The notes beneath the pieces are model-generated. The model had not been told where the DNA came from. It did not search any database and was given only the letters and a program-made list of their open reading frames with translations. Shown in pieces: positions 1 to 64,000 of a DNA stretch of 64,000 nt. Made by a program: the position numbers and the translations under genes. Location: positions 124,001 through 188,000 of the forward strand of contig NZ_CP004387.1 in the NCBI RefSeq assembly GCF_000299335.2, read 5' to 3'. Origin of the DNA: Isoalcanivorax pacificus W11-5. GTDB taxonomy: Bacteria; Pseudomonadota; Gammaproteobacteria; Pseudomonadales; Alcanivoracaceae. Each line of letters starts with the position of its first letter. The first letter of the stretch is position 1.

Positions 1-393
1 GCGCAGCCCGGTGCGGGCGCGCGGCAGCAGGTAGGGCGCGTTGCTCATGCTTTCCATGCCGCCGGCGATGATGGCGGTGGCGTCACCGGCGCGGATCGCC
101 TGGGCGGCGAGTTGCACGGCTTTCAGGCCGGAGCCGCAGACCTTGTTCAATGTGGTGGCCGGCACTGCGTGTGGCAGGCCGGCGTGCAGTGCCGCCTGCC
201 GGGCCGGGTTCTGCCCGGCGCCGCCGGTCAGCACCTGGCCCATGATCACTTCATCAATGGGTACACAGGGTGCTTCGTCCAGCAGGCGCCGGATGACGAT
301 GGCACCCAGTTCGACGGCACTGAGGTTGGCCAGCGCGCCCTGAAAGCGGCCGATGGGCGTACGGGTGGCGGCGACGATCACGGCGTCGTGCAT
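1..393 (-). CDS. Acetyl-CoA acetyltransferase (thiolase), N-terminal part, cut by window edge
   Basis: This is the N-terminal 131 residues of a thiolase whose 3' end lies beyond base 1. Thiolases of this family cleave acetoacetyl-CoA with CoA to two acetyl-CoA. Visible family signatures are the N-terminal [13 protein letters not shown] block and the nucleophile-bearing [11 protein letters not shown] segment, with the reactive cysteine at residue 86. The ATG at 391-393 follows an AGGAG-like ribosome site. It is the third gene of a minus-strand operon behind scoA and scoB (16-nt gap), so its likely job is to finish acetoacetate breakdown started by the CoA-transferase. Function is confident by family; exact chain-length preference is inferred from context. 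Confidence 0.93.
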
Positions 394-409
394 GGCTGCG
401 GCTCCTGGT

Positions 410-1069
410 TCAGGCGAAGGTCATTTCCGGCACATGATCGGGCACGATCAGCTGGCCGGCGGTTTTGCCGGCGATCTCGTCCACGCTGACGCCCGGTGCG
501 CGCTCTTTAAGATGGAAGGCACCGTCGGCGATTTCCAGATAGGCCAGGTCGGTCAGCACGCGGCGGATGCAGCCGGCGCCGGTCAGTGGCAGGGTGCAGG
601 CCGGCAGCAGCTTTGATTGCCCGTCCTTTGCGCAGTGCGTCATGGTGACGATGATGTTGTCGGCGCCGGCGACCAGGTCCATGGAGCCGCCCATGCCCTT
701 GATCAGTTTGCCCGGCACCATCCAGGAGGCGATGTTGCCCTGCACATCGACTTCAAAGGCGCCGAGCACGGTCAGGTCGATATGCCCGCCACGGATCATG
801 GCGAAGGATTCCGCCGAGGAAAAAATCGACGCGCCCGGCAGCGCCGTCACGGTCTGCTTGCCGGCGTTGATCATGTCGGCGTCCAGCGTGTCCTCGGTGG
901 GGAACGGCCCCATGCCGAGCAGGCCGTTTTCCGATTGCAGCATCACCTGCATGCCGTCGGGAATGTAGTTGGCCACCAGCGTCGGGATGCCAATGCCCAG
1001 GTTGACGTAGAAACCGTCCTGCAACTCGCGCGCCACGCGGCGCGCCATCTGTTCGCGTGTCAGAGTCAT
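410..1069 (-). CDS. scoB: 3-oxoacid CoA-transferase subunit B
   Basis: This is the 219-residue beta subunit of a family I CoA-transferase, of the expected length. With ScoA it moves CoA from succinyl-CoA to acetoacetate in the cytoplasm, giving acetoacetyl-CoA. The SENGLLG motif contains the catalytic glutamate (residue 47), which forms the glutamyl-CoA intermediate in this family, and the GIGIPT loop lies at 25-30. The gene sits 15 nt after scoA and 16 nt before the thiolase, so the three form one operon for acetoacetate use. Acetoacetate is exactly what the HMG-CoA lyase encoded at 6.9 kb releases. The acid specificity (acetoacetate versus adipate-type acids) cannot be proved from sequence alone. 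Confidence 0.93.
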
Positions 1070-1084
1070 GGAATTCCCCGTGGG

Positions 1085-1789
1085 TCAGGCGGACAGCGTG
1101 CGCTGCTCGATGCGTTTCTCGAACTGGCCGCACAGCAACCGGTCCACGTAGATGCCGGGGGTGTGGATCTGGTCCGGCGGCAGCGTGCCGGGTGGGACAA
1201 TTTCTTCCACCTCGACCACGGTGATGCGGCCGGCGGTGGCCGCCAGCGGATTGAAGTTCTGCGCCGTGTGGCGATAGATGACGTTGCCGTACCAGTCCGC
1301 CTTCCAGCCTTTGACAATGGCGAAGTCGCCGCGAATGGCGTGCTCCAGCACATAATGACGGCCGTCGAATGCGCGGGTTTCCTTACCCTCGGCCACGGGG
1401 GTGCCGTAGCCGGTGGCGGTGTAGAAGGCGGGAATGCCGGCGCCGCCGGCGCGCATTTTTTCTGCCAGGGTGCCCTGGGGGGTCAGTTCCACTTCCAGTT
1501 CACCGTCCAGCATCTGCCGTTCGAACAGCGCGTTCTCGCCGACATAAGAGGCGATGATCTTGCGAATCTGGCGGTCCTCCAGCAACACGCCCAGGCCGAA
1601 GCCGTCGACGCCGCAGTTGTTGGAAACCACGGTCAGGTCGCGGGTGCCGCGCTGCTGGATCGCGCGGATCAGGTTCTCGGGGATGCCGCACAGGCCGAAG
1701 CCGCCGGCGATCAGGGTCATGCCGTCTTGCAGCCCGGCCAGGGCGTCCTCGACGGAGGCTACGCGTTTATCAAATCCCGCCACTGTCAT
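1085..1789 (-). CDS. scoA: 3-oxoacid CoA-transferase subunit A
   Basis: This is the 234-residue alpha subunit, first gene of the scoA-scoB-thiolase operon. The [12 protein letters not shown] signature of family I CoA-transferase alpha subunits is at residues 29-40, and length is normal. It provides the CoA-binding partner for ScoB. The gene is divergent from a LysR-type regulator gene, and the 111-nt intergenic region carries a 10-bp inverted repeat (1867-1894). LysR regulators commonly control the divergent operon, so acetoacetate-responsive control is plausible but inferred. The ribosome site upstream of the chosen ATG (GAGGC) is short and close, so a small shift in start is possible. Confidence 0.93.
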
Positions 1790-1866
1790 GCCTCGGTAGG
1801 TTGTTTTAAGGGGTCGCCTGGGCGACTTGAAGCAGTGTTGCGGCGGGGAATTTATTTGTTAAGTTT

Positions 1867-1894
1867 GTTTTTCTGGGTGATTATCCAGAAAAAC
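1867..1894. promoter_or_regulatory. Inverted repeat between scoA and LysR gene, candidate LysR operator
   Basis: Two perfect 10-bp arms (GTTTTTCTGG and CCAGAAAAAC) are separated by 8 bp inside the divergent scoA/LysR intergenic region. LysR-type regulators bind dyad sites of this general size between divergent genes. The right arm ends only 6 nt before the ATG at 1901, which favours the alternative LysR start at 1916 or suggests a repressing site. Confidence 0.55.
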
Positions 1895-1900
1895 CAATCA

Positions 1901-2815
1901 ATGCCGGCTTTTGTCATGACGCTCAAACAGCTCCGCGCCTTCCTCGCCGTGGCCCAGACCCTGAGCTTTGCCCAGGCCTGCGAACAGTTGCACCTGTCGC
2001 AGTCGGCGCTGAGCCTGACCATCAAGGCACTGGAAGATCAGCTCGGTGGCCGGCTGTTCAGCCGCACCACGCGCAGTGTCAGCCTGACGCCCGAGGGCGA
2101 GGCATTGCTGCCACTGGCGCGGCGCCTGCTGGCGGAGTGGTCGCGGACGGAGCATGAATTGCGGCAGCGGTTTGCGCTGCAGCAGGGGCATGTCTCGGTG
2201 GCGGCGATGCCGTCGTTTGCGGGCAACCTGTTGCCGCCGGTACTGCGCGTGTTTCGCGAGGCGCATCCCGGCATTCGCATCCGCGTGCACGATGTGATCA
2301 ATGAAGAAGTGCTCGATCAGGTGCGCGCGCGGCAGGTGGAAGTGGGCATTGCCTTCGAGCCGCCGCCGGGTTCGCCATTGCAGTTTACGCCGCTGTATGT
2401 GGATCGTTTCCACGCGGTGTTGCCGGCGGATTCCGCGTTGGCCATGCAAGCCGACACGGACTGGGCCACGCTGTTGCAGTACCCCTTTATTGCCTTGCAG
2501 GCGCCGTCGGCGGTGCGGGTGATGCTCGAAGAACGGCTTGCCGCACACGGCATGGCGCTGCCGGTGGAAATTGAAAGCCACCAGCTGGCCACGGTGGGCC
2601 GTATGGTGGCTTGCGGTCTTGGCGTGAGTGCCGTGCCGGCCTTGTGCGTGCGGCAGATGCACGAGCTGGGTGCGCGCTGTGTGGCGCTGCGGGCGCCGGT
2701 GATCCAGCGGCCGGTGGGTATCCTGACGCGCCGCGACGGGGAACTTTCCACGGCGGCGGTTGCCTTCTGTGACACCCTGCAACAGGCGGTCACGGGTTTC
2801 GACCTGCCGCGCTGA
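1901..2815 (+). CDS. LysR-family transcriptional regulator
   Basis: This 304-residue regulator has the LysR layout: an N-terminal winged helix-turn-helix (MTLKQLRAFLAV, then LHLSQSALSLTIKALEDQLG) followed by a periplasmic-binding-like effector domain. It is divergent from scoA-scoB-thiolase and probably controls that operon. ATG codons at 1901 and 1916 are both possible. Neither has a strong ribosome site, and the 1916 start gives the more typical LysR N-terminus and leaves the upstream palindrome fully non-coding. A much longer open frame beginning near 617 runs antisense through scoA/scoB and is not the gene start. The effector is unknown; acetoacetate or an acyl-CoA is a reasonable guess. 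Confidence 0.9.
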   Translation: MPAFVMTLKQLRAFLAVAQTLSFAQACEQLHLSQSALSLTIKALEDQLGGRLFSRTTRSVSLTPEGEALLPLARRLLAEWSRTEHELRQRFALQQGHVSVAAMPSFAGNLLPPVLRVFREAHPGIRIRVHDVINEEVLDQVRARQVEVGIAFEPPPGSPLQFTPLYVDRFHAVLPADSALAMQADTDWATLLQYPFIALQAPSAVRVMLEERLAAHGMALPVEIESHQLATVGRMVACGLGVSAVPALCVRQMHELGARCVALRAPVIQRPVGILTRRDGELSTAAVAFCDTLQQAVTGFDLPR

Positions 2816-2997
2816 GTGCTTGCCTGAAACGTCCTCCCTTTACCGAAATCGTCTCTGGCGACGCCACCGGCACTGCCGTCGCGCCGCGCAAAGCGCCGCG
2901 CGGTGCGGGTGTACTTTGCACTATGTGACTATTTTCCGCTCCGGCCGTCCGCGATCTTGGTTGTTCTTCTGACAAGAATGACAAGAGGTCGTGACAC

Positions 2998-3996
2998 ATG
3001 TTTTGCATCAACCGAAAAATCGCGATGACGTGCCTGGGCGCGTTGGCGGTCTCGCCGGCCCTGGCGGTCGAACTGAACACGGTGGGGGACACCCGCTTTG
3101 CTATTGGCGGTTACGTCAAGGCGCAGGGGATTTTCAGCAACCCGGATCAGGGCAAATCCACGTTCGATGCCACGGCCAGTGAGAGCCGGATGAATTTCCG
3201 CAGCGACAGCACGGTGAATGGCCAGGAAGTGACGGCGTTCATCGAGGGCGATTTCTACGGCAGCAATGCCACCGGCAGTTCCTCCGAACTGCGTCTGCGC
3301 CAGGCGTGGGTAAAAGTCGGCAACCTGACCATGGGGCAGGCCTGGAGCGGTTACACGCAGGGCATCATTGCCTATGACGTGGTGGATATCTGGGGCGGCG
3401 GCCGGGGCGATCTGTCTGGCGGCAACTTCCGGCCGACGCTGGTGCGGTATGAGAGCCACGGCTTCAGTGTGTCCATGCAGGACCCGGTCTACGAAAGCGC
3501 CAGCTTTCCGGATACCACCGTCACCTACACGCAGAATTTCGAGGGCGGCCACATACTGAAAGGCACTGTCGCCACGCGTGAAATCGAAAACGACGATGTG
3601 GCGGTGGGCTTCTCCATGGCGGCAAAGGTCATGCTTGGCCGCAATGACATTCGCGTCAACGCGCATTACGGTGAGGGCCTGGGCGCCTACAGTCTGGTGG
3701 GTGTCAATGATGCGCTGGCGGGTGATGTGGAAAACGGTGATGCTGTGTCGCAGTACGGTTATCGCGTCGGCTATCGTCACTTCTTTACCGAGCGGCTGCG
3801 TGGCAATGTGGTGCATTCGCGCACGGAACTGGATGACGATAACGAGACCCTGTACAAATCCACGCACGTGAACCTGCTGTATCGCCTGCTGCCGAACATG
3901 GATGTGGGTGTGGAGTGGCGCGAATACAATCTGTCGCTGGCCGCGCTGCGGCCGCAGGGCGAACAGGTGGAAGTCATGGCGAAATATTTCTTCTGA
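2998..3996 (+). CDS. Outer-membrane porin, DcaP-like
   Basis: This 332-residue protein has a signal peptide ending near SPALA and a C-terminal aromatic residue (KYFF), as expected for an outer-membrane beta-barrel. The FAIGGYVKAQ opening, the alternating hydrophobic strands and the RLRQAWVKVGNLTMGQAWS segment resemble the DcaP-like trimeric porins that take up small organic acids. It lacks the N-terminal coiled coil of long DcaP members. An AGAGG ribosome site lies 8 nt before the ATG. Its position between the acetoacetate operon and the HMG-CoA operon suggests it is the outer-membrane channel for the island's substrate, which is an inference. It ends in a hairpin shared with the convergent MocR gene. 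Confidence 0.82.
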   Translation: MFCINRKIAMTCLGALAVSPALAVELNTVGDTRFAIGGYVKAQGIFSNPDQGKSTFDATASESRMNFRSDSTVNGQEVTAFIEGDFYGSNATGSSSELRLRQAWVKVGNLTMGQAWSGYTQGIIAYDVVDIWGGGRGDLSGGNFRPTLVRYESHGFSVSMQDPVYESASFPDTTVTYTQNFEGGHILKGTVATREIENDDVAVGFSMAAKVMLGRNDIRVNAHYGEGLGAYSLVGVNDALAGDVENGDAVSQYGYRVGYRHFFTERLRGNVVHSRTELDDDNETLYKSTHVNLLYRLLPNMDVGVEWREYNLSLAALRPQGEQVEVMAKYFF

Positions 3997-4002
3997 ACAG
4001 GC

Positions 4003-4029
4003 GGGCTGCTCCGGCAACCGGAGCAGCCC
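4003..4029. terminator. Hairpin between convergent porin and MocR genes
   Basis: A perfect 12-bp stem (GGGCTGCTCCGG with CCGGAGCAGCCC) closes a 3-nt loop. It lies between the stop codons of two converging genes (3996 and 4032), so it can end transcription from both sides. Neither strand has a strong T-run after it. Confidence 0.65.
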
Positions 4030-4031
4030 CG

Positions 4032-5465
4032 TCACGGTTGCAGGCTGGCGCGGAACGCCGGGTCGTCCAGATAGGCCACGTTCAATCGGGTCCAGGGGAC
4101 GATATGACGCCGGTCGACGGAAAAGATGGAACCCGGCGCCAGCATCACGCCACGTTCCAGACAGCGACGTGTTAATTCATTCGCGTCATCCACGCCGGGA
4201 AAGCGCGCCCACAGATACAGACTCTGCTCCGGGCGGCAGAAGACTTCCGCGCCCAGTTCATCCAGCACGGCCAGGCCCCGTTCGGTGGCGTCGCGCAGCC
4301 GCTCCTGCAGGCGCGACAGGTGCCGCAGATAATTCCCTTCGCGCAGAATCACGTTCACCGTGCGTTCGGCATACTCCGCACTGCTGGTGTGCAGCAGCAT
4401 TTTCACATCCGCCAGTTCGCTGACCATGGCCTCGTCGCCGGCAATGAAACCGACCCGCAACGCAGCGGAAATCGGTTTCGAAAAACTGCCCAGGTACAGC
4501 GTGCGCCGGAACTGATCCAGCGCCGACAGCTTGACCGATGAGCTGAGTTTGAAATCCGCCATGGCGTCGTTCTCGACCACGATCAGATCATGCTGGCGCG
4601 CCAGGGCGAGAATGCGCTGTGCTTTCTCGGCTGACAGGTCCGTGCCGGTCGGGTTGTGCCCGGCCGATTGCATAAAGAACAGCGCCGGTTTTTCCCGCGC
4701 TAGCAGATGCGCCAGTTGCGTGGTGTCCGGGCCATCCACCTGTCGCGTCACCGGCAGCATGCGCGCGCCCTGCAATTGCAGCTTGCCGAACAGCGGATAA
4801 TAACCCGGGCTTTCCACCAGTACCGGATCACCCGGTTTGACGAAGCGGCGGATGATCAGGTCCATGGCGTGGTTGGCGCCGAAGGTGGTGACGAACTGCT
4901 GCGGCGTGGCGCTGATGCTGTACCCGGCCAGTTTCTTCACCAGTTGCTGGCGCAGGTTGATGTTGCCGAGCCGGTCGCCGTAGCGGAACAGGGTGGTGAT
5001 GCCGCTGCGCACCACCTGCCGGTTGAACTTGTCCAGGCGCATGTCCATCAGCCAGTCCACCGGCGGGAAGCCTTCGCCCAGGTGCGAGTGCCCCGGCTCG
5101 CGCACGAACTGCTGGCGCATCATCCAGATGGTGTCCAGCGCACGGGCGTACGGCGGTGGCTCCGGCTCGGCCTCGGGCGTGGCCGGCGTGGCGCAGACGA
5201 AAAAGCCCTGCCCGTGGCGGGCTTCGATCAGCCCTTCCCCGGCCAGGTACTCATACGCTGTGATCACGGTGTTCTTGGAATGGCCATGCAGGCGCATGTA
5301 CTCGCGCAGCGACGGCAGCTTGTCGCCCTGGCGCAGGGCGCCTTCGGTGATCTGCCGGGTAATGTCGGCGGCCACGCGCTGGGCCAGGGTGAGGCGCTGC
5401 ATGAGAGGGGGCACTCTGTCTTCCACCTTGGTCGTACTATCCGACAGATAATGACTGTTTGCCAT
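4032..5465 (-). CDS. MocR-type (GntR/aminotransferase-like) PLP-dependent regulator
   Basis: This 477-residue protein joins a GntR winged helix-turn-helix (about residues 25-92, with GDKLPSLREYMRLHGHSKNTV) to a fold-type I aminotransferase domain (about 125-475). The PLP-binding lysine is K330 in the SFSKPISAALRVGF segment, and the NPTG motif is at 271-274. Members of this family are transcription regulators that sense PLP or an amine or amino-acid ligand. It is divergent from mvaA with a 100-nt gap that contains an inverted repeat (5468-5490). It may therefore regulate itself and the HMG-CoA operon. The ligand is not predictable from the sequence. Confidence 0.9.
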   Translation of the reverse strand: MANSHYLSDSTTKVEDRVPPLMQRLTLAQRVAADITRQITEGALRQGDKLPSLREYMRLHGHSKNTVITAYEYLAGEGLIEARHGQGFFVCATPATPEAEPEPPPYARALDTIWMMRQQFVREPGHSHLGEGFPPVDWLMDMRLDKFNRQVVRSGITTLFRYGDRLGNINLRQQLVKKLAGYSISATPQQFVTTFGANHAMDLIIRRFVKPGDPVLVESPGYYPLFGKLQLQGARMLPVTRQVDGPDTTQLAHLLAREKPALFFMQSAGHNPTGTDLSAEKAQRILALARQHDLIVVENDAMADFKLSSSVKLSALDQFRRTLYLGSFSKPISAALRVGFIAGDEAMVSELADVKMLLHTSSAEYAERTVNVILREGNYLRHLSRLQERLRDATERGLAVLDELGAEVFCRPEQSLYLWARFPGVDDANELTRRCLERGVMLAPGSIFSVDRRHIVPWTRLNVAYLDDPAFRASLQP

Positions 5466-5467
5466 AA

Positions 5468-5490
5468 CTGTACCTTTTTCATGGGTACAG
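5468..5490. promoter_or_regulatory. Inverted repeat in MocR/mvaA intergenic region
   Basis: CTGTACC and GGTACAG arms, 7 bp each with a 9-bp spacer, start 3 nt before the MocR start codon. GGTAC-type half sites are common in operators of MocR regulators, so this is a candidate autoregulatory site that could also reach the divergent mvaA promoter. Confidence 0.45.
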
Positions 5491-5565
5491 GCGCCGCTAT
5501 GTTAAGCCCAATCCCGGCGCCGCGACAGGCGCCCCTAACAACAACGGCTCCATAAGGGGTGCGCA

Positions 5566-6852
5566 GTGAGCATCAGTTCAAACCTTCCCGGTTTCCGTCA
5601 TCTTTCCCCCGCCGAGCGGCTGGACTACCTGCAGACGCAGCTGTCCCTGTCCGACGACGAAGCCGGCCTGCTGCGCAACGCCGGCGCGCTGCCGATGGAG
5701 ATTGCCGACGGCATGATCGAGAACGTGATCGGCAAGTTCGAGCTGCCGCTCGGGCTGGCCGGCAACTTCCTGATCAATGGCCGCAATGTACTGGTGCCGC
5801 TGGTGGTCGAGGAGCCGTCGGTGGTGGCGGCGGCCTCCTACATGGCCAAGCTGGCCCGGCCGGCCGGTGGTTTCTTCACCTCCAGCAGCACACCGCTGAT
5901 GCGGGCGCAGATCCAGATCGTCGGCCTGGCCGACCCGGCCAACGCGCGCCTGAGCCTGTTGCGGCACAAACAGCAGATCATCGAGCTGGCCAACAGCAAG
6001 GACCAGCTCCTGAACAAACTGGGTGGCGGTTGCCGCGACCTGGACATCCATACATTCCCGAGCAGCCCGCGCGGCCCGATGGTGGTGGCGCATCTGGTGG
6101 TGGACGTGCGTGATGCCATGGGCGCCAACACCGTCAACACCATGGCCGAGGCCGTGGCGCCGCTGATGGAGAAGATCACCGGTGGCACCGTGCGCCTGCG
6201 CATTCTCTCCAACCTGGCCGACCTGCGCCTGGCCCGTGCCCAGGTGCGGATTGCACCGGAGCACCTGGAGACAGCGGACTACCGGGGCGCGGACGTGATC
6301 GACCGCATTATTGATGCCTATACGTTTGCCGCCATCGACCCGTACCGGGCGGCGACGCACAACAAGGGCATCATGAACGGCATCGATCCGCTGATTGTCG
6401 CCACCGGCAACGACTGGCGCGCCGTGGAAGCCGGTGCGCACGCCTATGCCTGCCGCAATGGCCACTACGGCTCGCTGACCACCTGGGAAAAAGACGCCGC
6501 CGGCCATCTGGTCGGCACCATCGAAATGCCGATGCCCGTGGGCCTGGTGGGTGGCGCGACGAAAACGCACCCGCTGGCACGCCTGTCGCTGAAGATTCTT
6601 GGCGTGCAGACCGCACAGGAGCTGGCGGAAGTGGCGGTGGCCGTAGGGCTGGCGCAGAACCTGGGCGCCTTGCGTGCACTGGCGACGGAAGGCATTCAGC
6701 GCGGCCACATGGCGCTGCATGCGCGCAACATCGCGTTGTCCGTGGGCGCGCGTGGCGAGGAAGTGGACGCGGTGGTGCAACGCATGGTCGCGGCCCGCGA
6801 CGTACGCGCCGACCACGCAGAAGCGCTGCTGCGCGCACTGCGGGGCGCCTGA
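5566..6852 (+). CDS. mvaA: Hydroxymethylglutaryl-CoA reductase, degradative class II
   Basis: This 428-residue class II HMG-CoA reductase oxidises mevalonate with CoA to HMG-CoA. The four catalytic residues known from the Pseudomonas mevalonii enzyme fall at the same positions here: E83 in [10 protein letters not shown]267 in [10 protein letters not shown]283 in GNDWRAVE and H381 in [10 protein letters not shown]146 is also present; in that enzyme it favours NADH over NADPH, consistent with a catabolic direction. The start is GTG, 7 nt after AAGGGGT. It leads a long plus-strand operon and is followed 2 nt later by HMG-CoA lyase, the same pairing as the mva operon of P. mevalonii. No mevalonate-kinase pathway genes are nearby, which supports degradation rather than synthesis. 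Confidence 0.97.
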
Positions 6853-6854
6853 AC

Positions 6855-7775
6855 ATGGACGCGGTGAAGCTGGTCGAGGTCGGTGCGCGCGATGGCTTGC
6901 AGAACGAATCCCGTGTGCTGCCGGCCGCCGTGCGGGCTGCGCTGATCAACCGGCTGGTCGAGGCGGGCCTGACACACATCGAAGCCGGTTCGTTCGTGTC
7001 GCCGCGCTGGGTGCCGCAGATGGCGGACACTGACGAGGTGTTGCGCCAGCTTGTTCAGCGCACAGGTGTGACCTACAGCGTGCTGGTGCCAAACAGCCAG
7101 GGCATGGCCGCCGCCGTGGCCAGTGGTTGTCGCGAGGTGGCCGTGTTTGCCGCTGCCTCGGAAGCGTTTTCACTGCGCAACATCAACTGCACGATTGAAG
7201 AAAGCCTGGCGCGCTTTGCGCCGGTGATCGACAAGGCGAACGCCGAAGGGATCGCTGTACGCGGGTACGTCTCCTGCGTGCTGGGTTGCCCTTACACCGG
7301 CAGGGTAGCGCCGCAACAGGTGGTGGCGGTCAGCAAGCGTCTTTATGAGATGGGCTGTCAGGAAATCAGCCTGGGCGACACCATCGGCGCCGGCACGCCC
7401 GGCGCGGTAAAACAACTGGTTTCTGCCTGTGCCGTGGAATTGCCGCTGGCTTCGCTGGCGGTTCATTTTCACGACACCTGGGGCATGGCCGTGGCAAACT
7501 GCCTGGCCGCGCTGGACGCGGGCGTGCGCACCTTTGACAGCTCCGTGTCCGGCCTGGGCGGCTGCCCTTATTCGCCGGGTGCCACCGGTAATGTGGCGAC
7601 CGAAGAACTGGTCTATCTGTTCAGCGGCCTGGGCCTGAATACCGGTGTTGACCTTGCTTCGCTGATACAGGCCGGTGGCTATATCGACGAACAACTTGGC
7701 AGGACAACGTCATCCCGTGTGGCACGGGCATGGCGCGCAAAGCACAGGGTGCAGCACGAAGAAGCAACAGGCTGA
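6855..7775 (+). CDS. mvaB: Hydroxymethylglutaryl-CoA lyase
   Basis: This 306-residue lyase of the DRE-TIM (HMGL-like) family splits HMG-CoA to acetyl-CoA and acetoacetate. Metal and active-site features are present: VEVGARDGLQNE with R12 and D13, the VHFHDT histidines at 204 and 206, and the GLGGCPYSPGATGN loop with C237, the cysteine typical of true HMG-CoA lyases. The ATG starts 2 nt after the mvaA stop, so translation is coupled. The acetoacetate it makes would feed ScoAB and the thiolase at the left end of the window. A related family, citramalyl-CoA lyase, is homologous, so a second activity on similar CoA esters cannot be excluded. Confidence 0.95.
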   Translation: MDAVKLVEVGARDGLQNESRVLPAAVRAALINRLVEAGLTHIEAGSFVSPRWVPQMADTDEVLRQLVQRTGVTYSVLVPNSQGMAAAVASGCREVAVFAAASEAFSLRNINCTIEESLARFAPVIDKANAEGIAVRGYVSCVLGCPYTGRVAPQQVVAVSKRLYEMGCQEISLGDTIGAGTPGAVKQLVSACAVELPLASLAVHFHDTWGMAVANCLAALDAGVRTFDSSVSGLGGCPYSPGATGNVATEELVYLFSGLGLNTGVDLASLIQAGGYIDEQLGRTTSSRVARAWRAKHRVQHEEATG

Positions 7776-7867
7776 GGTCGAAAAAAGCGGCCAGTCTGCT
7801 ACCCGGACGTCACCGCCGGAGGATCCCGGCGGCGGCCCCGAACATGACAAGAAAATGCGGAGGTTGC

Positions 7868-9097
7868 ATGAACAACGAAACCGGCATTCCGGTCGCCAGA
7901 AGCGGCCCGCTGACGGGCGTCGTCATCCTGGATCTGACCCGTGTGGTGGCAGGCCCCTACTGCGCCATGCTGCTGGCGGACATGGGCGCGACCGTGATCA
8001 AGATCGAGCACCCGCAGGACCCGGACCTGACGCGCGAATTTCCGCCGCTCCAGGGTGCCGACGGTAACGCCATCAGCGGTTTCTTCGCGCAGTACAACCG
8101 TAACAAGATGGCGGTGAGCCTGAACCTGAAACAACCAGCCGGGCGCCAGACGTTTCTGGATATGGTGCGCAAAGCGCACATCGTGATCGAGAATTTCCGC
8201 CCCGGCACCATGGAAAAACTGTCGCTGGACTATGCCACGCTGACAGAGGCCAACCCGGCCATCATTCTCACCAGTATCAGCGGCTTCGGGCAGCAGGGCC
8301 CGAATGCACCGCGCCCGGCGTTTGACAGCAGCGCGCAGGCGTCCGGCGGCCTGTGGTCCATGAATGGCACGGTGGAAGAACCGATGCGCGTGGGCACGGT
8401 GCTCGGGGATCTTTCCGCCGCCCTGTACGGTGCCATCGGCACGCTGGCTGCGTTGCGCGAAGCCGACAGGACGGGTCACGGCCAGTGGGTGGATATCTCA
8501 CAGCAGGATTCAATCATTTCGCTGACCGAAAACGCACTGGTCACCTACACCGCCACCGGCAAGATCACTGTGCCGGAAGGCAACGGCCATCCGTTTGTGA
8601 AGCCCTACGGCCGCTATGCCTGCAAGGACGGCTACGTTTTCTTCGGCGCCTACACCGACAAGTTCTGGCGCGAGGCGTGCATCGTGTTTGGTGACGAAGC
8701 GCTGATCACGGATCCGGAAATAGACACCATGGCCAAGCGCTTCAATCCGGACGTGCATGATCGCCGCGTCAAGCCGATTGTCGAAGGCTGGTGTGCCCGT
8801 CACACCAAGGCGGAACTGGAAGCCATGACCGGTGCGCGTTTCCCGCTGTCGCCGATCAAGGGTATCGACGAAGTGGTGGCCGATCCGCATGTACGCCAGC
8901 GCGACATGGTGATTCCCGTGCAATACCAGGGCGTGGATTTCGAGGTGTTCGGCAACCCGGTGAAATTGTCCGGGGGCACCTGCGAACAGCACGCCAGTGC
9001 GCCCGGCGTGGGTCAGGACAACGAGGCGATTTACGCCGGCTGGCTTGGCAAGGACGAGGACGAACTGGAAACACTGCGCCGCAATGGCGTGATCTGA
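7868..9097 (+). CDS. CaiB/BaiF family III CoA-transferase
   Basis: This 409-residue family III CoA-transferase has LDLTRVVAGPYCAMLLADMGA near the N-terminus (about 22-41), which is typical of the family. D153 in AFDSSAQASG aligns with the catalytic aspartate that forms the aspartyl-CoA intermediate. The start is set by GGAGG five nt before ATG 7868; the frame is open further upstream but without a better site. It lies 92 nt after mvaB, inside the HMG-CoA operon. Family members activate dicarboxylates from succinyl-CoA; human SUGCT acts on glutarate and hydroxymethylglutarate. A role in activating free HMG, methylglutaconate, mesaconate or itaconate is the best inference. The substrate is not proven. 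Confidence 0.9.
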   Translation: MNNETGIPVARSGPLTGVVILDLTRVVAGPYCAMLLADMGATVIKIEHPQDPDLTREFPPLQGADGNAISGFFAQYNRNKMAVSLNLKQPAGRQTFLDMVRKAHIVIENFRPGTMEKLSLDYATLTEANPAIILTSISGFGQQGPNAPRPAFDSSAQASGGLWSMNGTVEEPMRVGTVLGDLSAALYGAIGTLAALREADRTGHGQWVDISQQDSIISLTENALVTYTATGKITVPEGNGHPFVKPYGRYACKDGYVFFGAYTDKFWREACIVFGDEALITDPEIDTMAKRFNPDVHDRRVKPIVEGWCARHTKAELEAMTGARFPLSPIKGIDEVVADPHVRQRDMVIPVQYQGVDFEVFGNPVKLSGGTCEQHASAPGVGQDNEAIYAGWLGKDEDELETLRRNGVI

Positions 9098-9138
9098 TAC
9101 GACGCTGCAACACAAACACTATTACATAACAAAGACGG

Positions 9139-10299
9139 ATGAATGCTATGAAACGTCAAGTGACCGCCGGCCTGATGCTGGCCTGCACCACCCTGCTCGG
9201 GGCTTTTACCCTTTCCGCTGAAGCGCGCACGCTGCGTTACGCCATCGGCCACCCACCCAGTTCGTTTGTGGTGGATGTGGCGAAGGAATACGCCGGCGCT
9301 GTCGAGTCACTCTCGGACGGCGACCTGAAAGTGCGTGTGTTCCCCATGTCGCTGCTGAACTTCGCTGAAACCTCCGGCGGCGTGCGTGACGGCATGGCTG
9401 ACATCGGCTTTGTGCTGACCTCCTACTTTGCCTCGGAATTCCCGCACAGCAACGTGGCGGTGGAAGCGTCCATGCTGGTCGGCCTGCTCGGCGACAAGGT
9501 GCGGGGCCGCGAAGGCATGGTGTTCATGGGCGCACTGTCGGAATACACCTTTTTCAACTGCCCGGAGTGCAACCGGGAATTTGCCCGCCAGGGGCAGGTG
9601 TACACCGGCAGCACCGGCGGTTCTTCCTATGGGCTGGTATGCAACCGGCCGGTAGAAAGCGAAGCCGACCTGCGCGGCATGCGCCTGCGTGTGGGCGCGT
9701 CGAACTGGTCGCGCTGGGCAGAAGCGGTCGGCGCCTCGCCGGTGACCATGTCTGCCAACGAAATGTTCGAAGCACTCAGCCAGGGCGTGGTGGGCTGCAT
9801 CGTGCTGGCCGCACCGGAGATCCATAACTTCGGTCTGACTGACGTGGTCAAGCATATCACCATGGACGTGCCTGGCGGCCCGATGCCGATTGCCGGGACC
9901 AACATCAACACCCGTACCTGGAAAAGCCTGTCGCCGGCACAGCGCACGGTGATGCTGCGTGCCGCCAGTGTTTTCTCGGCGGGTGTGCCCTGGATCTATC
10001 ACCAGCATGAAGACCGTATCCTGTCGGAAGCCGAAGACCGTGGTGTCACGCTGCACAAGGCTGACGCAGCGCTGATTGAAAAGACCCATGCCTTCGTTGA
10101 ACAGGACATGGCCACCATCGCCGAAGATTATCGCCGTCGCTACGGCGTGCAGAACGGCGCCGAGCTGATCACCACCTTCCGTGCGCTGCTGGACAAGTGG
10201 GCCGGCCTGGTACAGGACGTGGATTCCGAAGAAGCGCTCGCGGACCTGTACTGGAGCGAGATCTTCTCCAAGGTAGACGTCAACCAGCACGGTCTGTAA
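9139..10299 (+). CDS. dctP: TRAP transporter substrate-binding protein (DctP family)
   Basis: This 386-residue periplasmic binding protein has a signal peptide ending around SAEA. The fold includes LRGMRLRV and the conserved asparagine-containing segment near MSANEMFEALSQGVVGC, as in DctP proteins that bind carboxylates. A CPEC cysteine pair follows YTFFN, and other cysteines are present; this is unusual for a periplasmic solute-binding protein and may form disulfides. ATG 9139 and ATG 9148 are both possible; the second has GGATG 6 nt upstream. The permease genes follow only after two hotdog-fold genes. The ligand is inferred to be mevalonate or a branched dicarboxylate because of the neighbouring enzymes. 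Confidence 0.9.
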   Translation: MNAMKRQVTAGLMLACTTLLGAFTLSAEARTLRYAIGHPPSSFVVDVAKEYAGAVESLSDGDLKVRVFPMSLLNFAETSGGVRDGMADIGFVLTSYFASEFPHSNVAVEASMLVGLLGDKVRGREGMVFMGALSEYTFFNCPECNREFARQGQVYTGSTGGSSYGLVCNRPVESEADLRGMRLRVGASNWSRWAEAVGASPVTMSANEMFEALSQGVVGCIVLAAPEIHNFGLTDVVKHITMDVPGGPMPIAGTNINTRTWKSLSPAQRTVMLRAASVFSAGVPWIYHQHEDRILSEAEDRGVTLHKADAALIEKTHAFVEQDMATIAEDYRRRYGVQNGAELITTFRALLDKWAGLVQDVDSEEALADLYWSEIFSKVDVNQHGL

Positions 10300-10361
10300 G
10301 ACCGTGTCCGGCGCGGTGCCCTAGCACCGCGTCATGTCATCTCGCACAGGCAGGACAGGCC

Positions 10362-10817
10362 ATGACGCTGTTAACCGACGCACTGCGCGCACTGATCGGC
10401 ACCGAAGTGCCGCCGTTTGAATTCGAGATCAGTCGCAACGACCTGAAAAAATACGCCGTGGCCACCGGCCAGACCCGGCGTTGCTACCTGGATGGCGACG
10501 AAGCGCCGTTGCTGTTTCTGTTCAGTGCCATGATGCCGGTGATTCCGCTGGACCAGTTGCTGCCGGATGGTCGCCAGCCGGACAGTCCGCTGATACCCGA
10601 ACTGCCGCTCAAGCGCATCATGGCCGGCGGCAGCGATTACCAGATTCACCGCAAGGTACGCCCCGGTGATGTGCTGGTGTGCCGGCAGCGGCTGGCCGAT
10701 CTGTACGAAAAGAACGGCTCGGCCGGCCCGCTGATTTTCATGGTGTTCGAGAACCGCTTCGAGACGCGCTCTGGCGAGCCGGTGGTGATCGAGCGGCTGA
10801 CGAGAATTGCGAGGTAA
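10362..10817 (+). CDS. MaoC-like hotdog protein, FAS1-like dehydratase N-terminal type
   Basis: This 151-residue protein resembles the N-terminal half of two-domain MaoC-like hydratases (for example mesaconyl-C4-CoA hydratase and 3-methylfumaryl-CoA hydratase). Support comes from the opening helix region with YAVATGQTRR, the PLKRIMAGGSDYQIHRKVRPGD segment and the overall hotdog pattern. This type usually pairs with a catalytic C-terminal hotdog, encoded here by the next gene 4 nt downstream. AGGACAGG precedes the ATG. Location between dctP and dctQM in one operon suggests the pair hydrates an enoyl-CoA made from the imported substrate. Which enoyl-CoA is unknown. Confidence 0.8.
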   Translation: MTLLTDALRALIGTEVPPFEFEISRNDLKKYAVATGQTRRCYLDGDEAPLLFLFSAMMPVIPLDQLLPDGRQPDSPLIPELPLKRIMAGGSDYQIHRKVRPGDVLVCRQRLADLYEKNGSAGPLIFMVFENRFETRSGEPVVIERLTRIAR

Positions 10818-10821
10818 CGCC

Positions 10822-11226
10822 ATGACAACGCGATCCATCACCGTGGGCGATGCACTGCCCTCACGCGAATTCCGGGCGGACACCGTGCAGTTGTTCCTGT
10901 ACAACGCCGCGATCTGGAACCCGCACCGCATTCATTACGACCTGCCCTACACGCAGGCGGAAGAAGGCCATCCGCAGCTGTTGATTGACGGCCCGTTGCA
11001 GGGCGACTGGCTGACCCAGATCGTCTGCGACTGGCTGGGCGACGATGGCGACATGACCGGCTTTCGCTACAGCAACCGGCGTGCGGCGTATCTGGGTGAT
11101 GCGCTGGTGGCCCAGGCGCAGGTGACGGCGGTCGACGGCATGACAGCCACCGTGACACTGACTTTATCCAATACCCAGGGTGAAGTGGCGACAGAGGCAA
11201 CGGCCACGGTCCGCTTCCGGTCATAG
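10822..11226 (+). CDS. MaoC-like hotdog hydratase, catalytic half
   Basis: This 134-residue single-hotdog protein carries the IWNPHRIHYD motif at residues 31-40. The same NxHRIHYD core occurs in the catalytic C-terminal domain of mesaconyl-type and HTD2-type hydratases and dehydratases and provides the active-site Asn/His. It probably forms a heterodimer with the preceding protein. A GAGG ribosome site overlaps the upstream stop codon, so the two are translationally coupled. Together with the CoA-transferase and HMG-CoA lyase it could turn 3-methylglutaconyl-CoA into HMG-CoA, or mesaconyl-CoA into citramalyl-CoA. Both are inference. Confidence 0.82.
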   Translation: MTTRSITVGDALPSREFRADTVQLFLYNAAIWNPHRIHYDLPYTQAEEGHPQLLIDGPLQGDWLTQIVCDWLGDDGDMTGFRYSNRRAAYLGDALVAQAQVTAVDGMTATVTLTLSNTQGEVATEATATVRFRS

Positions 11227-11259
11227 CAACCGTTGGCCTGCCTGCGAGGAGAACACGTT

Positions 11260-11838
11260 ATGTATCGGTTAGGGCGTTGGCTTTCCCGGCTGACAGATGC
11301 CACCACCCTGGTGGGTGGCCTGGCCATTGCGATGATGATGCTGCACATCACGGCGGACGTGGTGTTGCGCTTTGTCTTTTCCATCACCATTCCCGGCACC
11401 ATCACCTATGTCGCCAACTACTACATGGTGATCGCCACGTTTGTGCCGCTGGCCTATGCGGAAAAACTCAACGCGCATATCAGCGTCGAGGTGGTCACCG
11501 AGCGGCTGCCGCAGGCGCTGCAACGGCACCTGGCCAACTGGCTGGTGCTGCTCAGTGCGGTGATCCTGGGCTTCATGACCGTCAAGACCTGGACCGAAGC
11601 GCTCGGCAAGTACGAGATGAACGCGGCCCTGGTCGAAGGTGGAACGACGATCATCACCTGGCCAGGTTATTTCATGCTGCCGCTGGGCATGGGCCTGATG
11701 GTGGTGGTGCTGGTGTACAAATTTCTCGTGTATCTGACCGGCGCCCGGTGTGGTCTGCAGGTGTCCGACGCGGAACGCGCGCTCAAGGATGAAGTGCGCG
11801 CCGACAGTCATGCCGGCGAGGGGGCGCGTCATGAGTGA
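11260..11838 (+). CDS. dctQ: TRAP transporter small permease (DctQ)
   Basis: This 192-residue inner-membrane protein has four hydrophobic segments (about 15-40, 52-70, 92-115 and 135-158), as expected for the TRAP small subunit. The motif region LNAHISVEVVTERLP after the second helix is typical. GAGGAGA precedes ATG 11260 by about 9 nt. Its last 8 nt overlap the start of dctM, so the two permeases are coupled. It works with DctP and DctM to take up the island's carboxylate substrate using a sodium gradient, as known for the family. Confidence 0.92.
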   Translation: MYRLGRWLSRLTDATTLVGGLAIAMMMLHITADVVLRFVFSITIPGTITYVANYYMVIATFVPLAYAEKLNAHISVEVVTERLPQALQRHLANWLVLLSAVILGFMTVKTWTEALGKYEMNAALVEGGTTIITWPGYFMLPLGMGLMVVVLVYKFLVYLTGARCGLQVSDAERALKDEVRADSHAGEGARHE

Positions 11839-13138
11839 TGTACAGATCGGCCTGAGCGGCCTGGCGGTGCTGTTTTTCCTGATCGCACTGCGCATGCCGG
11901 TGGGGCTGGCGCTGATCGGCGTCTCGTTCGGTGGCCTGTTGTATCTGATGGGCTGGGGCATTGCCTGGGGGTCGCTCGGCCTGATCCCGTATCAGTTTTC
12001 CGCCAACTGGGTGCTCAGTTCGGTGCCGATGTTCCTGCTGCTGGGGTACGTCTGTTACCACGCGCAACTGACGCAGGGTCTGTTCCGCGCTGCGCGACTC
12101 TGGCTCTCGGCGGTGCCCGGCGGCCTGGCGGTGGCGTCGATCTTCGGGACCACGGGTTTCGCTGCTGTGTGCGGCTCCTCTGTGGCCTGCTCTGCCGCCA
12201 TGGGGCGTGTCGCGGTGCCGGAAATGATCGCGCACAAATACAATCCTGGCCTGGCCACCAGTACGGTGGCGATTGCCGGCACCGTCGGTGCATTGCTGCC
12301 GCCATCGATCATCATGATCCTGTACGGCATCATCGCGCAGGAATCGATTACCAAGCTGTTCCTGGGCGGCATCACCGCCGGCCTGCTGACGGTGCTCGGT
12401 TACATCATCGTGGTGGTGGTGCGCGTCAAGCTGAACCCGGCGCTGGCACCGGCGCAGGAAGAACGGATTTCCCTGCGCGACCGGATCGTGGCGCTGTGGG
12501 ATATCTGGCCGATCATGCTGATCATGCTGGGTATCTTCGGCGGCATGTTTGCCGGCCTGTTCACGCCGACCGAAGCCGGGGCCGTGGGTGCTGCGTTGTC
12601 CTGTGTGGTGGCGTTGTGCAAACGCACGCTGACCTGGGAGCGCTTTCGCGCGGCGATTCTGGAAACCCTGCTCACCACCGGGACGCTGCTGATCATCGCC
12701 ATGGGCGCGAGCCTGTTGACGCGCTTTCTGTCGCTGTCCGGTGCCGGTGACTATTTGTCGTCGATGGTCATTGATGCCGGCGCCAGCACCGTTCTCATTC
12801 TGTGCATGATCGTGCTGATCTATCTTTTGCTGGGCATGTTCCTGGAGCCGATCGGCGCCATGCTGCTGACGTTGCCGATCGTGTTGCCGATCATCGACAG
12901 CGTGGGCCTGAGCCTGATCTGGTTCGGCGTGGTGCTGACCAAGCTGCTGGAAATCGGCATGGTCACGCCGCCGGTGGGCATGAATATTTTTGTCATCAAG
13001 AGCGTGGTGGGTGATCTGGTCACCACCGGCGCGATCTTCAAGGGCGTGTTCTGGTTCCTGGTCATGGATGCCGTGGTGCTGGCATTGCTGATGGTGTTTC
13101 CCGACGTGGTGCTGTACCTGCCCAGCGTGCTGGGCTGA
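11831..13138 (+). CDS. dctM: TRAP transporter large permease (DctM)
   Basis: This 435-residue membrane protein has about 12 hydrophobic segments and DctM hallmarks: SSVPMFLLLGY, TTGFAAVCGSSVACSAAMGR, the PPSIIMILYG turn, FTPTEAGAVGA and TPPVGMNIFVIK near the C-terminus. It forms the transport channel of the TRAP system. The start ATG lies within the dctQ coding end (8-nt overlap). The gene order dctP - hotdog - hotdog - dctQ - dctM is unusual because the binding protein is separated from the permeases by enzyme genes. Confidence 0.95.
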   Translation: MSDVQIGLSGLAVLFFLIALRMPVGLALIGVSFGGLLYLMGWGIAWGSLGLIPYQFSANWVLSSVPMFLLLGYVCYHAQLTQGLFRAARLWLSAVPGGLAVASIFGTTGFAAVCGSSVACSAAMGRVAVPEMIAHKYNPGLATSTVAIAGTVGALLPPSIIMILYGIIAQESITKLFLGGITAGLLTVLGYIIVVVVRVKLNPALAPAQEERISLRDRIVALWDIWPIMLIMLGIFGGMFAGLFTPTEAGAVGAALSCVVALCKRTLTWERFRAAILETLLTTGTLLIIAMGASLLTRFLSLSGAGDYLSSMVIDAGASTVLILCMIVLIYLLLGMFLEPIGAMLLTLPIVLPIIDSVGLSLIWFGVVLTKLLEIGMVTPPVGMNIFVIKSVVGDLVTTGAIFKGVFWFLVMDAVVLALLMVFPDVVLYLPSVLG

Positions 13139-13168
13139 CAGCGCAGGCGAACAAAGAGGGCCCGGCTC

Positions 13169-14137
13169 ATGCTGAGTGTGGTGGCGGATAACACAGATCA
13201 GACCCTGGCGCTGCCGATGAACAACGGCCAGGCGATGGCGGCGTATTTTTCGCGCCATGATGCACTGGTGGGCGGCGCGCACGCCGGGGTGTCGGTGCGC
13301 GAACGCACGCTGGCCGGGTACGGGTTGCTGCGCGCGCGGTATGGCGCCGGGAGTTGCTTCGAGGTGTCCGGGCGCAAGGACTGCCACGCGCTGTGCGTGG
13401 TGCTCTCCGGGGTCAGCAACTGGCATCATCGCGACCAGAGTCTGCAACTGAGTGCCGGGGATGTGGTGGCGCTCAACCCTGCCGACGCGTTCACCATTTC
13501 ACACTGTTCGCCGGCAGAATACCTGGTCTTCAGAATGCCGTCGGCGTACCTGGAGCACAAAGCCACCGAGTATGGCTACCATGTGCCGGCACCGGGCGTG
13601 CGCTTCCGCACGGAAAAAATTGCCACCGACGATGCGTTGCGGCTGTATCACCTGCTCAGTGCCCTGCATCAGGAAGATGGTGCCAGTGTTTCCGGCGCCC
13701 AGATCATCGGCCCCTATGCGAGCATCATCGCGCACCTTGCCATCACTCGCCTGCCGAATAACCTGCGTCGCTTCCACATGACGCGCCCGGCGCTGAACCC
13801 GTTGATCGAACGGGTGCGCCGCTATGTGATAGAACATCGCACGGAAGATATCCGCGTGGAAGCGCTGGCCAGCCTGTGCCGGCTCAGCGTGAAATCGGTC
13901 TATAACCTGTTCGAGCGCGAGCTGGGCATCAGCCCGTCGCTGTATGTGCGCAACCTGAAACTGGAATTCGCGCACATTGCGCTGACGGAAAACGGACGTG
14001 CGCGCAATGTCACGGAAGTGGCGCTGGAATATGGCTTCCGCAATCTCAGCCGCTTCGCCAGTTATTACCGGGAGTGTTTCGGCGAATTGCCGTCGCAGAC
14101 ATTGCGCCGCACCGGGCAGCAGGCATTCAGCGGCTGA
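13169..14137 (+). CDS. AraC-family transcriptional regulator
   Basis: This 322-residue protein has an N-terminal cupin-like sensing domain (AraC_binding_2 type, with LSAGDVVALNPAD) and a C-terminal AraC double helix-turn-helix (about 215-315). The second helix-turn-helix is seen in VTEVALEYGFRNLSRFASYYRECFGELPSQ. It is the last gene of the HMG-CoA/TRAP operon, 30 nt after dctM with AGAGGG upstream of the ATG, so it probably controls the operon in response to its substrate. Its 3' end overlaps the convergent hydrolase gene by 11 nt. Confidence 0.92.
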   Translation: MLSVVADNTDQTLALPMNNGQAMAAYFSRHDALVGGAHAGVSVRERTLAGYGLLRARYGAGSCFEVSGRKDCHALCVVLSGVSNWHHRDQSLQLSAGDVVALNPADAFTISHCSPAEYLVFRMPSAYLEHKATEYGYHVPAPGVRFRTEKIATDDALRLYHLLSALHQEDGASVSGAQIIGPYASIIAHLAITRLPNNLRRFHMTRPALNPLIERVRRYVIEHRTEDIRVEALASLCRLSVKSVYNLFERELGISPSLYVRNLKLEFAHIALTENGRARNVTEVALEYGFRNLSRFASYYRECFGELPSQTLRRTGQQAFSG

Positions 14138-15119
14138 AGCCCGCCACCTTCTGGTCGGCAAAGAACGCCGGGATGCGTCGTTCCAGCCAATACTCAGGCT
14201 GGCGTGCGCTGCCGCCGACAAAGCCCACATGCCCCCCGTGCGGCTGCACATCCAGCGTCACGGCCTCGCCGATCTGATCCGGCGACGGCAGCACCTCCGG
14301 CACCATGAACGGATCATCCAGCGCGTGAATCACCAGCGTGGGTGTGCGCACGCGCGCGAGTTTCGGGCCGGCGCTGGCGCGCTGGTAATAGTCGTCCGCG
14401 TCGGCAAAGCCGTGCAGCGGGGCCACAAAGCGGTTGTCGAAATCACGGAAGCTGCCGACGCCTTCCAGTGGGCCGAGGGCGCGCAGGCGTTCGGCTTCCT
14501 CCGGGGCAAGCTGGTGCAGGTGCGCCTGTTTCAGACGCAGTTGCGTCATCAGTTCGTCGATCAGCTTGCGCCGGTAGACTTTCGAAAACCCCTGCTCCAG
14601 CCTTTCCGAGCAGGGTCCCAGCAACAGCGGCACGGAGACCGCCACGGCGGCCGGTACATACGCCGGTGTCTCGTCGGCGAGATAGTTCAGCAACCGGCTG
14701 CCGCCGACGGAATAGCCCACCATCGGAATCGACGCCTCGGGATCGGCCTGGTGCAGGTGCGCCAGTACATCGGCCACGTCATCGGTTTCACCGGCGTGGT
14801 AACCGCGAGCGAGATTGTTTGGCCGGGTGCCGGTGCCGCGTGCATTCATCACCACGCTGGGCAGGCCGAGGGTGGCGAGGTGGGCTTGCAGGCCGCGTGC
14901 ATAATGCGAGTCAGCACTGCCGGACAGGCCATGAAGAATCAGCACCCGTGTCTGGCCGGGGGCGGGCGCGGGGCCGGCCCAGACCAGCCAGAGATGATCG
15001 CCGTCACGCAGCGTGACGCGTTCCTCGCGCCGGGCGAGTGGGGCGTGCCGGCGCATCAATGGCCCCCACAGGGTTTGCAGGTGCGGTGACCGGATCAGCG
15101 GGTGCGGGCTGAAGCGCAT
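14127..15119 (-). CDS. YheT-family alpha/beta hydrolase
   Basis: This 330-residue hydrolase matches the YheT / embryogenesis-associated EMB8 group. It starts with the typical RSPHLQTLWGP segment and has the HGLSGSADSHYARGL block with the oxyanion region, the nucleophile serine in GYSVGGSRLLNYL, the acid in HALDDPFM and the histidine in GGHVGFVGG. Members are esterases of unknown physiological substrate. It ends 11 nt inside the convergent AraC gene and is followed upstream on the same strand by a dienelactone-hydrolase-like gene 6 nt away. Confidence 0.9.
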   Translation of the reverse strand: MRFSPHPLIRSPHLQTLWGPLMRRHAPLARREERVTLRDGDHLWLVWAGPAPAPGQTRVLILHGLSGSADSHYARGLQAHLATLGLPSVVMNARGTGTRPNNLARGYHAGETDDVADVLAHLHQADPEASIPMVGYSVGGSRLLNYLADETPAYVPAAVAVSVPLLLGPCSERLEQGFSKVYRRKLIDELMTQLRLKQAHLHQLAPEEAERLRALGPLEGVGSFRDFDNRFVAPLHGFADADDYYQRASAGPKLARVRTPTLVIHALDDPFMVPEVLPSPDQIGEAVTLDVQPHGGHVGFVGGSARQPEYWLERRIPAFFADQKVAGFSR

Positions 15120-15124
15120 GCGGT

Positions 15125-15928
15125 TCAGCGGCCGAACTGCTCGCCGAAGAACAGGTTCATCATGTCGAACGCGCGGCCGGCCACTTTGGCGTTGTACTGT
15201 GCCTGGCCGGGGGAATCGGCCGTGGGGTCGGAGAAAGAGTGTACCGCGCCGCCGAAGCTGACCAGTTGCCAGTCCACATCGGCGGCACGCATTTCCTCTT
15301 CAAAGGCGGCCACCTGCCCGGCCGGGACGTACGGGTCGTCGGCACCGTGCAGCACCAGGATCGGCGTCTGGATGGCGCGGGCGTCTTCGGGGTTGGGGGT
15401 GTCCAGGTTGCCGTGGAACGACACCACGCCGTTCAGTGGTTCACCGGAGCGGGCCAGCTCCAGCACACCGCTGCCGCCGAAGCAGAAACCGACGGCGCCC
15501 AGGCGATCGGTGTCGATGCTCAGCTTTTCGCTGTCCGGAGTTTGCTGGCGCAGCACGTCCAGTGCGGCGGCGGCGCGGTGGCGCATCAGGGGCCGGTTGC
15601 TGCGCACGGCACCGGCGGCCTGGGCGGCCTGTTGCGGGTTCTGCGGGCGCACGTCGGTGCCGTACATGTCGGCCACGAACACCACATAACGGTTGCCGGC
15701 CACACGTGCGGCCTTGCGGGCGGCATCGTCGGTGGGGCCCATCCAGTTCGGGATCATCAGTAGGCCGGGCCGGGCGCCGGTCAGGCTGTCGTCATAGACC
15801 AGCATCCCTTCAAAGGGTGTGCCGTCAATGTCGTAGGCGACTTTCTTGACGACGACATCCGCCATGGCCGGGCCTCCGGTACTCAATAGGGCCAGGCTGG
15901 TGACCATGGCCGTTGCGATCTGTTTCAT
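15125..15928 (-). CDS. Secreted dienelactone hydrolase family protein
   Basis: This 267-residue protein starts with a signal peptide (MKQIATAMVTSLALL, cleavage near AMA). It carries a dienelactone-hydrolase catalytic triad: the cysteine in GFCFGG, the aspartate in HGADDPYV and the histidine in AVHSFSDP. The chosen ATG has GGGAGA at good spacing; an upstream GTG would add five residues and has no ribosome site. It forms a two-gene unit with the YheT-like hydrolase. The substrate is unknown, and periplasmic DLH-like enzymes are poorly characterised. Confidence 0.9.
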   Translation of the reverse strand: MKQIATAMVTSLALLSTGGPAMADVVVKKVAYDIDGTPFEGMLVYDDSLTGARPGLLMIPNWMGPTDDAARKAARVAGNRYVVFVADMYGTDVRPQNPQQAAQAAGAVRSNRPLMRHRAAAALDVLRQQTPDSEKLSIDTDRLGAVGFCFGGSGVLELARSGEPLNGVVSFHGNLDTPNPEDARAIQTPILVLHGADDPYVPAGQVAAFEEEMRAADVDWQLVSFGGAVHSFSDPTADSPGQAQYNAKVAGRAFDMMNLFFGEQFGR

Positions 15929-15970
15929 CTGTGTTCTCCCCACATTCTATGCCGTGGCGGTGTGTCCGGC

Positions 15971-16549
15971 TCAGGCATCCTGCGCGCGCCGGTAGAGCTG
16001 GGCGCGGACATCGCCGCCGGTTTTCTCCTTGATGCACTGCCAGCCGACCGGGACCTCTGGTGCCGGGTCGTGCCGGCGTGATTCCACGTAGATCAGAGCG
16101 TCTGGTGTGAGCAGCTGTGCCCCTTCCAGTGCCGCACAGGCCGGTGCCGCCAGGCCCAGATCATACGGTGGGTCGATGAACACCAGATCAAAGGGCGCCT
16201 GTGGCGGCTGCCGTGTCAGCCATGTCAGCGCGTCGGCCGCCTGGATAAAGATCCGTGTACCGAACAGCGGCTTGAGCTGCCGGGACAGGTCGGCGGCGCG
16301 TTCGCGCTTTTTTTCCACCAGCACGGCGTGGGCGGCACCGCGCGACAAGGCTTCGGCGGCCAGCACGCCCGAGCCGGCAAACAGGTCGAGCACGCGGCGA
16401 TCGCGCAGCTCGAACTGCAGCCAGTTGAACAGCGTCTCGCGCATCCGGTCGCCGCTGGGCCGCAGGTCACCGCCCTGGTCGGTGAACTGCAGTTTGCGGC
16501 CGCGATGCTCGCCACCAATGATGCGCACGCTGCCCTTGCTGACGGTCAT
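15971..16549 (-). CDS. rsmD: 16S rRNA (guanine966-N2)-methyltransferase
   Basis: This 192-residue class I methyltransferase matches RsmD: RIIGGEHRGRKL at the start, LRPSGDRMRETLFNWL, the SAM-binding LDLFAGSGVLAAEALSRGA and the catalytic FIDPPYD motif that acts on exocyclic amines. It modifies G966 of 16S rRNA during 30S assembly. Its start overlaps the stop of the upstream M16 peptidase by 4 nt. The neighbourhood rsmD - M16 - M16 - ftsY is common in gammaproteobacteria. Confidence 0.96.
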   Translation of the reverse strand: MTVSKGSVRIIGGEHRGRKLQFTDQGGDLRPSGDRMRETLFNWLQFELRDRRVLDLFAGSGVLAAEALSRGAAHAVLVEKKRERAADLSRQLKPLFGTRIFIQAADALTWLTRQPPQAPFDLVFIDPPYDLGLAAPACAALEGAQLLTPDALIYVESRRHDPAPEVPVGWQCIKEKTGGDVRAQLYRRAQDA

Positions 16550-18006
16550 TCTGCGGTGTCCGCCGGGGTGCTGTCGTCTACCGGCGTCTCACTGGCGCGT
16601 GCCGGGTCCGGGGCGCGCGGGCCGATGCTGGCGATGGCCAGATTGTCGGGGACCAGATGACGCTGGAAGGCGTCGCGAATGTCCCCGGCGCTGACATCGC
16701 TGATCGCCTGCTGGAATTCGTCCAGGTAATCCAGTGGCAGGTCGTAGAAGCCGATGGCGCCCAGCTGGCCGACGATATCGCTGTTGGACGCGGTGGCCAG
16801 CGCGAAGCTGCCGGTGAGGTCGTCCACCGCCAGTTGCAGTTGTTCGTCCGTGGGGCCGTTGGCGACAAAGTCACTGATCAGCTCGAGTGTCAGTTTCAGC
16901 GCGGCGTCGGCGTTGTCGTTGGCGGTTTGCAGGCTCACCGTAAAGGGGCCGCCGGAGGCCATCGGCGAAATGCCGGAATACACGCCGTACACCAGCCCGC
17001 GCTTCTGCCGCACTTCGTCCATCAGGATGGCGCTGAAGCCGCCGCCGCCGAGGATATGGTTGCCGACGTACAGCGGCACGTAGTCCGGGTGGCCACGGCT
17101 GATCAGCTGATTGCCGAGCGAGATGTGTGTCTGCGACGAGGGAAAGTCGATGTGTGTGGTGTGGCGTTCGGTCAGCGTCGCCGCCACCGGCAGGCGCACG
17201 GCGCGCTCGCCCTGCGGCAGGGCGGCGCTGAGTTGCGTGGCGATATCGCGGGCCTGGTCTTCGGTGATGTCGCCGACCAGGGCGATGACGGCGTTCTGTG
17301 CGGTGTAGTAGCGCTGGTAATAGGCCACCAGGTCGTCGCGGGTGATGCCCGGCAGGCTCTCCGGCGTGCCGCCGGACGGCGTGGCATAGGGATGCTCGCC
17401 GAACAGCAGTGCGTTAAAGGCGCGGCTGAGTTGCGGGCCGGGCACCTGTTGCTGCATGCGCAGCCCTTGCAGCATCTGGGTGCGCAGGCGCGCCAGGGCG
17501 TCCTCGGGGAAGCTGGGCGCGTGCAGAACGCGGCGCATCAGTGCCAGTGCCGGGTCGCGGAACTCCGGCGCGCTCAGTGAGGTGAGTGTCAGCAGCGCCA
17601 TGTCGCGGTGGCTGGAATTGCCGAAGCTGGCGCCCAGGTCTTCGAAGCCCCGGGCGATGTCGCCCACGTCCAGGCCATCGGCGCCCTGGTCGAGCATGGC
17701 GTTGGTCAGCGAAGCCAGGCCCGGCTGGCCATCGTCGCGGGCGCTGCCGGCGTCGAACAGCATGCGCACGTCCAGCATGGGCAACTGGCCGGTGTGCACG
17801 AACAGCACACGGCTGCCGCTGTCGGTCTGCCACTGCCGGATATCCAGTTGGCGGCGCCCCGGCTCGGCCTGGGTGACGGCCTCCAGGGTGGTGGGGAAAG
17901 TGCTCGCGGCAGGTTCCGGCTTCGGCGCCGGGCTGATGCCGATAAAAATAAACAGCAGCACCGCGAGGGTCAGGGCGGCGCCGATCAACAAACGATTGCG
18001 GCTCAT
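16546..18006 (-). CDS. M16-family peptidase-like protein without the zinc motif
   Basis: This 486-residue protein has one N-terminal transmembrane anchor (about residues 6-24), so it is probably held in the inner membrane facing the periplasm. It has two M16 peptidase domains. The HxxEH zinc motif is missing where it should lie (TNAMLDQGADG), so it is not a metalloprotease on its own. It keeps the C-terminal substrate-binding pattern GGGGFSAILMDEVRQKRGLVYGV. It overlaps the downstream rsmD start and the upstream catalytic M16 gene by 4 nt each. A heterodimer with the catalytic subunit, as in processing peptidases, is the likely arrangement. Confidence 0.92.
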   Translation of the reverse strand: MSRNRLLIGAALTLAVLLFIFIGISPAPKPEPAASTFPTTLEAVTQAEPGRRQLDIRQWQTDSGSRVLFVHTGQLPMLDVRMLFDAGSARDDGQPGLASLTNAMLDQGADGLDVGDIARGFEDLGASFGNSSHRDMALLTLTSLSAPEFRDPALALMRRVLHAPSFPEDALARLRTQMLQGLRMQQQVPGPQLSRAFNALLFGEHPYATPSGGTPESLPGITRDDLVAYYQRYYTAQNAVIALVGDITEDQARDIATQLSAALPQGERAVRLPVAATLTERHTTHIDFPSSQTHISLGNQLISRGHPDYVPLYVGNHILGGGGFSAILMDEVRQKRGLVYGVYSGISPMASGGPFTVSLQTANDNADAALKLTLELISDFVANGPTDEQLQLAVDDLTGSFALATASNSDIVGQLGAIGFYDLPLDYLDEFQQAISDVSAGDIRDAFQRHLVPDNLAIASIGPRAPDPARASETPVDDSTPADTAE

Positions 18007-19343
18007 TGTGCGGCCTCCACGGTGCTTACCTCGGGTTCAACGCGGGCCATGGCGCGGCGTGCCGGCACCAGCCAGGTGCGGGCGGCGTCGCTGACCTGTT
18101 GCGGTGTGACCTTTGCCAGTGCCTCCGCCATGTTGGCGCTCAGGCGCCAGTCCTGGCCGATCATCGCCAGGTAACCCAGCTCCATGGCCTGGCCGAACAC
18201 GGAATCCTGCCCGAACACATAGCCGGACAGCACCTGCGCGCGTACCCGGTCCAGCTCCGCCTGTTCCGGCGGCGTCTCGGCGAGCTTTTGAATCTCGGCC
18301 TCGATGGCGGCCTGCAACTGGTCCAGCGTGACGCCGGGCACCGGCGTGGCGGTGACCGTGAACACGCCGTCTTCGCGGGACAGGCCCTGATAGCCGGCCC
18401 CGGCCCCGGCGGCGACGCGCTGGCCGCGCACCAGGCTGGATTCGATGCGGGCGCTGGTGCCGCCGTCGAGCACCCCGGCGAGCATGTTCAATATGTAGTA
18501 GGTCTGCGGGTCTTCGGCGGTGGCCAGCGAGGGCACATTCCAGCCCAGGTACAGCGAGGGCACCTGCACCGGCAGGACCAGGTCCAGGCGGCGGTCGCCG
18601 GCCGGGTCGGCCATTTTCGGGGTCGGGCGGAACGGCACGTCACGGGCCGGGATCGGGCCGAAGAACTGTTTGACCAGAGGCTCGACCTGCTCGCGGGTCA
18701 CGTCGCCGGCGATCACCAGCACGGCGTTGCCGGGTGTGTACCACTGCTGGTACCAGTCCATGGCGCGTTGCGGTTGATACTGTTCGATCTCGCGACGCCA
18801 GCCGATCACCGGGTGGGCATAGCCGGTGCCGGGACGCAGGATGCCGCTGAATTTTTCCCAGGCCAGCGCGTTGGGGTTGTCGTCGGTGCGCTGGCGGCGT
18901 TCTTCCAGCACCACCTGCACTTCGCGGCTGAATTCTTCCGGGTCGATGCGCAGGTGGGCCATGCGCTCGGCTTCCAGCTCCAGTGCCAGCGGCAACCGGC
19001 TGGCTTCGTAGGTCTGGTAATAGGCGGTGTATTCGTAGGAGGTGAAGGCGTTGGTCTGGCCGCCGAAGCGCGACACCAGCGCGGCATAGTCGCCGGGGGT
19101 GAGGTGCTCGGTGTCCTTGAACATCATGTGTTCGAGCATGTGGCTCATGCCGGTCATGCCCGCCGGTTCGTCGATGCTGCCGACGCGGTACCAGATCATC
19201 ACGGTGGCGACCGGTGCGCGGTGGTCCTCGCGTACCAGGACCGTGAGACCGTTATCCAGCGTGAATTCGTGGGTGGGCGGCAGTTCTTCTGCCAGCAGGC
19301 TGGTGCTGAACAGCGTCAGCAGCAGCGAGAGCACGATACGCAT
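18003..19343 (-). CDS. M16-family zinc peptidase, catalytic subunit
   Basis: This 446-residue peptidase has a signal peptide (MRIVLSLLLTLFSTSLLAEE). The inverted zinc motif HMLEH is at residues 68-72, and the downstream third ligand glutamate lies in the EVQVVLEERRQR helix. It is a periplasmic pitrilysin-type protease. It is transcribed away from ftsY, with a 137-nt divergent promoter region, and is coupled by a 4-nt overlap to the inactive partner. The substrate is unknown; members degrade or process small peptides. Confidence 0.94.
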   Translation of the reverse strand: MRIVLSLLLTLFSTSLLAEELPPTHEFTLDNGLTVLVREDHRAPVATVMIWYRVGSIDEPAGMTGMSHMLEHMMFKDTEHLTPGDYAALVSRFGGQTNAFTSYEYTAYYQTYEASRLPLALELEAERMAHLRIDPEEFSREVQVVLEERRQRTDDNPNALAWEKFSGILRPGTGYAHPVIGWRREIEQYQPQRAMDWYQQWYTPGNAVLVIAGDVTREQVEPLVKQFFGPIPARDVPFRPTPKMADPAGDRRLDLVLPVQVPSLYLGWNVPSLATAEDPQTYYILNMLAGVLDGGTSARIESSLVRGQRVAAGAGAGYQGLSREDGVFTVTATPVPGVTLDQLQAAIEAEIQKLAETPPEQAELDRVRAQVLSGYVFGQDSVFGQAMELGYLAMIGQDWRLSANMAEALAKVTPQQVSDAARTWLVPARRAMARVEPEVSTVEAAQ

Positions 19344-19480
19344 TGCGATCCCCTTCGCGGCGCCGCAGCGTGCTGTGGCGCGTTTCTATGGTTGGTGCGG
19401 GATGATAGGATAGCCCGGCGCCGGACGCACATCCCGACAGCCTGCCCCTGGCCGGCTGACTACCCACGGAAAGACCTGTA

Positions 19481-20593
19481 ATGACCGACGAAGTTTCCCG
19501 ACCCGATCCGGACCACCAGGACGATCAGCACGATAAATCCGACAAGGGCCGTGGCGGCCTGTTCTCGCGTATGTTCCGCCGCCCGGCGGAGGAACTGCCC
19601 GCCGAGCCGGTCGCCGCCCCCCCCGCCGAGCCTGCGCCGGTGGACGACGACAGCAGCAGCGGCGAGAGTTTCTGGGCCCGCATGAAGCTCGGCCTGGGCA
19701 AGACCCGCCAGAGCCTGGGCAAGGGCCTGGCCGACCTGCTGGTGGGCGCCAAGGAAATCGACGACGAGATTTTCGAAGAGATCGAGACCCAGTTGCTGGT
19801 CGCCGATGTCGGCGTGGAAGCCACCGATACCATCATCCAGTCGCTGACCGAACGTGTCGGCCGCAAAGAGCTGGTGGACGCCGATGCGCTCTACGAAGCG
19901 TTGCAGGAAGAGCTGCGCAAATTGCTGGTGCCGGTCAACCAGCCGCTGGTGATCGCACCGGACAGGAAGCCCTACGTCATCCTGATGGTCGGCGTAAACG
20001 GCGTCGGCAAGACCACCACCATCGGCAAGCTGGCCAAGCGTTTCCGCAACGAAGGCAAGTCCGTGATGCTGGCGGCGGGCGATACGTTCCGCGCCGCTGC
20101 CGTGGAACAGCTCCAGGTCTGGGGCGAGCGCAACGACATTCCCGTGATTGCCCAGCACACCGGTGCGGATTCCGCCTCGGTGGTGTTCGACGGCGTGCAG
20201 GCGGCGCAGAGCCGTGGCGTGGACGTGCTGATCGCCGACACCGCCGGCCGCCTGCACACCCGCACCAACCTGATGGACGAACTGGCCAAGGTCGTGCGGG
20301 TGATGAAAAAACTGATTCCCGACGCTCCGCACGAAGTGCTGCTGGTGCTGGATGCCGGCACCGGCCAGAACGCCATCAACCAGGCGCTGGAATTCCGTCA
20401 GGCCGTAGGCGTCACCGGCCTGGCGCTGACCAAGCTCGACGGCACCGCCAAGGGCGGCATCCTGTTTGCCCTGGCCAAGCGTACCGGGCTGCCGATCCGC
20501 TTTATCGGTGTCGGTGAAAAACTCGAAGACCTGCGTCCGTTCAACGCCGAGGATTTTGTCCAGGCCCTGTTTGAAGATGTTGCCGGCCGCTGA
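19481..20593 (+). CDS. ftsY: Signal recognition particle receptor FtsY
   Basis: This 370-residue SRP receptor GTPase has an acidic N-terminal domain (about 1-65, rich in D and E), a four-helix N domain and the G domain with P-loop GVNGVGKTT at 171-179 and DTAGRLHTRTNLMDEL. It docks ribosome-SRP complexes at the inner membrane. It heads the ftsY-ftsE-ftsX cluster found in most proteobacteria, followed by rpoH. Confidence 0.98.
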   Translation: MTDEVSRPDPDHQDDQHDKSDKGRGGLFSRMFRRPAEELPAEPVAAPPAEPAPVDDDSSSGESFWARMKLGLGKTRQSLGKGLADLLVGAKEIDDEIFEEIETQLLVADVGVEATDTIIQSLTERVGRKELVDADALYEALQEELRKLLVPVNQPLVIAPDRKPYVILMVGVNGVGKTTTIGKLAKRFRNEGKSVMLAAGDTFRAAAVEQLQVWGERNDIPVIAQHTGADSASVVFDGVQAAQSRGVDVLIADTAGRLHTRTNLMDELAKVVRVMKKLIPDAPHEVLLVLDAGTGQNAINQALEFRQAVGVTGLALTKLDGTAKGGILFALAKRTGLPIRFIGVGEKLEDLRPFNAEDFVQALFEDVAGR

Positions 20594-20613
20594 GCCGAAG
20601 CAAGAGGCGTTTG

Positions 20614-21306
20614 ATGATCCAGCTGGATCGTGTCAGCAAGCGGTACCCCATTCCCGGTGGCGGCGGCAAGGACGCACTGCGTCAGGTGTCCCTGCACCTG
20701 CCGGCCGGCGAGCTGACCTTCCTCACCGGGCATTCCGGCGCCGGCAAGAGCACCCTGCTGAAGCTGATCATGATGATCGAGCGGCCGACCTCCGGCGACA
20801 TCATTGTCGACGGCCTGCCGCTGAACCGCATCGGCAGCGGCGGTATTCCGCTGCTGCGGCGCAAGATCGGCATGGTGCACCAGAACCACCAGTTGCTGTT
20901 TGATCGCAGCGTCTACGACAACGTCGCCCTGCCCCTGATCATCGCCGGTTTCCCGCGCGCGGAGATCGGCAAGCGCGTGCGCGCGGCGCTGGACAAAGTG
21001 GGCCTGCTGGACAAGGAAAAACTCAATCCGGTAATGCTCTCCGGCGGTGAACAGCAGCGCATCGGCATTGCCCGCGCGGTGGTCAACAAGCCGCCGCTGC
21101 TGCTGGCGGACGAGCCCACCGGCAACCTGGACCCGGCGTTGTCCGCCGAGATCATGGACCTGTTCCAGGACTTCGCCCGTGTCGGCGTGGCGGTGCTGAT
21201 CGCCACCCACGACCTGTCACTGATTGCCCGCTACCAGCACCGGCTGCTGAGCCTGCGCGAAGGGCGCCTGATCGCCGACCGTGGGGAGGATGCCCATGGC
21301 GCGTAA
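20614..21306 (+). CDS. ftsE: Cell division ATP-binding protein FtsE
   Basis: This 230-residue ABC ATPase is of normal FtsE length. Walker [10 protein letters not shown], signature [14 protein letters not shown] and Walker [13 protein letters not shown] are all intact. With FtsX it activates septal peptidoglycan hydrolases during division. The ATG at 20614 follows AAGAGG by 6 nt; an adjacent in-frame TTG at 20611 is the only alternative. Its last 11 nt overlap ftsX. Confidence 0.97.
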
Positions 21307-22315
21307 CGCCACCCCGCTGAAGCCGCGCCGGCAGGCCCCGCCGCCGGCACCGAAACCCCGTGCCGGCGCCCGCGCCACGCGCAGCGCCTGGCATCATCGC
21401 TTCGAGGCCTGGCGCCTGCACCACCGCGATTCCGCCGTGGACGCGCTGCGGCGCATGCGTGCCACACCGGCCGCCACCGCCATGACGGTGCTGGTGATCG
21501 CCATTGCCCTGGCCCTGCCGGCCGGCATCACCGTGCTGCTGGAAAACGCCCGCGCAGCGACCCAGGGCTGGGACGGCAATGCCCACCTGTCGGTGTTCCT
21601 GAAACGCGATACCGACAGCAGCCGACAGCAGGCGCTGGCCAACACCTGGGGCGCGCGCGCCGATGTGGAACGGGTGCAGGTGGTGACGCGCGAGCAGGCG
21701 CTGGCGGAATTCCGCACACTGTCCGGCTTCGGCGAAGTGCTCGACGCCCTGCCCGACAACCCGCTGCCACCGCTGGTCATGGTGTTCCCCCGCGACACCA
21801 CGCCGGTGGCGCTGGAAACCCTGCAAAAGCAGCTCGGCGAGGCCCGCGAAGTCGATCTCGTGCAACTCGATGTGCAATGGGTCAAACGTTTGCACGCCAT
21901 GCTGGAGCTGGCCGGCCGCATCGTCGGCGCCCTCACCCTGGCGCTGGCGCTGGCCGTGGTGCTGGTGGTGGTGAACACCATCCGGCTGGCGATCGAGAGC
22001 CGCCGCGAGGAAATCGTGGTGGTGAAGATCGTCGGTGGCACCGATGGCTTCGTGCGCCGCCCCTTCCTCTATACCGGCTTCTGGTACGGCCTGGCCGGTG
22101 GTCTGGTGGCCGTGCTGCTGGTCCAGATCGCCCTGCTGTGGATCGGCTCGCCGGTGGATCAGCTCACGGCACTGTATGAAAGTGAGTATTCGCTAATCGG
22201 CATGGGCTGGATCAATGCGGGAGTGCTGCCCCTGTTCGCCGGCCTGCTTGGCCTGATGGGCGCCTGGCTCGCCGTCTCCCGCCATCTCCAGGATGTCGAC
22301 CCCCACCTCCTCTGA
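21296..22315 (+). CDS. ftsX: Cell division protein FtsX
   Basis: This 339-residue membrane protein has an N-terminal basic, proline-rich cytoplasmic stretch (about 1-50), a first transmembrane helix (about 63-80), a periplasmic loop, and three C-terminal helices, as in FtsX. The IRLAIESRREEIVVVKIVGGTDGFVRRPF coupling region is characteristic. A GGGGAGGA ribosome site five nt upstream selects ATG 21296 over ATG 21290 or GTG 21281. It works with FtsE, whose gene it overlaps. Confidence 0.96.
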   Translation: MARNATPLKPRRQAPPPAPKPRAGARATRSAWHHRFEAWRLHHRDSAVDALRRMRATPAATAMTVLVIAIALALPAGITVLLENARAATQGWDGNAHLSVFLKRDTDSSRQQALANTWGARADVERVQVVTREQALAEFRTLSGFGEVLDALPDNPLPPLVMVFPRDTTPVALETLQKQLGEAREVDLVQLDVQWVKRLHAMLELAGRIVGALTLALALAVVLVVVNTIRLAIESRREEIVVVKIVGGTDGFVRRPFLYTGFWYGLAGGLVAVLLVQIALLWIGSPVDQLTALYESEYSLIGMGWINAGVLPLFAGLLGLMGAWLAVSRHLQDVDPHLL

Positions 22316-22369
22316 AGGGCCGGCCCGCTCGCCCATAGCGCCCGCCTTTCGCAGGAACCAATTCCCCCT

Positions 22370-22396
22370 TTAGCACTCCAACGCAGCGAGTGCTAA
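22370..22396. promoter_or_regulatory. Perfect CIRCE element (HrcA operator) ahead of rpoH
   Basis: The sequence TTAGCACTC - 9 nt - GAGTGCTAA is a perfect match to the CIRCE operator bound by the HrcA heat-shock repressor. It ends 37 nt before the rpoH start. An extended -10-like TGCTAATAT overlaps the right arm, so HrcA binding would block a promoter there. Confidence 0.9.
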
Positions 22397-22433
22397 TATC
22401 GACCTCAGCTCCAATGACTGGGAGAACGGGAAC

Positions 22434-23303
22434 ATGACCACACAACTGCAAAAGCTGGAAGCTCAGGCCCTGCAACTGAACGTGCCCGGCGCCAGCCTGG
22501 ATAGCTACATCCAGGCGGTGAACGCCGTGCCGGTGCTCAGTGCCGAGGCCGAGCGCGAGCTCGCGGAGCGGTTGTTCTACGAAGAAGACCTGGATGCAGC
22601 GCGCAGCCTGGTGCTCTCGCACCTGCGTTTCGTGGTGCATATTGCACGCAGCTACACCGGCTACGGCCTGCCCTTGGGCGATCTGATCCAGGAAGGCAAC
22701 GTCGGCCTGATGAAAGCCGTGCGCCGCTTTGACCCGAACGTGGGCGTGCGGCTGGTGAGCTTCGCGGTGCACTGGATCAAGGCCGAGATTCACGAATTCG
22801 TGCTGAAAAACTGGCGCATCGTGAAAGTGGCCACCACCAAGTCCCAGCGCAAGCTGTTCTTCAACCTGCGCGGCGCCAAAAAGCGCCTGGGCCGCCTGAC
22901 GCTGGAAGAATCCCAGCGCGTGGCCGACGACCTGGGTGTGAGCCTGAAGGACGTGCAGGAAATGGAAGGCCGTCTGGCCGCGTTCGATGCCTCCTTTGAC
23001 GGCCCGATGGACGATGACGAAGACAGCACCATCGTTGCCCCGGCGCAGTATCTGCAAGCCGACGGCGGCGACCCGGCCGACATTTTGGCCGAGAGCGACT
23101 GGCAGCAGCAGAGCAGCCGTCGCCTGGGCGCTGCCCTGCAAAGCCTGGACGACCGCAGCCGCGACATTCTCGAACGCCGCTGGCTGGCGGACGACAAGAC
23201 CACGCTGCAGGATCTGGCCAATGAATATGGCGTCTCCGCCGAGCGTATCCGGCAACTTGAAAATGCCGCCATCGGCAAATTGCGCAACGCCATGATCGCC
23301 TGA
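22434..23303 (+). CDS. rpoH: RNA polymerase heat-shock sigma factor (sigma-32)
   Basis: This 289-residue sigma-70 family protein has region 2 ([35 protein letters not shown]), the RpoH box QRKLFFNLR at 138-146 that distinguishes sigma-32, and region 4 ([20 protein letters not shown]). It directs transcription of chaperone and protease genes. The promoter region carries a perfect CIRCE element, which implies that HrcA represses rpoH itself here; in enteric bacteria rpoH control is mainly translational. It ends in a strong terminator. Confidence 0.97.
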
Positions 23304-23320
23304 TTTTCAGGTAACATAAG

Positions 23321-23343
23321 CGCCGCCTCCGGGCGGCGTTTTT
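23321..23343 (+). terminator. Rho-independent terminator of rpoH
   Basis: A 7-bp GC stem (CGCCGCC with GGCGGCG), a TCCG loop and a following run of five T lie 18 nt after the rpoH stop. This is a canonical intrinsic terminator. Confidence 0.9.
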
Positions 23344-23406
23344 GTATGGGAAACGGGCCGCCCGTACGTCTTGAAGGTGATCCCCCAGACAGGAGCCGCC
23401 CCGACC

Positions 23407-23775
23407 ATGAAAGCCTTGCTCGTCCTTGGTGCCCTCAACGCCGCCCTCGCCGTGATCTGCGGCGCCTTTGGTGCCCACGGCCTGAAAGCGCGGGTGGATG
23501 CCGCCCTGCTGGACACCTGGGCCACGGCCAGCGAGTACCATTTCTATCACGCCCTGGGCCTGCTGCTGGTGGGTGTGCTGGCAAAACAGTTCGGCAGCAC
23601 CGGCATGGTGACGGCGGGCTGGATCCTGTTCGCCGGCATGCTGGTGTTCAGTGGCAGCCTGTATGTGCTGGTGCTCAGCGGCCAGCGCTGGCTGGGCGCC
23701 GTGACACCGCTGGGTGGCACCGCGCTGATCATTGGCTGGCTGTGGCTGGCCTGGTCACTCTACAAGGCGGCCTGA
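23407..23775 (+). CDS. DUF423 family membrane protein
   Basis: This 122-residue protein has four hydrophobic segments and the DUF423 (YgdD) pattern: an opening NAALAVICGAFGAHGLK and SEYHFYHALGLLLVGVL with conserved histidines. It is an inner-membrane protein of unknown function. ATG 23407 is preceded by GGAG at a slightly long distance; an upstream in-frame ATG at 23371 would add 12 non-hydrophobic residues and is less likely. Confidence 0.9.
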   Translation: MKALLVLGALNAALAVICGAFGAHGLKARVDAALLDTWATASEYHFYHALGLLLVGVLAKQFGSTGMVTAGWILFAGMLVFSGSLYVLVLSGQRWLGAVTPLGGTALIIGWLWLAWSLYKAA

Positions 23776-23840
23776 CCCACCCTGTGAGGCTGATGAGCCA
23801 GGACGTTTTATTCCATTCACCCCAACCATTGAGCAGGATC

Positions 23841-24038
23841 ATGCAGCTTCAGGTAAACGGTGACAGTCTTGAGTTCGATGGCCGCACCATCAGTGATCTG
23901 CTGGCGCGGCTGGAGATTCATGGCCGCCGCCTGGCGGTGGAAGTGAACCGCGACATCATCCCGAAAAGCGAACACGCCGACTTTGCGCTCAGCGACGGCG
24001 ATATCGTCGAAATTGTTCATGCCATCGGTGGCGGCTGA
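23841..24038 (+). CDS. thiS: Sulfur carrier protein ThiS
   Basis: This 65-residue ubiquitin-like protein ends in IVHAIGGG; the C-terminal Gly-Gly is the site that becomes a thiocarboxylate and donates sulfur to the thiazole of thiamine. The length is exactly that of ThiS, and it lies directly upstream of thiG. The longer open frame extending upstream of the ATG runs through unrelated sequence in another frame and is not used. Confidence 0.95.
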
Positions 24039-24063
24039 ACCGCCATCGTCATCAGGAGAGACC

Positions 24064-24846
24064 ATGACCCCAGATACCTTCGAAATCGCGGGCCGCAGCT
24101 ATCAATCCCGGCTGCTGATCGGCACCGGCAAATACAAGGATTTCGAGGAAACCCGCGCGGCCATCGAAATGAGCGGCGCGGAGATCGTGACGGTGGCGAT
24201 CCGCCGCACGAACATTGGCCAGGATGCCAACGAGCCGAACCTGCTGGATTTCATCTCGCCGGACAAATACACCATCCTGCCGAACACCGCCGGCTGCTAC
24301 ACCGCCGTCGATGCCGTGCGCACCTGCAAGCTGGCACGCGAACTGCTGGACGGCCATGACCTGGTGAAGCTGGAAGTGCTGGGCGACCAGAAAACCCTGT
24401 ACCCGGAAATGCGCGAAACCCTGCTCGCTGCTGAAGAACTGGTGAACGACGGCTTCAAGGTGATGGTCTACACCAACGACGATCCGATTGCGGCAAAGAA
24501 ATTCGAAGAGATGGGCTGCGTGGCGGTGATGCCGCTGGGGTCACTGATCGGCTCTGGTCTCGGTATTCTCAACCCGCACAATATTCGCATCATTCTCGAA
24601 GAAGCGAAGGTGCCGATCATCGTCGATGCCGGCGTGGGCACCGCCAGCGATGCGGCACTGGCGATGGAGCTGGGTTGTGAAGGCGTGTTGATGAATTCCG
24701 CCGTGGCGCATGCGAAAAACCCGGTGTTGATGGCCAGTGCCATGAAAAAGGCCATCGAAGCCGGCCGCGAAGCGTTTCTTGCCGGACGCATGGAGAAAAA
24801 GGCCTACGCCAGTGCGTCCTCGCCGCTGGGCGGTCTGTCCCGCTGA
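24064..24846 (+). CDS. thiG: Thiazole synthase
   Basis: This 260-residue TIM-barrel enzyme condenses deoxyxylulose phosphate, dehydroglycine and the ThiS thiocarboxylate to form the thiazole of thiamine. The Schiff-base lysine is in [10 protein letters not shown], and the phosphate loops GSGLG and [12 protein letters not shown] are visible. CAGGAGAG precedes the ATG. In pseudomonads thiG is typically followed by trmB; here trmB is about 5.3 kb further on, with accessory genes in between. Confidence 0.97.
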
Positions 24847-24847
24847 G

Positions 24848-25350
24848 TCACTTCAAGCGCGCCCGGATCAGTGCGCTGAGCCGGGTGTCGTCCCAGCTTT
24901 CGAGCGCCAGCACTGCGGCCTAAGGATTGCCCGGCAGCCCTAAGACGGTGGCAATGGCTGGCTCGGTCTTCAGGCCCTGCTGTCGACAGGTCGGCACGGC
25001 GATTTGCAGTGACGCGCCGCCAAGGCGGGACAGGCGTTCCATGACGCGGTAATGCCGCACGGCAAGCTGCTTCGCAGGCGGCACAGACAAATCGTAAATC
25101 TCAAACACGAATCCCTAGCTGTGAAAGCAGGCTGCGACATGTGCCGGGCGCCGGTATGACTCGAAGCCTTCCATCTTGTTAAAGTCTACACTTACCTCAT
25201 GCAGAAAATGATCCAGATCGGTACAGGTTCAGATCACGTCAATGTCGCTGTGTGCCACATCGAAATGTACGAACAGTATGCTGACAATTCTCAGCTGATA
25301 GCAGGCGAAGCGCTTTGATATACCTGTTCTCTCAATGATCTGGTGGACAC
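24848..25350 (-). pseudogene. Decayed coding sequence with three in-frame stops
   Basis: One minus-strand frame reads protein-like from about 25350 to the stop at 24848 but is broken by stops at 25229-25231, 25115-25117 and 24920-24922. The longest intact piece (24920-25108) encodes MFEIYDLSVPPAKQL and continues for 62 residues. An upstream piece contains VAHSDIDVI, reminiscent of a nucleotidyltransferase-type DID motif. No start codon with a ribosome site is visible. It looks like a disrupted gene at the junction between thiG and the inserted genes. The family is not recognised, and the rest of 24847-25369 holds nothing else supportable. Confidence 0.45.
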
Positions 25351-25369
25351 TTTTTATTAATAAAGAAAG

Positions 25370-26257
25370 TCATAGATCGGCTATGGCGTCGTGCAGATCA
25401 TTTTCATGCACAATAAGAATCGTATGGCCTTCCTTACGAAGCTTTACTGCTTGCTCAACTTTCCGGCCATAGCAAGCAAATGCCCAGCATGGGTTTCCCT
25501 CTGCGCCAACAATGAGATACTGCACTTTTTTGCTTACCCCATTCGCCGTCTTGCCGCCGAGTTCCTGAATGAGGCTATAGAGTTGCTTGCGCGAATAGCG
25601 ATGCGATGCTCCGGTGAGGCAGAATACACTTCCCTGAAATGAGATATCTGGACAAACGGCGCACAGGCCAGTCAAAGTGCTGCCTTCAGCAACCGGAGGC
25701 ATGGTAACAGTCCGATTGTCCAATATTGCTATGAACTCACCGAAGAACTGCATAAGCAGAGCATGTTCCTCCGGGTCTATCAGTTTGTCTGCGAGTACAC
25801 TGGTGATGAGAGTATCAATTTCGTCATAAGGCCAGCAGCGACGCAGATGCTCGTGTTTCTGTAGCCATTTGGAGAGACCACGTAATTCTTCCACGGAGAT
25901 TTGGCCGTCAGAAGCAATGCCTGCGATCATCGCGTGCAGGCGCTGCATGTCTGTGGTGACTGAATCAAAGTACCTTTCGGAAAGGAGTTGGTCGCATAGC
26001 CACAAAATGTCGGCCTGTTCTTCATTGGTCAGGACGCCGTCTGTGATCGCGCTCTCTACAACAGGAAAGAGTTCATTAAACGGATGCTTGCTGGAATAGC
26101 GGCGATGCTCATCAAGCCACATGTGAAGAAATTGCAACTCGTGGGCGTTAATAAGTCTATCGATAGCTATGCCTTCGATCAGTCCTTTTAAGGAGTTAAT
26201 GGCCTTCTCGATCTCTGCCTTCCCGGCGTAACGTCGATAAGGGGCGTGTTCCAGCAT
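25370..26257 (-). CDS. BRCT-domain protein with helical TerB-like N-terminal region
   Basis: This is a 295-residue protein. The C-terminal 90 residues form a BRCT domain: FQGSVFCLTGA, YSRKQLYSLIQELGGK and VSKKVQYLIVGAEGNPCW. The N-terminal 190 residues are helical with acidic loops (ASDGQISVEELRGL, TDGVLTNEEQADIL) like TerB or EF-hand-like tellurite-resistance domains. BRCT domains bind DNA ends, nicks or phosphopeptides, so a DNA-repair or nucleic-acid role is possible but unproven. The gene is clearly more AT-rich than its surroundings, consistent with acquisition by transfer. GGAGG five nt upstream selects ATG 26257 over ATG 26269. It stands alone, with a 216-nt AT-rich gap to the next gene. 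Confidence 0.82.
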   Translation of the reverse strand: MLEHAPYRRYAGKAEIEKAINSLKGLIEGIAIDRLINAHELQFLHMWLDEHRRYSSKHPFNELFPVVESAITDGVLTNEEQADILWLCDQLLSERYFDSVTTDMQRLHAMIAGIASDGQISVEELRGLSKWLQKHEHLRRCWPYDEIDTLITSVLADKLIDPEEHALLMQFFGEFIAILDNRTVTMPPVAEGSTLTGLCAVCPDISFQGSVFCLTGASHRYSRKQLYSLIQELGGKTANGVSKKVQYLIVGAEGNPCWAFACYGRKVEQAVKLRKEGHTILIVHENDLHDAIADL

Positions 26258-26473
26258 GATTGCCTCCAATATGATGTAATGATTTGTTTTTACTGTGATT
26301 TATTATGTGTGGCCTTGTTCGCGCGCAGTATGATGAGCACGCGGACCGTGTAGAGCTGACATGAAAGTATCAGATGTAGATTAAGATGAAATATTAGTGC
26401 CGGGCAATATGGTGCCCATTTTACTTTAATAGGTAGAATGGCCTTCTCGGACAGGCAAGTGGAAGCATTCTCC

Positions 26474-27262
26474 ATGAAGTATGTTTTTCTTCTTCTTATA
26501 ATGCTGGCCTCGTCTGGCCAGGCGCAAACTTGGCGTGAATCTCAAGAAGTGGCGAAGTTGTTTGATGAAGCCGGTCTAGATGGCACGTTTGTCGTGCTTG
26601 ACCCACAGGCCGACACACTCACCGGCCATGATGAAGCCAGGGCACACACCCGCTTTATTCCCGCCTCGACCTTCAAGATTCCCAACAGCCTGATCGGCCT
26701 TGCCAGCGGTGCGGTGGCCAGTGCTGACGAAGTGCTGCCCTACGGTGGCCAGCCGCAACCGTTTCCGCAATGGGAAAAGGACATGTCGCTGCGCGAGGCC
26801 ATTCCCATCTCCAACGTGCCGATCTATCAGGAGCTGGCGCGGCGTATCGGATTGTCGCGCATGCAGGAATATGTCACGCGGCTGGGTTACGGTAATGCTG
26901 ACATCGGCACGCAGGTAGACCAGTTCTGGTTGCAGGGTCCGTTGAAAATCAGCGCCGTTGAGCAGACCCAATTCCTGTATCGACTGACGCAGGGGGCGCT
27001 GCCAGTGCCGCCGACGGTTCAGGCCACGGTGCGCGAGATGGTGTTGCTGGAACAGGGCGACGGCTGGGCGCTGTACGGCAAGACCGGCTGGGCCATGGGC
27101 CAGGACCCGGAAGTGGCCTGGTGGGTGGGCTGGGTCACGCGCGGTGATGCGGTGTATCCGTTTGCACTGAACATCACCGTGCGTGACACCAAGGATGGCG
27201 AAAAACGTATTCCTACCGGCAAGGCGGCGCTGCGGGCGCTGGGCATTCTGCCTGCGCCCTGA
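26474..27262 (+). CDS. Class D (OXA-type) beta-lactamase
   Basis: This 262-residue secreted serine beta-lactamase has a signal peptide ending at GQA. All class D motifs are present: STFK at 65-68 (nucleophile S65, carboxylatable K68), SNV at 113-115, YGN at 139-141, W152 near the active site, the EQTQFLYRL segment and KTG at 203-205. It hydrolyses beta-lactams in the periplasm; spectrum cannot be inferred. GGAAG precedes ATG 26474 by 8 nt. The body of the gene is GC-rich but the first 100 nt and promoter region are AT-rich. No insertion sequence or integron site is visible, so it looks like a resident chromosomal gene within an inserted block. Confidence 0.95.
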   Translation: MKYVFLLLIMLASSGQAQTWRESQEVAKLFDEAGLDGTFVVLDPQADTLTGHDEARAHTRFIPASTFKIPNSLIGLASGAVASADEVLPYGGQPQPFPQWEKDMSLREAIPISNVPIYQELARRIGLSRMQEYVTRLGYGNADIGTQVDQFWLQGPLKISAVEQTQFLYRLTQGALPVPPTVQATVREMVLLEQGDGWALYGKTGWAMGQDPEVAWWVGWVTRGDAVYPFALNITVRDTKDGEKRIPTGKAALRALGILPAP

Positions 27263-27266
27263 GCGA

Positions 27267-28178
27267 TCAGACCGGGCTTCTGTCCACTTCGAAATACTCG
27301 AACAGGCGATCCAGCACCGAACGCAACAAGCCGGCCTGAAGGATCAGGCGAGCCATCAGTTCGGCCAGCGCGTCGTCGTCGCGCAGGTTGTCCAGGTTTT
27401 CCTGCACCAGATCCAGCGGCTTGATGCGCTTGAATTGCAGGTCTTCGGTCACGTCGAATTCGAATTCGTCGTTCCAGCACAGGTTCAGTTTGACGGCCTG
27501 CATGTCGGTGTCGAGCAGCTTGAGGATTTCCTCTCGGCTGAGGTCCATGGCGGTGAAGCGCACGCTGGCACCTTCGTCGCCGGTGCCTTTGAGTTCGCAG
27601 CGGTCGCCAAGGGTAAAGCCGGCGGGCAACTGCGCGGGCTCCTTCAACCACTGGCTCATGGCAGTGGCCGGCGAGTGATTGGCGGTGGGGCGTTTCACCG
27701 GCAGTGAACCCACCGCCTTGCGCAGCATGGCAATCGCCTGCTCGGCACGGGCTTCCGATCCGCTGTCGATCAGCACGCGATGATGACGCATGTCGATCAG
27801 CACGGTAGTGCGGCGTGAGCGCGTGAAGGCGCGCGGCATCAGCTCGAAGGTGATCTGGTCCTTGAGCTCGGCGCGCTCTTTGCGGCCGGGTTTGCGGCCC
27901 TGTTCTGCCTCGATGGCCTGGACACGTTCATCCAGTTCTTCTTTCACCACCGGCCCGGGCAGCAGGCGTGTGGTTTCCTGATAGACACAATAGATCAGCC
28001 CTTCTTCCGCGTGCAGCATGGCGGCGTGGTCTTTCAGTGGCGGCACGAAGCCTTCCACGCTCAGTGTCTGCTGGGTGATTTTCGGGCATTGCGCGGCGGC
28101 GAGGTATTCCTCCAGCTCGGCCGCGCTCCAGGTAAAGGGTTCGGCGCTCTGGTAAACGCAGAGGTTCTTGATCCACAT
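27267..28178 (-). CDS. rdgC: Recombination-associated protein RdgC
   Basis: This 303-residue protein matches RdgC: start MWIKNLCVYQ, conserved FVPPLKDHAAMLHA, LPGPVVKEELDERV and the C-terminal RIKPLDLVQENLDN segment. RdgC forms a DNA-encircling ring dimer and modulates RecA. It is convergent with the beta-lactamase gene (4-nt gap). Length is normal. Confidence 0.96.
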   Translation of the reverse strand: MWIKNLCVYQSAEPFTWSAAELEEYLAAAQCPKITQQTLSVEGFVPPLKDHAAMLHAEEGLIYCVYQETTRLLPGPVVKEELDERVQAIEAEQGRKPGRKERAELKDQITFELMPRAFTRSRRTTVLIDMRHHRVLIDSGSEARAEQAIAMLRKAVGSLPVKRPTANHSPATAMSQWLKEPAQLPAGFTLGDRCELKGTGDEGASVRFTAMDLSREEILKLLDTDMQAVKLNLCWNDEFEFDVTEDLQFKRIKPLDLVQENLDNLRDDDALAELMARLILQAGLLRSVLDRLFEYFEVDRSPV

Positions 28179-28275
28179 AAAGGCTGTATCCGAATGACGA
28201 GGCGGGCACCTTATCGGAGCATGCCGGCGGGCTCAAGGCGGGTGGCGTAAATTTAAAATGCGCTGCGGGCGGGCA

Positions 28276-28310
28276 CATCGGCGGGCAGCGCAAGGCGGCG
28301 CCCGCCGATG
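28276..28310. terminator. Hairpin between rdgC and the LpxO-like gene
   Basis: Two 11-bp perfect arms (CATCGGCGGGC and GCCCGCCGATG) with a 13-nt loop lie just after the stop of the LpxO-like gene on the minus strand. There is no strong T-run. It may terminate or protect the upstream transcript. Confidence 0.5.
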
Positions 28311-28322
28311 CTCCGGGGTGGA

Positions 28323-29228
28323 TCAAAGCAGGGCGCGGGCACCCAGGCCCAGCACACCCAGAATCACCGCCCACTTGCCTACGGTGTAGACGGTGCGATT
28401 GCGTTTCTTGATGCGCTTCAACCAGTTCTTGTACGCCAGCACATACTTGCCGACACGGTTGCCGATGCCGCTGTAGCGCGTGTCCAGGTTGTCCACGGCG
28501 AACAGCCGGTTGAACAGCCAGCCAAAGCCGTAATAAACGCGCTGTACCAGACGGCTGTGCATCGGGCGGTCCACGTCGGTCATCAAAATGATGCGCGGTG
28601 TGTCGGTGTTGTTGTAGGCGTGGTGCAGATAGGTTTCGTCGAAGATGATGCTGTCGCCATCGCGCCAGACGTAGTCGGCATCGTTGACGAACAGGCCGCA
28701 GCCGGGATCGTTCGGTGTGCTCAGGCCCAGTGAATAGCGCAGCGTGTAGGCGAACGGGTCGTGGTGCTTGTTCAGCTTTTTGCCCGGCATCAGTACCGCG
28801 AACAGTGCGATATTCATGTAGGGCACCTGCTCGATCAGCGCCAGCGTCTTCGGCGCCAGTTCGCGCGCGGAGGGAATGTCGTTGTCGTACAGCTTGAGGT
28901 AAAAGCTCTTCCAGCGGTTGTCCTTGTAAAAGGAACTGGCCGGCAGGTCTTCCTTGGTGGCGATATGGCCGTGGGCGTACAGCGCCAGGGCTTCGTCGCG
29001 GATCACTTCCCAGTTGTCATTGAGGATTTTCAGCTCAGGAAAATGCTCGTGCCCCACGCGCGGCGTGGTCGGCACCTTCGACAGCAGATAGGCAGGCAGA
29101 TTGAACGGCACCATGAAGGTGGAGAAATCGGTCAGCTGGCGCTTCAGGTTGAGCGTATTCGCACAACGCCAGTGAATGAACAGAATCGAGCCGATATAGA
29201 TAGCCAGTGCGGCCAGGATGACGGACAT
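28323..29228 (-). CDS. LpxO-like aspartyl/asparaginyl beta-hydroxylase family protein
   Basis: This 301-residue protein has an N-terminal transmembrane helix and the Fe(II)/2-oxoglutarate dioxygenase fold of the Asp/Asn beta-hydroxylase family. Key residues are the HHDPF motif (H155, H156, D157), the second histidine in TYLHHAYN (202-203) and R212 for 2-oxoglutarate. The overall plan, with LTDFSTFMVPFNLPAYLLSKVP after the membrane helix, resembles LpxO, which adds a 2-hydroxyl to lipid A acyl chains at the inner membrane. The ATG at 29228 makes the protein begin at the helix as in LpxO; an ATG at 29255 is possible. Lipid A as substrate is inferred. Confidence 0.85.
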   Translation of the reverse strand: MSVILAALAIYIGSILFIHWRCANTLNLKRQLTDFSTFMVPFNLPAYLLSKVPTTPRVGHEHFPELKILNDNWEVIRDEALALYAHGHIATKEDLPASSFYKDNRWKSFYLKLYDNDIPSARELAPKTLALIEQVPYMNIALFAVLMPGKKLNKHHDPFAYTLRYSLGLSTPNDPGCGLFVNDADYVWRDGDSIIFDETYLHHAYNNTDTPRIILMTDVDRPMHSRLVQRVYYGFGWLFNRLFAVDNLDTRYSGIGNRVGKYVLAYKNWLKRIKKRNRTVYTVGKWAVILGVLGLGARALL

Positions 29229-29380
29229 AACCTGGAGAAACCTCCCCCTGTGCATACGATGCGCGCGGCATCGTACTGCCTATGCCCGCGGCCCCCTGTC
29301 TGCGCCGGGCGGGAAACGGGCCGGGCGAGACAGGGCGAAGAATAGCCTGAGCACTCCAGTGCAGAAAGAGTCAGATGGGG

Positions 29381-30049
29381 TCAGCCACCGAGAATCCGGT
29401 ACGGGCCACCCCGTTCCAGTGCGCGCTGGTAGGCAGGCCGGTCGTGGATGCGGGACAGGAACGCCGTCAGGGCCGGGTAGCGGTCGCCGCCGGCGCGGGT
29501 GGCGGCGGCTTCCAGCGGGAAGCTCATCTGGATATCGGCGGCGCTGAAATCGTCGCCGGCGAACCAGGTCTGCTTGCCCAGGTGTGCCTCCAGCATGGCC
29601 AGGTGATCAATGATCTGTGGTTGCAGGAAGCTGCTGCGCACCTTGCCGCACAGGGCGCGGGCGATGGGCCGGGCGAAGAACGGCATGGGCGATTTCGGGA
29701 TGCGGGTGAACACCAGCGACATCACCATCAGCGGCATCAGCGAGCCTTCGGCGTAGTGCATGAAGTAGCGGTAATCCAGCCCGGCGGGGCTGTCCGGGGC
29801 GGGGGCGAGCTGGCCGCCGGTCTTCGCCACCAGATATTCGATGATGGCGCCGGATTCGGCGATCGTGCGGCCTTCGTCCGTGATCACCGGCGATTTGCCC
29901 AGGGGGTGCACGGCCTTGAGCTCGGCTGGCGCGAGCATGGTTTTCGGGTCGCGGGCGTAGCGTTTCACCTCATAGGGCAGCCCGAGCTCTTCAAGCAGCC
30001 ACAGGACACGTTGTGAGCGTGAATTTTCCAGGTGATGAACGGTGATCAT
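29381..30049 (-). CDS. Glutathione S-transferase family protein
   Basis: This 222-residue protein has a thioredoxin-like N-terminal domain (NSRSQRVLWLLEELGLPYEV, the cis-proline segment LGKSPVI and the glutathione-contacting ESGAIIEYL) and a helical C-terminal domain. It would conjugate or reduce electrophiles with glutathione in the cytoplasm. It is divergent from trmB with a 74-nt gap. Subclass and substrate are not predictable. Confidence 0.93.
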   Translation of the reverse strand: MITVHHLENSRSQRVLWLLEELGLPYEVKRYARDPKTMLAPAELKAVHPLGKSPVITDEGRTIAESGAIIEYLVAKTGGQLAPAPDSPAGLDYRYFMHYAEGSLMPLMVMSLVFTRIPKSPMPFFARPIARALCGKVRSSFLQPQIIDHLAMLEAHLGKQTWFAGDDFSAADIQMSFPLEAAATRAGGDRYPALTAFLSRIHDRPAYQRALERGGPYRILGG

Positions 30050-30123
30050 GGGGGCTCCTGTTGGCGCTGTTACGGCGTGGCGCCTAGAATGGCGCCCTTC
30101 TGAGAGCGGGACGACGCTGAACC

Positions 30124-30843
30124 ATGCTTGATTTCATCAGACAGGACAAGGACCCCGTCACCGGCCGGGTGATGCGCAAAGTGCGCAGCTTCGTACTGCG
30201 TGAAGGGCGCCTGACCCTTGGTCAGCAGAAGGCGCTGGACACTCTCTGGCCGGTCTACGGCCTTGAGCGTGACCAGGGCATGCTGGACCCGCAGGCGGTA
30301 TTCGGCCGCGATGCCCCCCGGGTGCTGGAAATCGGCTATGGCATGGGCGCGTCACTGGCGGCGATGGCCGAGGCAGCGCCGGAGCAGGATTTTATCGGCA
30401 TCGAGGTGCACCGCCCCGGCGTCGGCGCGCTGCTGATGGAGATCGAGGGGCGCGGCCTGCGCAATCTGCGCAGCTATTGCGATGACGCGGTGGAGATTCT
30501 TGAACTGTGCATCCCCGATGGCAGCCTGGCGCGAGTGCAGCTTTACTTCCCCGACCCCTGGCACAAGAAAAAGCACCACAAACGCCGCATTGTGCAGCCG
30601 GCATTTATCGATCTGGTGCGCCGCAAGCTGACGCCCGATGGTGTGTTTCACCTGGCCACCGACTGGGAAGACTACGCCGTGCATATGCTCGAGCACATGG
30701 AAGCGGCCAGCGGCTGGACCAATATGGCCGGTGCCGGCGTTTACTCGGAGCGGCCCGTCTGGCGCCCGGAAACCAAGTTCGAGCGTCGCGGTGCGCGGCT
30801 CGGCCATGGCGTCTGGGACCTGCTTTATACCCGTGCCGGCTGA
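30124..30843 (+). CDS. trmB: tRNA (guanine46-N7)-methyltransferase
   Basis: This 239-residue enzyme matches TrmB: the [11 protein letters not shown] start region, SAM-binding [15 protein letters not shown], the [11 protein letters not shown] segment, the catalytic [18 protein letters not shown] block and the C-terminal [17 protein letters not shown]. It makes m7G46 in tRNA variable loops. In related genomes it follows thiG closely. Confidence 0.97.
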
Positions 30844-30849
30844 ACAGAG

Positions 30850-32151
30850 TCAGGCGGCCGACACCTCTTTCAGCCGCAGCGAGGCCAGCGTGCCGGCGAG
30901 CCCCATGCCGCCCAGCAACCACAGCACGGCCTCCGTGGAAAACAAGGATGCCAGCGCACTGAGGCCGCCGGCCAGCAGCAGCAACAGGCCAATGACGGTA
31001 TTGCTCACGGCGGTGTAATCGGTGCGCTTGTTGCCGCCGGCCATGTCGACCAGATAGGTCTTGCGACCGATACGCACACCGGCGTGCGCCACGGACAGCA
31101 CGAAGAACGCCAGCGGGAAAAACCACTGGCTGCCCTCCCCTGCCCACTGCGCAAAACCGGCCGTACCCAGGCAGGCCAGGCTCGCCAGGGCACCACCGCG
31201 AATCATCACCCGCCGCGACGAGGCGTCGGCCATAAACCCCCAAATGCTGGCGCTCACGGCACTGGCCAGGCTGGCGGCCATGACAAAACTTCCGAGCACC
31301 AGCTCGCCGCCGCCCTGCTGCTGGGCCAGCACCACGATAAAGGGCGAGCCCAGCGCTGACGCCATCAACAGCGCACGCGAGATCACGAACCAGCGGAACG
31401 GCGCGTCATCGCGCAGCAACGACAGGCTGTTGACGGCCTGGCGCAGTGCGTGCCCGCCGCCAGAGGTTTCACCGTCGAATTCGTCAATGCGTGAAAACAG
31501 CAGTGCGGCCGCGAACCAGGCCGCTGCGGCGGCGAGCAGCAGGCCAGTGTAGAGCGCCAGCGACGGATCGGTCTGGTCGTTGAACAGCATCGCTGCCAGG
31601 GCCAGCGTGATCAGGCCCGAGAAGGTGGCGGCCAGCCCGCCGAGGCGGCCACGGCGGGACTTCGGAATGGTCTTGCCCTGCACGTCTTTCATGGCCACCG
31701 AGCACAGGCCGCGTGCCAGGGAGAACGCGATCAGCAGCGCGACAATGGCAAGCCCTGCAGGCAGGCCGTTGAGCCACCAGACGCTCGCGGCCATGCCCAG
31801 CACGGCCATGCCCTGCAACAGGCTGCCGAGCACCCAGAACTGCTTGCGGCGCGGATGACCGCGCACCCAGGCGCCAATCGCCAGCTGCGGAATCATTGAG
31901 CCGGATTCGCGGATCGGCACCAGCGCGGACACCAGTGCGGACGGCGCCCCGATGGCGGGAATCAGCCAGGCCAGGATGGTTTTCGGATTGATCAGCAGGT
32001 CGCCGATGCTGGTCAGTATCTGGCTGCACAGCATCAGCAGGAAATTGCCCGGCACTTCGCGACAGGCGTTGTCGGCAATGTCCGTGCAGACGCGGGCGTC
32101 CTCTTCGTTGGCGATCAGGGCGTAGAGGCGTTCGGTGGTGTCTTTGGCCAT
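30850..32151 (-). CDS. Major facilitator superfamily transporter
   Basis: This 433-residue inner-membrane protein has about 12 hydrophobic helices and a short cytoplasmic N-terminal helix (residues 1-30). MFS-like cytoplasmic loops include the RGHPRRKQF basic segment after helix 2 and GFMADASSRRVMIRGG in the second half. The substrate is unknown; the family also includes unassigned exporters. ATG 32151 has GGAG nine nt upstream; a GTG at 32169 would add six residues. The gene starts 17 nt past the hairpin that follows metF and may be partly read through from that operon. Confidence 0.85.
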   Translation of the reverse strand: MAKDTTERLYALIANEEDARVCTDIADNACREVPGNFLLMLCSQILTSIGDLLINPKTILAWLIPAIGAPSALVSALVPIRESGSMIPQLAIGAWVRGHPRRKQFWVLGSLLQGMAVLGMAASVWWLNGLPAGLAIVALLIAFSLARGLCSVAMKDVQGKTIPKSRRGRLGGLAATFSGLITLALAAMLFNDQTDPSLALYTGLLLAAAAAWFAAALLFSRIDEFDGETSGGGHALRQAVNSLSLLRDDAPFRWFVISRALLMASALGSPFIVVLAQQQGGGELVLGSFVMAASLASAVSASIWGFMADASSRRVMIRGGALASLACLGTAGFAQWAGEGSQWFFPLAFFVLSVAHAGVRIGRKTYLVDMAGGNKRTDYTAVSNTVIGLLLLLAGGLSALASLFSTEAVLWLLGGMGLAGTLASLRLKEVSAA

Positions 32152-32167
32152 GCCGTGGCTCCATGGC

Positions 32168-32191
32168 ACGGCCCTCCCGAGGGAGGGCCGT
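32168..32191. terminator. Hairpin after metF
   Basis: A 10-bp GC-rich stem (ACGGCCCTCC with GGAGGGCCGT) and CGAG loop begin 4 nt after the metF stop on the minus strand. No T-run follows, so it may attenuate rather than fully stop transcription into the MFS gene. Confidence 0.55.
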
Positions 32192-32194
32192 TGA

Positions 32195-33028
32195 TCAGAG
32201 GCCCAGATTATCCAGCACTTTCAGCGTCGGCCCGGCCTGGTTCATGGTGTAGAAATGCAGGCCTGGCGCGCCCATCGCCAGTAGCCGTTCGCACAGCCGG
32301 GTGACGATCTCGGTGCCGAACGCTTTCACCGCCGCGTCGTCGTCCTTGATGTCGTTCAGCTTGCTGGCCAGCCAGCGCGGAATGTCCGCGCCGCAGGTGC
32401 TGGAAAAACGCAGCAGGTTGGCGACGTTCAGGATCGGCATGATGCCCGGGTACACTGGCGCGGTGCAGCCTTTTTTCTGCAAGGCGTCGAGATAGAAGCC
32501 GTAGGCGTCCGCATTGTAGAAATACTGCGTGATGCCGTGGTTGGCGCCGGCGTCGATCTTGCGCTTGAAGTGTTCGATGTCGTCATCGAAGCTGCGCGCC
32601 TGCGGATGCATTTCCGGGTAGGCGGCGACTTCCAGTGTGAAATGATCGCCGCTGATCTCGCGGATCAATGCCACCAGATCGTCAGCGTATTTCAGCTCGC
32701 CCTGGGCGTAGCCCATGCCCGAGGGCAGGTCACCGCGCAGTGCCACGATGCGCGTTACGCCGCTGTCGCGATAGTGGTTGATCAATTCGACCAGCTCGTC
32801 GCGGCCCTGACCAATGCAGCTCAGGTGCGGCGCAGTGTCGGCATGCTGCGCGCGCAGCCGGTTGACGGTGTTGATGGTGTTGTCGCGGGTGGAGCCGCCA
32901 GCGCCATAGGTGCAGGAGAAAAATTCAGGATTTTTCACCAGCAGTTTCTGCTGCACGCCGAGCAGCTTGTCCAGCCCTTCCGCTGTTTTCGGCGGAAAGA
33001 ATTCAAAACTGATGCGTTTGCCTGTCAT
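32195..33028 (-). CDS. metF: Methylenetetrahydrofolate reductase
   Basis: This 277-residue FAD-dependent TIM-barrel enzyme reduces methylene-THF to methyl-THF for methionine synthesis. MetF signatures are FEFFPPKTAEG at the start, CTYGAGGSTRD, ALRGDLPSG and the ITQYFYNADAY segment. It is the last gene of the sahR-metK-ahcY-metF unit, 48 nt after ahcY, with a GC hairpin in the gap. Placement links folate one-carbon supply to SAM recycling. Confidence 0.97.
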   Translation of the reverse strand: MTGKRISFEFFPPKTAEGLDKLLGVQQKLLVKNPEFFSCTYGAGGSTRDNTINTVNRLRAQHADTAPHLSCIGQGRDELVELINHYRDSGVTRIVALRGDLPSGMGYAQGELKYADDLVALIREISGDHFTLEVAAYPEMHPQARSFDDDIEHFKRKIDAGANHGITQYFYNADAYGFYLDALQKKGCTAPVYPGIMPILNVANLLRFSSTCGADIPRWLASKLNDIKDDDAAVKAFGTEIVTRLCERLLAMGAPGLHFYTMNQAGPTLKVLDNLGL

Positions 33029-33047
33029 GGTGCGATGTCCCGTGCAC

Positions 33048-33069
33048 GGGCCGGCCTGGCGGCCGGCCC
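33048..33069. other. Intercistronic hairpin between ahcY and metF
   Basis: A 9-bp perfect GC stem (GGGCCGGCC with GGCCGGCCC) with a TGGC loop lies between two co-directional genes. It lacks a T-run. It could trim or stabilise the mRNA or reduce metF expression. Confidence 0.45.
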
Positions 33070-33076
33070 TGTGTCC

Positions 33077-34465
<1,389 letters not shown>

Positions 34466-34474
34466 GTGGTTCTC

Positions 34475-34562
34475 CATTCGTTTTTGACGAATGGGCGCCG
34501 TTGCATCAATGATGCGCCCTGCCCCCGAGCCTCGCGGTCTGACCGCTGCAGCGCCCCTCGGG
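34475..34562 (-). promoter_or_regulatory. SAH riboswitch controlling ahcY
   Basis: Read on the minus strand, the metK-ahcY gap contains the conserved SAH-aptamer blocks in order: CCGAGGGGCGCTGC (34548-34561), a short P2 arm, AGGCTCGG, and the 3' block CAACGGCGCC (34494-34503). The first and third blocks pair as in the published consensus. A second hairpin (CATTCGT - 5 nt - ACGAATG, 34475-34493) follows at once and ends against the GGAG ribosome site of ahcY, so control is probably translational. Placement directly ahead of ahcY is the usual one for this class. Confidence 0.9.
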
Positions 34563-34576
34563 AACAGGGCGTGGTA

Positions 34577-35737
<1,161 letters not shown>

Positions 35738-35765
35738 TGCTTTGGTGGCTCCCTGGTTGAGGGGT

Positions 35766-36788
35766 TTACGGATTGAATGCATCGTCCGCGTGCACAAAGC
35801 TGCACGCCTGGACCTGAAAACCATTGCGCTGGGCCAGGAACTGGATCTCCAGCAATCGCAGGCCGGCGCGTTGCGCCCAGCCCTCCAGTTCCTGTTCATC
35901 AAAACCCAGCCACTGATCGCCGCAGCGCTCCCGTGCCCAGGCCTGATCGTGCCGGCACAGCTCGGTGATCACCAACACCCCGCCACGGCGCAGCCGGCGC
36001 GCGGCGGTAACAAAACAGTCTGCCGGTGTCGGCAGGTGGTGCAGCACCATGTTCAGCACCACGGCGTCAAACTGGCGTGGTGGCGCGGCCTGCGGCCAGT
36101 CACCCAGTATCAGCCGGACATTTTTCAGTCCCGCGTCGGCGACCCGGTGACGGGCACGGGTCAGCATTGCCTCGCTGCTCTCCAGCCCGGCGACCTGCCT
36201 GAAGCGCCCGGCCAGCCGGACCAGAAAGCGGCCGTCGCCAGGGCCGACTTCCAGGGCCGCATCGCCGCCTTCGGGCAGGGCGCGGGCCAGCAGCTCGTCG
36301 GCGAGGTCGCCGTACTGCGCATAATCGGCGATCGGGTCGTCATGTGCGTCGAAATCGCCGCCATTGCGCTCAAAAAACGCCCTGCTCTGTGCCGCGCGCT
36401 GTGCTTCGATGCCGGCCAGCCGGCGGGCCACCTGAGGTGCCAGGTCCTGCGCATCCAGCCGTTCCAGCAGGGCGCGGTGCAGGGTGCCGGTCTCGGCCTG
36501 CGGGTCCGGTAACTGGCGGCGATAGAAGATGGTGTTGCCTTCCCGCCGCTGCTCCACCAGCGCGGCCTTTGCCAGCACTTTCAGGTGGTGGCTCATGCCG
36601 GATTGGCGCATGTCGAGTATTTCCGCCAGTTCCAGCACCGCGAAGCTGTTGTAACCCAGTACTTGCAGGGCCTGCAGGCGCAGCGGGTCGCCAGCGGCTT
36701 TCAACAGCGCCGCCAGTACATCCAGCTGGGTGTCCTCGGCGCCTGGCGCCACCTGCAATAGGGTCATAAGGGGCGCAGTGTAGGGCAT
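35766..36788 (-). CDS. sahR: ArsR-family regulator fused to a methyltransferase domain (SahR-like)
   Basis: This 340-residue protein has an N-terminal ArsR winged helix (about 20-95, with [36 protein letters not shown] split by short loops) and a C-terminal SAM-dependent methyltransferase-like domain ([33 protein letters not shown]). The same architecture next to metK/ahcY is described for SahR, a repressor of methyl-cycle genes that senses SAH. A 28-bp palindrome ahead of the gene is the likely operator. Start codons at 36788 and 36767 both lack good ribosome sites. Assignment as SahR is by architecture and context. Confidence 0.85.
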
Positions 36789-36794
36789 GGGGAA

Positions 36795-36822
36795 ATCTAT
36801 ATCAAAATTTTTTGATATAGAT
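36795..36822. promoter_or_regulatory. 28-bp palindrome, candidate SahR operator
   Basis: Perfect 13-bp arms (ATCTATATCAAAA and TTTTGATATAGAT) surround a 2-bp centre, immediately upstream of sahR. The ATATCAA/TTGATAT core is AT-rich in a GC-rich genome. It lies where it would control the whole sahR-metK-ahcY-metF unit. Confidence 0.75.
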
Positions 36823-36851
36823 GGATCGGCTGTTGTTGGCCCGGGTCATGT

Positions 36852-36864
36852 GGGGGGGGGGGGG
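36852..36864 (+). repeat. Homopolymeric G13 tract
   Basis: Thirteen consecutive G lie between the divergent sahR and RutR-like genes, about 80 nt before the ATG at 36945. A tract this long is prone to slipped-strand length change and could alter promoter spacing or affect sequence quality. Confidence 0.9.
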
Positions 36865-36944
36865 AGGGCGGGGCTGGCCGAATCCGCCGTGACTGATGGT
36901 AAAGTGGCCGCATTATGAGGCCAGGGCAGGGTGACAGGAGAACG

Positions 36945-37733
36945 ATGGGCGGCAAAGTCTCCAGGACAGCAGGGCGCGGCAGGGCAGGGAAGGCGGGCGC
37001 AAGCACCCCCCAGATTGCCGCGACAAAAAAGGCCGCGGCCAGACCTTCGGTAAAGCCCCCCACCGCAGGGCATGTTCAGAAAACGCCCTCCCGCCGGCTG
37101 CTCAGGCATCCCGCCTCGACCTCCCCGCGCAGCCCACAGGTGGAAAGCAAGCGCGGCCTGATTCTGGAAGCGGCACTGAACCACTTCTCCCGTTTCGGGT
37201 TGCATGGCACCAGCCTGGATCAGGTCGCGCGCGAGGCGGCCATCTCGAAAACCAACCTGTTGTACTACTTCAGCAGCAAGGAAGAACTGTACGTCGGTGC
37301 GTTGCAGCAACTGATGGATGTCTGGCTGTATTCGCTGGAGGGGTTTACCGTCGACGCCGAGCCGATGACGGCGATCAGCGATTACATCCGTACAAAGCTG
37401 GTGCTGTCACGGGATTATCCGCGTGAGTCGCGCTTGTTCTGTCTGGAAGTGATGCAGGGGGCGCCGCTCATGATCGACGTGCTTGAGCAGCGTGTGCGCC
37501 CGCTGGTGGCAGCCAAGGTTCGTGTCATCAATGCCTGGATTGCCCAGGGGCGCATGGTGCCCTGCGATGCGCACCATCTGATCTTTTCGCTCTGGGCGAT
37601 TACCCAGCATTACGCGGATTTTCATGTGCAGATCGCGGCCGTCACCGGCAAATCGCTGCAGGACCCGGCCTTCTTCGAGGAGACGCTGCGCAATGTGCGC
37701 GCGCTGGTGCTGGAGGGCATCCGGCCGCGTTGA
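36945..37733 (+). CDS. TetR-family regulator, RutR-like
   Basis: This 262-residue regulator aligns along its body with RutR: LEAALNHFSRFGLHGTSLDQVAREA as helix-turn-helix, SKTNLLYYFSSKEELYVGAL, and the C-terminal ALVLEGIRPR. RutR senses uracil and controls pyrimidine use in E. coli. Residues 1-65 are an added Lys/Pro/Ala-rich disordered tail not seen in E. coli RutR. GGAG selects ATG 36945; ATG 36915 is possible. No rut catabolic genes are in the window, so the target set is unknown. A G13 tract lies in its upstream region. Confidence 0.88.
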   Translation: MGGKVSRTAGRGRAGKAGASTPQIAATKKAAARPSVKPPTAGHVQKTPSRRLLRHPASTSPRSPQVESKRGLILEAALNHFSRFGLHGTSLDQVAREAAISKTNLLYYFSSKEELYVGALQQLMDVWLYSLEGFTVDAEPMTAISDYIRTKLVLSRDYPRESRLFCLEVMQGAPLMIDVLEQRVRPLVAAKVRVINAWIAQGRMVPCDAHHLIFSLWAITQHYADFHVQIAAVTGKSLQDPAFFEETLRNVRALVLEGIRPR

Positions 37734-37742
37734 TGGCGGGTG

Positions 37743-38390
37743 TCAGCCTTCGATCAGCCAGGCCCGTTCACGCAGGGCCTCCAGCCCGGCCTCTTCAAAG
37801 CGTGCCTGCCCGGACAGCACATCCTCGACTTCAAGCTGGCGCACGGCGCATCCATGGAACAGCCGTTGCACTTCGTCGGCGCTGACCGAAAACGGCGGCC
37901 CGTCCATTTTCGATTGATCGTATTCCAGCGTGACCAGCAGCATGCGCCAGCCGGCCGGCAGGATAGTGCGCAGGTGCGCCACATAGCGCTCGCGCATCGG
38001 CGGGGGCAAGGCGATCAGCGCCGCACGGTCATAGACGGCCTGCACATGGCTTACGGCCTCGGCGTTGAGCAAAAAGACGTCGCCGCAATACAGGGTGTAG
38101 CCGGGTGCGAGGGCCACCTCCAGATCGCCAGCGGATTGCCATGACGCGGTGAGGCGGTGTTCATCCAGAAAGGAATCCAGCGCCGCGCGTGACAGTTCCA
38201 CACCCACGACCGGATGCTGGCGCCGCAGCCAGTGCATGTCCACGCTCTTGCCGCACAGCGGCACCAGCACAGGGGCGTCGGGCGGCAGGCTCAGGGCTGG
38301 CCAGTGGCGCGGCAGCCAGCGATGTCCGTCGGGCTGGTGGAAACCGATGTCGTTGTTCTGCCAGCGGCGGTGCCAGAAAGCTGCTTCCAT
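37743..38390 (-). CDS. tpm: Thiopurine S-methyltransferase
   Basis: This 215-residue enzyme has the TPMT layout: FWHRRWQNNDIGFHQPDGH at the N-terminus, the SAM loop VLVPLCGKSVDMHWL, VVGVELS and the YDRAALIALPPPMRERYV segment. Bacterial Tpm methylates selenium and tellurium oxyanions and thiols. It converges with the RutR-like gene (9-nt gap). Confidence 0.96.
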   Translation of the reverse strand: MEAAFWHRRWQNNDIGFHQPDGHRWLPRHWPALSLPPDAPVLVPLCGKSVDMHWLRRQHPVVGVELSRAALDSFLDEHRLTASWQSAGDLEVALAPGYTLYCGDVFLLNAEAVSHVQAVYDRAALIALPPPMRERYVAHLRTILPAGWRMLLVTLEYDQSKMDGPPFSVSADEVQRLFHGCAVRQLEVEDVLSGQARFEEAGLEALRERAWLIEG

Positions 38391-38468
38391 GACCTACTCC
38401 TCGCTTGGGCGGTGGGCCGCGTGGCGCGGCAAGCCTGTCGGGGGAGTATATAGCGGAAGCGAAGAAGT

Positions 38469-38489
38469 GGGGCCGGCGAAGCCGGCCCC
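38469..38489 (-). terminator. Hairpin after the outer-membrane protein gene
   Basis: A 9-bp stem (GGGGCCGGC with GCCGGCCCC) with a GAA loop lies 9 nt after the stop of the gene at 38499-39035. The minus-strand sequence after it is moderately T-rich. Confidence 0.65.
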
Positions 38490-38498
38490 GGGGGCAGA

Positions 38499-39035
38499 TC
38501 AGAAGTTGTAGCGGGCGCCGAGTTCGAGAATCATGCCATCGGCTTCGGTCGGGATGGACAGACCACCGACCAGAGAGATTTTTTCGCTGGCAAAATAATT
38601 GGCTTCCACGATGAACAGGAGTTCTTCATCGTCGGTCACGCCCGGTGCCGGGCCGTTGGCGGCATAGACTTCCGGCATGTAGCGGATCGCACCACGCAGT
38701 TCCATGGCATCGCCGGCCGCCAGGCGGGCGCCGCCTTCCAGGATCGGGTTCAGGCCGTCGCCGCTGTCGCCCAGGCCGAGCTGGCCGTACAGGTGCAGGT
38801 TGTTCATCGGCGCAATAAAGCCGACGCTGGCATTGCGGAAATCGAAAATGCCGCCGTCTTCTGCGGTCAGGTACAGGCTGTCATTGACCTGATAGGAACC
38901 CTTGATCAGCCACTTGTGCACCTTCTCTTCCGTCCACACCTGATAGGTGCCCTGGACATAGGTGTAGTTGATTTCAGCAACAGACATGGCGGGCAGCGCG
39001 AGGCAGGCCGCAGCGATAACAGAGCGAAGTTTCAT
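38499..39035 (-). CDS. Small outer-membrane beta-barrel protein
   Basis: This 178-residue protein has a signal peptide (MKLRSVIAAACLALPAMSVA) and a run of about eight amphipathic strands ending in GARYNF, the C-terminal phenylalanine expected for BAM-dependent barrels. It resembles small OmpA-like or OmpW-size barrels without a recognised family motif. AAGGA is 8 nt before the ATG. Function is unknown. The 320-nt gap upstream (39036-39355) holds only promoter-like sequence and a small CCTGAC/GTCAGG dyad at 39106-39120. Confidence 0.8.
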   Translation of the reverse strand: MKLRSVIAAACLALPAMSVAEINYTYVQGTYQVWTEEKVHKWLIKGSYQVNDSLYLTAEDGGIFDFRNASVGFIAPMNNLHLYGQLGLGDSGDGLNPILEGGARLAAGDAMELRGAIRYMPEVYAANGPAPGVTDDEELLFIVEANYFASEKISLVGGLSIPTEADGMILELGARYNF

Positions 39036-39355
39036 TGAAAAGGTCCTTGTCAAAGCAGTACAAAGCGTCATCTATGACGGGGTAAACAGCGTGTTATGTC
39101 AGTTTCCTGACAGCGTCAGGCGCTGGGATACTAGCGTGCCGTGCAGAAACCGGGTAGAGCTCTAAACGGGGAGCAGGTCGCAAAATGCGGAACCGGAGCG
39201 GGGTGCGCCGCTGGATGGTACCGCCGGGCAATGGCGCCGGCCGTATTTTCGGCGAATTTTGCACTCCCCCTGTTTCATGCAGCCGGGTTTTCCGCATAAT
39301 GTGCCGCTTCTGTGGCCAACGCCCTCCCCCGGCGGGGTGGGCTTCACTAGCGAAC

Positions 39356-40363
39356 ATGATGCTGCGTCTGTTATTTGCTCTGCTGCTGCTCTGTGGTGCT
39401 TCCCCTTCACTGGCCGATACAGTCTGGCTCCTCAATGGCGACCGGCTGTCGGGACAGGTCCGCCTGTTCGATGGCGGCACCCTGCTGCTGGAGACCGAAT
39501 TCGGCGGCATCGTGCGCATCAATGCCAAGAGTGTGGCCACCCTGGAAACGCGCCAGCGCATGGTCATTCGCCACCAGCGCTGGCGTGGGCGCAAACAATA
39601 CGCCACCTTGCGGGCGGCCGAGCAGCCGGGCCGGGTCACGCTGGTCACCCATGGCGAACCCTTCACTGTGGCGCTGGCGGATCTCTACCAGATCATGCCG
39701 ACGCGCAAAATGCTGGAAGACTGGATCTGGCGCGGCAACGTGGACTTTGCGCTGGACTTCCAGCGCGGCGATACCGATATCGATGATCGCGACATCATGG
39801 TGCTTACCGATTTCCGCCACAACAACTGGCGGCATAACCTGCGCGGTGAATATAACCGTGAGTACAAGGACGAGGTGCGTTCAATCGACAATTATCTGGC
39901 ACAGTATTCGCTGGATTACTTTATCGACCGGAACTGGTTCTGGCAGGGCCGCCTGCAATACCGCCGCGACGACATCGAGGAAATTGCCCGCCGGCGCAGC
40001 CTGGGTACCGGCCCCGGTTACCAGTTCTGGGACAATGAGCTGGGCGCTTTCTCGCTCACCTCGCTGCTGAATGTGGATGATTACGAGTACGCCGACGGCG
40101 GCGACGAACGCACCGCCTCCATGGCGGTGCGCTGGGACTACAACCGCTTTCTGGTGGGCAAGACACTGGAAATCTTTACCAACGGTGAAATCGGTGTGCC
40201 GCTCAGCAGTGCGGTGTCGGAAAAGCTCGACGCCCAGGCAGGGCTGCGTTTCCGCCTGACCAGTTGGGCATCGTTCAATATTCGGGCCGAATGGGACCGG
40301 GTCGTTGGCGACGGAAGTATCAACCAGCGTCGCTACACCCTGGGGCTGGGTGTGGCCTGGTAG
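39356..40363 (+). CDS. DUF481 family outer-membrane protein
   Basis: This 335-residue protein has a signal peptide (MMLRLLFALLLLCGASPSLA). An N-terminal segment with the GDRLSGQVRLFDGGTLLLET pattern is followed by a C-terminal DUF481 (YdiY-like) beta-barrel of about 240 residues, with paired acidic/basic strands such as WRHNLRGEYNREYKDEV, ending in LGLGVAW. Members are salt-induced outer-membrane proteins of unknown function. ATG 39356 begins the signal peptide; the longer upstream frame adds non-signal sequence. Confidence 0.88.
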   Translation: MMLRLLFALLLLCGASPSLADTVWLLNGDRLSGQVRLFDGGTLLLETEFGGIVRINAKSVATLETRQRMVIRHQRWRGRKQYATLRAAEQPGRVTLVTHGEPFTVALADLYQIMPTRKMLEDWIWRGNVDFALDFQRGDTDIDDRDIMVLTDFRHNNWRHNLRGEYNREYKDEVRSIDNYLAQYSLDYFIDRNWFWQGRLQYRRDDIEEIARRRSLGTGPGYQFWDNELGAFSLTSLLNVDDYEYADGGDERTASMAVRWDYNRFLVGKTLEIFTNGEIGVPLSSAVSEKLDAQAGLRFRLTSWASFNIRAEWDRVVGDGSINQRRYTLGLGVAW

Positions 40364-40396
40364 TCAAAACGCAATTCAGACACATATTGCTGACAG

Positions 40397-40418
40397 TATT
40401 GCAGGCAGTTTTGCAATA
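40397..40418. promoter_or_regulatory. Inverted repeat upstream of phosphoesterase gene
   Basis: TATTGCA - 8 bp - TGCAATA lies 76 nt before the start at 40494, inside a locally AT-rich promoter region. It could be a regulator site; the protein is unknown. Confidence 0.35.
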
Positions 40419-40493
40419 TAACGACCATGCGGCTGTCATGTCTGGCCGCTAGGGTGCTTCCCGCGACACAACACCTGATCCGGGAGCACACAC

Positions 40494-42347
40494 ATGTTCA
40501 CCTCACAACGCACCGGCTGGCCAACGCTCTGGCTGGCCATGCTGTTATCCCTGCTGTTGAGCGCCTGTGGTGGCGACAGCAGCTCGTCCAATAATGACAA
40601 CGGCGGTGAGCCGCCGGTGGCCGAAACGCAAGGGTTTACCCTGGCGGTGCTGCCGGACACACAGAAATATTCCCGCTATTCACCCGAGCGCTACACCGTT
40701 CAGACACAATGGATTGCGGACCACTACGAACAGGAAAAGATCGCCTTCACTGTACATCTGGGCGATGTGGTGGATATCGCCCGCGCGCCGGAGGAATGGG
40801 CGGCAGCACGTGAGGCGATGCAGATACTGGAAGCCAATGCGGCCACGCCCTATTCGATCCTGGCCGGCAACCACGATGTGCTCAACAGCGGCCAGAACGA
40901 TGACGTGCGTGATCTGGCCAACGAGCCGTTCCTGCAACATTTCTCGCCGACTCTGCAGGCCGGTAACTTCACCACCTTCCAGGGCGCGGACGACACCGGC
41001 TTCAACAGCTACCACATTTTCGAAGGCAATGGCCGCGAATATCTGGTGCTGGCGCTGGACTGGCGCGTGTCGGCGAACACCGCCGCCTGGGCACAGCAAG
41101 TGCTCGACGAGCACCCGACCCTGCCGACCATCCTGACCACCCACCAGCTGATGAACATCGCCGGCGATGGTGAAACCGCCATCTTCACCGAGCACGGCGC
41201 CATGTTGTGGGATACGCTGATCCGCAACAACGACCAGATCTTCCTGACGCTCAACGGGCACCACCACGGCGAAGCCATGATGGTAGCCAAGAACGACTTC
41301 GGGCGCGATGTGGTGCTGGTCGTGGTCGATTACCAGTCCGGCTTCTGGGGCGGTAACGGCATGATGCAACTGATCAGCTTCAACGAAACGGATAACCTGC
41401 TTCAGTTCCGGTCCTATTCCCCCTGGGTGGCCGCCATTCCGGAAGAGGACCGCCGGCCGCAGGATGAACTGAGCCGCTGGGAATTCGACGTGCCGATGCA
41501 TTTCGGCAGCCGCTTCGCCAACTTCGGCGAAAACGCAGGGGCGGACGAGCCGGGCAATATCGAGGGCACCGAAGCCTACTGGATCCTGGATCGCGCCCAC
41601 ATGCTGACCAGCACCGACGGCAGCGTTCGCTTTGCCGATGCCTCGGGTAACGGCAACGTCATGACGCTGACCGCCTACAACGATCCGCAGGGCGACATGA
41701 GCGCGTTCTTCGAAGTCATCGATGACAGTGCACTGTTCGGCTTCGCCGAAGGCAGCGCCCGCTTCAAAGGCAGCAATGCCGACGGTGGTTATTACCTGAT
41801 GTCCGCCGGCGCCAGCCTGCTGTTCGAGACCAGCGCCGCTGGCAAGAGCGGTTATCTGCCGACCTATACGATCGAAGCGGTGGTGCGCTTGCCGCAAGGC
41901 TGGACGCCGGCGCGCAACCAGTGGTCGGGCATCCTCAATCATCGCCCCGGCATCACCGCCGTCTGTACCTATCATGAAGTGGCCTGCAGCGGCGGTGACG
42001 CATCGCTGGGCCTGAACGTGTCCTCACTGAAAGAATTCCAGTGGGTCAGCACATCACAGAACGGCAAGGGCCAGGACAACTGGTCCTGGGAAGTGGCCGA
42101 TGAGTACTGGTACCACATTGCGCTGGTGAACGATGGCGAGCGGGTGCAGATGTATGTGGATGGCTCGCTGGTCATGCGGACCGGCGTCGACACGCAACAG
42201 GGCCTGCTGGTGCAGCCGGGACAGCCCTGGTCCATCGGGATCAACAGCTGGAACGGGTCCCCCGGCAATCTGTTCGCCGGCGATATTGCGGAAATCCGTA
42301 TCAACAGCCGCGTGTTGCCGCAGAGCGAGTGGCTGTATAGCCACTGA
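40494..42347 (+). CDS. Calcineurin-like phosphoesterase lipoprotein with LamG-type C-terminal domain
   Basis: This 617-residue lipoprotein has lipobox LLSAC with C25 as lipid site, then a Ser/Asn-rich linker. Residues about 45-330 form a metallophosphoesterase domain with LPDTQKYS, HLGDVVD, GNHD, THQ and GHHHG metal-ligand motifs. Residues about 430-617 look like a concanavalin A/LamG fold (YTIEAVVRLPQGW, WYHIALVNDGERVQMYVDG). It is probably an envelope phosphatase or phosphodiesterase that binds a carbohydrate or matrix. A strong terminator follows. Substrate is unknown. Confidence 0.88.
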   Translation: MFTSQRTGWPTLWLAMLLSLLLSACGGDSSSSNNDNGGEPPVAETQGFTLAVLPDTQKYSRYSPERYTVQTQWIADHYEQEKIAFTVHLGDVVDIARAPEEWAAAREAMQILEANAATPYSILAGNHDVLNSGQNDDVRDLANEPFLQHFSPTLQAGNFTTFQGADDTGFNSYHIFEGNGREYLVLALDWRVSANTAAWAQQVLDEHPTLPTILTTHQLMNIAGDGETAIFTEHGAMLWDTLIRNNDQIFLTLNGHHHGEAMMVAKNDFGRDVVLVVVDYQSGFWGGNGMMQLISFNETDNLLQFRSYSPWVAAIPEEDRRPQDELSRWEFDVPMHFGSRFANFGENAGADEPGNIEGTEAYWILDRAHMLTSTDGSVRFADASGNGNVMTLTAYNDPQGDMSAFFEVIDDSALFGFAEGSARFKGSNADGGYYLMSAGASLLFETSAAGKSGYLPTYTIEAVVRLPQGWTPARNQWSGILNHRPGITAVCTYHEVACSGGDASLGLNVSSLKEFQWVSTSQNGKGQDNWSWEVADEYWYHIALVNDGERVQMYVDGSLVMRTGVDTQQGLLVQPGQPWSIGINSWNGSPGNLFAGDIAEIRINSRVLPQSEWLYSH

Positions 42348-42382
42348 GTCACTGGGCTGGCCCGCCGGGCCAGGTACCGGGA

Positions 42383-42408
42383 ACGGGGCCTTCATGGCCC
42401 CGTTTTTT
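42383..42408 (+). terminator. Rho-independent terminator
   Basis: An 8-bp stem (ACGGGGCC with GGCCCCGT), TTCAT loop and six T follow the phosphoesterase gene. This is a canonical intrinsic terminator. Confidence 0.9.
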
Positions 42409-42465
42409 ATTTGTATCAATGAGTTGGGATGGCGGGCGCGGGATAGCGCAGCGGCTGCTTGCGGC

Positions 42466-42508
42466 ATTTGGTTCGTGTGTGTACTATTTGGTTCGTCAGC
42501 GAACCAAA
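42466..42508. promoter_or_regulatory. MarR operator: palindrome plus extra half site
   Basis: A perfect palindrome with 9-bp arms (TTTGGTTCG - TCAG - CGAACCAAA, 42487-42508) lies 11 nt before the MarR start codon. A copy of the left half, ATTTGGTTCG, is at 42466-42475, 20 bp upstream of the other, which puts both on the same DNA face. This fits autoregulation by the MarR protein. Confidence 0.8.
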
Positions 42509-42519
42509 CGAGGTGAGGT

Positions 42520-42936
42520 GTGGAACGGCGGCTGTTTTTCCTGATCAACATGGCCCAGCGCAAGATGTTCCGCTATGTGGACAGCGCGTGCGAAGCAGAG
42601 CTGGGTTTCTCCGTGACACAAGTGGCGGCACTGCTGTTCATTGCCCGGCATGAAGGCGGCCTGCAAAAAGACCTGGGCGCCGCGCTGGCGCTGAACAAGC
42701 CGGCTGTCACCGGCCTGTGCGGTCGCATGGAACAGAACGGCCTGATCGAACGCCGTCCCTGTGAACAGGATGGCCGCGCTTCCCGCCTTTACCTCACCCC
42801 GCAAGGAAAAGCCGTACTGCCCAGGGTCATGCCGCTGCTGACGCGCATGAATGCCAGTCTGGCGGCAGATTTTTCCGATGAAGAACTGGATGTGGTGGTC
42901 CGTTTCCTGAACAAGGTGATGGACAACTTCGCGTGA
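42520..42936 (+). CDS. MarR-family transcriptional regulator
   Basis: This 138-residue winged-helix regulator has the helix-turn-helix GGLQKDLGAALALNKPAVTGLCGRME and the wing RRPCEQDGRASRLYLTPQG with the conserved D-x-R. The start is GTG 42520 after GAGGTGAGG; an internal ATG at 42550 would cut the first helix. It is followed by a thioesterase-like gene 25 nt on, its probable target, and preceded by a palindromic operator. Confidence 0.92.
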   Translation: MERRLFFLINMAQRKMFRYVDSACEAELGFSVTQVAALLFIARHEGGLQKDLGAALALNKPAVTGLCGRMEQNGLIERRPCEQDGRASRLYLTPQGKAVLPRVMPLLTRMNASLAADFSDEELDVVVRFLNKVMDNFA

Positions 42937-42961
42937 TCAACCGACCAGAACGGTGAAGGCT

Positions 42962-43402
42962 ATGGGTCAATTCCTGACAATGTACAAACAGATGGACGCG
43001 CAGGCTTTTTCAAAAGGTATCGGGCAGGTGGCGCCGTACTTTTCGTCCATCGATCCGGAAATCGTCAACTACCGGCCGCGCTACTGCGAACTGGTGCTGA
43101 AGAACCAGCCCAAGGTACACAATCACCTGGGCACCATCCATGCGATTGCCATGTGCAACGCCGCCGAGCTGGTAGCGGGGATGGCCACCGATGCATCTAT
43201 TCCTGAAGGCGCGCGCTGGATTCCGCAGGGCATGACGGTCAGTTACCTGGCCAAGGCCAAGTCTGACCTGAAAGTGGTGTGTGATGCGGACGGGGTGGAT
43301 TTTTCCGAACCCGGCGACATCGTCGTGCCGGTGTCCGCCTATACCGACGGTGGCACCAAATGCTTCACGGCACTGATCACCATGAATGTGAAGCACGCCT
43401 GA
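42962..43402 (+). CDS. DUF4442 hotdog-fold (PaaI-like thioesterase) protein
   Basis: This 146-residue single-hotdog protein resembles DUF4442: the VHNHLGTIHAIAMCNAAELVAGM helix, the substrate side of the fold, followed by the strands WIPQGMTVSYLAKAKSDL and VVPVSAYTDGGTKCFTALITM. It is a predicted acyl-CoA thioesterase of unknown substrate. GTG 42953 is an alternative start. It is co-transcribed with the MarR regulator and ends in a strong terminator. Confidence 0.85.
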   Translation: MGQFLTMYKQMDAQAFSKGIGQVAPYFSSIDPEIVNYRPRYCELVLKNQPKVHNHLGTIHAIAMCNAAELVAGMATDASIPEGARWIPQGMTVSYLAKAKSDLKVVCDADGVDFSEPGDIVVPVSAYTDGGTKCFTALITMNVKHA

Positions 43403-43442
43403 TCAGAAAAATCCTGTGATTGCGCAAGCGCTGTTCCCCATT

Positions 43443-43473
43443 GCGGAGCTCCTGGCGAGCTCCGCTTTTTTTT
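43443..43473 (+). terminator. Rho-independent terminator
   Basis: A 9-bp stem (GCGGAGCTC with GAGCTCCGC), 5-nt loop and eight T follow the MarR/thioesterase operon. Confidence 0.92.
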
Positions 43474-43516
43474 CTGGGGCGGTGGCTTGCTGGCGGGTGC
43501 CGCCCCCAACCGTGAT

Positions 43517-44083
43517 TCAGGCTGCGGGGGTCCAGAGATTCTGCAGTGAACCCAGCAGGCTGTTCTGCACACCCTGGCCGCCCAGGAACTGCAGCACCAT
43601 CGGCGCAAACTGGCTGATCATGTCCGGGCTCAGGCCCAGCGCACTGAATGCAGTCTGCACACCCTGCAGGCTCTGCACGTTGCCGAGCACCGTGCCGAGC
43701 ATGCCACCGCTGGATTCGCCGCTGCCGAGCAGGCCGGTCAGGCCGGACACCTTGTCCGTGATCGAGCTGAACTGGCTGCCGGACAGTTGCGTCTGTGCCA
43801 GCGACATCAGCGCGGCAGTGCCACCGGCGGCTTGCGTCTGGGTCACGCCCAGCTGGCTGCTGAGGCTGTTCACCAGATCAGCGGTGTCGCCGGCCACGGC
43901 GAACTGGCTGTTGGCCTGGTCCAGTGTGGCCTGGGCGCTGCCGGTGGCATCGTCAGCGACTTTGGCCGCGTCATTGATGGTCTTGCTGGCGGAATCCGAC
44001 AGCGACTTGAAGTCAAAGGCCGATGCACCGGCGGCAACGGAGAACAGAGCGACAGTCAGCGTGGCTTTGGCAAAAAAATGCAT
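43517..44083 (-). CDS. DUF2780 secreted protein
   Basis: This 188-residue protein has a signal peptide (MHFFAKATLTVALFSVAAGASA). A helical low-complexity region is followed by a repetitive C-terminal domain of the DUF2780 (VcgC/VcgE) type, with the SSQLGVTQTQAAGGTAALMSLAQ and GLSPDMISQFAPMVLQFL patterns split across the chain. AAGGAAG precedes ATG 44083. Function is unknown; it is probably periplasmic. Confidence 0.87.
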   Translation of the reverse strand: MHFFAKATLTVALFSVAAGASAFDFKSLSDSASKTINDAAKVADDATGSAQATLDQANSQFAVAGDTADLVNSLSSQLGVTQTQAAGGTAALMSLAQTQLSGSQFSSITDKVSGLTGLLGSGESSGGMLGTVLGNVQSLQGVQTAFSALGLSPDMISQFAPMVLQFLGGQGVQNSLLGSLQNLWTPAA

Positions 44084-44172
44084 GGGGGAGCTTCCTTGGC
44101 TGGTCCGGAAAAAGCGCCGGTCTGGCGTGCCGGCGCGATCGAACAATAGCATGCCGCCTGCGCCGTCCGGCA

Positions 44173-45048
44173 TCAGTTAAAGGACGGATTCACCGTTTTG
44201 CGAACGAATTCAGCCATCCGGACGCGTGCGCTGGCGGCCTCCGGTATCGGCATCAGCGGCCAGACATGCACCATCTCCGGCGCATCCACCTGCGCCACTT
44301 GCCCGCCTGCCGCGCGCACCCCTTCCACCAATCGCACCGCATCCGGCCACAACACATCACGCCCGGCGCTGAACACCAGCATCGGCGGCAGCTCCTGCAG
44401 CCCGCACAGCAGCGGATTGATGGCCGGGTCATCCAGCGCGCGCGGCCCGGCGACGATGCGCCCGACGTGCGGCAGCCCGGCCAGCGCCAGCATGGGATCG
44501 ACGGCATCGCGGTCCTTTGAGCGCGGATCACTGAACGTCAGGTCCAGGCACGGGCTGATCAGCACCAGCGCGGCCGGCTGCGGTGCCCCGGCATCGCGCA
44601 GCGATTGTGCCAGCCGCAGTGCCAGCAAGGTCCCGGCGGAATCCGCCACAATCACCGGCGGTTGTGGCCATGTGTGGTCACGCCAGAATGCGCTGGTGAA
44701 GGCCAGCATGTCGTCCAGCGTCTGCTCGGGCGCCAGCGGATACAGCGGCACATCGCAGGTGCCGCCGGTATCACGCACGAGTTGGGTAATCAGGCGCCAG
44801 TGATGGCGGGTGATGGGGTTCACGAAGGCGCCGCCGTGCAGGTAGAGCATGGTTGGCTCGGCACCGTGTCCGAGGCGCAATACGGGGCGGCCGCGAAAGG
44901 CCCGCTGCGTTGCCCCGCGGGGTGGTGAGCAGGCCTTGCGTCGCCTGGCCAGCAGCGTGGCGGCGTCCAGCGGTGGCGCGTAGCGTTGCTTCATCTTCAG
45001 CCAGGGCATAACCCTGTTGAACAGCAGACGGGCACGCAAAGAAGCCAT
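44173..45048 (-). CDS. Alpha/beta hydrolase of the hormone-sensitive lipase (GDXG) family
   Basis: This 291-residue esterase has the YLHGGAF oxyanion-hole motif, the nucleophile serine in VADSAGTLLAL (GDSAG variant starting with A), the catalytic acid near SAGRDVLWPDA and the histidine in EMVHVWPLMP. The family cleaves short and medium acyl esters. The first residues include a weak amphipathic helix and no clear signal peptide. It is divergent from the Fic gene. Confidence 0.9.
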   Translation of the reverse strand: MASLRARLLFNRVMPWLKMKQRYAPPLDAATLLARRRKACSPPRGATQRAFRGRPVLRLGHGAEPTMLYLHGGAFVNPITRHHWRLITQLVRDTGGTCDVPLYPLAPEQTLDDMLAFTSAFWRDHTWPQPPVIVADSAGTLLALRLAQSLRDAGAPQPAALVLISPCLDLTFSDPRSKDRDAVDPMLALAGLPHVGRIVAGPRALDDPAINPLLCGLQELPPMLVFSAGRDVLWPDAVRLVEGVRAAGGQVAQVDAPEMVHVWPLMPIPEAASARVRMAEFVRKTVNPSFN

Positions 45049-45155
45049 GTCGAGCGATCCTCAGGACAGATAGATGGCCAGCAGTGTCCGCCAGACTGGC
45101 AGTGCTGCCAACCAGGGCGGTGCGGCCTGGCTGGGGAGGCTGGCATATCTGGCAG

Positions 45156-45220
45156 ATGAGCCGAATAATGACTATATTCGGCTCATGATATGAGCCGAAT
45201 GGGCGAATTAATCGGCTCAC
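45156..45220. promoter_or_regulatory. Four-copy ATGAGCCGAAT operator array ahead of fic gene
   Basis: The 11-mer ATGAGCCGAAT occurs at 45156-45166, inverted at 45176-45186, direct at 45190-45200, and as a degenerate inverted copy at 45211-45220. The middle pair forms a palindrome with a 3-bp centre. The array stops 13 nt before the Fic start. The Fic protein ends in a helix-turn-helix, so it is the obvious binder. Confidence 0.8.
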
Positions 45221-45233
45221 AGAGGGCGCAACT

Positions 45234-46352
45234 ATGCACACATGGATATGGCAACACCCTGACTGGACAGCCTTTTCCTGGCACGAGGCGGCTGTGCAGC
45301 CGCGCCTGCGCGCCGTGCGTCAAAAGCAGGGCGAATTGCTGGGGCGAGCGGGCGTGCTGGGCGATGGCGACCAGCCCGAGCAGGAGCTCGACACCCTGCT
45401 GGCCAATATCGTGTCGTCCTCCTCTATCGAAAATGAAACCCTTGATGCCGCCTCCGTGCGGTCCTCACTGGCTCGGCGTCTGGGCGTAGCGGGCACCCAA
45501 TACCCGGTGACGGCGCGCTCGGAAGGGCTCGCCCGGATCATGTTCGATGCCATCCATCACCGCAGAGAGCCGCTGTCCTGCGCCCGATTGTGCCAGTGGC
45601 ATGAGTGGCTGTTTCCGGAGCCGAATACCCTGCTGTCGCACATCAATGTGGGCGCGCTGCGTGGCGAAGCGCCGATGCAGGTGGTTTCCGGGCGCCTGGA
45701 CCGCCCGACAGTGCATTTCGAGGCACCCCCTCGCGACACCCTGCCGGCGCTGCTGGACGGGTTTGTCGACTGGTTCAATCACAGTGCCGACGACGCCACA
45801 CTGGACCCGCTACTGCGCGCGGCCATCACGCATTTCTGGTTTGTCACCCTGCATCCCTTCGATGACGGCAACGGCCGCCTCACCCGCGCCCTGACCGATA
45901 TGGCGCTTGCCCAGACCGATGACCGCAGTATCCGGCTTTACGCCATGTCGGTGGCGATTCTTGAACGGCGCGGTGATTACTATCGCGTGCTGGAACAAAG
46001 CCAGCGAGGCACGCCGGATATCACGGTCTGGGTGCTGTGGTTTCTGGATACGTTGGAAGCTGCTCTTGATGCTTCCATCGAGTGCATTGATCGTACGTTG
46101 GGCAAGACACGCTTTTGGCAGCGTTTTGGCGATGCTGGCTTGTCGCCTGAGCAGATAAAAGTGCTGAACAGGTTGCTGGATGGCGGGGCCAGGGGTTTCG
46201 AGAACGGGATCAGTGCTTCGCAATACCAGAAGGTAGCCAAAGTGAGTAAGGCGACGGCCACGCGGCATTTGTCGGATCTGGTGGCCAGAGGGTGTCTGGT
46301 GAAATTGCCGGGTGGGGGGCGGAGTACGCGGTATGCGGCAGTGTTGTCGTGA
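45234..46352 (+). CDS. Fic family AMP-transferase with C-terminal helix-turn-helix
   Basis: This 372-residue protein has an N-terminal DUF4172 region, an inhibitory helix motif SSSIEN (62-67, class II Fic, with the inhibitory E66), the Fic active site HPFDDGNGR at 207-215 and a C-terminal winged-helix (ISASQYQKVAKVSKATATRHLSDL). Fic enzymes transfer AMP to target hydroxyls; the glutamate holds the enzyme inactive until released. GAGGG is 8 nt before ATG. A four-copy operator upstream suggests autoregulation. No separate antitoxin gene is needed for this class. Confidence 0.94.
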   Translation: MHTWIWQHPDWTAFSWHEAAVQPRLRAVRQKQGELLGRAGVLGDGDQPEQELDTLLANIVSSSSIENETLDAASVRSSLARRLGVAGTQYPVTARSEGLARIMFDAIHHRREPLSCARLCQWHEWLFPEPNTLLSHINVGALRGEAPMQVVSGRLDRPTVHFEAPPRDTLPALLDGFVDWFNHSADDATLDPLLRAAITHFWFVTLHPFDDGNGRLTRALTDMALAQTDDRSIRLYAMSVAILERRGDYYRVLEQSQRGTPDITVWVLWFLDTLEAALDASIECIDRTLGKTRFWQRFGDAGLSPEQIKVLNRLLDGGARGFENGISASQYQKVAKVSKATATRHLSDLVARGCLVKLPGGGRSTRYAAVLS

Positions 46353-46483
46353 TATGGGCGAAAGTGGCCATAAGTGGCGACAAGAAGTGATTACAAGTGG
46401 CCTTGCCCGTGCCCATTCTGGTGACGCCCTGCAGGGAGACTCATAAAACCGCCGAGCGTCAGCTGGAATCATCTGCCCATGGG

Positions 46484-46843
46484 CTAGAAGACCAGATTCC
46501 CGAGAAGCCGGCCTGGTGCGAAAGCGCCAATCCCTGCCCCAAGTAATCCCAGATAGGCACCCACCACAAAGCCACGATGTACCCCCAGTTGCTTTCGCCG
46601 CGCCGCGATGACCGCGATGACAAGGCAGATCAACGTCCAGAGCGAGAGCAGGTGAATGGGGCCGAAAGTCCCGAATAGCGGCATTGCACTGTAGATGCCA
46701 AAGGAGGACAGGGCGGTGATGGCCATCGCAATGACCCAGGCCCAGCCAAGCCGTCGATGCCAGAGTCCGCCCTTTGGCCGGGCCAATTGCCAGGCTCCCA
46801 GCAATAGCGCCAGGGTGGCGGCTATCCAGTGAAGTGTCATCAT
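46484..46843 (-). CDS. DUF2306 family membrane protein
   Basis: This 119-residue protein has four hydrophobic segments with LHWIAATLALLLGAWQL, the WHRRLGWAWV loop and LGVHRGFVVGAYLGL, as in DUF2306 proteins of unknown function. AGGACACC precedes ATG 46843. It is divergent from a TetR gene, with a GTGAACAT/ATGTTCAC dyad in between, so it is probably the TetR target. The 131 nt between it and the Fic gene hold nothing recognisable. Confidence 0.8.
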   Translation of the reverse strand: MMTLHWIAATLALLLGAWQLARPKGGLWHRRLGWAWVIAMAITALSSFGIYSAMPLFGTFGPIHLLSLWTLICLVIAVIAARRKQLGVHRGFVVGAYLGLLGAGIGAFAPGRLLGNLVF

Positions 46844-46874
46844 GGTGTCCTGCCTGAGTGTAAAAGTATACGCT

Positions 46875-46904
46875 GTGAACATGAGTTTGCGGCTCGATGT
46901 TCAC
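46875..46904. promoter_or_regulatory. Inverted repeat between DUF2306 and TetR genes
   Basis: GTGAACAT and ATGTTCAC arms (8 bp, 14-bp spacer) lie in the divergent promoter region. They are a candidate TetR operator controlling both genes. Confidence 0.55.
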
Positions 46905-46929
46905 GGTGTCAACATTGTGAGTGAGGAAT

Positions 46930-47490
46930 ATGGGTGGTTATCACCATGGTCGCCTGCGAGAAAGCCTGATTACTGAGGGATTGTTGCTGTTGGCCGAAAG
47001 CCCGCAGGGCGATATCAGCCTGCGGGCGCTCGCTCGCCGGGTAGGTGTCACGCCAAACGCAGCGTATCGACACTTCTCGGATAAGGGTTCCTTGCTGGTG
47101 GCTCTGGCGGCGGAAGGTTTCCGTCAGTTGCAGACAGCGCAACAACGGGCCGCACGCGACGCACCGCCGGGTCAGATGCTGTCTTTGTCTGGTCGGGCTT
47201 ATCTTCGCTTCGCCTGGGAGAACCCCGCACTGTTCCGCCTGATGTTTGGGGCGCACCTTGCGGACAGAGATGATGCGGAACTGCGGGCGGCGGCGGCTGA
47301 GGCATATCAGGCATTGCGCAGAGGCGTTGCGACGGCGAAGGATGCCCAAGCTGAGGCCGTTGATGTTGATGCGGCGACATTACGGGCCTGGGGGTTGGTG
47401 CATGGCCTCAGTCATTTGATGCTGGATGGGCAACTGGATTTTATGCCGCTCGGGCCATTGGCTGCGGCGGAGCAGGTGCTGGGGCTGTAG
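46930..47490 (+). CDS. TetR-family transcriptional regulator
   Basis: This 186-residue regulator has an N-terminal TetR helix-turn-helix (DISLRALARRVGVTPNAAYRHFSDKGSLL) and a C-terminal TetR_C_33/WHG-like domain with the segment FAWENPALFRLMFG. GAGG sits 5 nt before ATG 46930; GTG 46921 is less likely. It is divergent from the DUF2306 gene. The ligand is unknown. Confidence 0.92.
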   Translation: MGGYHHGRLRESLITEGLLLLAESPQGDISLRALARRVGVTPNAAYRHFSDKGSLLVALAAEGFRQLQTAQQRAARDAPPGQMLSLSGRAYLRFAWENPALFRLMFGAHLADRDDAELRAAAAEAYQALRRGVATAKDAQAEAVDVDAATLRAWGLVHGLSHLMLDGQLDFMPLGPLAAAEQVLGL

Positions 47491-47530
47491 TGGACCCAAC
47501 GCAACAATTATTGAGACAACTTGATATCTG

Positions 47531-48175
47531 TCACCCCTCATCACCGGCATCGAGTGCATCAATCGCCTTTCGCAGGTTCTCCCGCGCCTGCGCTTCCCGT
47601 GTTTCCTGGAAGGGCCGGGTGTTATAAATCTGCGGACGGGCCATGAAAGATTCAAGAATTTCCCGACGCTTCTGAATATAGAGTGGCGTTGGCACCCACT
47701 GGTATTCCTGTCGGAGCTGTCGGTTACTTTCCTCAAAGCGTGCTGGCTCGGCACCGAGAATCGACAGATCAATATCCACCAGCAGCTTTTCATCGTCCTG
47801 CTGTGCGAGATTGTGGTGCCGCGTCACCATGATCAGCCGGTACACAGCTTCCTGGTCTGACTCGCACGCACCCGCTTCGGCCAGCGCCCGGCGCGCCCAT
47901 TCTGCGCTGCGCTGTTCATTGTCGTGTCGAGTGACTTCGTAGACGGCGTCATGGAACCAGAGGGCGAACAACAATTGCCCCGCGTCCGGTGCCAGAGAAA
48001 GGTGCTGCGTGGCCAGTGTCAGGCATTCAGCGAGATGTTGATGTGTGTGGTAGGCGCGCTGTGGTTCGGCATAAGCCAGCAGTAATTCATCACGCAGCCT
48101 GTCTGGCGCGGCTATGCCGGAGCGGATCGTGGCGTCGCGCCAGGATGTGTCAAATAGGGTTGTGCCGGGTGCCAT
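47531..48175 (-). CDS. HD-domain predicted metal-dependent phosphohydrolase
   Basis: This 214-residue protein has the HD superfamily pattern: YHTHQHLAECL for the first histidine, LWFHDAVYE for the HD pair, TRHHN and a later DIDLSILG aspartate. Members of this group are annotated as predicted HD phosphohydrolases, often mis-named as receptor subunits. The substrate, probably a nucleotide or phosphoester, is unknown. It is transcribed alone. Confidence 0.88.
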   Translation of the reverse strand: MAPGTTLFDTSWRDATIRSGIAAPDRLRDELLLAYAEPQRAYHTHQHLAECLTLATQHLSLAPDAGQLLFALWFHDAVYEVTRHDNEQRSAEWARRALAEAGACESDQEAVYRLIMVTRHHNLAQQDDEKLLVDIDLSILGAEPARFEESNRQLRQEYQWVPTPLYIQKRREILESFMARPQIYNTRPFQETREAQARENLRKAIDALDAGDEG

Positions 48176-48236
48176 GCTTGTGTCCCTTGCGGTAGCGCTG
48201 CCGTGACAAGAGTGTAATAGCAGAGGGTCTCGCCTC

Positions 48237-48446
48237 TCAGGAATATAATTCCTCGATATTCACTTTGAGCGCCTTCGCTATCAGCGGCACTTCATCGTCG
48301 GTGATACGTCTGACCTGAGCTTCAATTTTGGCCAGTGTGCCTCGGCTGATATCCCAGCCGATCAGATGACAGCGGGTCACCAGCTCGCCTTGAGTCAGTC
48401 CCTGTTCTTCTCTCAATGTTTTGATTCTGGGTCCGAGAAGATTCAT
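48237..48446 (-). CDS. XRE-family helix-turn-helix protein
   Basis: This 69-residue single-domain repressor is a complete XRE helix-turn-helix (RIKTLREEQGLTQGELVTRC, RGTLAKIEAQVRRI) and little else. It sits upstream of two palindromes built on GCTCCGA and is divergent from a broken gene (48545-48926). Such small repressors often control a neighbouring module. No toxin partner is visible, so calling it an antitoxin is not supported. Confidence 0.88.
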   Translation of the reverse strand: MNLLGPRIKTLREEQGLTQGELVTRCHLIGWDISRGTLAKIEAQVRRITDDEVPLIAKALKVNIEELYS

Positions 48447-48454
48447 ATCCGTTT

Positions 48455-48519
48455 GCTCCGAAATCGGAGCTTGATTCTTTCATGGTTATAGATAATCGTT
48501 GCTCCGAATTCGGAGCAAC
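48455..48519. promoter_or_regulatory. Two XRE operator palindromes
   Basis: GCTCCGA-AA-TCGGAGC lies at 48455-48470, 8 nt before the XRE start codon. A 22-bp perfect palindrome (GTTGCTCCGAATTCGGAGCAAC, described as two 11-bp arms) lies at 48498-48519. Both share the GCTCCGA half site and lie between divergent genes, fitting cooperative autorepression. Confidence 0.82.
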
Positions 48520-48544
48520 GCGGCAAATCATGGAGGAACTTAAC

Positions 48545-48926
48545 ATGTACAGTCCCAAGAATAAGTAAGCATTCGCCGAGGCTTTACCATCTGGCAAAAG
48601 CCGTCGGCAAGCCAATGACGCGTGTGGCGGATGATCTGCTGGAGTTTGGTTATCGGCATTTGGAGCAGCTGTATGATGGACTTAGTGATGATCAGATTCG
48701 GGAGATTGTATGTGCTAAGAGAGACCCTGATTACAGAAAAAAATTTCTTGGACGAGAAAGGTCGCGCTGGCCTGATTAGGTTCTTGGTCTTGCTCGTTTT
48801 CAAAAATTCATTCACACAGTGGGTGTGAGCTGGCGGGCAAAGACTATTCTGATAAGGAGCTTTGCACGGCTTGGAAATTATCGTGTTCGGCGTCTAATTG
48901 ACAGGAGATACACCAAGGGCTTGTAA
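48545..48926 (+). pseudogene. Broken small gene divergent from the XRE repressor
   Basis: A good ribosome site (GGAGG) precedes ATG 48545, but the frame hits TAA after MYSPKNK. Coding-like sequence resumes after a +1 shift (from 48582: LYHLAKAVGKPMTRVADDLL), runs to a TAG at 48777-48779, and continues in the same frame to TAA at 48926 (RFQKFIHTVGVSWRAKTILI). The reconstructed product is about 127 residues of unknown family. Alternatively a 54-residue protein could start at ATG 48615. Two stops plus one shift point to decay. It faces the XRE repressor's operators, so it is probably the repressor's former target. Confidence 0.6.
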
Positions 48927-49478
48927 CGTCGCATCTGTCATCATGCCCGATTCAGGCAATTCCTTGATGCGCTGGAAAAGTTTGAGGGCGTTTTGGGTTT
49001 GCTGACCAAGAATCCCGTCAATGGAGCCGTTATAGAGGCCTATAGCGTTCAGCTGGATTTGAACCCTCATGATTTGAATGCGCAGTTTTTCGCTTTGACT
49101 GAGATTGTTCAGGGCGGATGAGGGCGTTTGTGTAGAACCCGAAGAAAAGGAGGATGCCGGCCCGCTAGCACTGGGTGGTGGTGTGGTCGGTGTGCTATAG
49201 GAAGGTGATGGTGCGCTGCGGCTGTTATATCCAGAGTAATGTGATGAATGAGAAGAATGAGATCGGTGACTGGAGTGGGATCGGTGGCTTGAATGTGAGC
49301 GATGCGCAGCGAAAAGGTTTTCCATGGCTTCATGAAGAGGTTTTAGTGTTATCGATGCGGGCATTCCTGCGTTATCAAGATGAGCTCCTTCAGATTCGAG
49401 CCCGCTAGATAAGTTAGGGTTCAAGAAAATTGGGGTTCCCGCAAGGAAAAGGGAGATATTTTTTATGAATTTTGACAT
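48894..49478 (-). CDS. hxsA: His-Xaa-Ser repeat protein HxsA
   Basis: This 194-residue protein has a hydrophobic N-terminal segment (about 4-20). Residues 59-82 are eight tandem His-Xaa-Ser triplets (HRS, HSS, HRS, HSS, HRS, HSS, HSS, HYS). A Ser/Pro/Thr-rich linker follows (about 83-125), then a peptidoglycan-binding-1-like domain (about 130-188, with LNAIGLYNGSIDGILGQQTQNALKLFQ split by turns). It is the expected substrate of the two radical SAM maturases encoded just upstream. ATG 49478 overlaps the hxsC stop by 1 nt, with GGAGG 7 nt upstream. The region is AT-rich against the chromosome. Confidence 0.9.
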   Translation of the reverse strand: MSKFIKNISLFLAGTPIFLNPNLSSGLESEGAHLDNAGMPASITLKPLHEAMENLFAAHRSHSSHRSHSSHRSHSSHSSHYSGYNSRSAPSPSYSTPTTPPPSASGPASSFSSGSTQTPSSALNNLSQSEKLRIQIMRVQIQLNAIGLYNGSIDGILGQQTQNALKLFQRIKELPESGMMTDATLQALGVSPVN

Positions 49479-50605
49479 CACTTTTCCTCCATTATTGGAA
49501 TAAGTTTTCCAGGCTTCCAGCCTTTTTCATGCCATGAGAAAAGACCGCTGCACGATTCTCTTTCAAGACAACCCCTGCATTCATCTACGTATGAATTCTT
49601 CCAGTCCGATATGCTTCTGTGTGCGTACTGCCATAGTCTTCTGGGAAGAAGGCATAACGGGATATTCATTAGTATGCTTGTAAGGTTATGCCTCTCAAGT
49701 TCGTTGACTGCTGAGAGGATGGTTTCTGACCAGTCTTCGATTCTTAGCTCACAGATGTCTCTATTTGCGAGAGCGAAGCCTATGGGCTCGCACCCTATTA
49801 TTGCCACCTCCCTGACAAATGGAAGGTTTTTGCCTATGAAATGACATAATGGTACAAGATTTTCAAGGACGGGTTTCGTCAGAACGATTCTAAGTTGAAT
49901 GGGCTGACAATTCTTTTGCAAAACCAATAATCCCTTTATGGTTTCTTCGAAGGCTCCATAGGATTGAACAATATAATCGTGCAGGAAGTCCGCATGGCCA
50001 TACAATGGAACTAGCCAGGAGACGTTTGATATTTTCCTGTCGAAAATTGTCTCCTCAATGTCAGGTTTGCTGAGCAGGCGTCCGTTGGTCAATACCTCAA
50101 TGTGAGTTTCACTGCTCTTCAAGTTTATCTGGTTGACAATTTCTTTCAGTCCGCGAGGTTCAAGCAGTGGCTCGCCGCCGCTGAGGCCGATAACATTTGG
50201 CATTTTCCGGATTGCTTTAACGGTATCCAGTACCTCTTCTATCATCCACTGGTCGTCTGACTTTGTGGGTGGTTGAGAGCACATCAGGCACCAGCTATTG
50301 CAGCGATTAGTTATTTGGAATCCATGGTGCATATCTACTTCGCGATAAAGAACGGGGTGGCCAGATAGCGCCTTTGTTGGCGCTATAATATCGCCGTCCA
50401 CGAGGTTCGGGTGGTCTGCAATCCATCCTAGATTGCGCACGCCTTTTTTGAATATTTGTCGTACAAAATCTATGTCGGTGCCATTCCTCGATATGACAAG
50501 GTAGAATAGTTCCGGTGACCATTCGTTTGCCAAGTCATCACGCTGGACCACCCGGTGAGGTTTCATCCAGTTGGCGGTTTCAATGTCTGTTTGGATTCGT
50601 CTCAT
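49478..50605 (-). CDS. hxsC: His-Xaa-Ser system radical SAM maturase HxsC
   Basis: This 375-residue radical SAM enzyme has the CxxxCxxC cluster motif at C102, C106 and C109 in RCNSWCLMCSQPP, then GLSGGEPLLEPRGL for SAM binding. Its C-terminal DECRGCLERESCSGLF cysteines may hold an additional cluster. It follows hxsB by 8 nt and overlaps hxsA by 1 nt, so the three are one operon. The family is named for co-occurrence with HxS-repeat proteins; the chemistry it performs on them is not stated by the sequence. Confidence 0.92.
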   Translation of the reverse strand: MRRIQTDIETANWMKPHRVVQRDDLANEWSPELFYLVISRNGTDIDFVRQIFKKGVRNLGWIADHPNLVDGDIIAPTKALSGHPVLYREVDMHHGFQITNRCNSWCLMCSQPPTKSDDQWMIEEVLDTVKAIRKMPNVIGLSGGEPLLEPRGLKEIVNQINLKSSETHIEVLTNGRLLSKPDIEETIFDRKISNVSWLVPLYGHADFLHDYIVQSYGAFEETIKGLLVLQKNCQPIQLRIVLTKPVLENLVPLCHFIGKNLPFVREVAIIGCEPIGFALANRDICELRIEDWSETILSAVNELERHNLTSILMNIPLCLLPRRLWQYAHRSISDWKNSYVDECRGCLERESCSGLFSWHEKGWKPGKLIPIMEEK

Positions 50606-50613
50606 GGTATGAC

Positions 50614-52038
50614 CTAGAAAGGCATTGCCCAGTTATAGAAAATGTCCATTTCCCAAGTGGAAGCATGCTTTATCCGGTTGAAAAAATAATCGAACAGCAA
50701 GGTGTGTTTCTGGCAATGCTCAGTTTCGGATGGCCTTGCATAGAGGTTGCCGTGCTGAGCGTAAGCGTCTATCGGGTTCGGGGCGCAAAAAGGTTTGTAT
50801 GCACACGAACCACATTCATCTTTCTCATCGTTCAGGCTAGCCCTTACGAGGTTGATTTGGAGATCGGAGTTCAGAAGTTCCGATATCGGTGTGCCTATCG
50901 CCCCAAGGCGTAAACCATGATCCCCGGTTTCAACCAGCATCCTGGCCTCATCGCCGGGATAAATATAGCCATCATAATTGTAGGCTATTGCCGAAAGTCC
51001 CGCCCCGGTTGGTCTTTGAAGATCCACATAGCCTGCGTCAAACGGAGACAGAAGCTTATTCAAAATGATGGAAGCATAGACTTCTCTTATGTGGTTGCCT
51101 TGCCTGTTCCAGTAGAGAACTCTCTCCAGGCACGCTTTGTAGAACTCCATGAATTCGGCCAAGCTGTATCCTATGTGCTTAATGTTTTTCTTGGCGAAGC
51201 CATAGATGCTTAATGGCCTGATAAATACTTCGGGCATTCCAAGATGAACATATTCGTCCACAATCTCGTTGGGAAATGAAAGTGATGATCTGGTGGTGGT
51301 CATCAGGGCGGAAACGCTTTCTTCTCCGATAATCTCCCTGGCCATTTGAATGCCGAGGACAGTCTTTTCATGCGCTGTTCTTTCCGGGGTTGGGCGGTTC
51401 TTGTTGTGAAGCGAAGGAGGGCCATCAATGCTGGTTGAAAGATAAACGTTATTTTCCCTAAAGAACTCGCACATTCCTTGTGTGAGCTGATGTAATGTAC
51501 TTGCTACAACAAACCGTATTCTCTTGTTGTGACTTTCATTGATGTATTTTATTTTTTCAATTGCGTACTGAACAAGTTCAAAGCGTAGGAGTGGATCGCC
51601 ACCTTGAAATTCAACGGTTATGGTTTCATTTTGGCTGTCAAATATATTGGCGCATGCTTTTTCCAGCATTGCCCGGCTCATTGAACAGCCGTGCTCCTCC
51701 AGCGACCGGCTTACTTGGCAGTACTGGCATGAATGTGCGCATTGGAGTGTCACGACCAACATATGTAGGCTGGGGCCGTCTTTAGTGGTTTGAGACCGCT
51801 CTGCCTGTCGACATTGGTGAAGCCACTCGCTCCCGCTCTGATTCTTGGATCTCAGAATGAACTTTGACTGAAGGTCTGCCCTGATCGGGTTGCTTAAAAT
51901 TAGTGGGTTTTTTTCAAGGCTATCCAGTTCCTGGCCGGATAAAAATGCATAATCTCCCGTATCGGATACAACTAGGAATCCGTTGCCAAGTTTTTTCGTG
52001 TTGTAGGACCCCTTTACCAATTCGTATCTGGTCATCAT
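50614..52038 (-). CDS. hxsB: His-Xaa-Ser system radical SAM maturase HxsB
   Basis: This protein of about 474 residues has the radical SAM motif CAHSCQYC (C99, C103, C106 when counted from the second ATG), the VEFQGGDPLLRFELV segment for SAM and a C-terminal SPASM-type cysteine set (CGSCAYKPFC and a later SETEHCQKH). It is the first gene of the hxsB-hxsC-hxsA operon. Two adjacent ATG codons (52038 and 52035) follow GGGAAGG; the second has the better spacing. No hxsD gene is seen in the 333 nt upstream or elsewhere in the cluster. The whole block is visibly AT-rich. Confidence 0.92.
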   Translation of the reverse strand: MMTRYELVKGSYNTKKLGNGFLVVSDTGDYAFLSGQELDSLEKNPLILSNPIRADLQSKFILRSKNQSGSEWLHQCRQAERSQTTKDGPSLHMLVVTLQCAHSCQYCQVSRSLEEHGCSMSRAMLEKACANIFDSQNETITVEFQGGDPLLRFELVQYAIEKIKYINESHNKRIRFVVASTLHQLTQGMCEFFRENNVYLSTSIDGPPSLHNKNRPTPERTAHEKTVLGIQMAREIIGEESVSALMTTTRSSLSFPNEIVDEYVHLGMPEVFIRPLSIYGFAKKNIKHIGYSLAEFMEFYKACLERVLYWNRQGNHIREVYASIILNKLLSPFDAGYVDLQRPTGAGLSAIAYNYDGYIYPGDEARMLVETGDHGLRLGAIGTPISELLNSDLQINLVRASLNDEKDECGSCAYKPFCAPNPIDAYAQHGNLYARPSETEHCQKHTLLFDYFFNRIKHASTWEMDIFYNWAMPF

Positions 52039-52371
52039 GCCTTCCCGGTGGCGTTTGATTATTATTTTAATTGCTTTTCTTCCGTAGGATGCTTGGGGTC
52101 TGGCGGCGCATAAGAAGTTGCTGTTTTATGGCTCGCGCCGCATCCCGCCTAAACTCTTAATAAGTGATTTATATTAAGGCGGCATGTTTTTGCAATAGGA
52201 ATTAGGGGGACTGATCTTTTGGTCAGTTGTAAGCCGGCGCATTGTCCCGCTCCCTGCTGAGCTGCCCTATTTGCCGCCAACCCCCACCTAAGCGACAATA
52301 CCGCCCCTTTATACCGGCGCCCACCCCCAAGGGAGGCGCCGTTGTTGATTCCCAGGTCAGGAGAACGCCCC
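52039..52371. other. Intergenic junction between the Hxs block and tkt
   Basis: This 333-nt gap contains no gene longer than 20 codons. The left 160 nt are AT-rich like the Hxs block, and from about 52230 the base composition turns GC-rich. A hairpin (ACTGATC - TTTT - GGTCAGT, 52210-52227) sits at the change. The tkt promoter must lie to its right. It is the likely right edge of an insertion. Confidence 0.6.
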
Positions 52372-54384
52372 ATGTCCGCCCATTCGCTGGCTTCACGCGA
52401 ACTCGCCAATGCCATTCGTGCCCTAAGCATGGACGCCGTGCAGCAGGCCAATTCAGGCCATCCCGGGGCGCCCATGGGCATGGCGGATATCGCCGAAGTG
52501 CTCTGGCGGGGCTTTCTGAAGCACAACCCGGCCAACCCGCACTGGCCGAATCGCGACCGGTTCGTGCTCTCCAACGGCCACGGCTCGATGCTGCTCTACA
52601 GCCTGCTGCACCTGACTGGCTATGACCTGTCCCTCGACGACCTGAAGAACTTCCGTCAGTTGCACAGCCCCACCGCCGGCCACCCGGAGCACGAAGAGTG
52701 CGTGGGCGTGGAAACCACCACTGGCCCGCTGGGCCAGGGGATTGCCAATGCGGTCGGCATGGCGCTGGCCGAGAAGATGCTGGCGAGCCATTTCAACCGG
52801 GACGGCTTTCCGGTGGTTGATCACTTTACCTACTGTTTCCTGGGTGATGGCTGCATGATGGAGGGCATTTCCCACGAAGTGTCGTCCCTGGCCGGCACCC
52901 TGGGCCTGGGCAAGCTGATCGCCTTCTATGATGACAACGGCATTTCCATCGACGGTGAAGTGGAAGGCTGGTTCACCGACGACACGGTGGAGCGCTTCCG
53001 CGCCTACGGCTGGCATGTGATCCCGAATGTGAACGGCCACGACGCCCTGGAAGTGCAGGCGGCGGTGGAAAATGCCCGCAAGAACACGACCCAGCCGACA
53101 CTGATCTGCTGCAAGACCATCATCGGCTTCGGCTCCCCGAACAAGCAGGGCAAGGAAGAAAGCCACGGCGCTGCCCTCGGCAATGACGAAATCGCCCTGA
53201 CCCGCCAGGCACTGAACTGGCCGCACGGCCCGTTTGAGGTGCCGGACCACATTTATGCGGCCTGGAATGCCCGGGACGCGGGCGCTCAGGCTGAGGGCGA
53301 ATGGAACGAGCTGGTGAGCGCTTACGCCCAGTCGCACCCTGATCTGGCGGGCGAACTCAAGCGCCGCCTGAGCGGTGAGTTACCGGCGGACTTCAGCGAC
53401 AAGGCCGATGCCTTTATTCGCGAGTGCCAGCAGAAGATGGAAAAGGTGGCCACCCGCAAGGCCAGCCAGAACGCACTGGATGCCTACGGCCCGCTGGTGC
53501 CGGAGCTGATCGGCGGTTCGGCCGACCTGGGCGGCTCCAACAACACCTTCTGGAAGGGCTGCAAATCGGTCACCGGCACCGATGCCAGCGGCAACTACGT
53601 TCATTACGGTGTGCGCGAATTCGGCATGACCGCGATCATGAACGGCATGCAGCTGCACGGCGGCGTGCGCCCCTATGGCGGCACCTTTCTGATGTTCATG
53701 GAATACGCCCGCAACGCGGTGCGCATGGCGGCGCTGATGAAGCAGCCCACCATGCTGGTCTATACCCACGATTCCATCGGCCTGGGTGAAGACGGCCCGA
53801 CGCACCAGCCGGTGGAGCAGCTGGCCAACCTGCGCCTGACCCCGAATGTCAGCACCTGGCGCCCCTGCGACACGGTGGAATCCGCCGTGGCCTGGAAGGC
53901 GGCCATCGAGCGCCAGGACGGCCCCACCGCACTGGTCTTCAGCCGCCAGGGACTGCCCTGCATGCAGCGTGACGACGCCACCCTGGCCAATGTGGCCCGT
54001 GGCGGCTACGTGCTGCACCAGACCGGCACCGGCACACCGGAGGCGATCATCATTGCCACCGGCTCGGAAGTGGAGCTGGCCATGCAGGCTGCCGCCGCGC
54101 TGGGTGAGCAGGGCCGCAATGTGCGCGTGGTGTCCCTGCCGAGCGTGGACACCTTCCTGGCCCAGGACGCGGCCTATCAGGAAGCCGTACTGCCGGCGGC
54201 CGTGCGCAATCGCGTGGCCGTGGAAGCGGGCATCGCGGATTACTGGTATCGCTTTGTGGGCCTGGATGGCCGCATTGTGGGCATGCACACCTTCGGCGCC
54301 TCGGCCCCGGCAGGTGACCTGTTCAAACACTTCAACATTACCGCCGAGGCGGTACAGCAGGCTGTGGCCGAGCTGATTGGATAA
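52372..54384 (+). CDS. tkt: Transketolase
   Basis: This 670-residue thiamine-diphosphate enzyme of the pentose phosphate pathway has normal length. Signatures are [20 protein letters not shown], the TPP motif GDGCMMEG to DDNGISIDG, and the pyrimidine-domain segments [12 protein letters not shown] and [30 protein letters not shown] precedes ATG 52372. It leads tkt-epd-pgk-fba, the same order as in Pseudomonas. Confidence 0.98.
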
Positions 54385-54388
54385 CCCT

Positions 54389-55417
54389 ATGCGCGTGGCG
54401 CTCAACGGCTACGGCCGTATCGGCCGCTCTTTTGTCCGTGCCCTGCTGGAGCGCGAGGCGGGCGGCTGGCGGGCGCCTTTCACGCTGGTGGCGGTGAACG
54501 ATCTCGGGCGCCCGGAAGACCTGTACTACCTCAGCCGTTTCGACAGCACGCACGGCCCCTGTCGGGTGCCGGTGGCGCTGGAGCAGGGTGCCGACGGTCC
54601 GCAACTGCTGCTGGGCGAACACCGGGCGCGCCTGCTCTCGGAAGCCGAGCCGGCGGCGCTGCCCTGGCGGGCGCTGGAGGCGGCGCTGGTGCTGGAATGC
54701 ACCGGGGTGTTCCGGGCGCACGATGAAGCGGCCCGGCACCTGTCGGCGGGGGCGGAACGGGTCATCATCGGTGCCGTGCCCTTTGATCACGCCGACGCCA
54801 TGCTGGTCTACGGTATCAACCACACACAGCTCCAGCCGGGGCAGCGGGTGCTGTCGGCAGCGTCCTGTACCACGCACGCCATCGCGCCGCTGCTGGCCGC
54901 GCTGGACGAGGCGTTCGGTGTGGAACAGGTGCTGATGAAAGAGGTCCACGCCTATACCTCGGACCAGAGCCTGCTGGATCATGTGCACCGCGATCCGCGC
55001 CGCGGCCGGGCGGCGGCACAGAACATCGTGCCTACCACGTCGAGCGCCATCGGCGCGGTGCAGCAGATACTGCCGCGCCTGAACGGGCGCGTCAGCGGCG
55101 ACTCGATCCGGGTGCCGACACTGAACGTGGCGATGGTGGACCTGACGCTGCGGCTGACCAGAACGCCCTCGGTGCCGCAGCTCAACGAGCTGTTCATCCG
55201 GCGCGTTGACGAAGTGCCCTGGCTGATCGGCTACAATGCCGAGCCGCTGGTCAGTGTGGACTTCAACCACCGCAGCGAATCGGTGATTTTCGACGCCACC
55301 CAGACCCGCGTGCAGGGCGACATGGTGCGGGTGGTGGCCTGGTACGACAACGAATGGGGCTATGCCAACCGGCTGCTGGACCTGGTGAGCTGGATGGCGG
55401 AGCAGGAATCAGTCTGA
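54389..55417 (+). CDS. epd: Erythrose-4-phosphate / glyceraldehyde-3-phosphate dehydrogenase-like
   Basis: This 342-residue NAD-dependent dehydrogenase has the Rossmann start MRVALNGYGRIGRSFVRAL, the nucleophile cysteine in SAASCTTHAIAPLL, TTSSAIGAVQQILPRLNGRVSG and the C-terminal WYDNEWGYANRLLDL. The GAPDH superfamily also includes GapA. Position between tkt and pgk and the divergence from GapA patterns favour Epd, which makes 4-phosphoerythronate for PLP synthesis. The start is 4 nt after the tkt stop. GAPDH activity is a real alternative. Confidence 0.9.
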   Translation: MRVALNGYGRIGRSFVRALLEREAGGWRAPFTLVAVNDLGRPEDLYYLSRFDSTHGPCRVPVALEQGADGPQLLLGEHRARLLSEAEPAALPWRALEAALVLECTGVFRAHDEAARHLSAGAERVIIGAVPFDHADAMLVYGINHTQLQPGQRVLSAASCTTHAIAPLLAALDEAFGVEQVLMKEVHAYTSDQSLLDHVHRDPRRGRAAAQNIVPTTSSAIGAVQQILPRLNGRVSGDSIRVPTLNVAMVDLTLRLTRTPSVPQLNELFIRRVDEVPWLIGYNAEPLVSVDFNHRSESVIFDATQTRVQGDMVRVVAWYDNEWGYANRLLDLVSWMAEQESV

Positions 55418-55468
55418 CGTCTGACGCCAACTGCTCCAAGCGTCCGACGTCCGACGTCCGACGTCCGA
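55412..55468 (+). repeat. Heptamer tandem repeats after epd
   Basis: GTCTGAC is repeated twice (55412-55426, including the epd stop), and CGTCCGA is repeated four times in tandem at 55441-55468. The units are related (one base different). The first block occurs again, inverted, after pgk. Confidence 0.85.
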
Positions 55469-55543
55469 CCAATCAACAACGGCCTCCGGCTTGCCGGCGG
55501 CACGGTGCAACGAACGAACACGCGATACTTGAGGTACACAACG

Positions 55544-56707
55544 ATGTCCATTCTTCGCATGACGGATCTGGATCTGAAAGGCAAACGGGTACTGATCCGC
55601 GAAGATCTCAACGTGCCGGTGAAAGACGGCAAAGTCACCAGCGACGCCCGCATCCGTGCGTCGTTGCCGACCATTCGCCACGCGCTGGATGCCGGCGCGC
55701 GGGTCATGCTGCTGTCGCACCTGGGCCGCCCGGAAGAGGGCGTGTTTGATGAAGCCGCCTCGCTGAAGCCGGTGGCTGAACACCTGGGCATGCTGCTGGA
55801 GCGCAATGTACCGCTGGTGCGCGACTGGCTGGAAGGCGTGGACGTGGCACCGGGCGAGCTGGTGCTGTGCGAGAACGTCCGCTTCAACCAGGGCGAAAAG
55901 AAAGACGACGAAGCACTGTCGAAAAAAATGGCGGCGCTGTGCGATATCTTCGTGATGGATGCCTTCGGCACCGCACACCGCGCCCAGGCGTCGACCCACG
56001 GTGTGGCCAGGTTCGCCCCGGTCGCCTGCGCCGGCCCGCTGCTGGCGGCCGAGCTGGATGCGCTGGGTCAGGCACTGAAAAACCCGGAAAAACCGCTGGT
56101 GGCCATCGTCGGGGGCGCCAAGGTCTCCACCAAGCTGGAAGTGCTGGAATCGCTGGCCGATAAAGTGGACCAGCTGATCGTCGGCGGCGGTATCGCCAAC
56201 ACCTTCCTGGCGGCGGCGGGCAAGCCGGTGGGTAAATCACTGTGCGAGCACGACCTGATTCCGTCGGCGCAAAAGATCGCCGAAAAAGTACATATCCCGC
56301 TGCCGGTGGATGTGGTGGTGGCGAAGGAATTTTCCGCCGAGGCGGAAGCGACGGTGAAAAGCGTGGACGACGTCGCCGAGGACGACATGATTCTCGACGT
56401 CGGCCCGAAGACCGCGCACGTCTTCGCCGCGCTGATGAAAGAAGCGCGCACCATCGTCTGGAACGGTCCGGTGGGCGTGTTCGAGTTCGAGCAGTTCGGC
56501 GGCGGCACCCAGGAAATGGCCGAGGCGATTGCCGAGAGCGATGCCTTCTCTATTGCCGGCGGTGGCGATACGCTGGCGGCCGTGGACAAGTACGGCATTG
56601 CCGACAAGGTATCCTATATTTCAACGGGCGGCGGCGCCTTCCTGGAATTTCTGGAAGGCAAGACGTTGCCGGCCGTGGCGGTACTCGAAGAACGCGCGAA
56701 AGACTGA
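55544..56707 (+). CDS. pgk: Phosphoglycerate kinase
   Basis: This 387-residue two-domain kinase has [15 protein letters not shown] near the N-terminus, [12 protein letters not shown], the [19 protein letters not shown] segment, [16 protein letters not shown], and the nucleotide-site sequences [10 protein letters not shown] and [14 protein letters not shown]. It transfers phosphate between 1,3-bisphosphoglycerate and ADP. GAGG precedes ATG 55544 by about 9 nt. The flanking intergenic regions carry matching inverted heptamer repeats. Confidence 0.98.
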
Positions 56708-56714
56708 TTTTCTG

Positions 56715-56730
56715 CGTCAGACGTCAGACG
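56715..56730 (-). repeat. Inverted copy of the heptamer repeat after pgk
   Basis: CGTCAGACGTCAGACG is the exact reverse complement, over 15 nt, of the GTCTGAC repeat block at 55412-55426. The two copies flank pgk in opposite orientation. Confidence 0.85.
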
Positions 56731-56787
56731 CTATACAGAACACCCATGCGGTAGAGACTACCGCCCGAACGGAGACAGGGGACAGAT

Positions 56788-57852
56788 ATGGCACTCATCA
56801 GCCTGCGTCAGTTGCTGGATCACGCCGCCGAATACGGTTATGGCGTACCGGCCTTCAACGTCAACAACCTGGAACAGATGCGCGCCATCATGGAAGCGGC
56901 CGATGAGACCGATTCCCCGGTGATCGTGCAGGCGTCCGCCGGTGCCCGCAAATACGCCGGCGCGCCGTTCCTGCGCCACCTGATCCTGGCGGCCGTGGAA
57001 GAGTTTCCGCATATCCCGGTGGTCATGCACCAGGATCACGGCACCAGCCCGGCGGTGTGCCAGCGTTCCATCCAGCTCGGTTTTTCCTCGGTGATGATGG
57101 ACGGCTCGCTGGGCGAAGACGGCAAGACGCCGATGGACTACGACTACAACGTGCGCGTCACGCAGACCGCTGTGGCCATGGCCCACGCCTGCGGCGTGTC
57201 CGTGGAAGGCGAGCTGGGTTGTCTGGGGTCGCTGGAAACCGGCCAGGCCGGTGAAGAAGACGGTATCGGCGCCGAAGGCACCCTGGACCACAGCCAGATG
57301 CTGACCGATCCGGAAGAAGCGGCTGATTTCGTGAAAGCGACCAAAGTGGACGCCCTCGCGATTGCCATCGGCACCAGTCACGGCGCCTACAAGTTCACCC
57401 GCCCGCCGACCGGCGATATCCTGGCCATCGACCGCATCAAGGCGATCCATGCGCGCATCCCGGATACCCATCTGGTGATGCACGGTTCGTCTTCCGTGCC
57501 GCAGGAATGGCTGAAAGTGATCAACGAATTCGGCGGCGAAATCCCGGAAACCTACGGCGTGCCGGTGGAAGAAATCCAGGAAGGCATCAAGCACGGTGTG
57601 CGCAAGGTCAACATCGACACCGACTTGCGCCTGGCCAGCACCGGCGCCATCCGCCGCTTCCTGGCGCAGAACACGTCCGAGTTCGACCCGCGCAAATACC
57701 TGGCGGTGGCCACCAAGGCGATGAAAGAGATCTGCCTGGCCCGCTACGAAGCCTTCGGCACCGCAGGCAACGCCAGCAAGATCAAGGCGCTGTCGCTGGA
57801 AGAGATGTTCATCCGCTACGAAAAAGGCGAGCTGGACCCGCGCGTCAACTGA
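56788..57852 (+). CDS. fba: Fructose-bisphosphate aldolase, class II
   Basis: This 354-residue zinc aldolase has the metal-site [48 protein letters not shown] and [13 protein letters not shown], with the C-terminal [11 protein letters not shown] phosphate-binding region. It cleaves and forms fructose-1,6-bisphosphate; the length and motifs fit the Calvin/gluconeogenic (CbbA-like) subgroup common in Pseudomonas. A strong terminator ends the tkt-epd-pgk-fba unit. Confidence 0.98.
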
Positions 57853-57868
57853 CGCCACCGGCTGTCTC

Positions 57869-57901
57869 GCAAAGCCTCTCCCGTGAGAGGCTTTGCTTTT
57901 T
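57869..57901 (+). terminator. Rho-independent terminator of fba
   Basis: A perfect 12-bp stem (GCAAAGCCTCTC with GAGAGGCTTTGC), CCGT loop and five T follow fba by 16 nt. Confidence 0.95.
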
Positions 57902-57958
57902 CCGGGCTGCCGGCTCGCCCGCTTTCGCCCCCCGGCCGGCATGGTTATGCTATCGCCC

Positions 57959-58915
57959 ATGAACCCGCCTCCCTTCAACGCCCAGCTCATCCAGCAGGCC
58001 TGGCAGCCACTGGACTGGAAAACGCCGCAGCAAATCAGCGGCGAGGCGCGGCGTTATGCCGAGTATTACGGCATCGACTTTGCGGGCCGTTTCCCCGGCC
58101 TGTTGCACGGGTTCGGATACTTTGAGGCGGCGAACCACACCCTTGCCATTCATGCCTGGATGCCGCCGAAGGCGCGCGGCACGGTGCTGGTGCTGCACGG
58201 CTATTTCGACCATGTCGGCCTGTACCGGCATGTTATCGGGCACTTGCTGGAGCTGAATTACGCGGTGTTGGCCTATGATCTGCCTGGCCACGGACTGTCC
58301 TCCGGGCCGCGTGCGGCGATTGAGGATTTTCTGGTGTACCGCGAGGTGCTGAGCCAGTGCCTGGCCCATGAGCAGAACCAGTTTCCCCGCCCCTGGCATG
58401 CGTTGGCACAGAGTACCGGTGGCGCGATCATCATGGATTACCTGGTGAGCGGTGGTGGTGGCGAGGAACCGGCGCCGTTCGAGAAAGTGATTCTGCTCGC
58501 ACCGCTGGTCAGGCCGATGGCCTGGCGTTCCGGCAAATTGCTGCACAGCCTGGTCAGCCCGTTTCGCGATTACATCCGCCGCGTCTTTACAGTGAATTCC
58601 AATGATCCGGACTTTCTGCATTTTCTGGAGCATCTGGACCCACTGCAGCATCGTGCGCTGTCGTCACGCTGGGTGGGTGCGTTGAAAAAATGGGTGCCGG
58701 GTTTTGAGCGTGCCAGTGCTGTGCGCATCAGCCCGGTGATCATCCAGGGTGACATGGACGAAACCGTGGACTGGCGTCATAACCTGTCCATCATCGAAGA
58801 CAAATTCAATCAGCCCGAGGTCCACATCCTCAAGGGCGCCCGCCATCAGCTCGCCAACGAGCACCCGGATATTCGCGCGCAGGTCAACCGCATCCTCGAC
58901 AACCATCTCGGCTGA
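57959..58915 (+). CDS. Alpha/beta hydrolase, lysophospholipase/monoglyceride lipase-like
   Basis: This 318-residue hydrolase resembles the PldB/monoacylglycerol lipase group: VLVLHGYFDHVGLYRHVIGHL, YDLPGHGLSSGPRAAIEDF, the nucleophile serine in ALAQSTGGAIIMDYL, the acid in IQGDMDETVDWRHN and the histidine in KGARHQLANE. The Q-S-T-G-G nucleophile elbow is a variant of GxSxG. No signal peptide is present. ATG 57959 is chosen because the upstream extension overlaps the terminator. The substrate is inferred to be a lysolipid or monoglyceride. Confidence 0.88.
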   Translation: MNPPPFNAQLIQQAWQPLDWKTPQQISGEARRYAEYYGIDFAGRFPGLLHGFGYFEAANHTLAIHAWMPPKARGTVLVLHGYFDHVGLYRHVIGHLLELNYAVLAYDLPGHGLSSGPRAAIEDFLVYREVLSQCLAHEQNQFPRPWHALAQSTGGAIIMDYLVSGGGGEEPAPFEKVILLAPLVRPMAWRSGKLLHSLVSPFRDYIRRVFTVNSNDPDFLHFLEHLDPLQHRALSSRWVGALKKWVPGFERASAVRISPVIIQGDMDETVDWRHNLSIIEDKFNQPEVHILKGARHQLANEHPDIRAQVNRILDNHLG

Positions 58916-58982
58916 CGTTTCCGGATTTTCGATTGTTTTACAAGCCGCCTGACGCATCGCTGACAGCCCGTGCAGTACTCTA

Positions 58983-59125
58983 GCAGGGCGTTGAAAAAGC
59001 TTTTTCAAGCCACCTTTGCGGCGCAGGTCCACAAAGGTGGGCACGCACAACCAGGCGCAACAAGCGCTTGATTATGCTGATGGCTTGATTGAGCCGTCAG
59101 CACAGGCTGTTTTTCAACAGCCTGC
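58983..59125. mobile_element. MITE-like structured repeat
   Basis: A 143-bp segment is bounded by imperfect inverted ends (GCAGGgcGTTGAAAAA at 58983-58998 and its complement at 59110-59125, 14 of 16 matching). It contains nested hairpins: a TTGAAAAAGCTTTTTCAA palindrome, CCACCTTTG/CAAAGGTGG (59010-59040), TGCTGA/TCAGCA and a final CAGGCTGTT/AACAGCCTG. It codes for nothing. The structure fits a non-autonomous transposable or REP-like element. No clear target duplication is seen. Confidence 0.55.
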
Positions 59126-59166
59126 GAGTGGCCAACAGGACATCAAGCCAGCCGGAGGGACCACTG

Positions 59167-59460
59167 ATGAATAACCGCCTGAACATCACGCTGGCGCTCG
59201 CCCTGGGGCTGTCACTCAGCCTCGGTGCGGTGGCCAATACCGAAACAACCCGGGAGGACCGCCTGGAACGCGTGCAGGCCGCTGTCAATGCAGCCAATGA
59301 GCGTACCCGTTCCGACGACGCGCGCGAGTACATTGCCGAGCGCGGTTACGAGACCCGCAAGACGGTGGCGGAACGTAATCTCGGTGAGAACGCAACGCCA
59401 CCATCACGCGCTTACGATGAAAGCGCCCAGCGCCCCAGCACGCTTGAAGCAACGCCATAA
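59167..59460 (+). CDS. Small secreted protein, unknown
   Basis: This 97-residue protein has a signal peptide (MNNRLNITLALALGLSLSLGAVA) and a charged helical mature part with many Arg and Glu (REDRLERVQAAVNAANERTR). No family is recognised. GGAGG lies 8 nt before ATG 59167. It may be periplasmic. It begins 41 nt right of the MITE-like repeat, which could hold its promoter. Confidence 0.7.
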   Translation: MNNRLNITLALALGLSLSLGAVANTETTREDRLERVQAAVNAANERTRSDDAREYIAERGYETRKTVAERNLGENATPPSRAYDESAQRPSTLEATP

Positions 59461-59513
59461 CAAGCGCCAGGAAGGCGGCAACGGTTTCAGTTCAGATAAG
59501 GAAGGACCAGACG

Positions 59514-60023
59514 ATGAAAACGTGGATGATGATTGCAGGTACAGCCGGCGCACTGACGTTCGCCGGGATTGCCCAGGCACAGGAAGCCCGCCCTTATTTC
59601 GGTGCGCAGTATAATTTTGCCGAAGTGGACGGCGGTGGCGATGAAGCCGAGTTCGATGTCTTCAGTGGCCGCCTGGGTGTGGAGTTCAATCAGTTTCTGG
59701 CGCTGGAAGCGCGCGCCGGTTTCGGCGTAGGCGATGACCGCGTCAACGGTGTGAAAGTGGAACTGGACCATTACTACGGCCTGTACGCAAAACTGGCGCT
59801 GGCCAACGAAAGCCAGTTCACGCCCTATCTGCTCGGCGGCTACACAAAGGTGAAAACCGATCCGCGGCTGGGCTCGGATAACGAAGACGATTTTGGCTAC
59901 GGCATCGGTGTGGATTTTGATCTGGATCAGGCGCTGTCCCTGAACCTGGAATACGCCCGCCTGCTGGACGCCAGTGATGTGGATATGGATGCCATGTCGC
60001 TCGGCTTCACCTACCGCTTCTGA
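59514..60023 (+). CDS. OmpA-like beta-barrel outer-membrane protein
   Basis: This 169-residue protein has a signal peptide (cleaved near AQAQ) and eight predicted strands typical of a small porin-fold barrel (PF13505-like): PYFGAQYNFAEV, FSGRLGVEFNQFLALEARAGFG, the HYYGLYAKLAL and PYLLGGYTK strands, ending in GFTYRF. The C-terminal phenylalanine fits BAM recognition. Function is unknown; adhesion or stability roles are typical. Confidence 0.87.
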   Translation: MKTWMMIAGTAGALTFAGIAQAQEARPYFGAQYNFAEVDGGGDEAEFDVFSGRLGVEFNQFLALEARAGFGVGDDRVNGVKVELDHYYGLYAKLALANESQFTPYLLGGYTKVKTDPRLGSDNEDDFGYGIGVDFDLDQALSLNLEYARLLDASDVDMDAMSLGFTYRF

Positions 60024-60029
60024 CGAGGC

Positions 60030-60056
60030 AACGGCGCCGGCCCTGCCGGCGCCGTT
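60030..60056 (+). terminator. Hairpin after the barrel gene
   Basis: An 11-bp stem (AACGGCGCCGG with CCGGCGCCGTT) with a CCCTG loop lies 6 nt past the stop. The T-run is weak (TTCATT). Confidence 0.7.
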
Positions 60057-60112
60057 CATTCACGCCCCACAGGATTGCCTGCGTTATGCTCGGGATAATG
60101 TGGAGGTGAGAG

Positions 60113-60478
60113 ATGAAACCATTCCTGCTGAATGTTCTGCTGCTGGCGCTGCCTCTGGCTCCGATTTGCGCGTTGGCGCAGGGCAGCTTGTCACCCCGCC
60201 CCCTCTATCAACCTGATCGCAATGCCGAGCAGGCGCGGGAGCAGGCGCGCCAGCGCAGTGAGGCAACACAGGACGCGTCACGGCAACGCCAGCAGCGATT
60301 GCTGGATCAGGGCGGGCAACGCCAGCAGCAGTTGCAGCAGCGTGACGCGCAGCGCTCTGAGGCCTACCAGCGCCGCAGGGACGAGGCATCGCGGCGGGCG
60401 GATGATCAGCTGCGCGAGAGTGATGAAGAAACGGCGCGGCGAATGCAGGAGCTGAGAGACAACGCAGCGGGGAAATAA
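60113..60478 (+). CDS. Gln/Arg-rich periplasmic protein, unknown
   Basis: This 121-residue protein has a signal peptide (ending near ALAQG). The mature region is almost entirely Gln, Arg, Glu and Ala (AEQAREQARQRSEATQ), probably a long helix or coiled coil. No family is recognised. It converges with the CsgG-like gene across a shared hairpin. Confidence 0.75.
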   Translation: MKPFLLNVLLLALPLAPICALAQGSLSPRPLYQPDRNAEQAREQARQRSEATQDASRQRQQRLLDQGGQRQQQLQQRDAQRSEAYQRRRDEASRRADDQLRESDEETARRMQELRDNAAGK

Positions 60479-60481
60479 CAA

Positions 60482-60512
60482 CACCCTCCCCCTGAAAAGA
60501 AGAGGGAGGGTG
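60482..60512. terminator. Shared hairpin between convergent genes
   Basis: CACCCTCCC pairs with GGGAGGGTG around a 13-nt loop between stops at 60478 and 60521. It can serve both strands. Confidence 0.6.
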
Positions 60513-60520
60513 GGCGCTGG

Positions 60521-61804
60521 TCAATCCCAGCTGATCGGGGCTTCGGACGAACCAGGTGTCATCGGTCGGCCGGGCCCGCTCGGGCGGCGGGTATCTGCCG
60601 GCACATTCCGCACCACGGCCTGCTCGTTCAGGCTGCCGCGATCACCGTCCACCAGTTCCGCCACGGCGTAGTCCTGCTGCACGTCCGTGACACGCAGCGT
60701 GGCCAGGGCCGGGGTTTCCAGGCGAATGGCCAGGCCGGTGTCGGGATCTTTCATTTCGCCGTCGAGCTGGTGCACGGTGAGTTGCTGGCCTGTGCTCAGG
60801 CGGCCGCTGCCCTGGGTGATGTAGACGCGATCACCCTGCACGCTCAGCACGCGCACCGGGTACAGCGCATCCATCACTTCGCCGGTCAGCGCGCGGGCCA
60901 CGTCCGGGTACAGGAATTCGCCGATACGTTCCGGCTCACGGTCCGGGTCGATGTCGGCCTCGCGCAGTTTGCTGCGCAGCGTGCCCGGTGCTTCGGTGTA
61001 ATTGAAGGTGCCGGCGCGCAGTACGCCGCCCGTGGCGGTTTCCAGCAGCCGGTACTGGATGCGGATGACGGGCTCAAGCGTGTTGAATTGCGCGCCATAG
61101 TAGCTGCGGCCGGGGCGGCCGAGCTGGAACGATTCGATGTCGCCCACCAGCACCAGATCCGCACCCTGCTGGCGGCCCAGGCGGACCTGTTCTTCCGGCA
61201 TCAGGCTGCTGGCGCTGACGGCGCGCTCGCCGGCCACGTCGGCGCTGTAATCGCGGTCGAGAATGCGCAAGCGGCCGCTGTCGGCGAAGCTGGTGACCAG
61301 CGCGTTGCGCAGATTGCTGCGCACTGTGGCCGGCGGGATCGGCCGGCCCAGGTCATAGCTGCTGCCGCTGGTGCGCAGGGTGCCGATCACCAGTGACGGC
61401 AATGCGCTGCGGTCCGGGCCGATGGACTTGTGCGTGAGCAGCCGCGCTTCCACGCGCGCCTGCCACAGGTCTTCGTTGACCTGTTTGGTATCAAGCACGC
61501 GATAGCCCTGCACGGGCGCCAGCGTCGGCAGGCGGGCTTCCGGCTCGCTGCGCCAGGTACCGGTGGCGATTTGCTGGCTCACCACCCATTCGTAGGTCTG
61601 GCTGCGGAAATCCGGGTCCAGCGTCACGGTCACGCCCAGTCCCTGGCGGGCCGCCTCCACCAGCGCATTGGCAACGGCAGTCTGTGGCGTGCTGCCAAAG
61701 CCGGTGGCTTCGCGGGTGACGGTCTCGGTGGCGGCGTGGCTGTGCTGGGAAAACAGCAGTGCGAAAACAACAGCGGAAATCAGGAAACGATACAGGGTGC
61801 GCAT
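60521..61804 (-). CDS. CsgG-like envelope protein
   Basis: This 427-residue protein has a signal peptide (MRTLYRFLISAVVFALLFSQHSHA) without a lipobox. The central part (about 150-300) resembles the CsgG/LpoB fold: LVTSFADSGRLRILDRDYSAD, ADLVLVGDIESFQL, IRIQYRLLETATGGVLRAG. The C-terminal part (about 330-410) looks like an extra beta domain (VLSVQGDRVYITQGSGRLSTG). It lies in a row with LpoB, a YcfL-like lipoprotein and a COG3014-like protein, so a cell-wall or secretion role is suggested by context. Confidence 0.82.
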   Translation of the reverse strand: MRTLYRFLISAVVFALLFSQHSHAATETVTREATGFGSTPQTAVANALVEAARQGLGVTVTLDPDFRSQTYEWVVSQQIATGTWRSEPEARLPTLAPVQGYRVLDTKQVNEDLWQARVEARLLTHKSIGPDRSALPSLVIGTLRTSGSSYDLGRPIPPATVRSNLRNALVTSFADSGRLRILDRDYSADVAGERAVSASSLMPEEQVRLGRQQGADLVLVGDIESFQLGRPGRSYYGAQFNTLEPVIRIQYRLLETATGGVLRAGTFNYTEAPGTLRSKLREADIDPDREPERIGEFLYPDVARALTGEVMDALYPVRVLSVQGDRVYITQGSGRLSTGQQLTVHQLDGEMKDPDTGLAIRLETPALATLRVTDVQQDYAVAELVDGDRGSLNEQAVVRNVPADTRRPSGPGRPMTPGSSEAPISWD

Positions 61805-61859
61805 GGTGCCATCCTCTTGCTGCGCAAACGGGCCCGGCGTGGCCGCCGGGCCGCAGGCG

Positions 61860-62447
61860 TTACAGCCCGAACAGGCTGCGGGAACGGGTCTTGCGGATTT
61901 CTTTCTCGCTGGACCATTCGATGATGCCGGTTTCCAGGTTCATCATGTTCAGGGTGAACTTGTAGTACACATCCTTGGTGCTGCTGTCGCGCTTGACGAT
62001 GCTGGTCAGCGCGCCATAGATCATGAACTCGGCGCCAATCTGGCGGCCCATGGTCACCGCAGTTGCCGGGTCGACCATGCCGCTCTGGGTCTGGAAGTCC
62101 ATCTGTTGACGCACCCGCTCGACCACGGTCATGTCAACGAAGCGGAACTTGCCGGACTGGATCAGCTTGGCGCGGATGCTGTCGGTCACGGATTCGGTAT
62201 CGATGTGTTCCACGGTGCGGTTCTGCACGCGGTCCACAAACGCCACCGGACGACGCTGGGCGGTGAGCTGCACCACCGGCGGGAAGGTCATCAGGTCATC
62301 GACCATCTGCGAGGCAATCATCTGCAGGTCGGTGGAGCCGAAGTCCACGGTCACGGTTTCGGTGGCGGTGGCATCGCCGTATTGCACCCGGGTACAGCCG
62401 CTGATCAGCAGGGCGGCGCCCAGCAGGGCCATCATCAATACACGCAT
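61860..62447 (-). CDS. lpoB: Penicillin-binding protein activator LpoB
   Basis: This 195-residue outer-membrane lipoprotein has lipobox LISGC. The LpoB domain includes PVVQLTAQRRPVAFVDRVQN, SIRAKLIQSGKFRFVD, AEFMIYGALTSIVKR and LNMMNLETGIIEWSSEKEIRK. LpoB reaches across the periplasm to activate PBP1b. ATG 62447 follows AGGAG; a TTG at 62453 is less likely. It is next to a ycfL-like gene, as in E. coli. Confidence 0.92.
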   Translation of the reverse strand: MRVLMMALLGAALLISGCTRVQYGDATATETVTVDFGSTDLQMIASQMVDDLMTFPPVVQLTAQRRPVAFVDRVQNRTVEHIDTESVTDSIRAKLIQSGKFRFVDMTVVERVRQQMDFQTQSGMVDPATAVTMGRQIGAEFMIYGALTSIVKRDSSTKDVYYKFTLNMMNLETGIIEWSSEKEIRKTRSRSLFGL

Positions 62448-62480
62448 CGACAAACTCTCCTTGAATAAAATCGGGTTGGC

Positions 62481-62870
62481 TTATTCTTCACGCAGCCACA
62501 GTTCAAAGCGTGCCACGGCGGCATTGGGTGCCACCGCCTGCAGACGCACTTCGGCCTTGCCGGAGGCGCGTTGCGGACGCCATGGCTCGCCTTCCGGGGC
62601 AATCTCGAAGCCGTTGCGGTCGTACCAGCGGAACTTGTACTGGTAATCCACCGAGAACGATGACTTGTTCCGCAGATGCACCTGGGCGCGCACGATGTCG
62701 CCGCTGGTGGCACGGTTCACTTCCAGCAGCTCAAAGGCACCGTCCAGTGAAGCGCTGTCGTAGCGCAGCACGGCCCGGTCTTCATCGGACAGGCCGTCGT
62801 CGGGGTTCATGGCACAGCCGGCCAGCAGGGCGGTCACCAGCAGGGTCCATAGCAGGGCGTAGCGTTTCAT
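62481..62870 (-). CDS. ycfL: YcfL-family lipoprotein
   Basis: This 129-residue lipoprotein has lipobox LLAGC. Its DUF1425 pattern is VNRATSGDIVRAQVHLRNKS, YQYKFRWYDRNGFEIAPEGE and W-x-P before the C-terminal strands. The function in E. coli is not defined, but the gene is adjacent to lpoB there too. It overlaps the upstream gene by 1 nt. Confidence 0.9.
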   Translation of the reverse strand: MKRYALLWTLLVTALLAGCAMNPDDGLSDEDRAVLRYDSASLDGAFELLEVNRATSGDIVRAQVHLRNKSSFSVDYQYKFRWYDRNGFEIAPEGEPWRPQRASGKAEVRLQAVAPNAAVARFELWLREE

Positions 62871-64000
62871 CAGCGTTCCTCCAGAACGGGCATGACAGTA
62901 ATGTGCAGCTGGCCCGTGTCGATCACCCGTACCAAGGTGGTGCCGCCCTGGGTGACGGGGATTTCCACGTTAGCACTGCCCCCGAGGCCAGACAACGCAA
63001 GCGCATGCGTGCCGGGGGACAGGGTCAGGCGGGCAATCTGTGCGTTCGCCGGCAGGGTCAGCCAGCTGCGCAGGTCGGCCCGCTCGGACACCAGGTTGTA
63101 GATCTGGGTGGTCAGGGCGCCGAGCAGGCCAAGTTCGTCGTTGGCTTTCTTCTGGGCGCCGTATTTGGCGGCGGCGCGCAATGTCTGTCGGACCAGCATG
63201 GCGGGAATCTGTTCCTTCAATGCCCGCGCGGCCATGCCGTCGAAACGGGTGATCACCGCTGTCTGGGCGCTTTTGCCCTCAGCGCTGACCTGCAGGGGCC
63301 TGGGCACCACCATGTCGGCGCCATAGGTCGGGAAGGACACCGCGAAATAGCCGTGGATGGTCGGGATCGGCAGGCTGATCTCCTGGCGCGGCGGAATATA
63401 GCCCTGCTCGTAGGCGATCACGACCTGGCCGGTGCCATCGCTGCCGCGACGGCCGCGCTGCAAGGCGCTGACCCGCTCGATGTCGGCCTGCAACAGCGGC
63501 ATCTCCGGCATGATCTCGTAGGCTTTCTTGAAGTCGACCAGCGCGTCGTTGTAGTTGCCGGTGCCTTCGCGGAACACGCCGGCCAGGTAATAGAAGTAGG
63601 GGTTCTGGATGCTGCTGCGCACGGTGGCGGCGGCGGTATTGAGGCCGGCGAACTGGCTGTCGAAGTCATCCATGGTGGGTGCGCCGGCGGCTTCGTCCTC
63701 GGCGCGGCCGATTTCCCGTTCGTGGCGCTGTTCGGCTACCTGCTGTTCCAGCGTCACGCGGCGGAATTCCACAGCGGCGCCTTCAATATCACCCTGTTGC
63801 CAGTAGTTCATCGCCTGCAGGCCATGCACGGCGATGCGCTCGTACTCGTAACCGCGATAGGGCAGCGCGTTGTCGTTCACCATCAGGGCGCCCAGGCCAC
63901 CGCCGGCGCTGGAGAGCCGGATGCGGGCCTGCTCGTCCTGTTCATCGTACAGGGTGATGACCTGGCTGAAAGTCTGCTGGCTGTCGGCGGGCAGGTCGGT
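62870..64000 (-). CDS. COG3014-like protein, partial at window edge
   Basis: The visible part is 376 residues in one open frame from base 64000 to the stop at 62870; the true start is beyond the window. A helical TPR-like region (YLAGVFREGTGNYNDALVDFKKAYEIMPEM) lies in the first half, and a beta-rich C-terminal part follows (TLSPGTHALALSGLGG, TLVRVIDTGQLHITVMP). This matches the uncharacterised COG3014 proteins found with YcfL and LpoB. An internal ATG at 63883 is not the start because the frame is open and protein-like before it. Confidence 0.8.
   Translation of the reverse strand, partial: TDLPADSQQTFSQVITLYDEQDEQARIRLSSAGGGLGALMVNDNALPYRGYEYERIAVHGLQAMNYWQQGDIEGAAVEFRRVTLEQQVAEQRHEREIGRAEDEAAGAPTMDDFDSQFAGLNTAAATVRSSIQNPYFYYLAGVFREGTGNYNDALVDFKKAYEIMPEMPLLQADIERVSALQRGRRGSDGTGQVVIAYEQGYIPPRQEISLPIPTIHGYFAVSFPTYGADMVVPRPLQVSAEGKSAQTAVITRFDGMAARALKEQIPAMLVRQTLRAAAKYGAQKKANDELGLLGALTTQIYNLVSERADLRSWLTLPANAQIARLTLSPGTHALALSGLGGSANVEIPVTQGGTTLVRVIDTGQLHITVMPVLEER

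Follow-up and report, generated by a model that had tools for sequence, protein, structure and literature searches.

A CoA-transferase and hydratase cassette that probably provides a side entry to a bacterial mevalonate operon

The operon and its added genes

The window (the whole 64,000-nucleotide stretch of DNA analysed) contains an intact mevalonate operon in the order HMGR-HMGL-CaiB-DctP-HYD1-HYD2-DctQ-DctM, with a divergent MocR gene and adjoining acetoacetate genes (Table 1). CaiB and the split hotdog hydratase HYD1-HYD2 are the members of the cassette described here. The initial annotation had reported a CoA-transferase and a split hotdog hydratase near an HMG-CoA lyase, and the genes and coordinates were borne out by Pfam, profiles and predicted folds. 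It omitted DctP, which lies between CaiB and HYD1, while DctQ and DctM follow HYD2. The gene arrangement is not due to chance, since the same arrangement recurs in other genomes.

Table 1. Features of the mevalonate operon and its neighbourhood in the window
Feature	Coordinates	Strand	Remarks
Acetyl-CoA acetyltransferase	1..393	-	truncated by window edge
3-Oxoacid CoA-transferase subunit B	410..1069	-	
3-Oxoacid CoA-transferase subunit A	1085..1789	-	acetoacetate activation
MocR/GntR-type PLP-dependent regulator	4032..5465	-	divergent from operon; homologue in 32/34 cassette loci
HMG-CoA reductase (HMGR), degradative class II	5566..6852	+	TIGR00532; best solved match 1qax
HMG-CoA lyase (HMGL)	6855..7775	+	NF004283; Arg-Asp and GLGGCP motifs
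CaiB, family III CoA-transferase, cassette gene 1	7868..9097	+	PF02515; Asp153 at catalytic place
DctP, TRAP solute-binding protein	9139..10299	+	
HYD1, FAS1_DH/HadA-like hotdog half of hydratase, cassette gene 2a	10362..10817	+	
HYD2, hotdog half of hydratase, cassette gene 2b	10822..11226	+	NPHRIHYD motif
DctQ, TRAP small permease	11260..11838	+	
DctM, TRAP large permease	11831..13138	+	
AraC-type regulator	13169..14137	+	next plus-strand gene

The reductase scored 423.8 bits against its degradative family model (cut-off 259.95), and its best solved match is a structure that we take to be the Pseudomonas mevalonii enzyme. The lyase scored 425 bits against a cut-off of 246 and has the motifs of an HMG-CoA lyase. 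The P. mevalonii type of mevalonate operon is mvaAB, with a degradative class II HMG-CoA reductase. By family models, the operon in the window shares HMGR and HMGL with this type, of which smaller forms exist with MocR, HMGR and a transporter, but differs by the added CaiB and hydratase. No homologue of the AraC-type regulator was found beside the operon in ten Alloalcanivorax-type loci (L041-L050). The promoter scan returned one site, on the opposite strand, where 1.8 were expected by chance. Terminator-like sites numbered 14 on both strands together, compared with 6.0 expected, and those on the plus strand all lie within genes.

Distribution of the cassette and its constant partner

The cassette (CaiB plus a hydratase) was found in gamma-, beta- and alphaproteobacteria and in Rhodococcus. 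Among the Pseudomonas HMGR operons, 3 of 22 carry it (one of them, G418, is the same as L122) and 19 lack it. This agrees with the earlier view that mevalonate breakdown does not need a CoA-transferase or a hydratase, and the cassette looks like an optional extra. In the Burkholderiaceae, it was present in none of the 31 places fetched; the Herbaspirillum locus L085 does carry it. No description of such a cassette was found among the literature titles and abstracts listed.

We compiled 34 distinct cassette loci out of an initial 66 rows in which CaiB reached at least 45%. Short loci covering places already represented (L133-L139, L295-L310) and repeat entries for contigs already included (L053, L055-L060, L062, L251, L260) were removed, and L319 was added. 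L311, in which CaiB appears in two tblastn pieces and is absent from the PLSDB gene table, was counted as a cassette and left out of the CaiB distance test. HMGR is present in all 34 loci and HMGL in 28, although these are not 34 independent events, as many of the loci are related. The six loci lacking HMGL comprise four from an Alloalcanivorax-type genus, one from the window's genus and one from an alphaproteobacterium.

Searches driven by CaiB pointed the same way, with all 19 CaiB orthologs adjoining HMGR. In Pseudomonas, orthologs occurred in 3 of 249 genomes (E<=1e-100) and HMGR in 22 of 249; the chance of all three falling in HMGR genomes is 6e-4 if genomes are treated as independent, which they are not. 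Orthologs were also found in 13 of 46 genomes of the family (E<=1e-90), in 1 of 289 alphaproteobacteria (E<=1e-95) and, above 50% identity, in two of 209 matching plasmid records, both with HMGR adjoining. No CaiB ortholog without HMGR was found in the Pseudomonas, family, plasmid and alphaproteobacterial sets.

These results bear on the initial proposal that the cassette forms a second entry at HMG-CoA. Such an entry would not need HMGR, and the constant partner is HMGR rather than HMGL, so that direct entry in the form proposed is not supported. One version of it is nevertheless a close rival to the reading that we favour, and we regard it as rather doubtful. In this version, CaiB would use succinyl-CoA to activate free 3-methylglutaconate (or HMG), and the MaoC pair would convert 3-methylglutaconyl-CoA to HMG-CoA for the lyase, so that the operon would serve several C6 branched acids. 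HMGR would be unnecessary for it, yet every cassette locus has one, and HMGL is missing from six. Moreover, free HMG alone needs no hydratase. On the other hand, the constant presence of HMGR could simply reflect a cassette that rides in HMGR operons.

The distances between CaiB proteins follow those between HMGR proteins closely (Spearman 0.957, 33 loci), as do those of HMGL (0.944, 28 loci) and MocR (0.944, 32 loci). The hydratase pair tracks HMGR less closely than CaiB does (0.706 for HYD1 and 0.798 for HYD2, 29 loci). The HMGR-linked hydratase pairs group in a single clade (27 of 80) with local support of 1.0. By parsimony, just 7 changes are required on the 88-sequence HMGR tree, several nodes of which are weak.

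Enzyme families, transporters and rival substrates

CaiB is a family III CoA-transferase (PF02515 CoA_transf_3, E 5e-115, 385 bits). The catalytic Asp of the family, in the motif P-A-[FY]-D, was present in all 31 of the 34 cassette loci in which it was read. The best-scoring model was NF041294, succinyl-CoA:mesaconate CoA-transferase, at 297.1 bits, far under its cut-off of 700. CaiB also fell below the cut-offs of NF052585 for succinate-glutarate/HMG CoA-transferase (SUGCT, of the same family; 245.3 bits, cut-off 750) and of NF002914 for L-carnitine CoA-transferase (132.2 bits, cut-off 413). Its relative 9br6 (phmmer E 5.7e-50) was deposited as a succinate--hydroxymethylglutarate CoA-transferase. 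In Mct, the distal carboxylate is bound through Arg47 and Tyr136, according to an excerpt of PMC9813914. Acetoacetate was judged unlikely as the CoA acceptor, because 3-oxoacid CoA-transferase genes stand at 410-1789.

The 9br6 match and the fact that the closest named CaiB models are mesaconate and glutarate CoA-transferases both favour the use of 3-methylglutaconate or HMG. A distant CaiB paralog (38.5% identity) on a Roseomonas plasmid adjoins an HMG-CoA lyase, and the 15 kb seen there contain no HMGR; such couples therefore need not be tied to mevalonate. Free HMG is also a natural compound, consumed by Snodgrassella alvi according to an excerpt of PMC11343714.

HYD1 matched PF13452 (FAS1_DH_region, E 7.8e-21). 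No Pfam match was obtained for HYD2 or for the 47 members of its family scanned. The HYD2 family profile matched the C-terminal half of the Pseudomonas aeruginosa itaconyl-CoA hydratase (8huc, E 1.7e-12) as well as HadB, and the HYD1 profile (45 sequences) matched the N-terminal half of that hydratase (E 1.7e-9) as well as HadA. The top PDB match of the predicted HYD1 fold (pLDDT 93.8) was itaconyl-CoA hydratase, and that of HYD2 (pLDDT 89.1) was one chain of the ChsH1-ChsH2 hydratase. HYD2 shares the HRIHYD-PY motif with the itaconyl-CoA/mesaconyl-C4-CoA hydratases (Ich, Meh), in keeping with the mesaconyl/3-methylfumaryl-CoA type named in the initial annotation. However, the hydratase in the window is encoded by two genes 4 bases apart and is not a single double-hotdog chain, it has IDGPLQGDWLTQ at the place of VVHGPL in 8huc, and its operon holds no citramalyl-CoA-type lyase.

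Two readings draw on this likeness. Itaconyl-CoA hydratase reportedly hydrates mesaconyl-C4-CoA too, a 3-methyl-branched dicarboxylyl-CoA, which is in line with a 3-methylglutaconyl-CoA substrate; a weak point against that substrate is that Arg58 of HYD1, present in 37 of 54 relatives, is replaced by Met in 27 of 27 HMGR-linked sequences. The other reading, part of the initial proposal, is the use of mesaconate or itaconate through citramalyl-CoA, in which the HMG-CoA lyase homologue would serve as a citramalyl-CoA lyase. The HYD2 motif and profile and the best CaiB model resemble this route. We nevertheless rejected it as highly improbable: HMGR is constant across the cassette loci, the lyase has the score and motifs of a canonical HMG-CoA lyase, and no CitE-like (HpcH/HpaI) lyase that would mark an itaconate degradation cluster is found among the ten operon proteins scanned. 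The same genome also has a separate cluster (L052) whose products are two CoA-transferases, a FAS1_DH-type protein of 275 aa, an HpcH/HpaI lyase, an MmgE/PrpD protein and an acyl-CoA dehydrogenase; this is the type of gene set that an excerpt of PMC12290011 describes for itaconate/methylsuccinate use.

The hydratase is a MaoC pair in 29 of the 34 cassette loci and a crotonase, unrelated in fold and adjoining CaiB, in five loci from the window's genus, the Alphaproteobacteria and Rhodococcus. L312 also has, close to its crotonase but on the opposite strand, a gene annotated as a MaoC family dehydratase, which falls below the HYD1/HYD2 thresholds. The five crotonases are orthologous (the other four are 63-77% identical to that of L173) and keep both catalytic-type Glu residues. 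Since an unrelated crotonase replaces the MaoC pair in these loci, hydration, rather than one fold, looks like the conserved function of the cassette. The best NCBIfam model of the crotonase was EchA19 (265 bits, cut-off 400). It did not sort with the fungal hydratase SidH (7oeq, 124 bits; best PDB match 182 bits), and the idea of a SidH-like enzyme was dropped.

The transporters vary by lineage. The three Pseudomonas cassettes are followed by TctA-type transporter genes; in the other 19 operons these same genes come after the lyase or the reductase. Identity to the transporter of L074 is 76-91% without the cassette and 87-100% with it. This similarity suggests that the additional substrate may resemble mevalonate. 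Two cassette genomes have a sugar-type ABC importer in place of the other transporters, which would be odd for a dicarboxylate such as HMG or 3-methylglutaconate. A Peripla_BP_6 binding protein adjoins two alphaproteobacterial cassettes, and in Rhodococcus the genes for CaiB and the crotonase are immediately preceded by a hydantoinase/oxoprolinase pair. The variety of transporters (TRAP, TctA-type, ABC and Peripla_BP_6) and the hydantoinase pair would fit another compound that joins at mevalonate or HMG-CoA, such as the other enantiomer of mevalonate (dehydrated and then rehydrated) or a natural ester or amide of a 3-methyl-2-enoate. We consider this unlikely, as no specific candidate has positive support.

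A proposed route through anhydromevalonate

Judged from sequence comparisons, the cassette is most probably a CoA-transferase/hydratase side entry that serves the mevalonate operon. We favour entry upstream of mevalonate because the invariant partner, HMGR, uses free mevalonate. As an explanation of the whole, we put forward with some reserve an optional upstream extension of the operon from anhydromevalonate to mevalonate. Anhydromevalonate (5-hydroxy-3-methylpent-2-enoate) is the acyl group of the fungal siderophores coprogen and fusarinine, and we tentatively infer that it is itself the substrate; all substrates and the CoA recycling are deduced in the same way.

In the proposed pathway, the cell would import an unsaturated relative of mevalonate, for which anhydromevalonate is the likeliest candidate, and CaiB would place CoA on it. 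The hydratase (HYD1-HYD2 in the window, the crotonase in relatives) would then hydrate the 3-methyl double bond to give mevalonyl-CoA, from which CaiB would retrieve the CoA for the next anhydromevalonate, releasing free mevalonate. In the carnitine and phenyllactate systems, CoA is likewise handed back to the next substrate. HMGR, running in the oxidative direction, would convert mevalonate to HMG-CoA, HMGL would cleave it, and the adjoining 3-oxoacid CoA-transferase and thiolase would finish the acetoacetate.

Couples of a family III CoA-transferase and a dehydratase are known from carnitine CaiB/CaiD, FldA and HadA. The cassette resembles CaiB/CaiD in joining one family III CoA-transferase to one enoyl-CoA hydratase, and its relatives even use a crotonase. 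However, its CaiB is far from the L-carnitine enzyme by score, and its expected product is mevalonate. A carnitine-like CoA-recycling couple with two interchangeable hydratase folds, turning anhydromevalonate to mevalonate and feeding HMGR, is offered as a possibility that we hold with some doubt.

In fungi, mevalonate is converted to anhydromevalonyl-CoA by the CoA ligase SidI and the hydratase SidH, according to an excerpt of PMC3709128. The proposed cassette chemistry, by analogy with this mevalonate/anhydromevalonyl-CoA interconversion, would be the SidI/SidH chemistry reversed, with a CoA-transferase instead of the ligase and, in the window, a MaoC fold; the crotonase found in relatives matches SidH only in a general way. 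Against anhydromevalonate, the nearest described CoA-transferases act on dicarboxylic acids, and itaconyl-CoA hydratase is the closest hydratase of known structure. Among the literature matches listed, no description of bacterial growth on anhydromevalonate was found, and no siderophore hydrolase was recognised in the operon. Siderophore biosynthesis, from HMG-CoA through mevalonate to anhydromevalonyl-CoA, is an unlikely role: import genes and a lyase are present in the operon, and no acyltransferase or peptide synthetase was seen among the operon proteins scanned.

If the anhydromevalonate reading is true, the cassette would belong to a bacterial route that consumes a building block of fungal siderophores, and the degradative HMGR would gain an upstream pathway. 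If HMG or 3-methylglutaconate is the substrate instead, the cassette would supply a gene for the activation of these free acids; for the bee symbiont S. alvi, an excerpt of PMC11343714 describes the two initial steps of HMG use as unannotated. Under either reading, the module is optional and its hydratase comes in two interchangeable folds, and the question can be tested with a few small enzymes. Taken together, the comparisons suggest that bacteria with such operons probably also use an unsaturated relative of mevalonate.

The operon in the window and its split hydratase

The genome of I. pacificus W11-5 is a single contig of 4,168,427 bases. Following a divergent MocR-type regulator, the plus strand carries, in order, HMG-CoA reductase (HMGR, with a TIGR00532 score above the cut-off), HMG-CoA lyase (HMGL), the family III CoA-transferase CaiB, DctP, the hydratase proteins HYD1 and HYD2, DctQ, and DctM. 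The intergenic gaps from HMGR through DctM are 2, 92, 41, 62, 4, 33, and -8 bases, and a site scan found no terminator-like sites on the plus strand between these genes. Since both 3-oxoacid CoA-transferase subunits and a thiolase adjoin the operon on the minus strand, acetoacetate activation is already covered and does not explain CaiB, a second CoA-transferase. A close HYD2 was found in 10 other genomes among the 46 of the family searched, all of one genus, and 10/10 have the operon.

We found that the HYD1 family profile matches the N-terminal half of P. aeruginosa itaconyl-CoA hydratase (E 1.7e-9) as well as HadA, and the HYD2 profile its C-terminal half (E 1.7e-12) as well as HadB. The predicted folds are consistent with these matches, and together the two proteins resemble a double-hotdog enzyme split into its halves. 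This bears out the two-subunit hotdog hydratase of the initial annotation. Residues N33, H35, R36, I37, H38, and D40 are identical in 80/80 HYD2 sequences (27 HMGR-linked, 53 others), and one clade of the tree of 80 holds all 27 HMGR-linked pairs (local support 1.0). HMGR was not seen near any of the 53 others in gene lists of stretches of 3.6 to 20 kb, and some of these pairs adjoin CoA ligase and TRAP genes (loci L064, L078). Thus, membership of the HYD family does not by itself imply a link to HMG-CoA.

An optional cassette and its constant partner

We compared 22 Pseudomonas HMGR operons (21 fetched plus L122). The arrangement in 19/22 is MocR beside HMGR-(HMGL)-c7-TctA, and 3/22 carry CaiB-HYD1-HYD2 ahead of c7-TctA. 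The cassette was absent from 31/31 Burkholderiaceae places fetched (33/343 genomes matched in the search); one member of this family, Herbaspirillum (L085), has it. Loci L176 and L177 hold smaller sets of regulator, transporter, and HMGR, with neither CaiB nor hydratase. These operons indicate that CaiB and the hydratase are dispensable for mevalonate itself, as the initial annotation had argued. Parsimony needed only 7 gains or losses across 88 HMGRs (34 from operons with the cassette, 54 from operons lacking it), placed on a midpoint-rooted tree with several weak nodes.

Across 34 distinct cassette loci, which are related, partly picked via HYD2 or HMGR, and so not independent, HMGR is present in 34/34, MocR in 32/34, and HMGL in 28/34. 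Gene borders in fetched loci came from a simple custom gene finder, and presence counts were redone by tblastn or blastp on open frames. CaiB-driven searches blind to HMGR gave 19 orthologs (3/249, 13/46, 2 plasmids, and 1/289), 19/19 beside HMGR; within the genome sets searched, no cassette without HMGR was found. Among named genomes, the scan covered 80 of 166 relatives. The plasmid ortholog cut is a natural one, because identity falls from 50.7% to 39% below the two orthologs. In three additional genomes (E<=1e-60), all CaiB matches were at 34-39%. One contrary case lies below the identity cut: in Roseomonas haemaphysalidis, a CaiB paralog follows HMGL, and HMGR is absent from the 15 kb examined. 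This CoA-transferase/lyase pair is possibly put to a different use. For the lyase, the only match at E<=1e-40 in four Alloalcanivorax-type cassette genomes and G400 (window genus) is a distant paralog (40-41%), of a kind (37-41%) present in 18/18 family genomes examined.

The hydratase also varies. Five CaiB orthologs (51-59% identity) precede an orthologous crotonase instead of HYD1-HYD2: in G403 and G400 of the window genus, Rhizobium sp. CC-CFT758, one alphaproteobacterium, and Rhodococcus pseudokoreensis. Two Glu residues at the positions of the enoyl-CoA hydratase catalytic pair, named in a passage of PMC4619459, occur in 5/5 of these crotonases. As in the window, the G403 and G400 cassettes adjoin scoA/scoB and a LysR gene; in R. 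pseudokoreensis, the CaiB-crotonase unit is divergent from the HMGR-HMGL unit. The importer differs among cassette loci (TRAP, TctA-type, sugar-type ABC, or an adjoining Peripla_BP_6 binding protein), and the constant set is HMGR, CaiB, and an enoyl-CoA hydratase. Distance correlation with HMGR is 0.957 for CaiB, 0.798 for HYD2, and 0.706 for HYD1; the lower hydratase values fit a CaiB that would have joined the operon before its hydratase.

Features observed in the compared loci (L052, window's own genome)
Locus	Coordinates	Source	Content
L052	4584-11275 (G000:C1:1468000-1487000)	I. pacificus W11-5	Cluster of itaconate/methylsuccinate type, apart from the operon, with two family III CoA-transferases, MmgE/PrpD, acyl-CoA dehydrogenase, FAS1_DH-type protein, HpcH/HpaI lyase
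L064	3438-7067		HYD1-HYD2 pair outside mevalonate operons, as in L078, L068, and L077 (55-61% identity), each of the four with DctP-type proteins; in L064 and L078 also short-chain-dehydrogenase-like proteins (by eye) alongside the CoA ligase
L066	13926-15947	Pseudomonas sp. RIT-PI-AD	Second CaiB paralog (48% identical) just downstream of cassette operon, then different crotonase (31% to cassette crotonase): second CoA-transferase/hydratase pair, same gene string
L181	8801-9724		Divergent second HMGL paralog
L182	8728-9651		Divergent second HMGL paralog; two DctP-type proteins (44%, 49% to operon's DctP) nearby, no permease genes in view
L263-L293		Burkholderiaceae	HMGR operons; in most, HMGR is immediately followed by a gene of ~400 codons, and this often by another of ~420
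L312	5716-11991	Rhodococcus pseudokoreensis	Hydantoinase/oxoprolinase A-B pair immediately preceding CaiB-crotonase, with HMGR-HMGL in the divergent unit; may free the acid by acting on a cyclic amide or imide
L314	6052-8179	Roseomonas haemaphysalidis plasmid	HMGL, CaiB paralog (38.5%), TctC-type binding proteins, 3-isopropylmalate-dehydratase-like genes

Position in the pathway and candidate substrates

Because a CoA-transferase and a hydratase accompany HMGR in every locus found, and HMGL does not always do so, we suggest that the pair would act at a step before mevalonate, the compound that HMGR takes as its substrate. The initial annotation had proposed a second entry into HMG-CoA from 3-methylglutaconate or HMG. 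That the nearest named CoA-transferases and the nearest solved hydratase act on dicarboxylic acids speaks for this route; the constancy of HMGR over HMGL argues against it, and we regard it as somewhat less likely than our own candidate, anhydromevalonate (below). Another related compound is unlikely, and mesaconate or itaconate very improbable.

Family III CoA-transferases work in CoA-transferase/dehydratase couples (CaiB with CaiD; also FldA and HadA), with the CoA passing from product back to substrate. The TctA-type transporters of cassette operons and of plain mevalonate operons in Pseudomonas are close, which fits a substrate resembling mevalonate. Judging from gene content, the cassette substrate may be anhydromevalonate (mevalonate minus water), our tentative candidate. 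According to PMC3709128, it is made by SidI/SidH and supplies the acyl group in siderophores of fungi. CaiB and its hydratase would then lead from anhydromevalonate to mevalonate.
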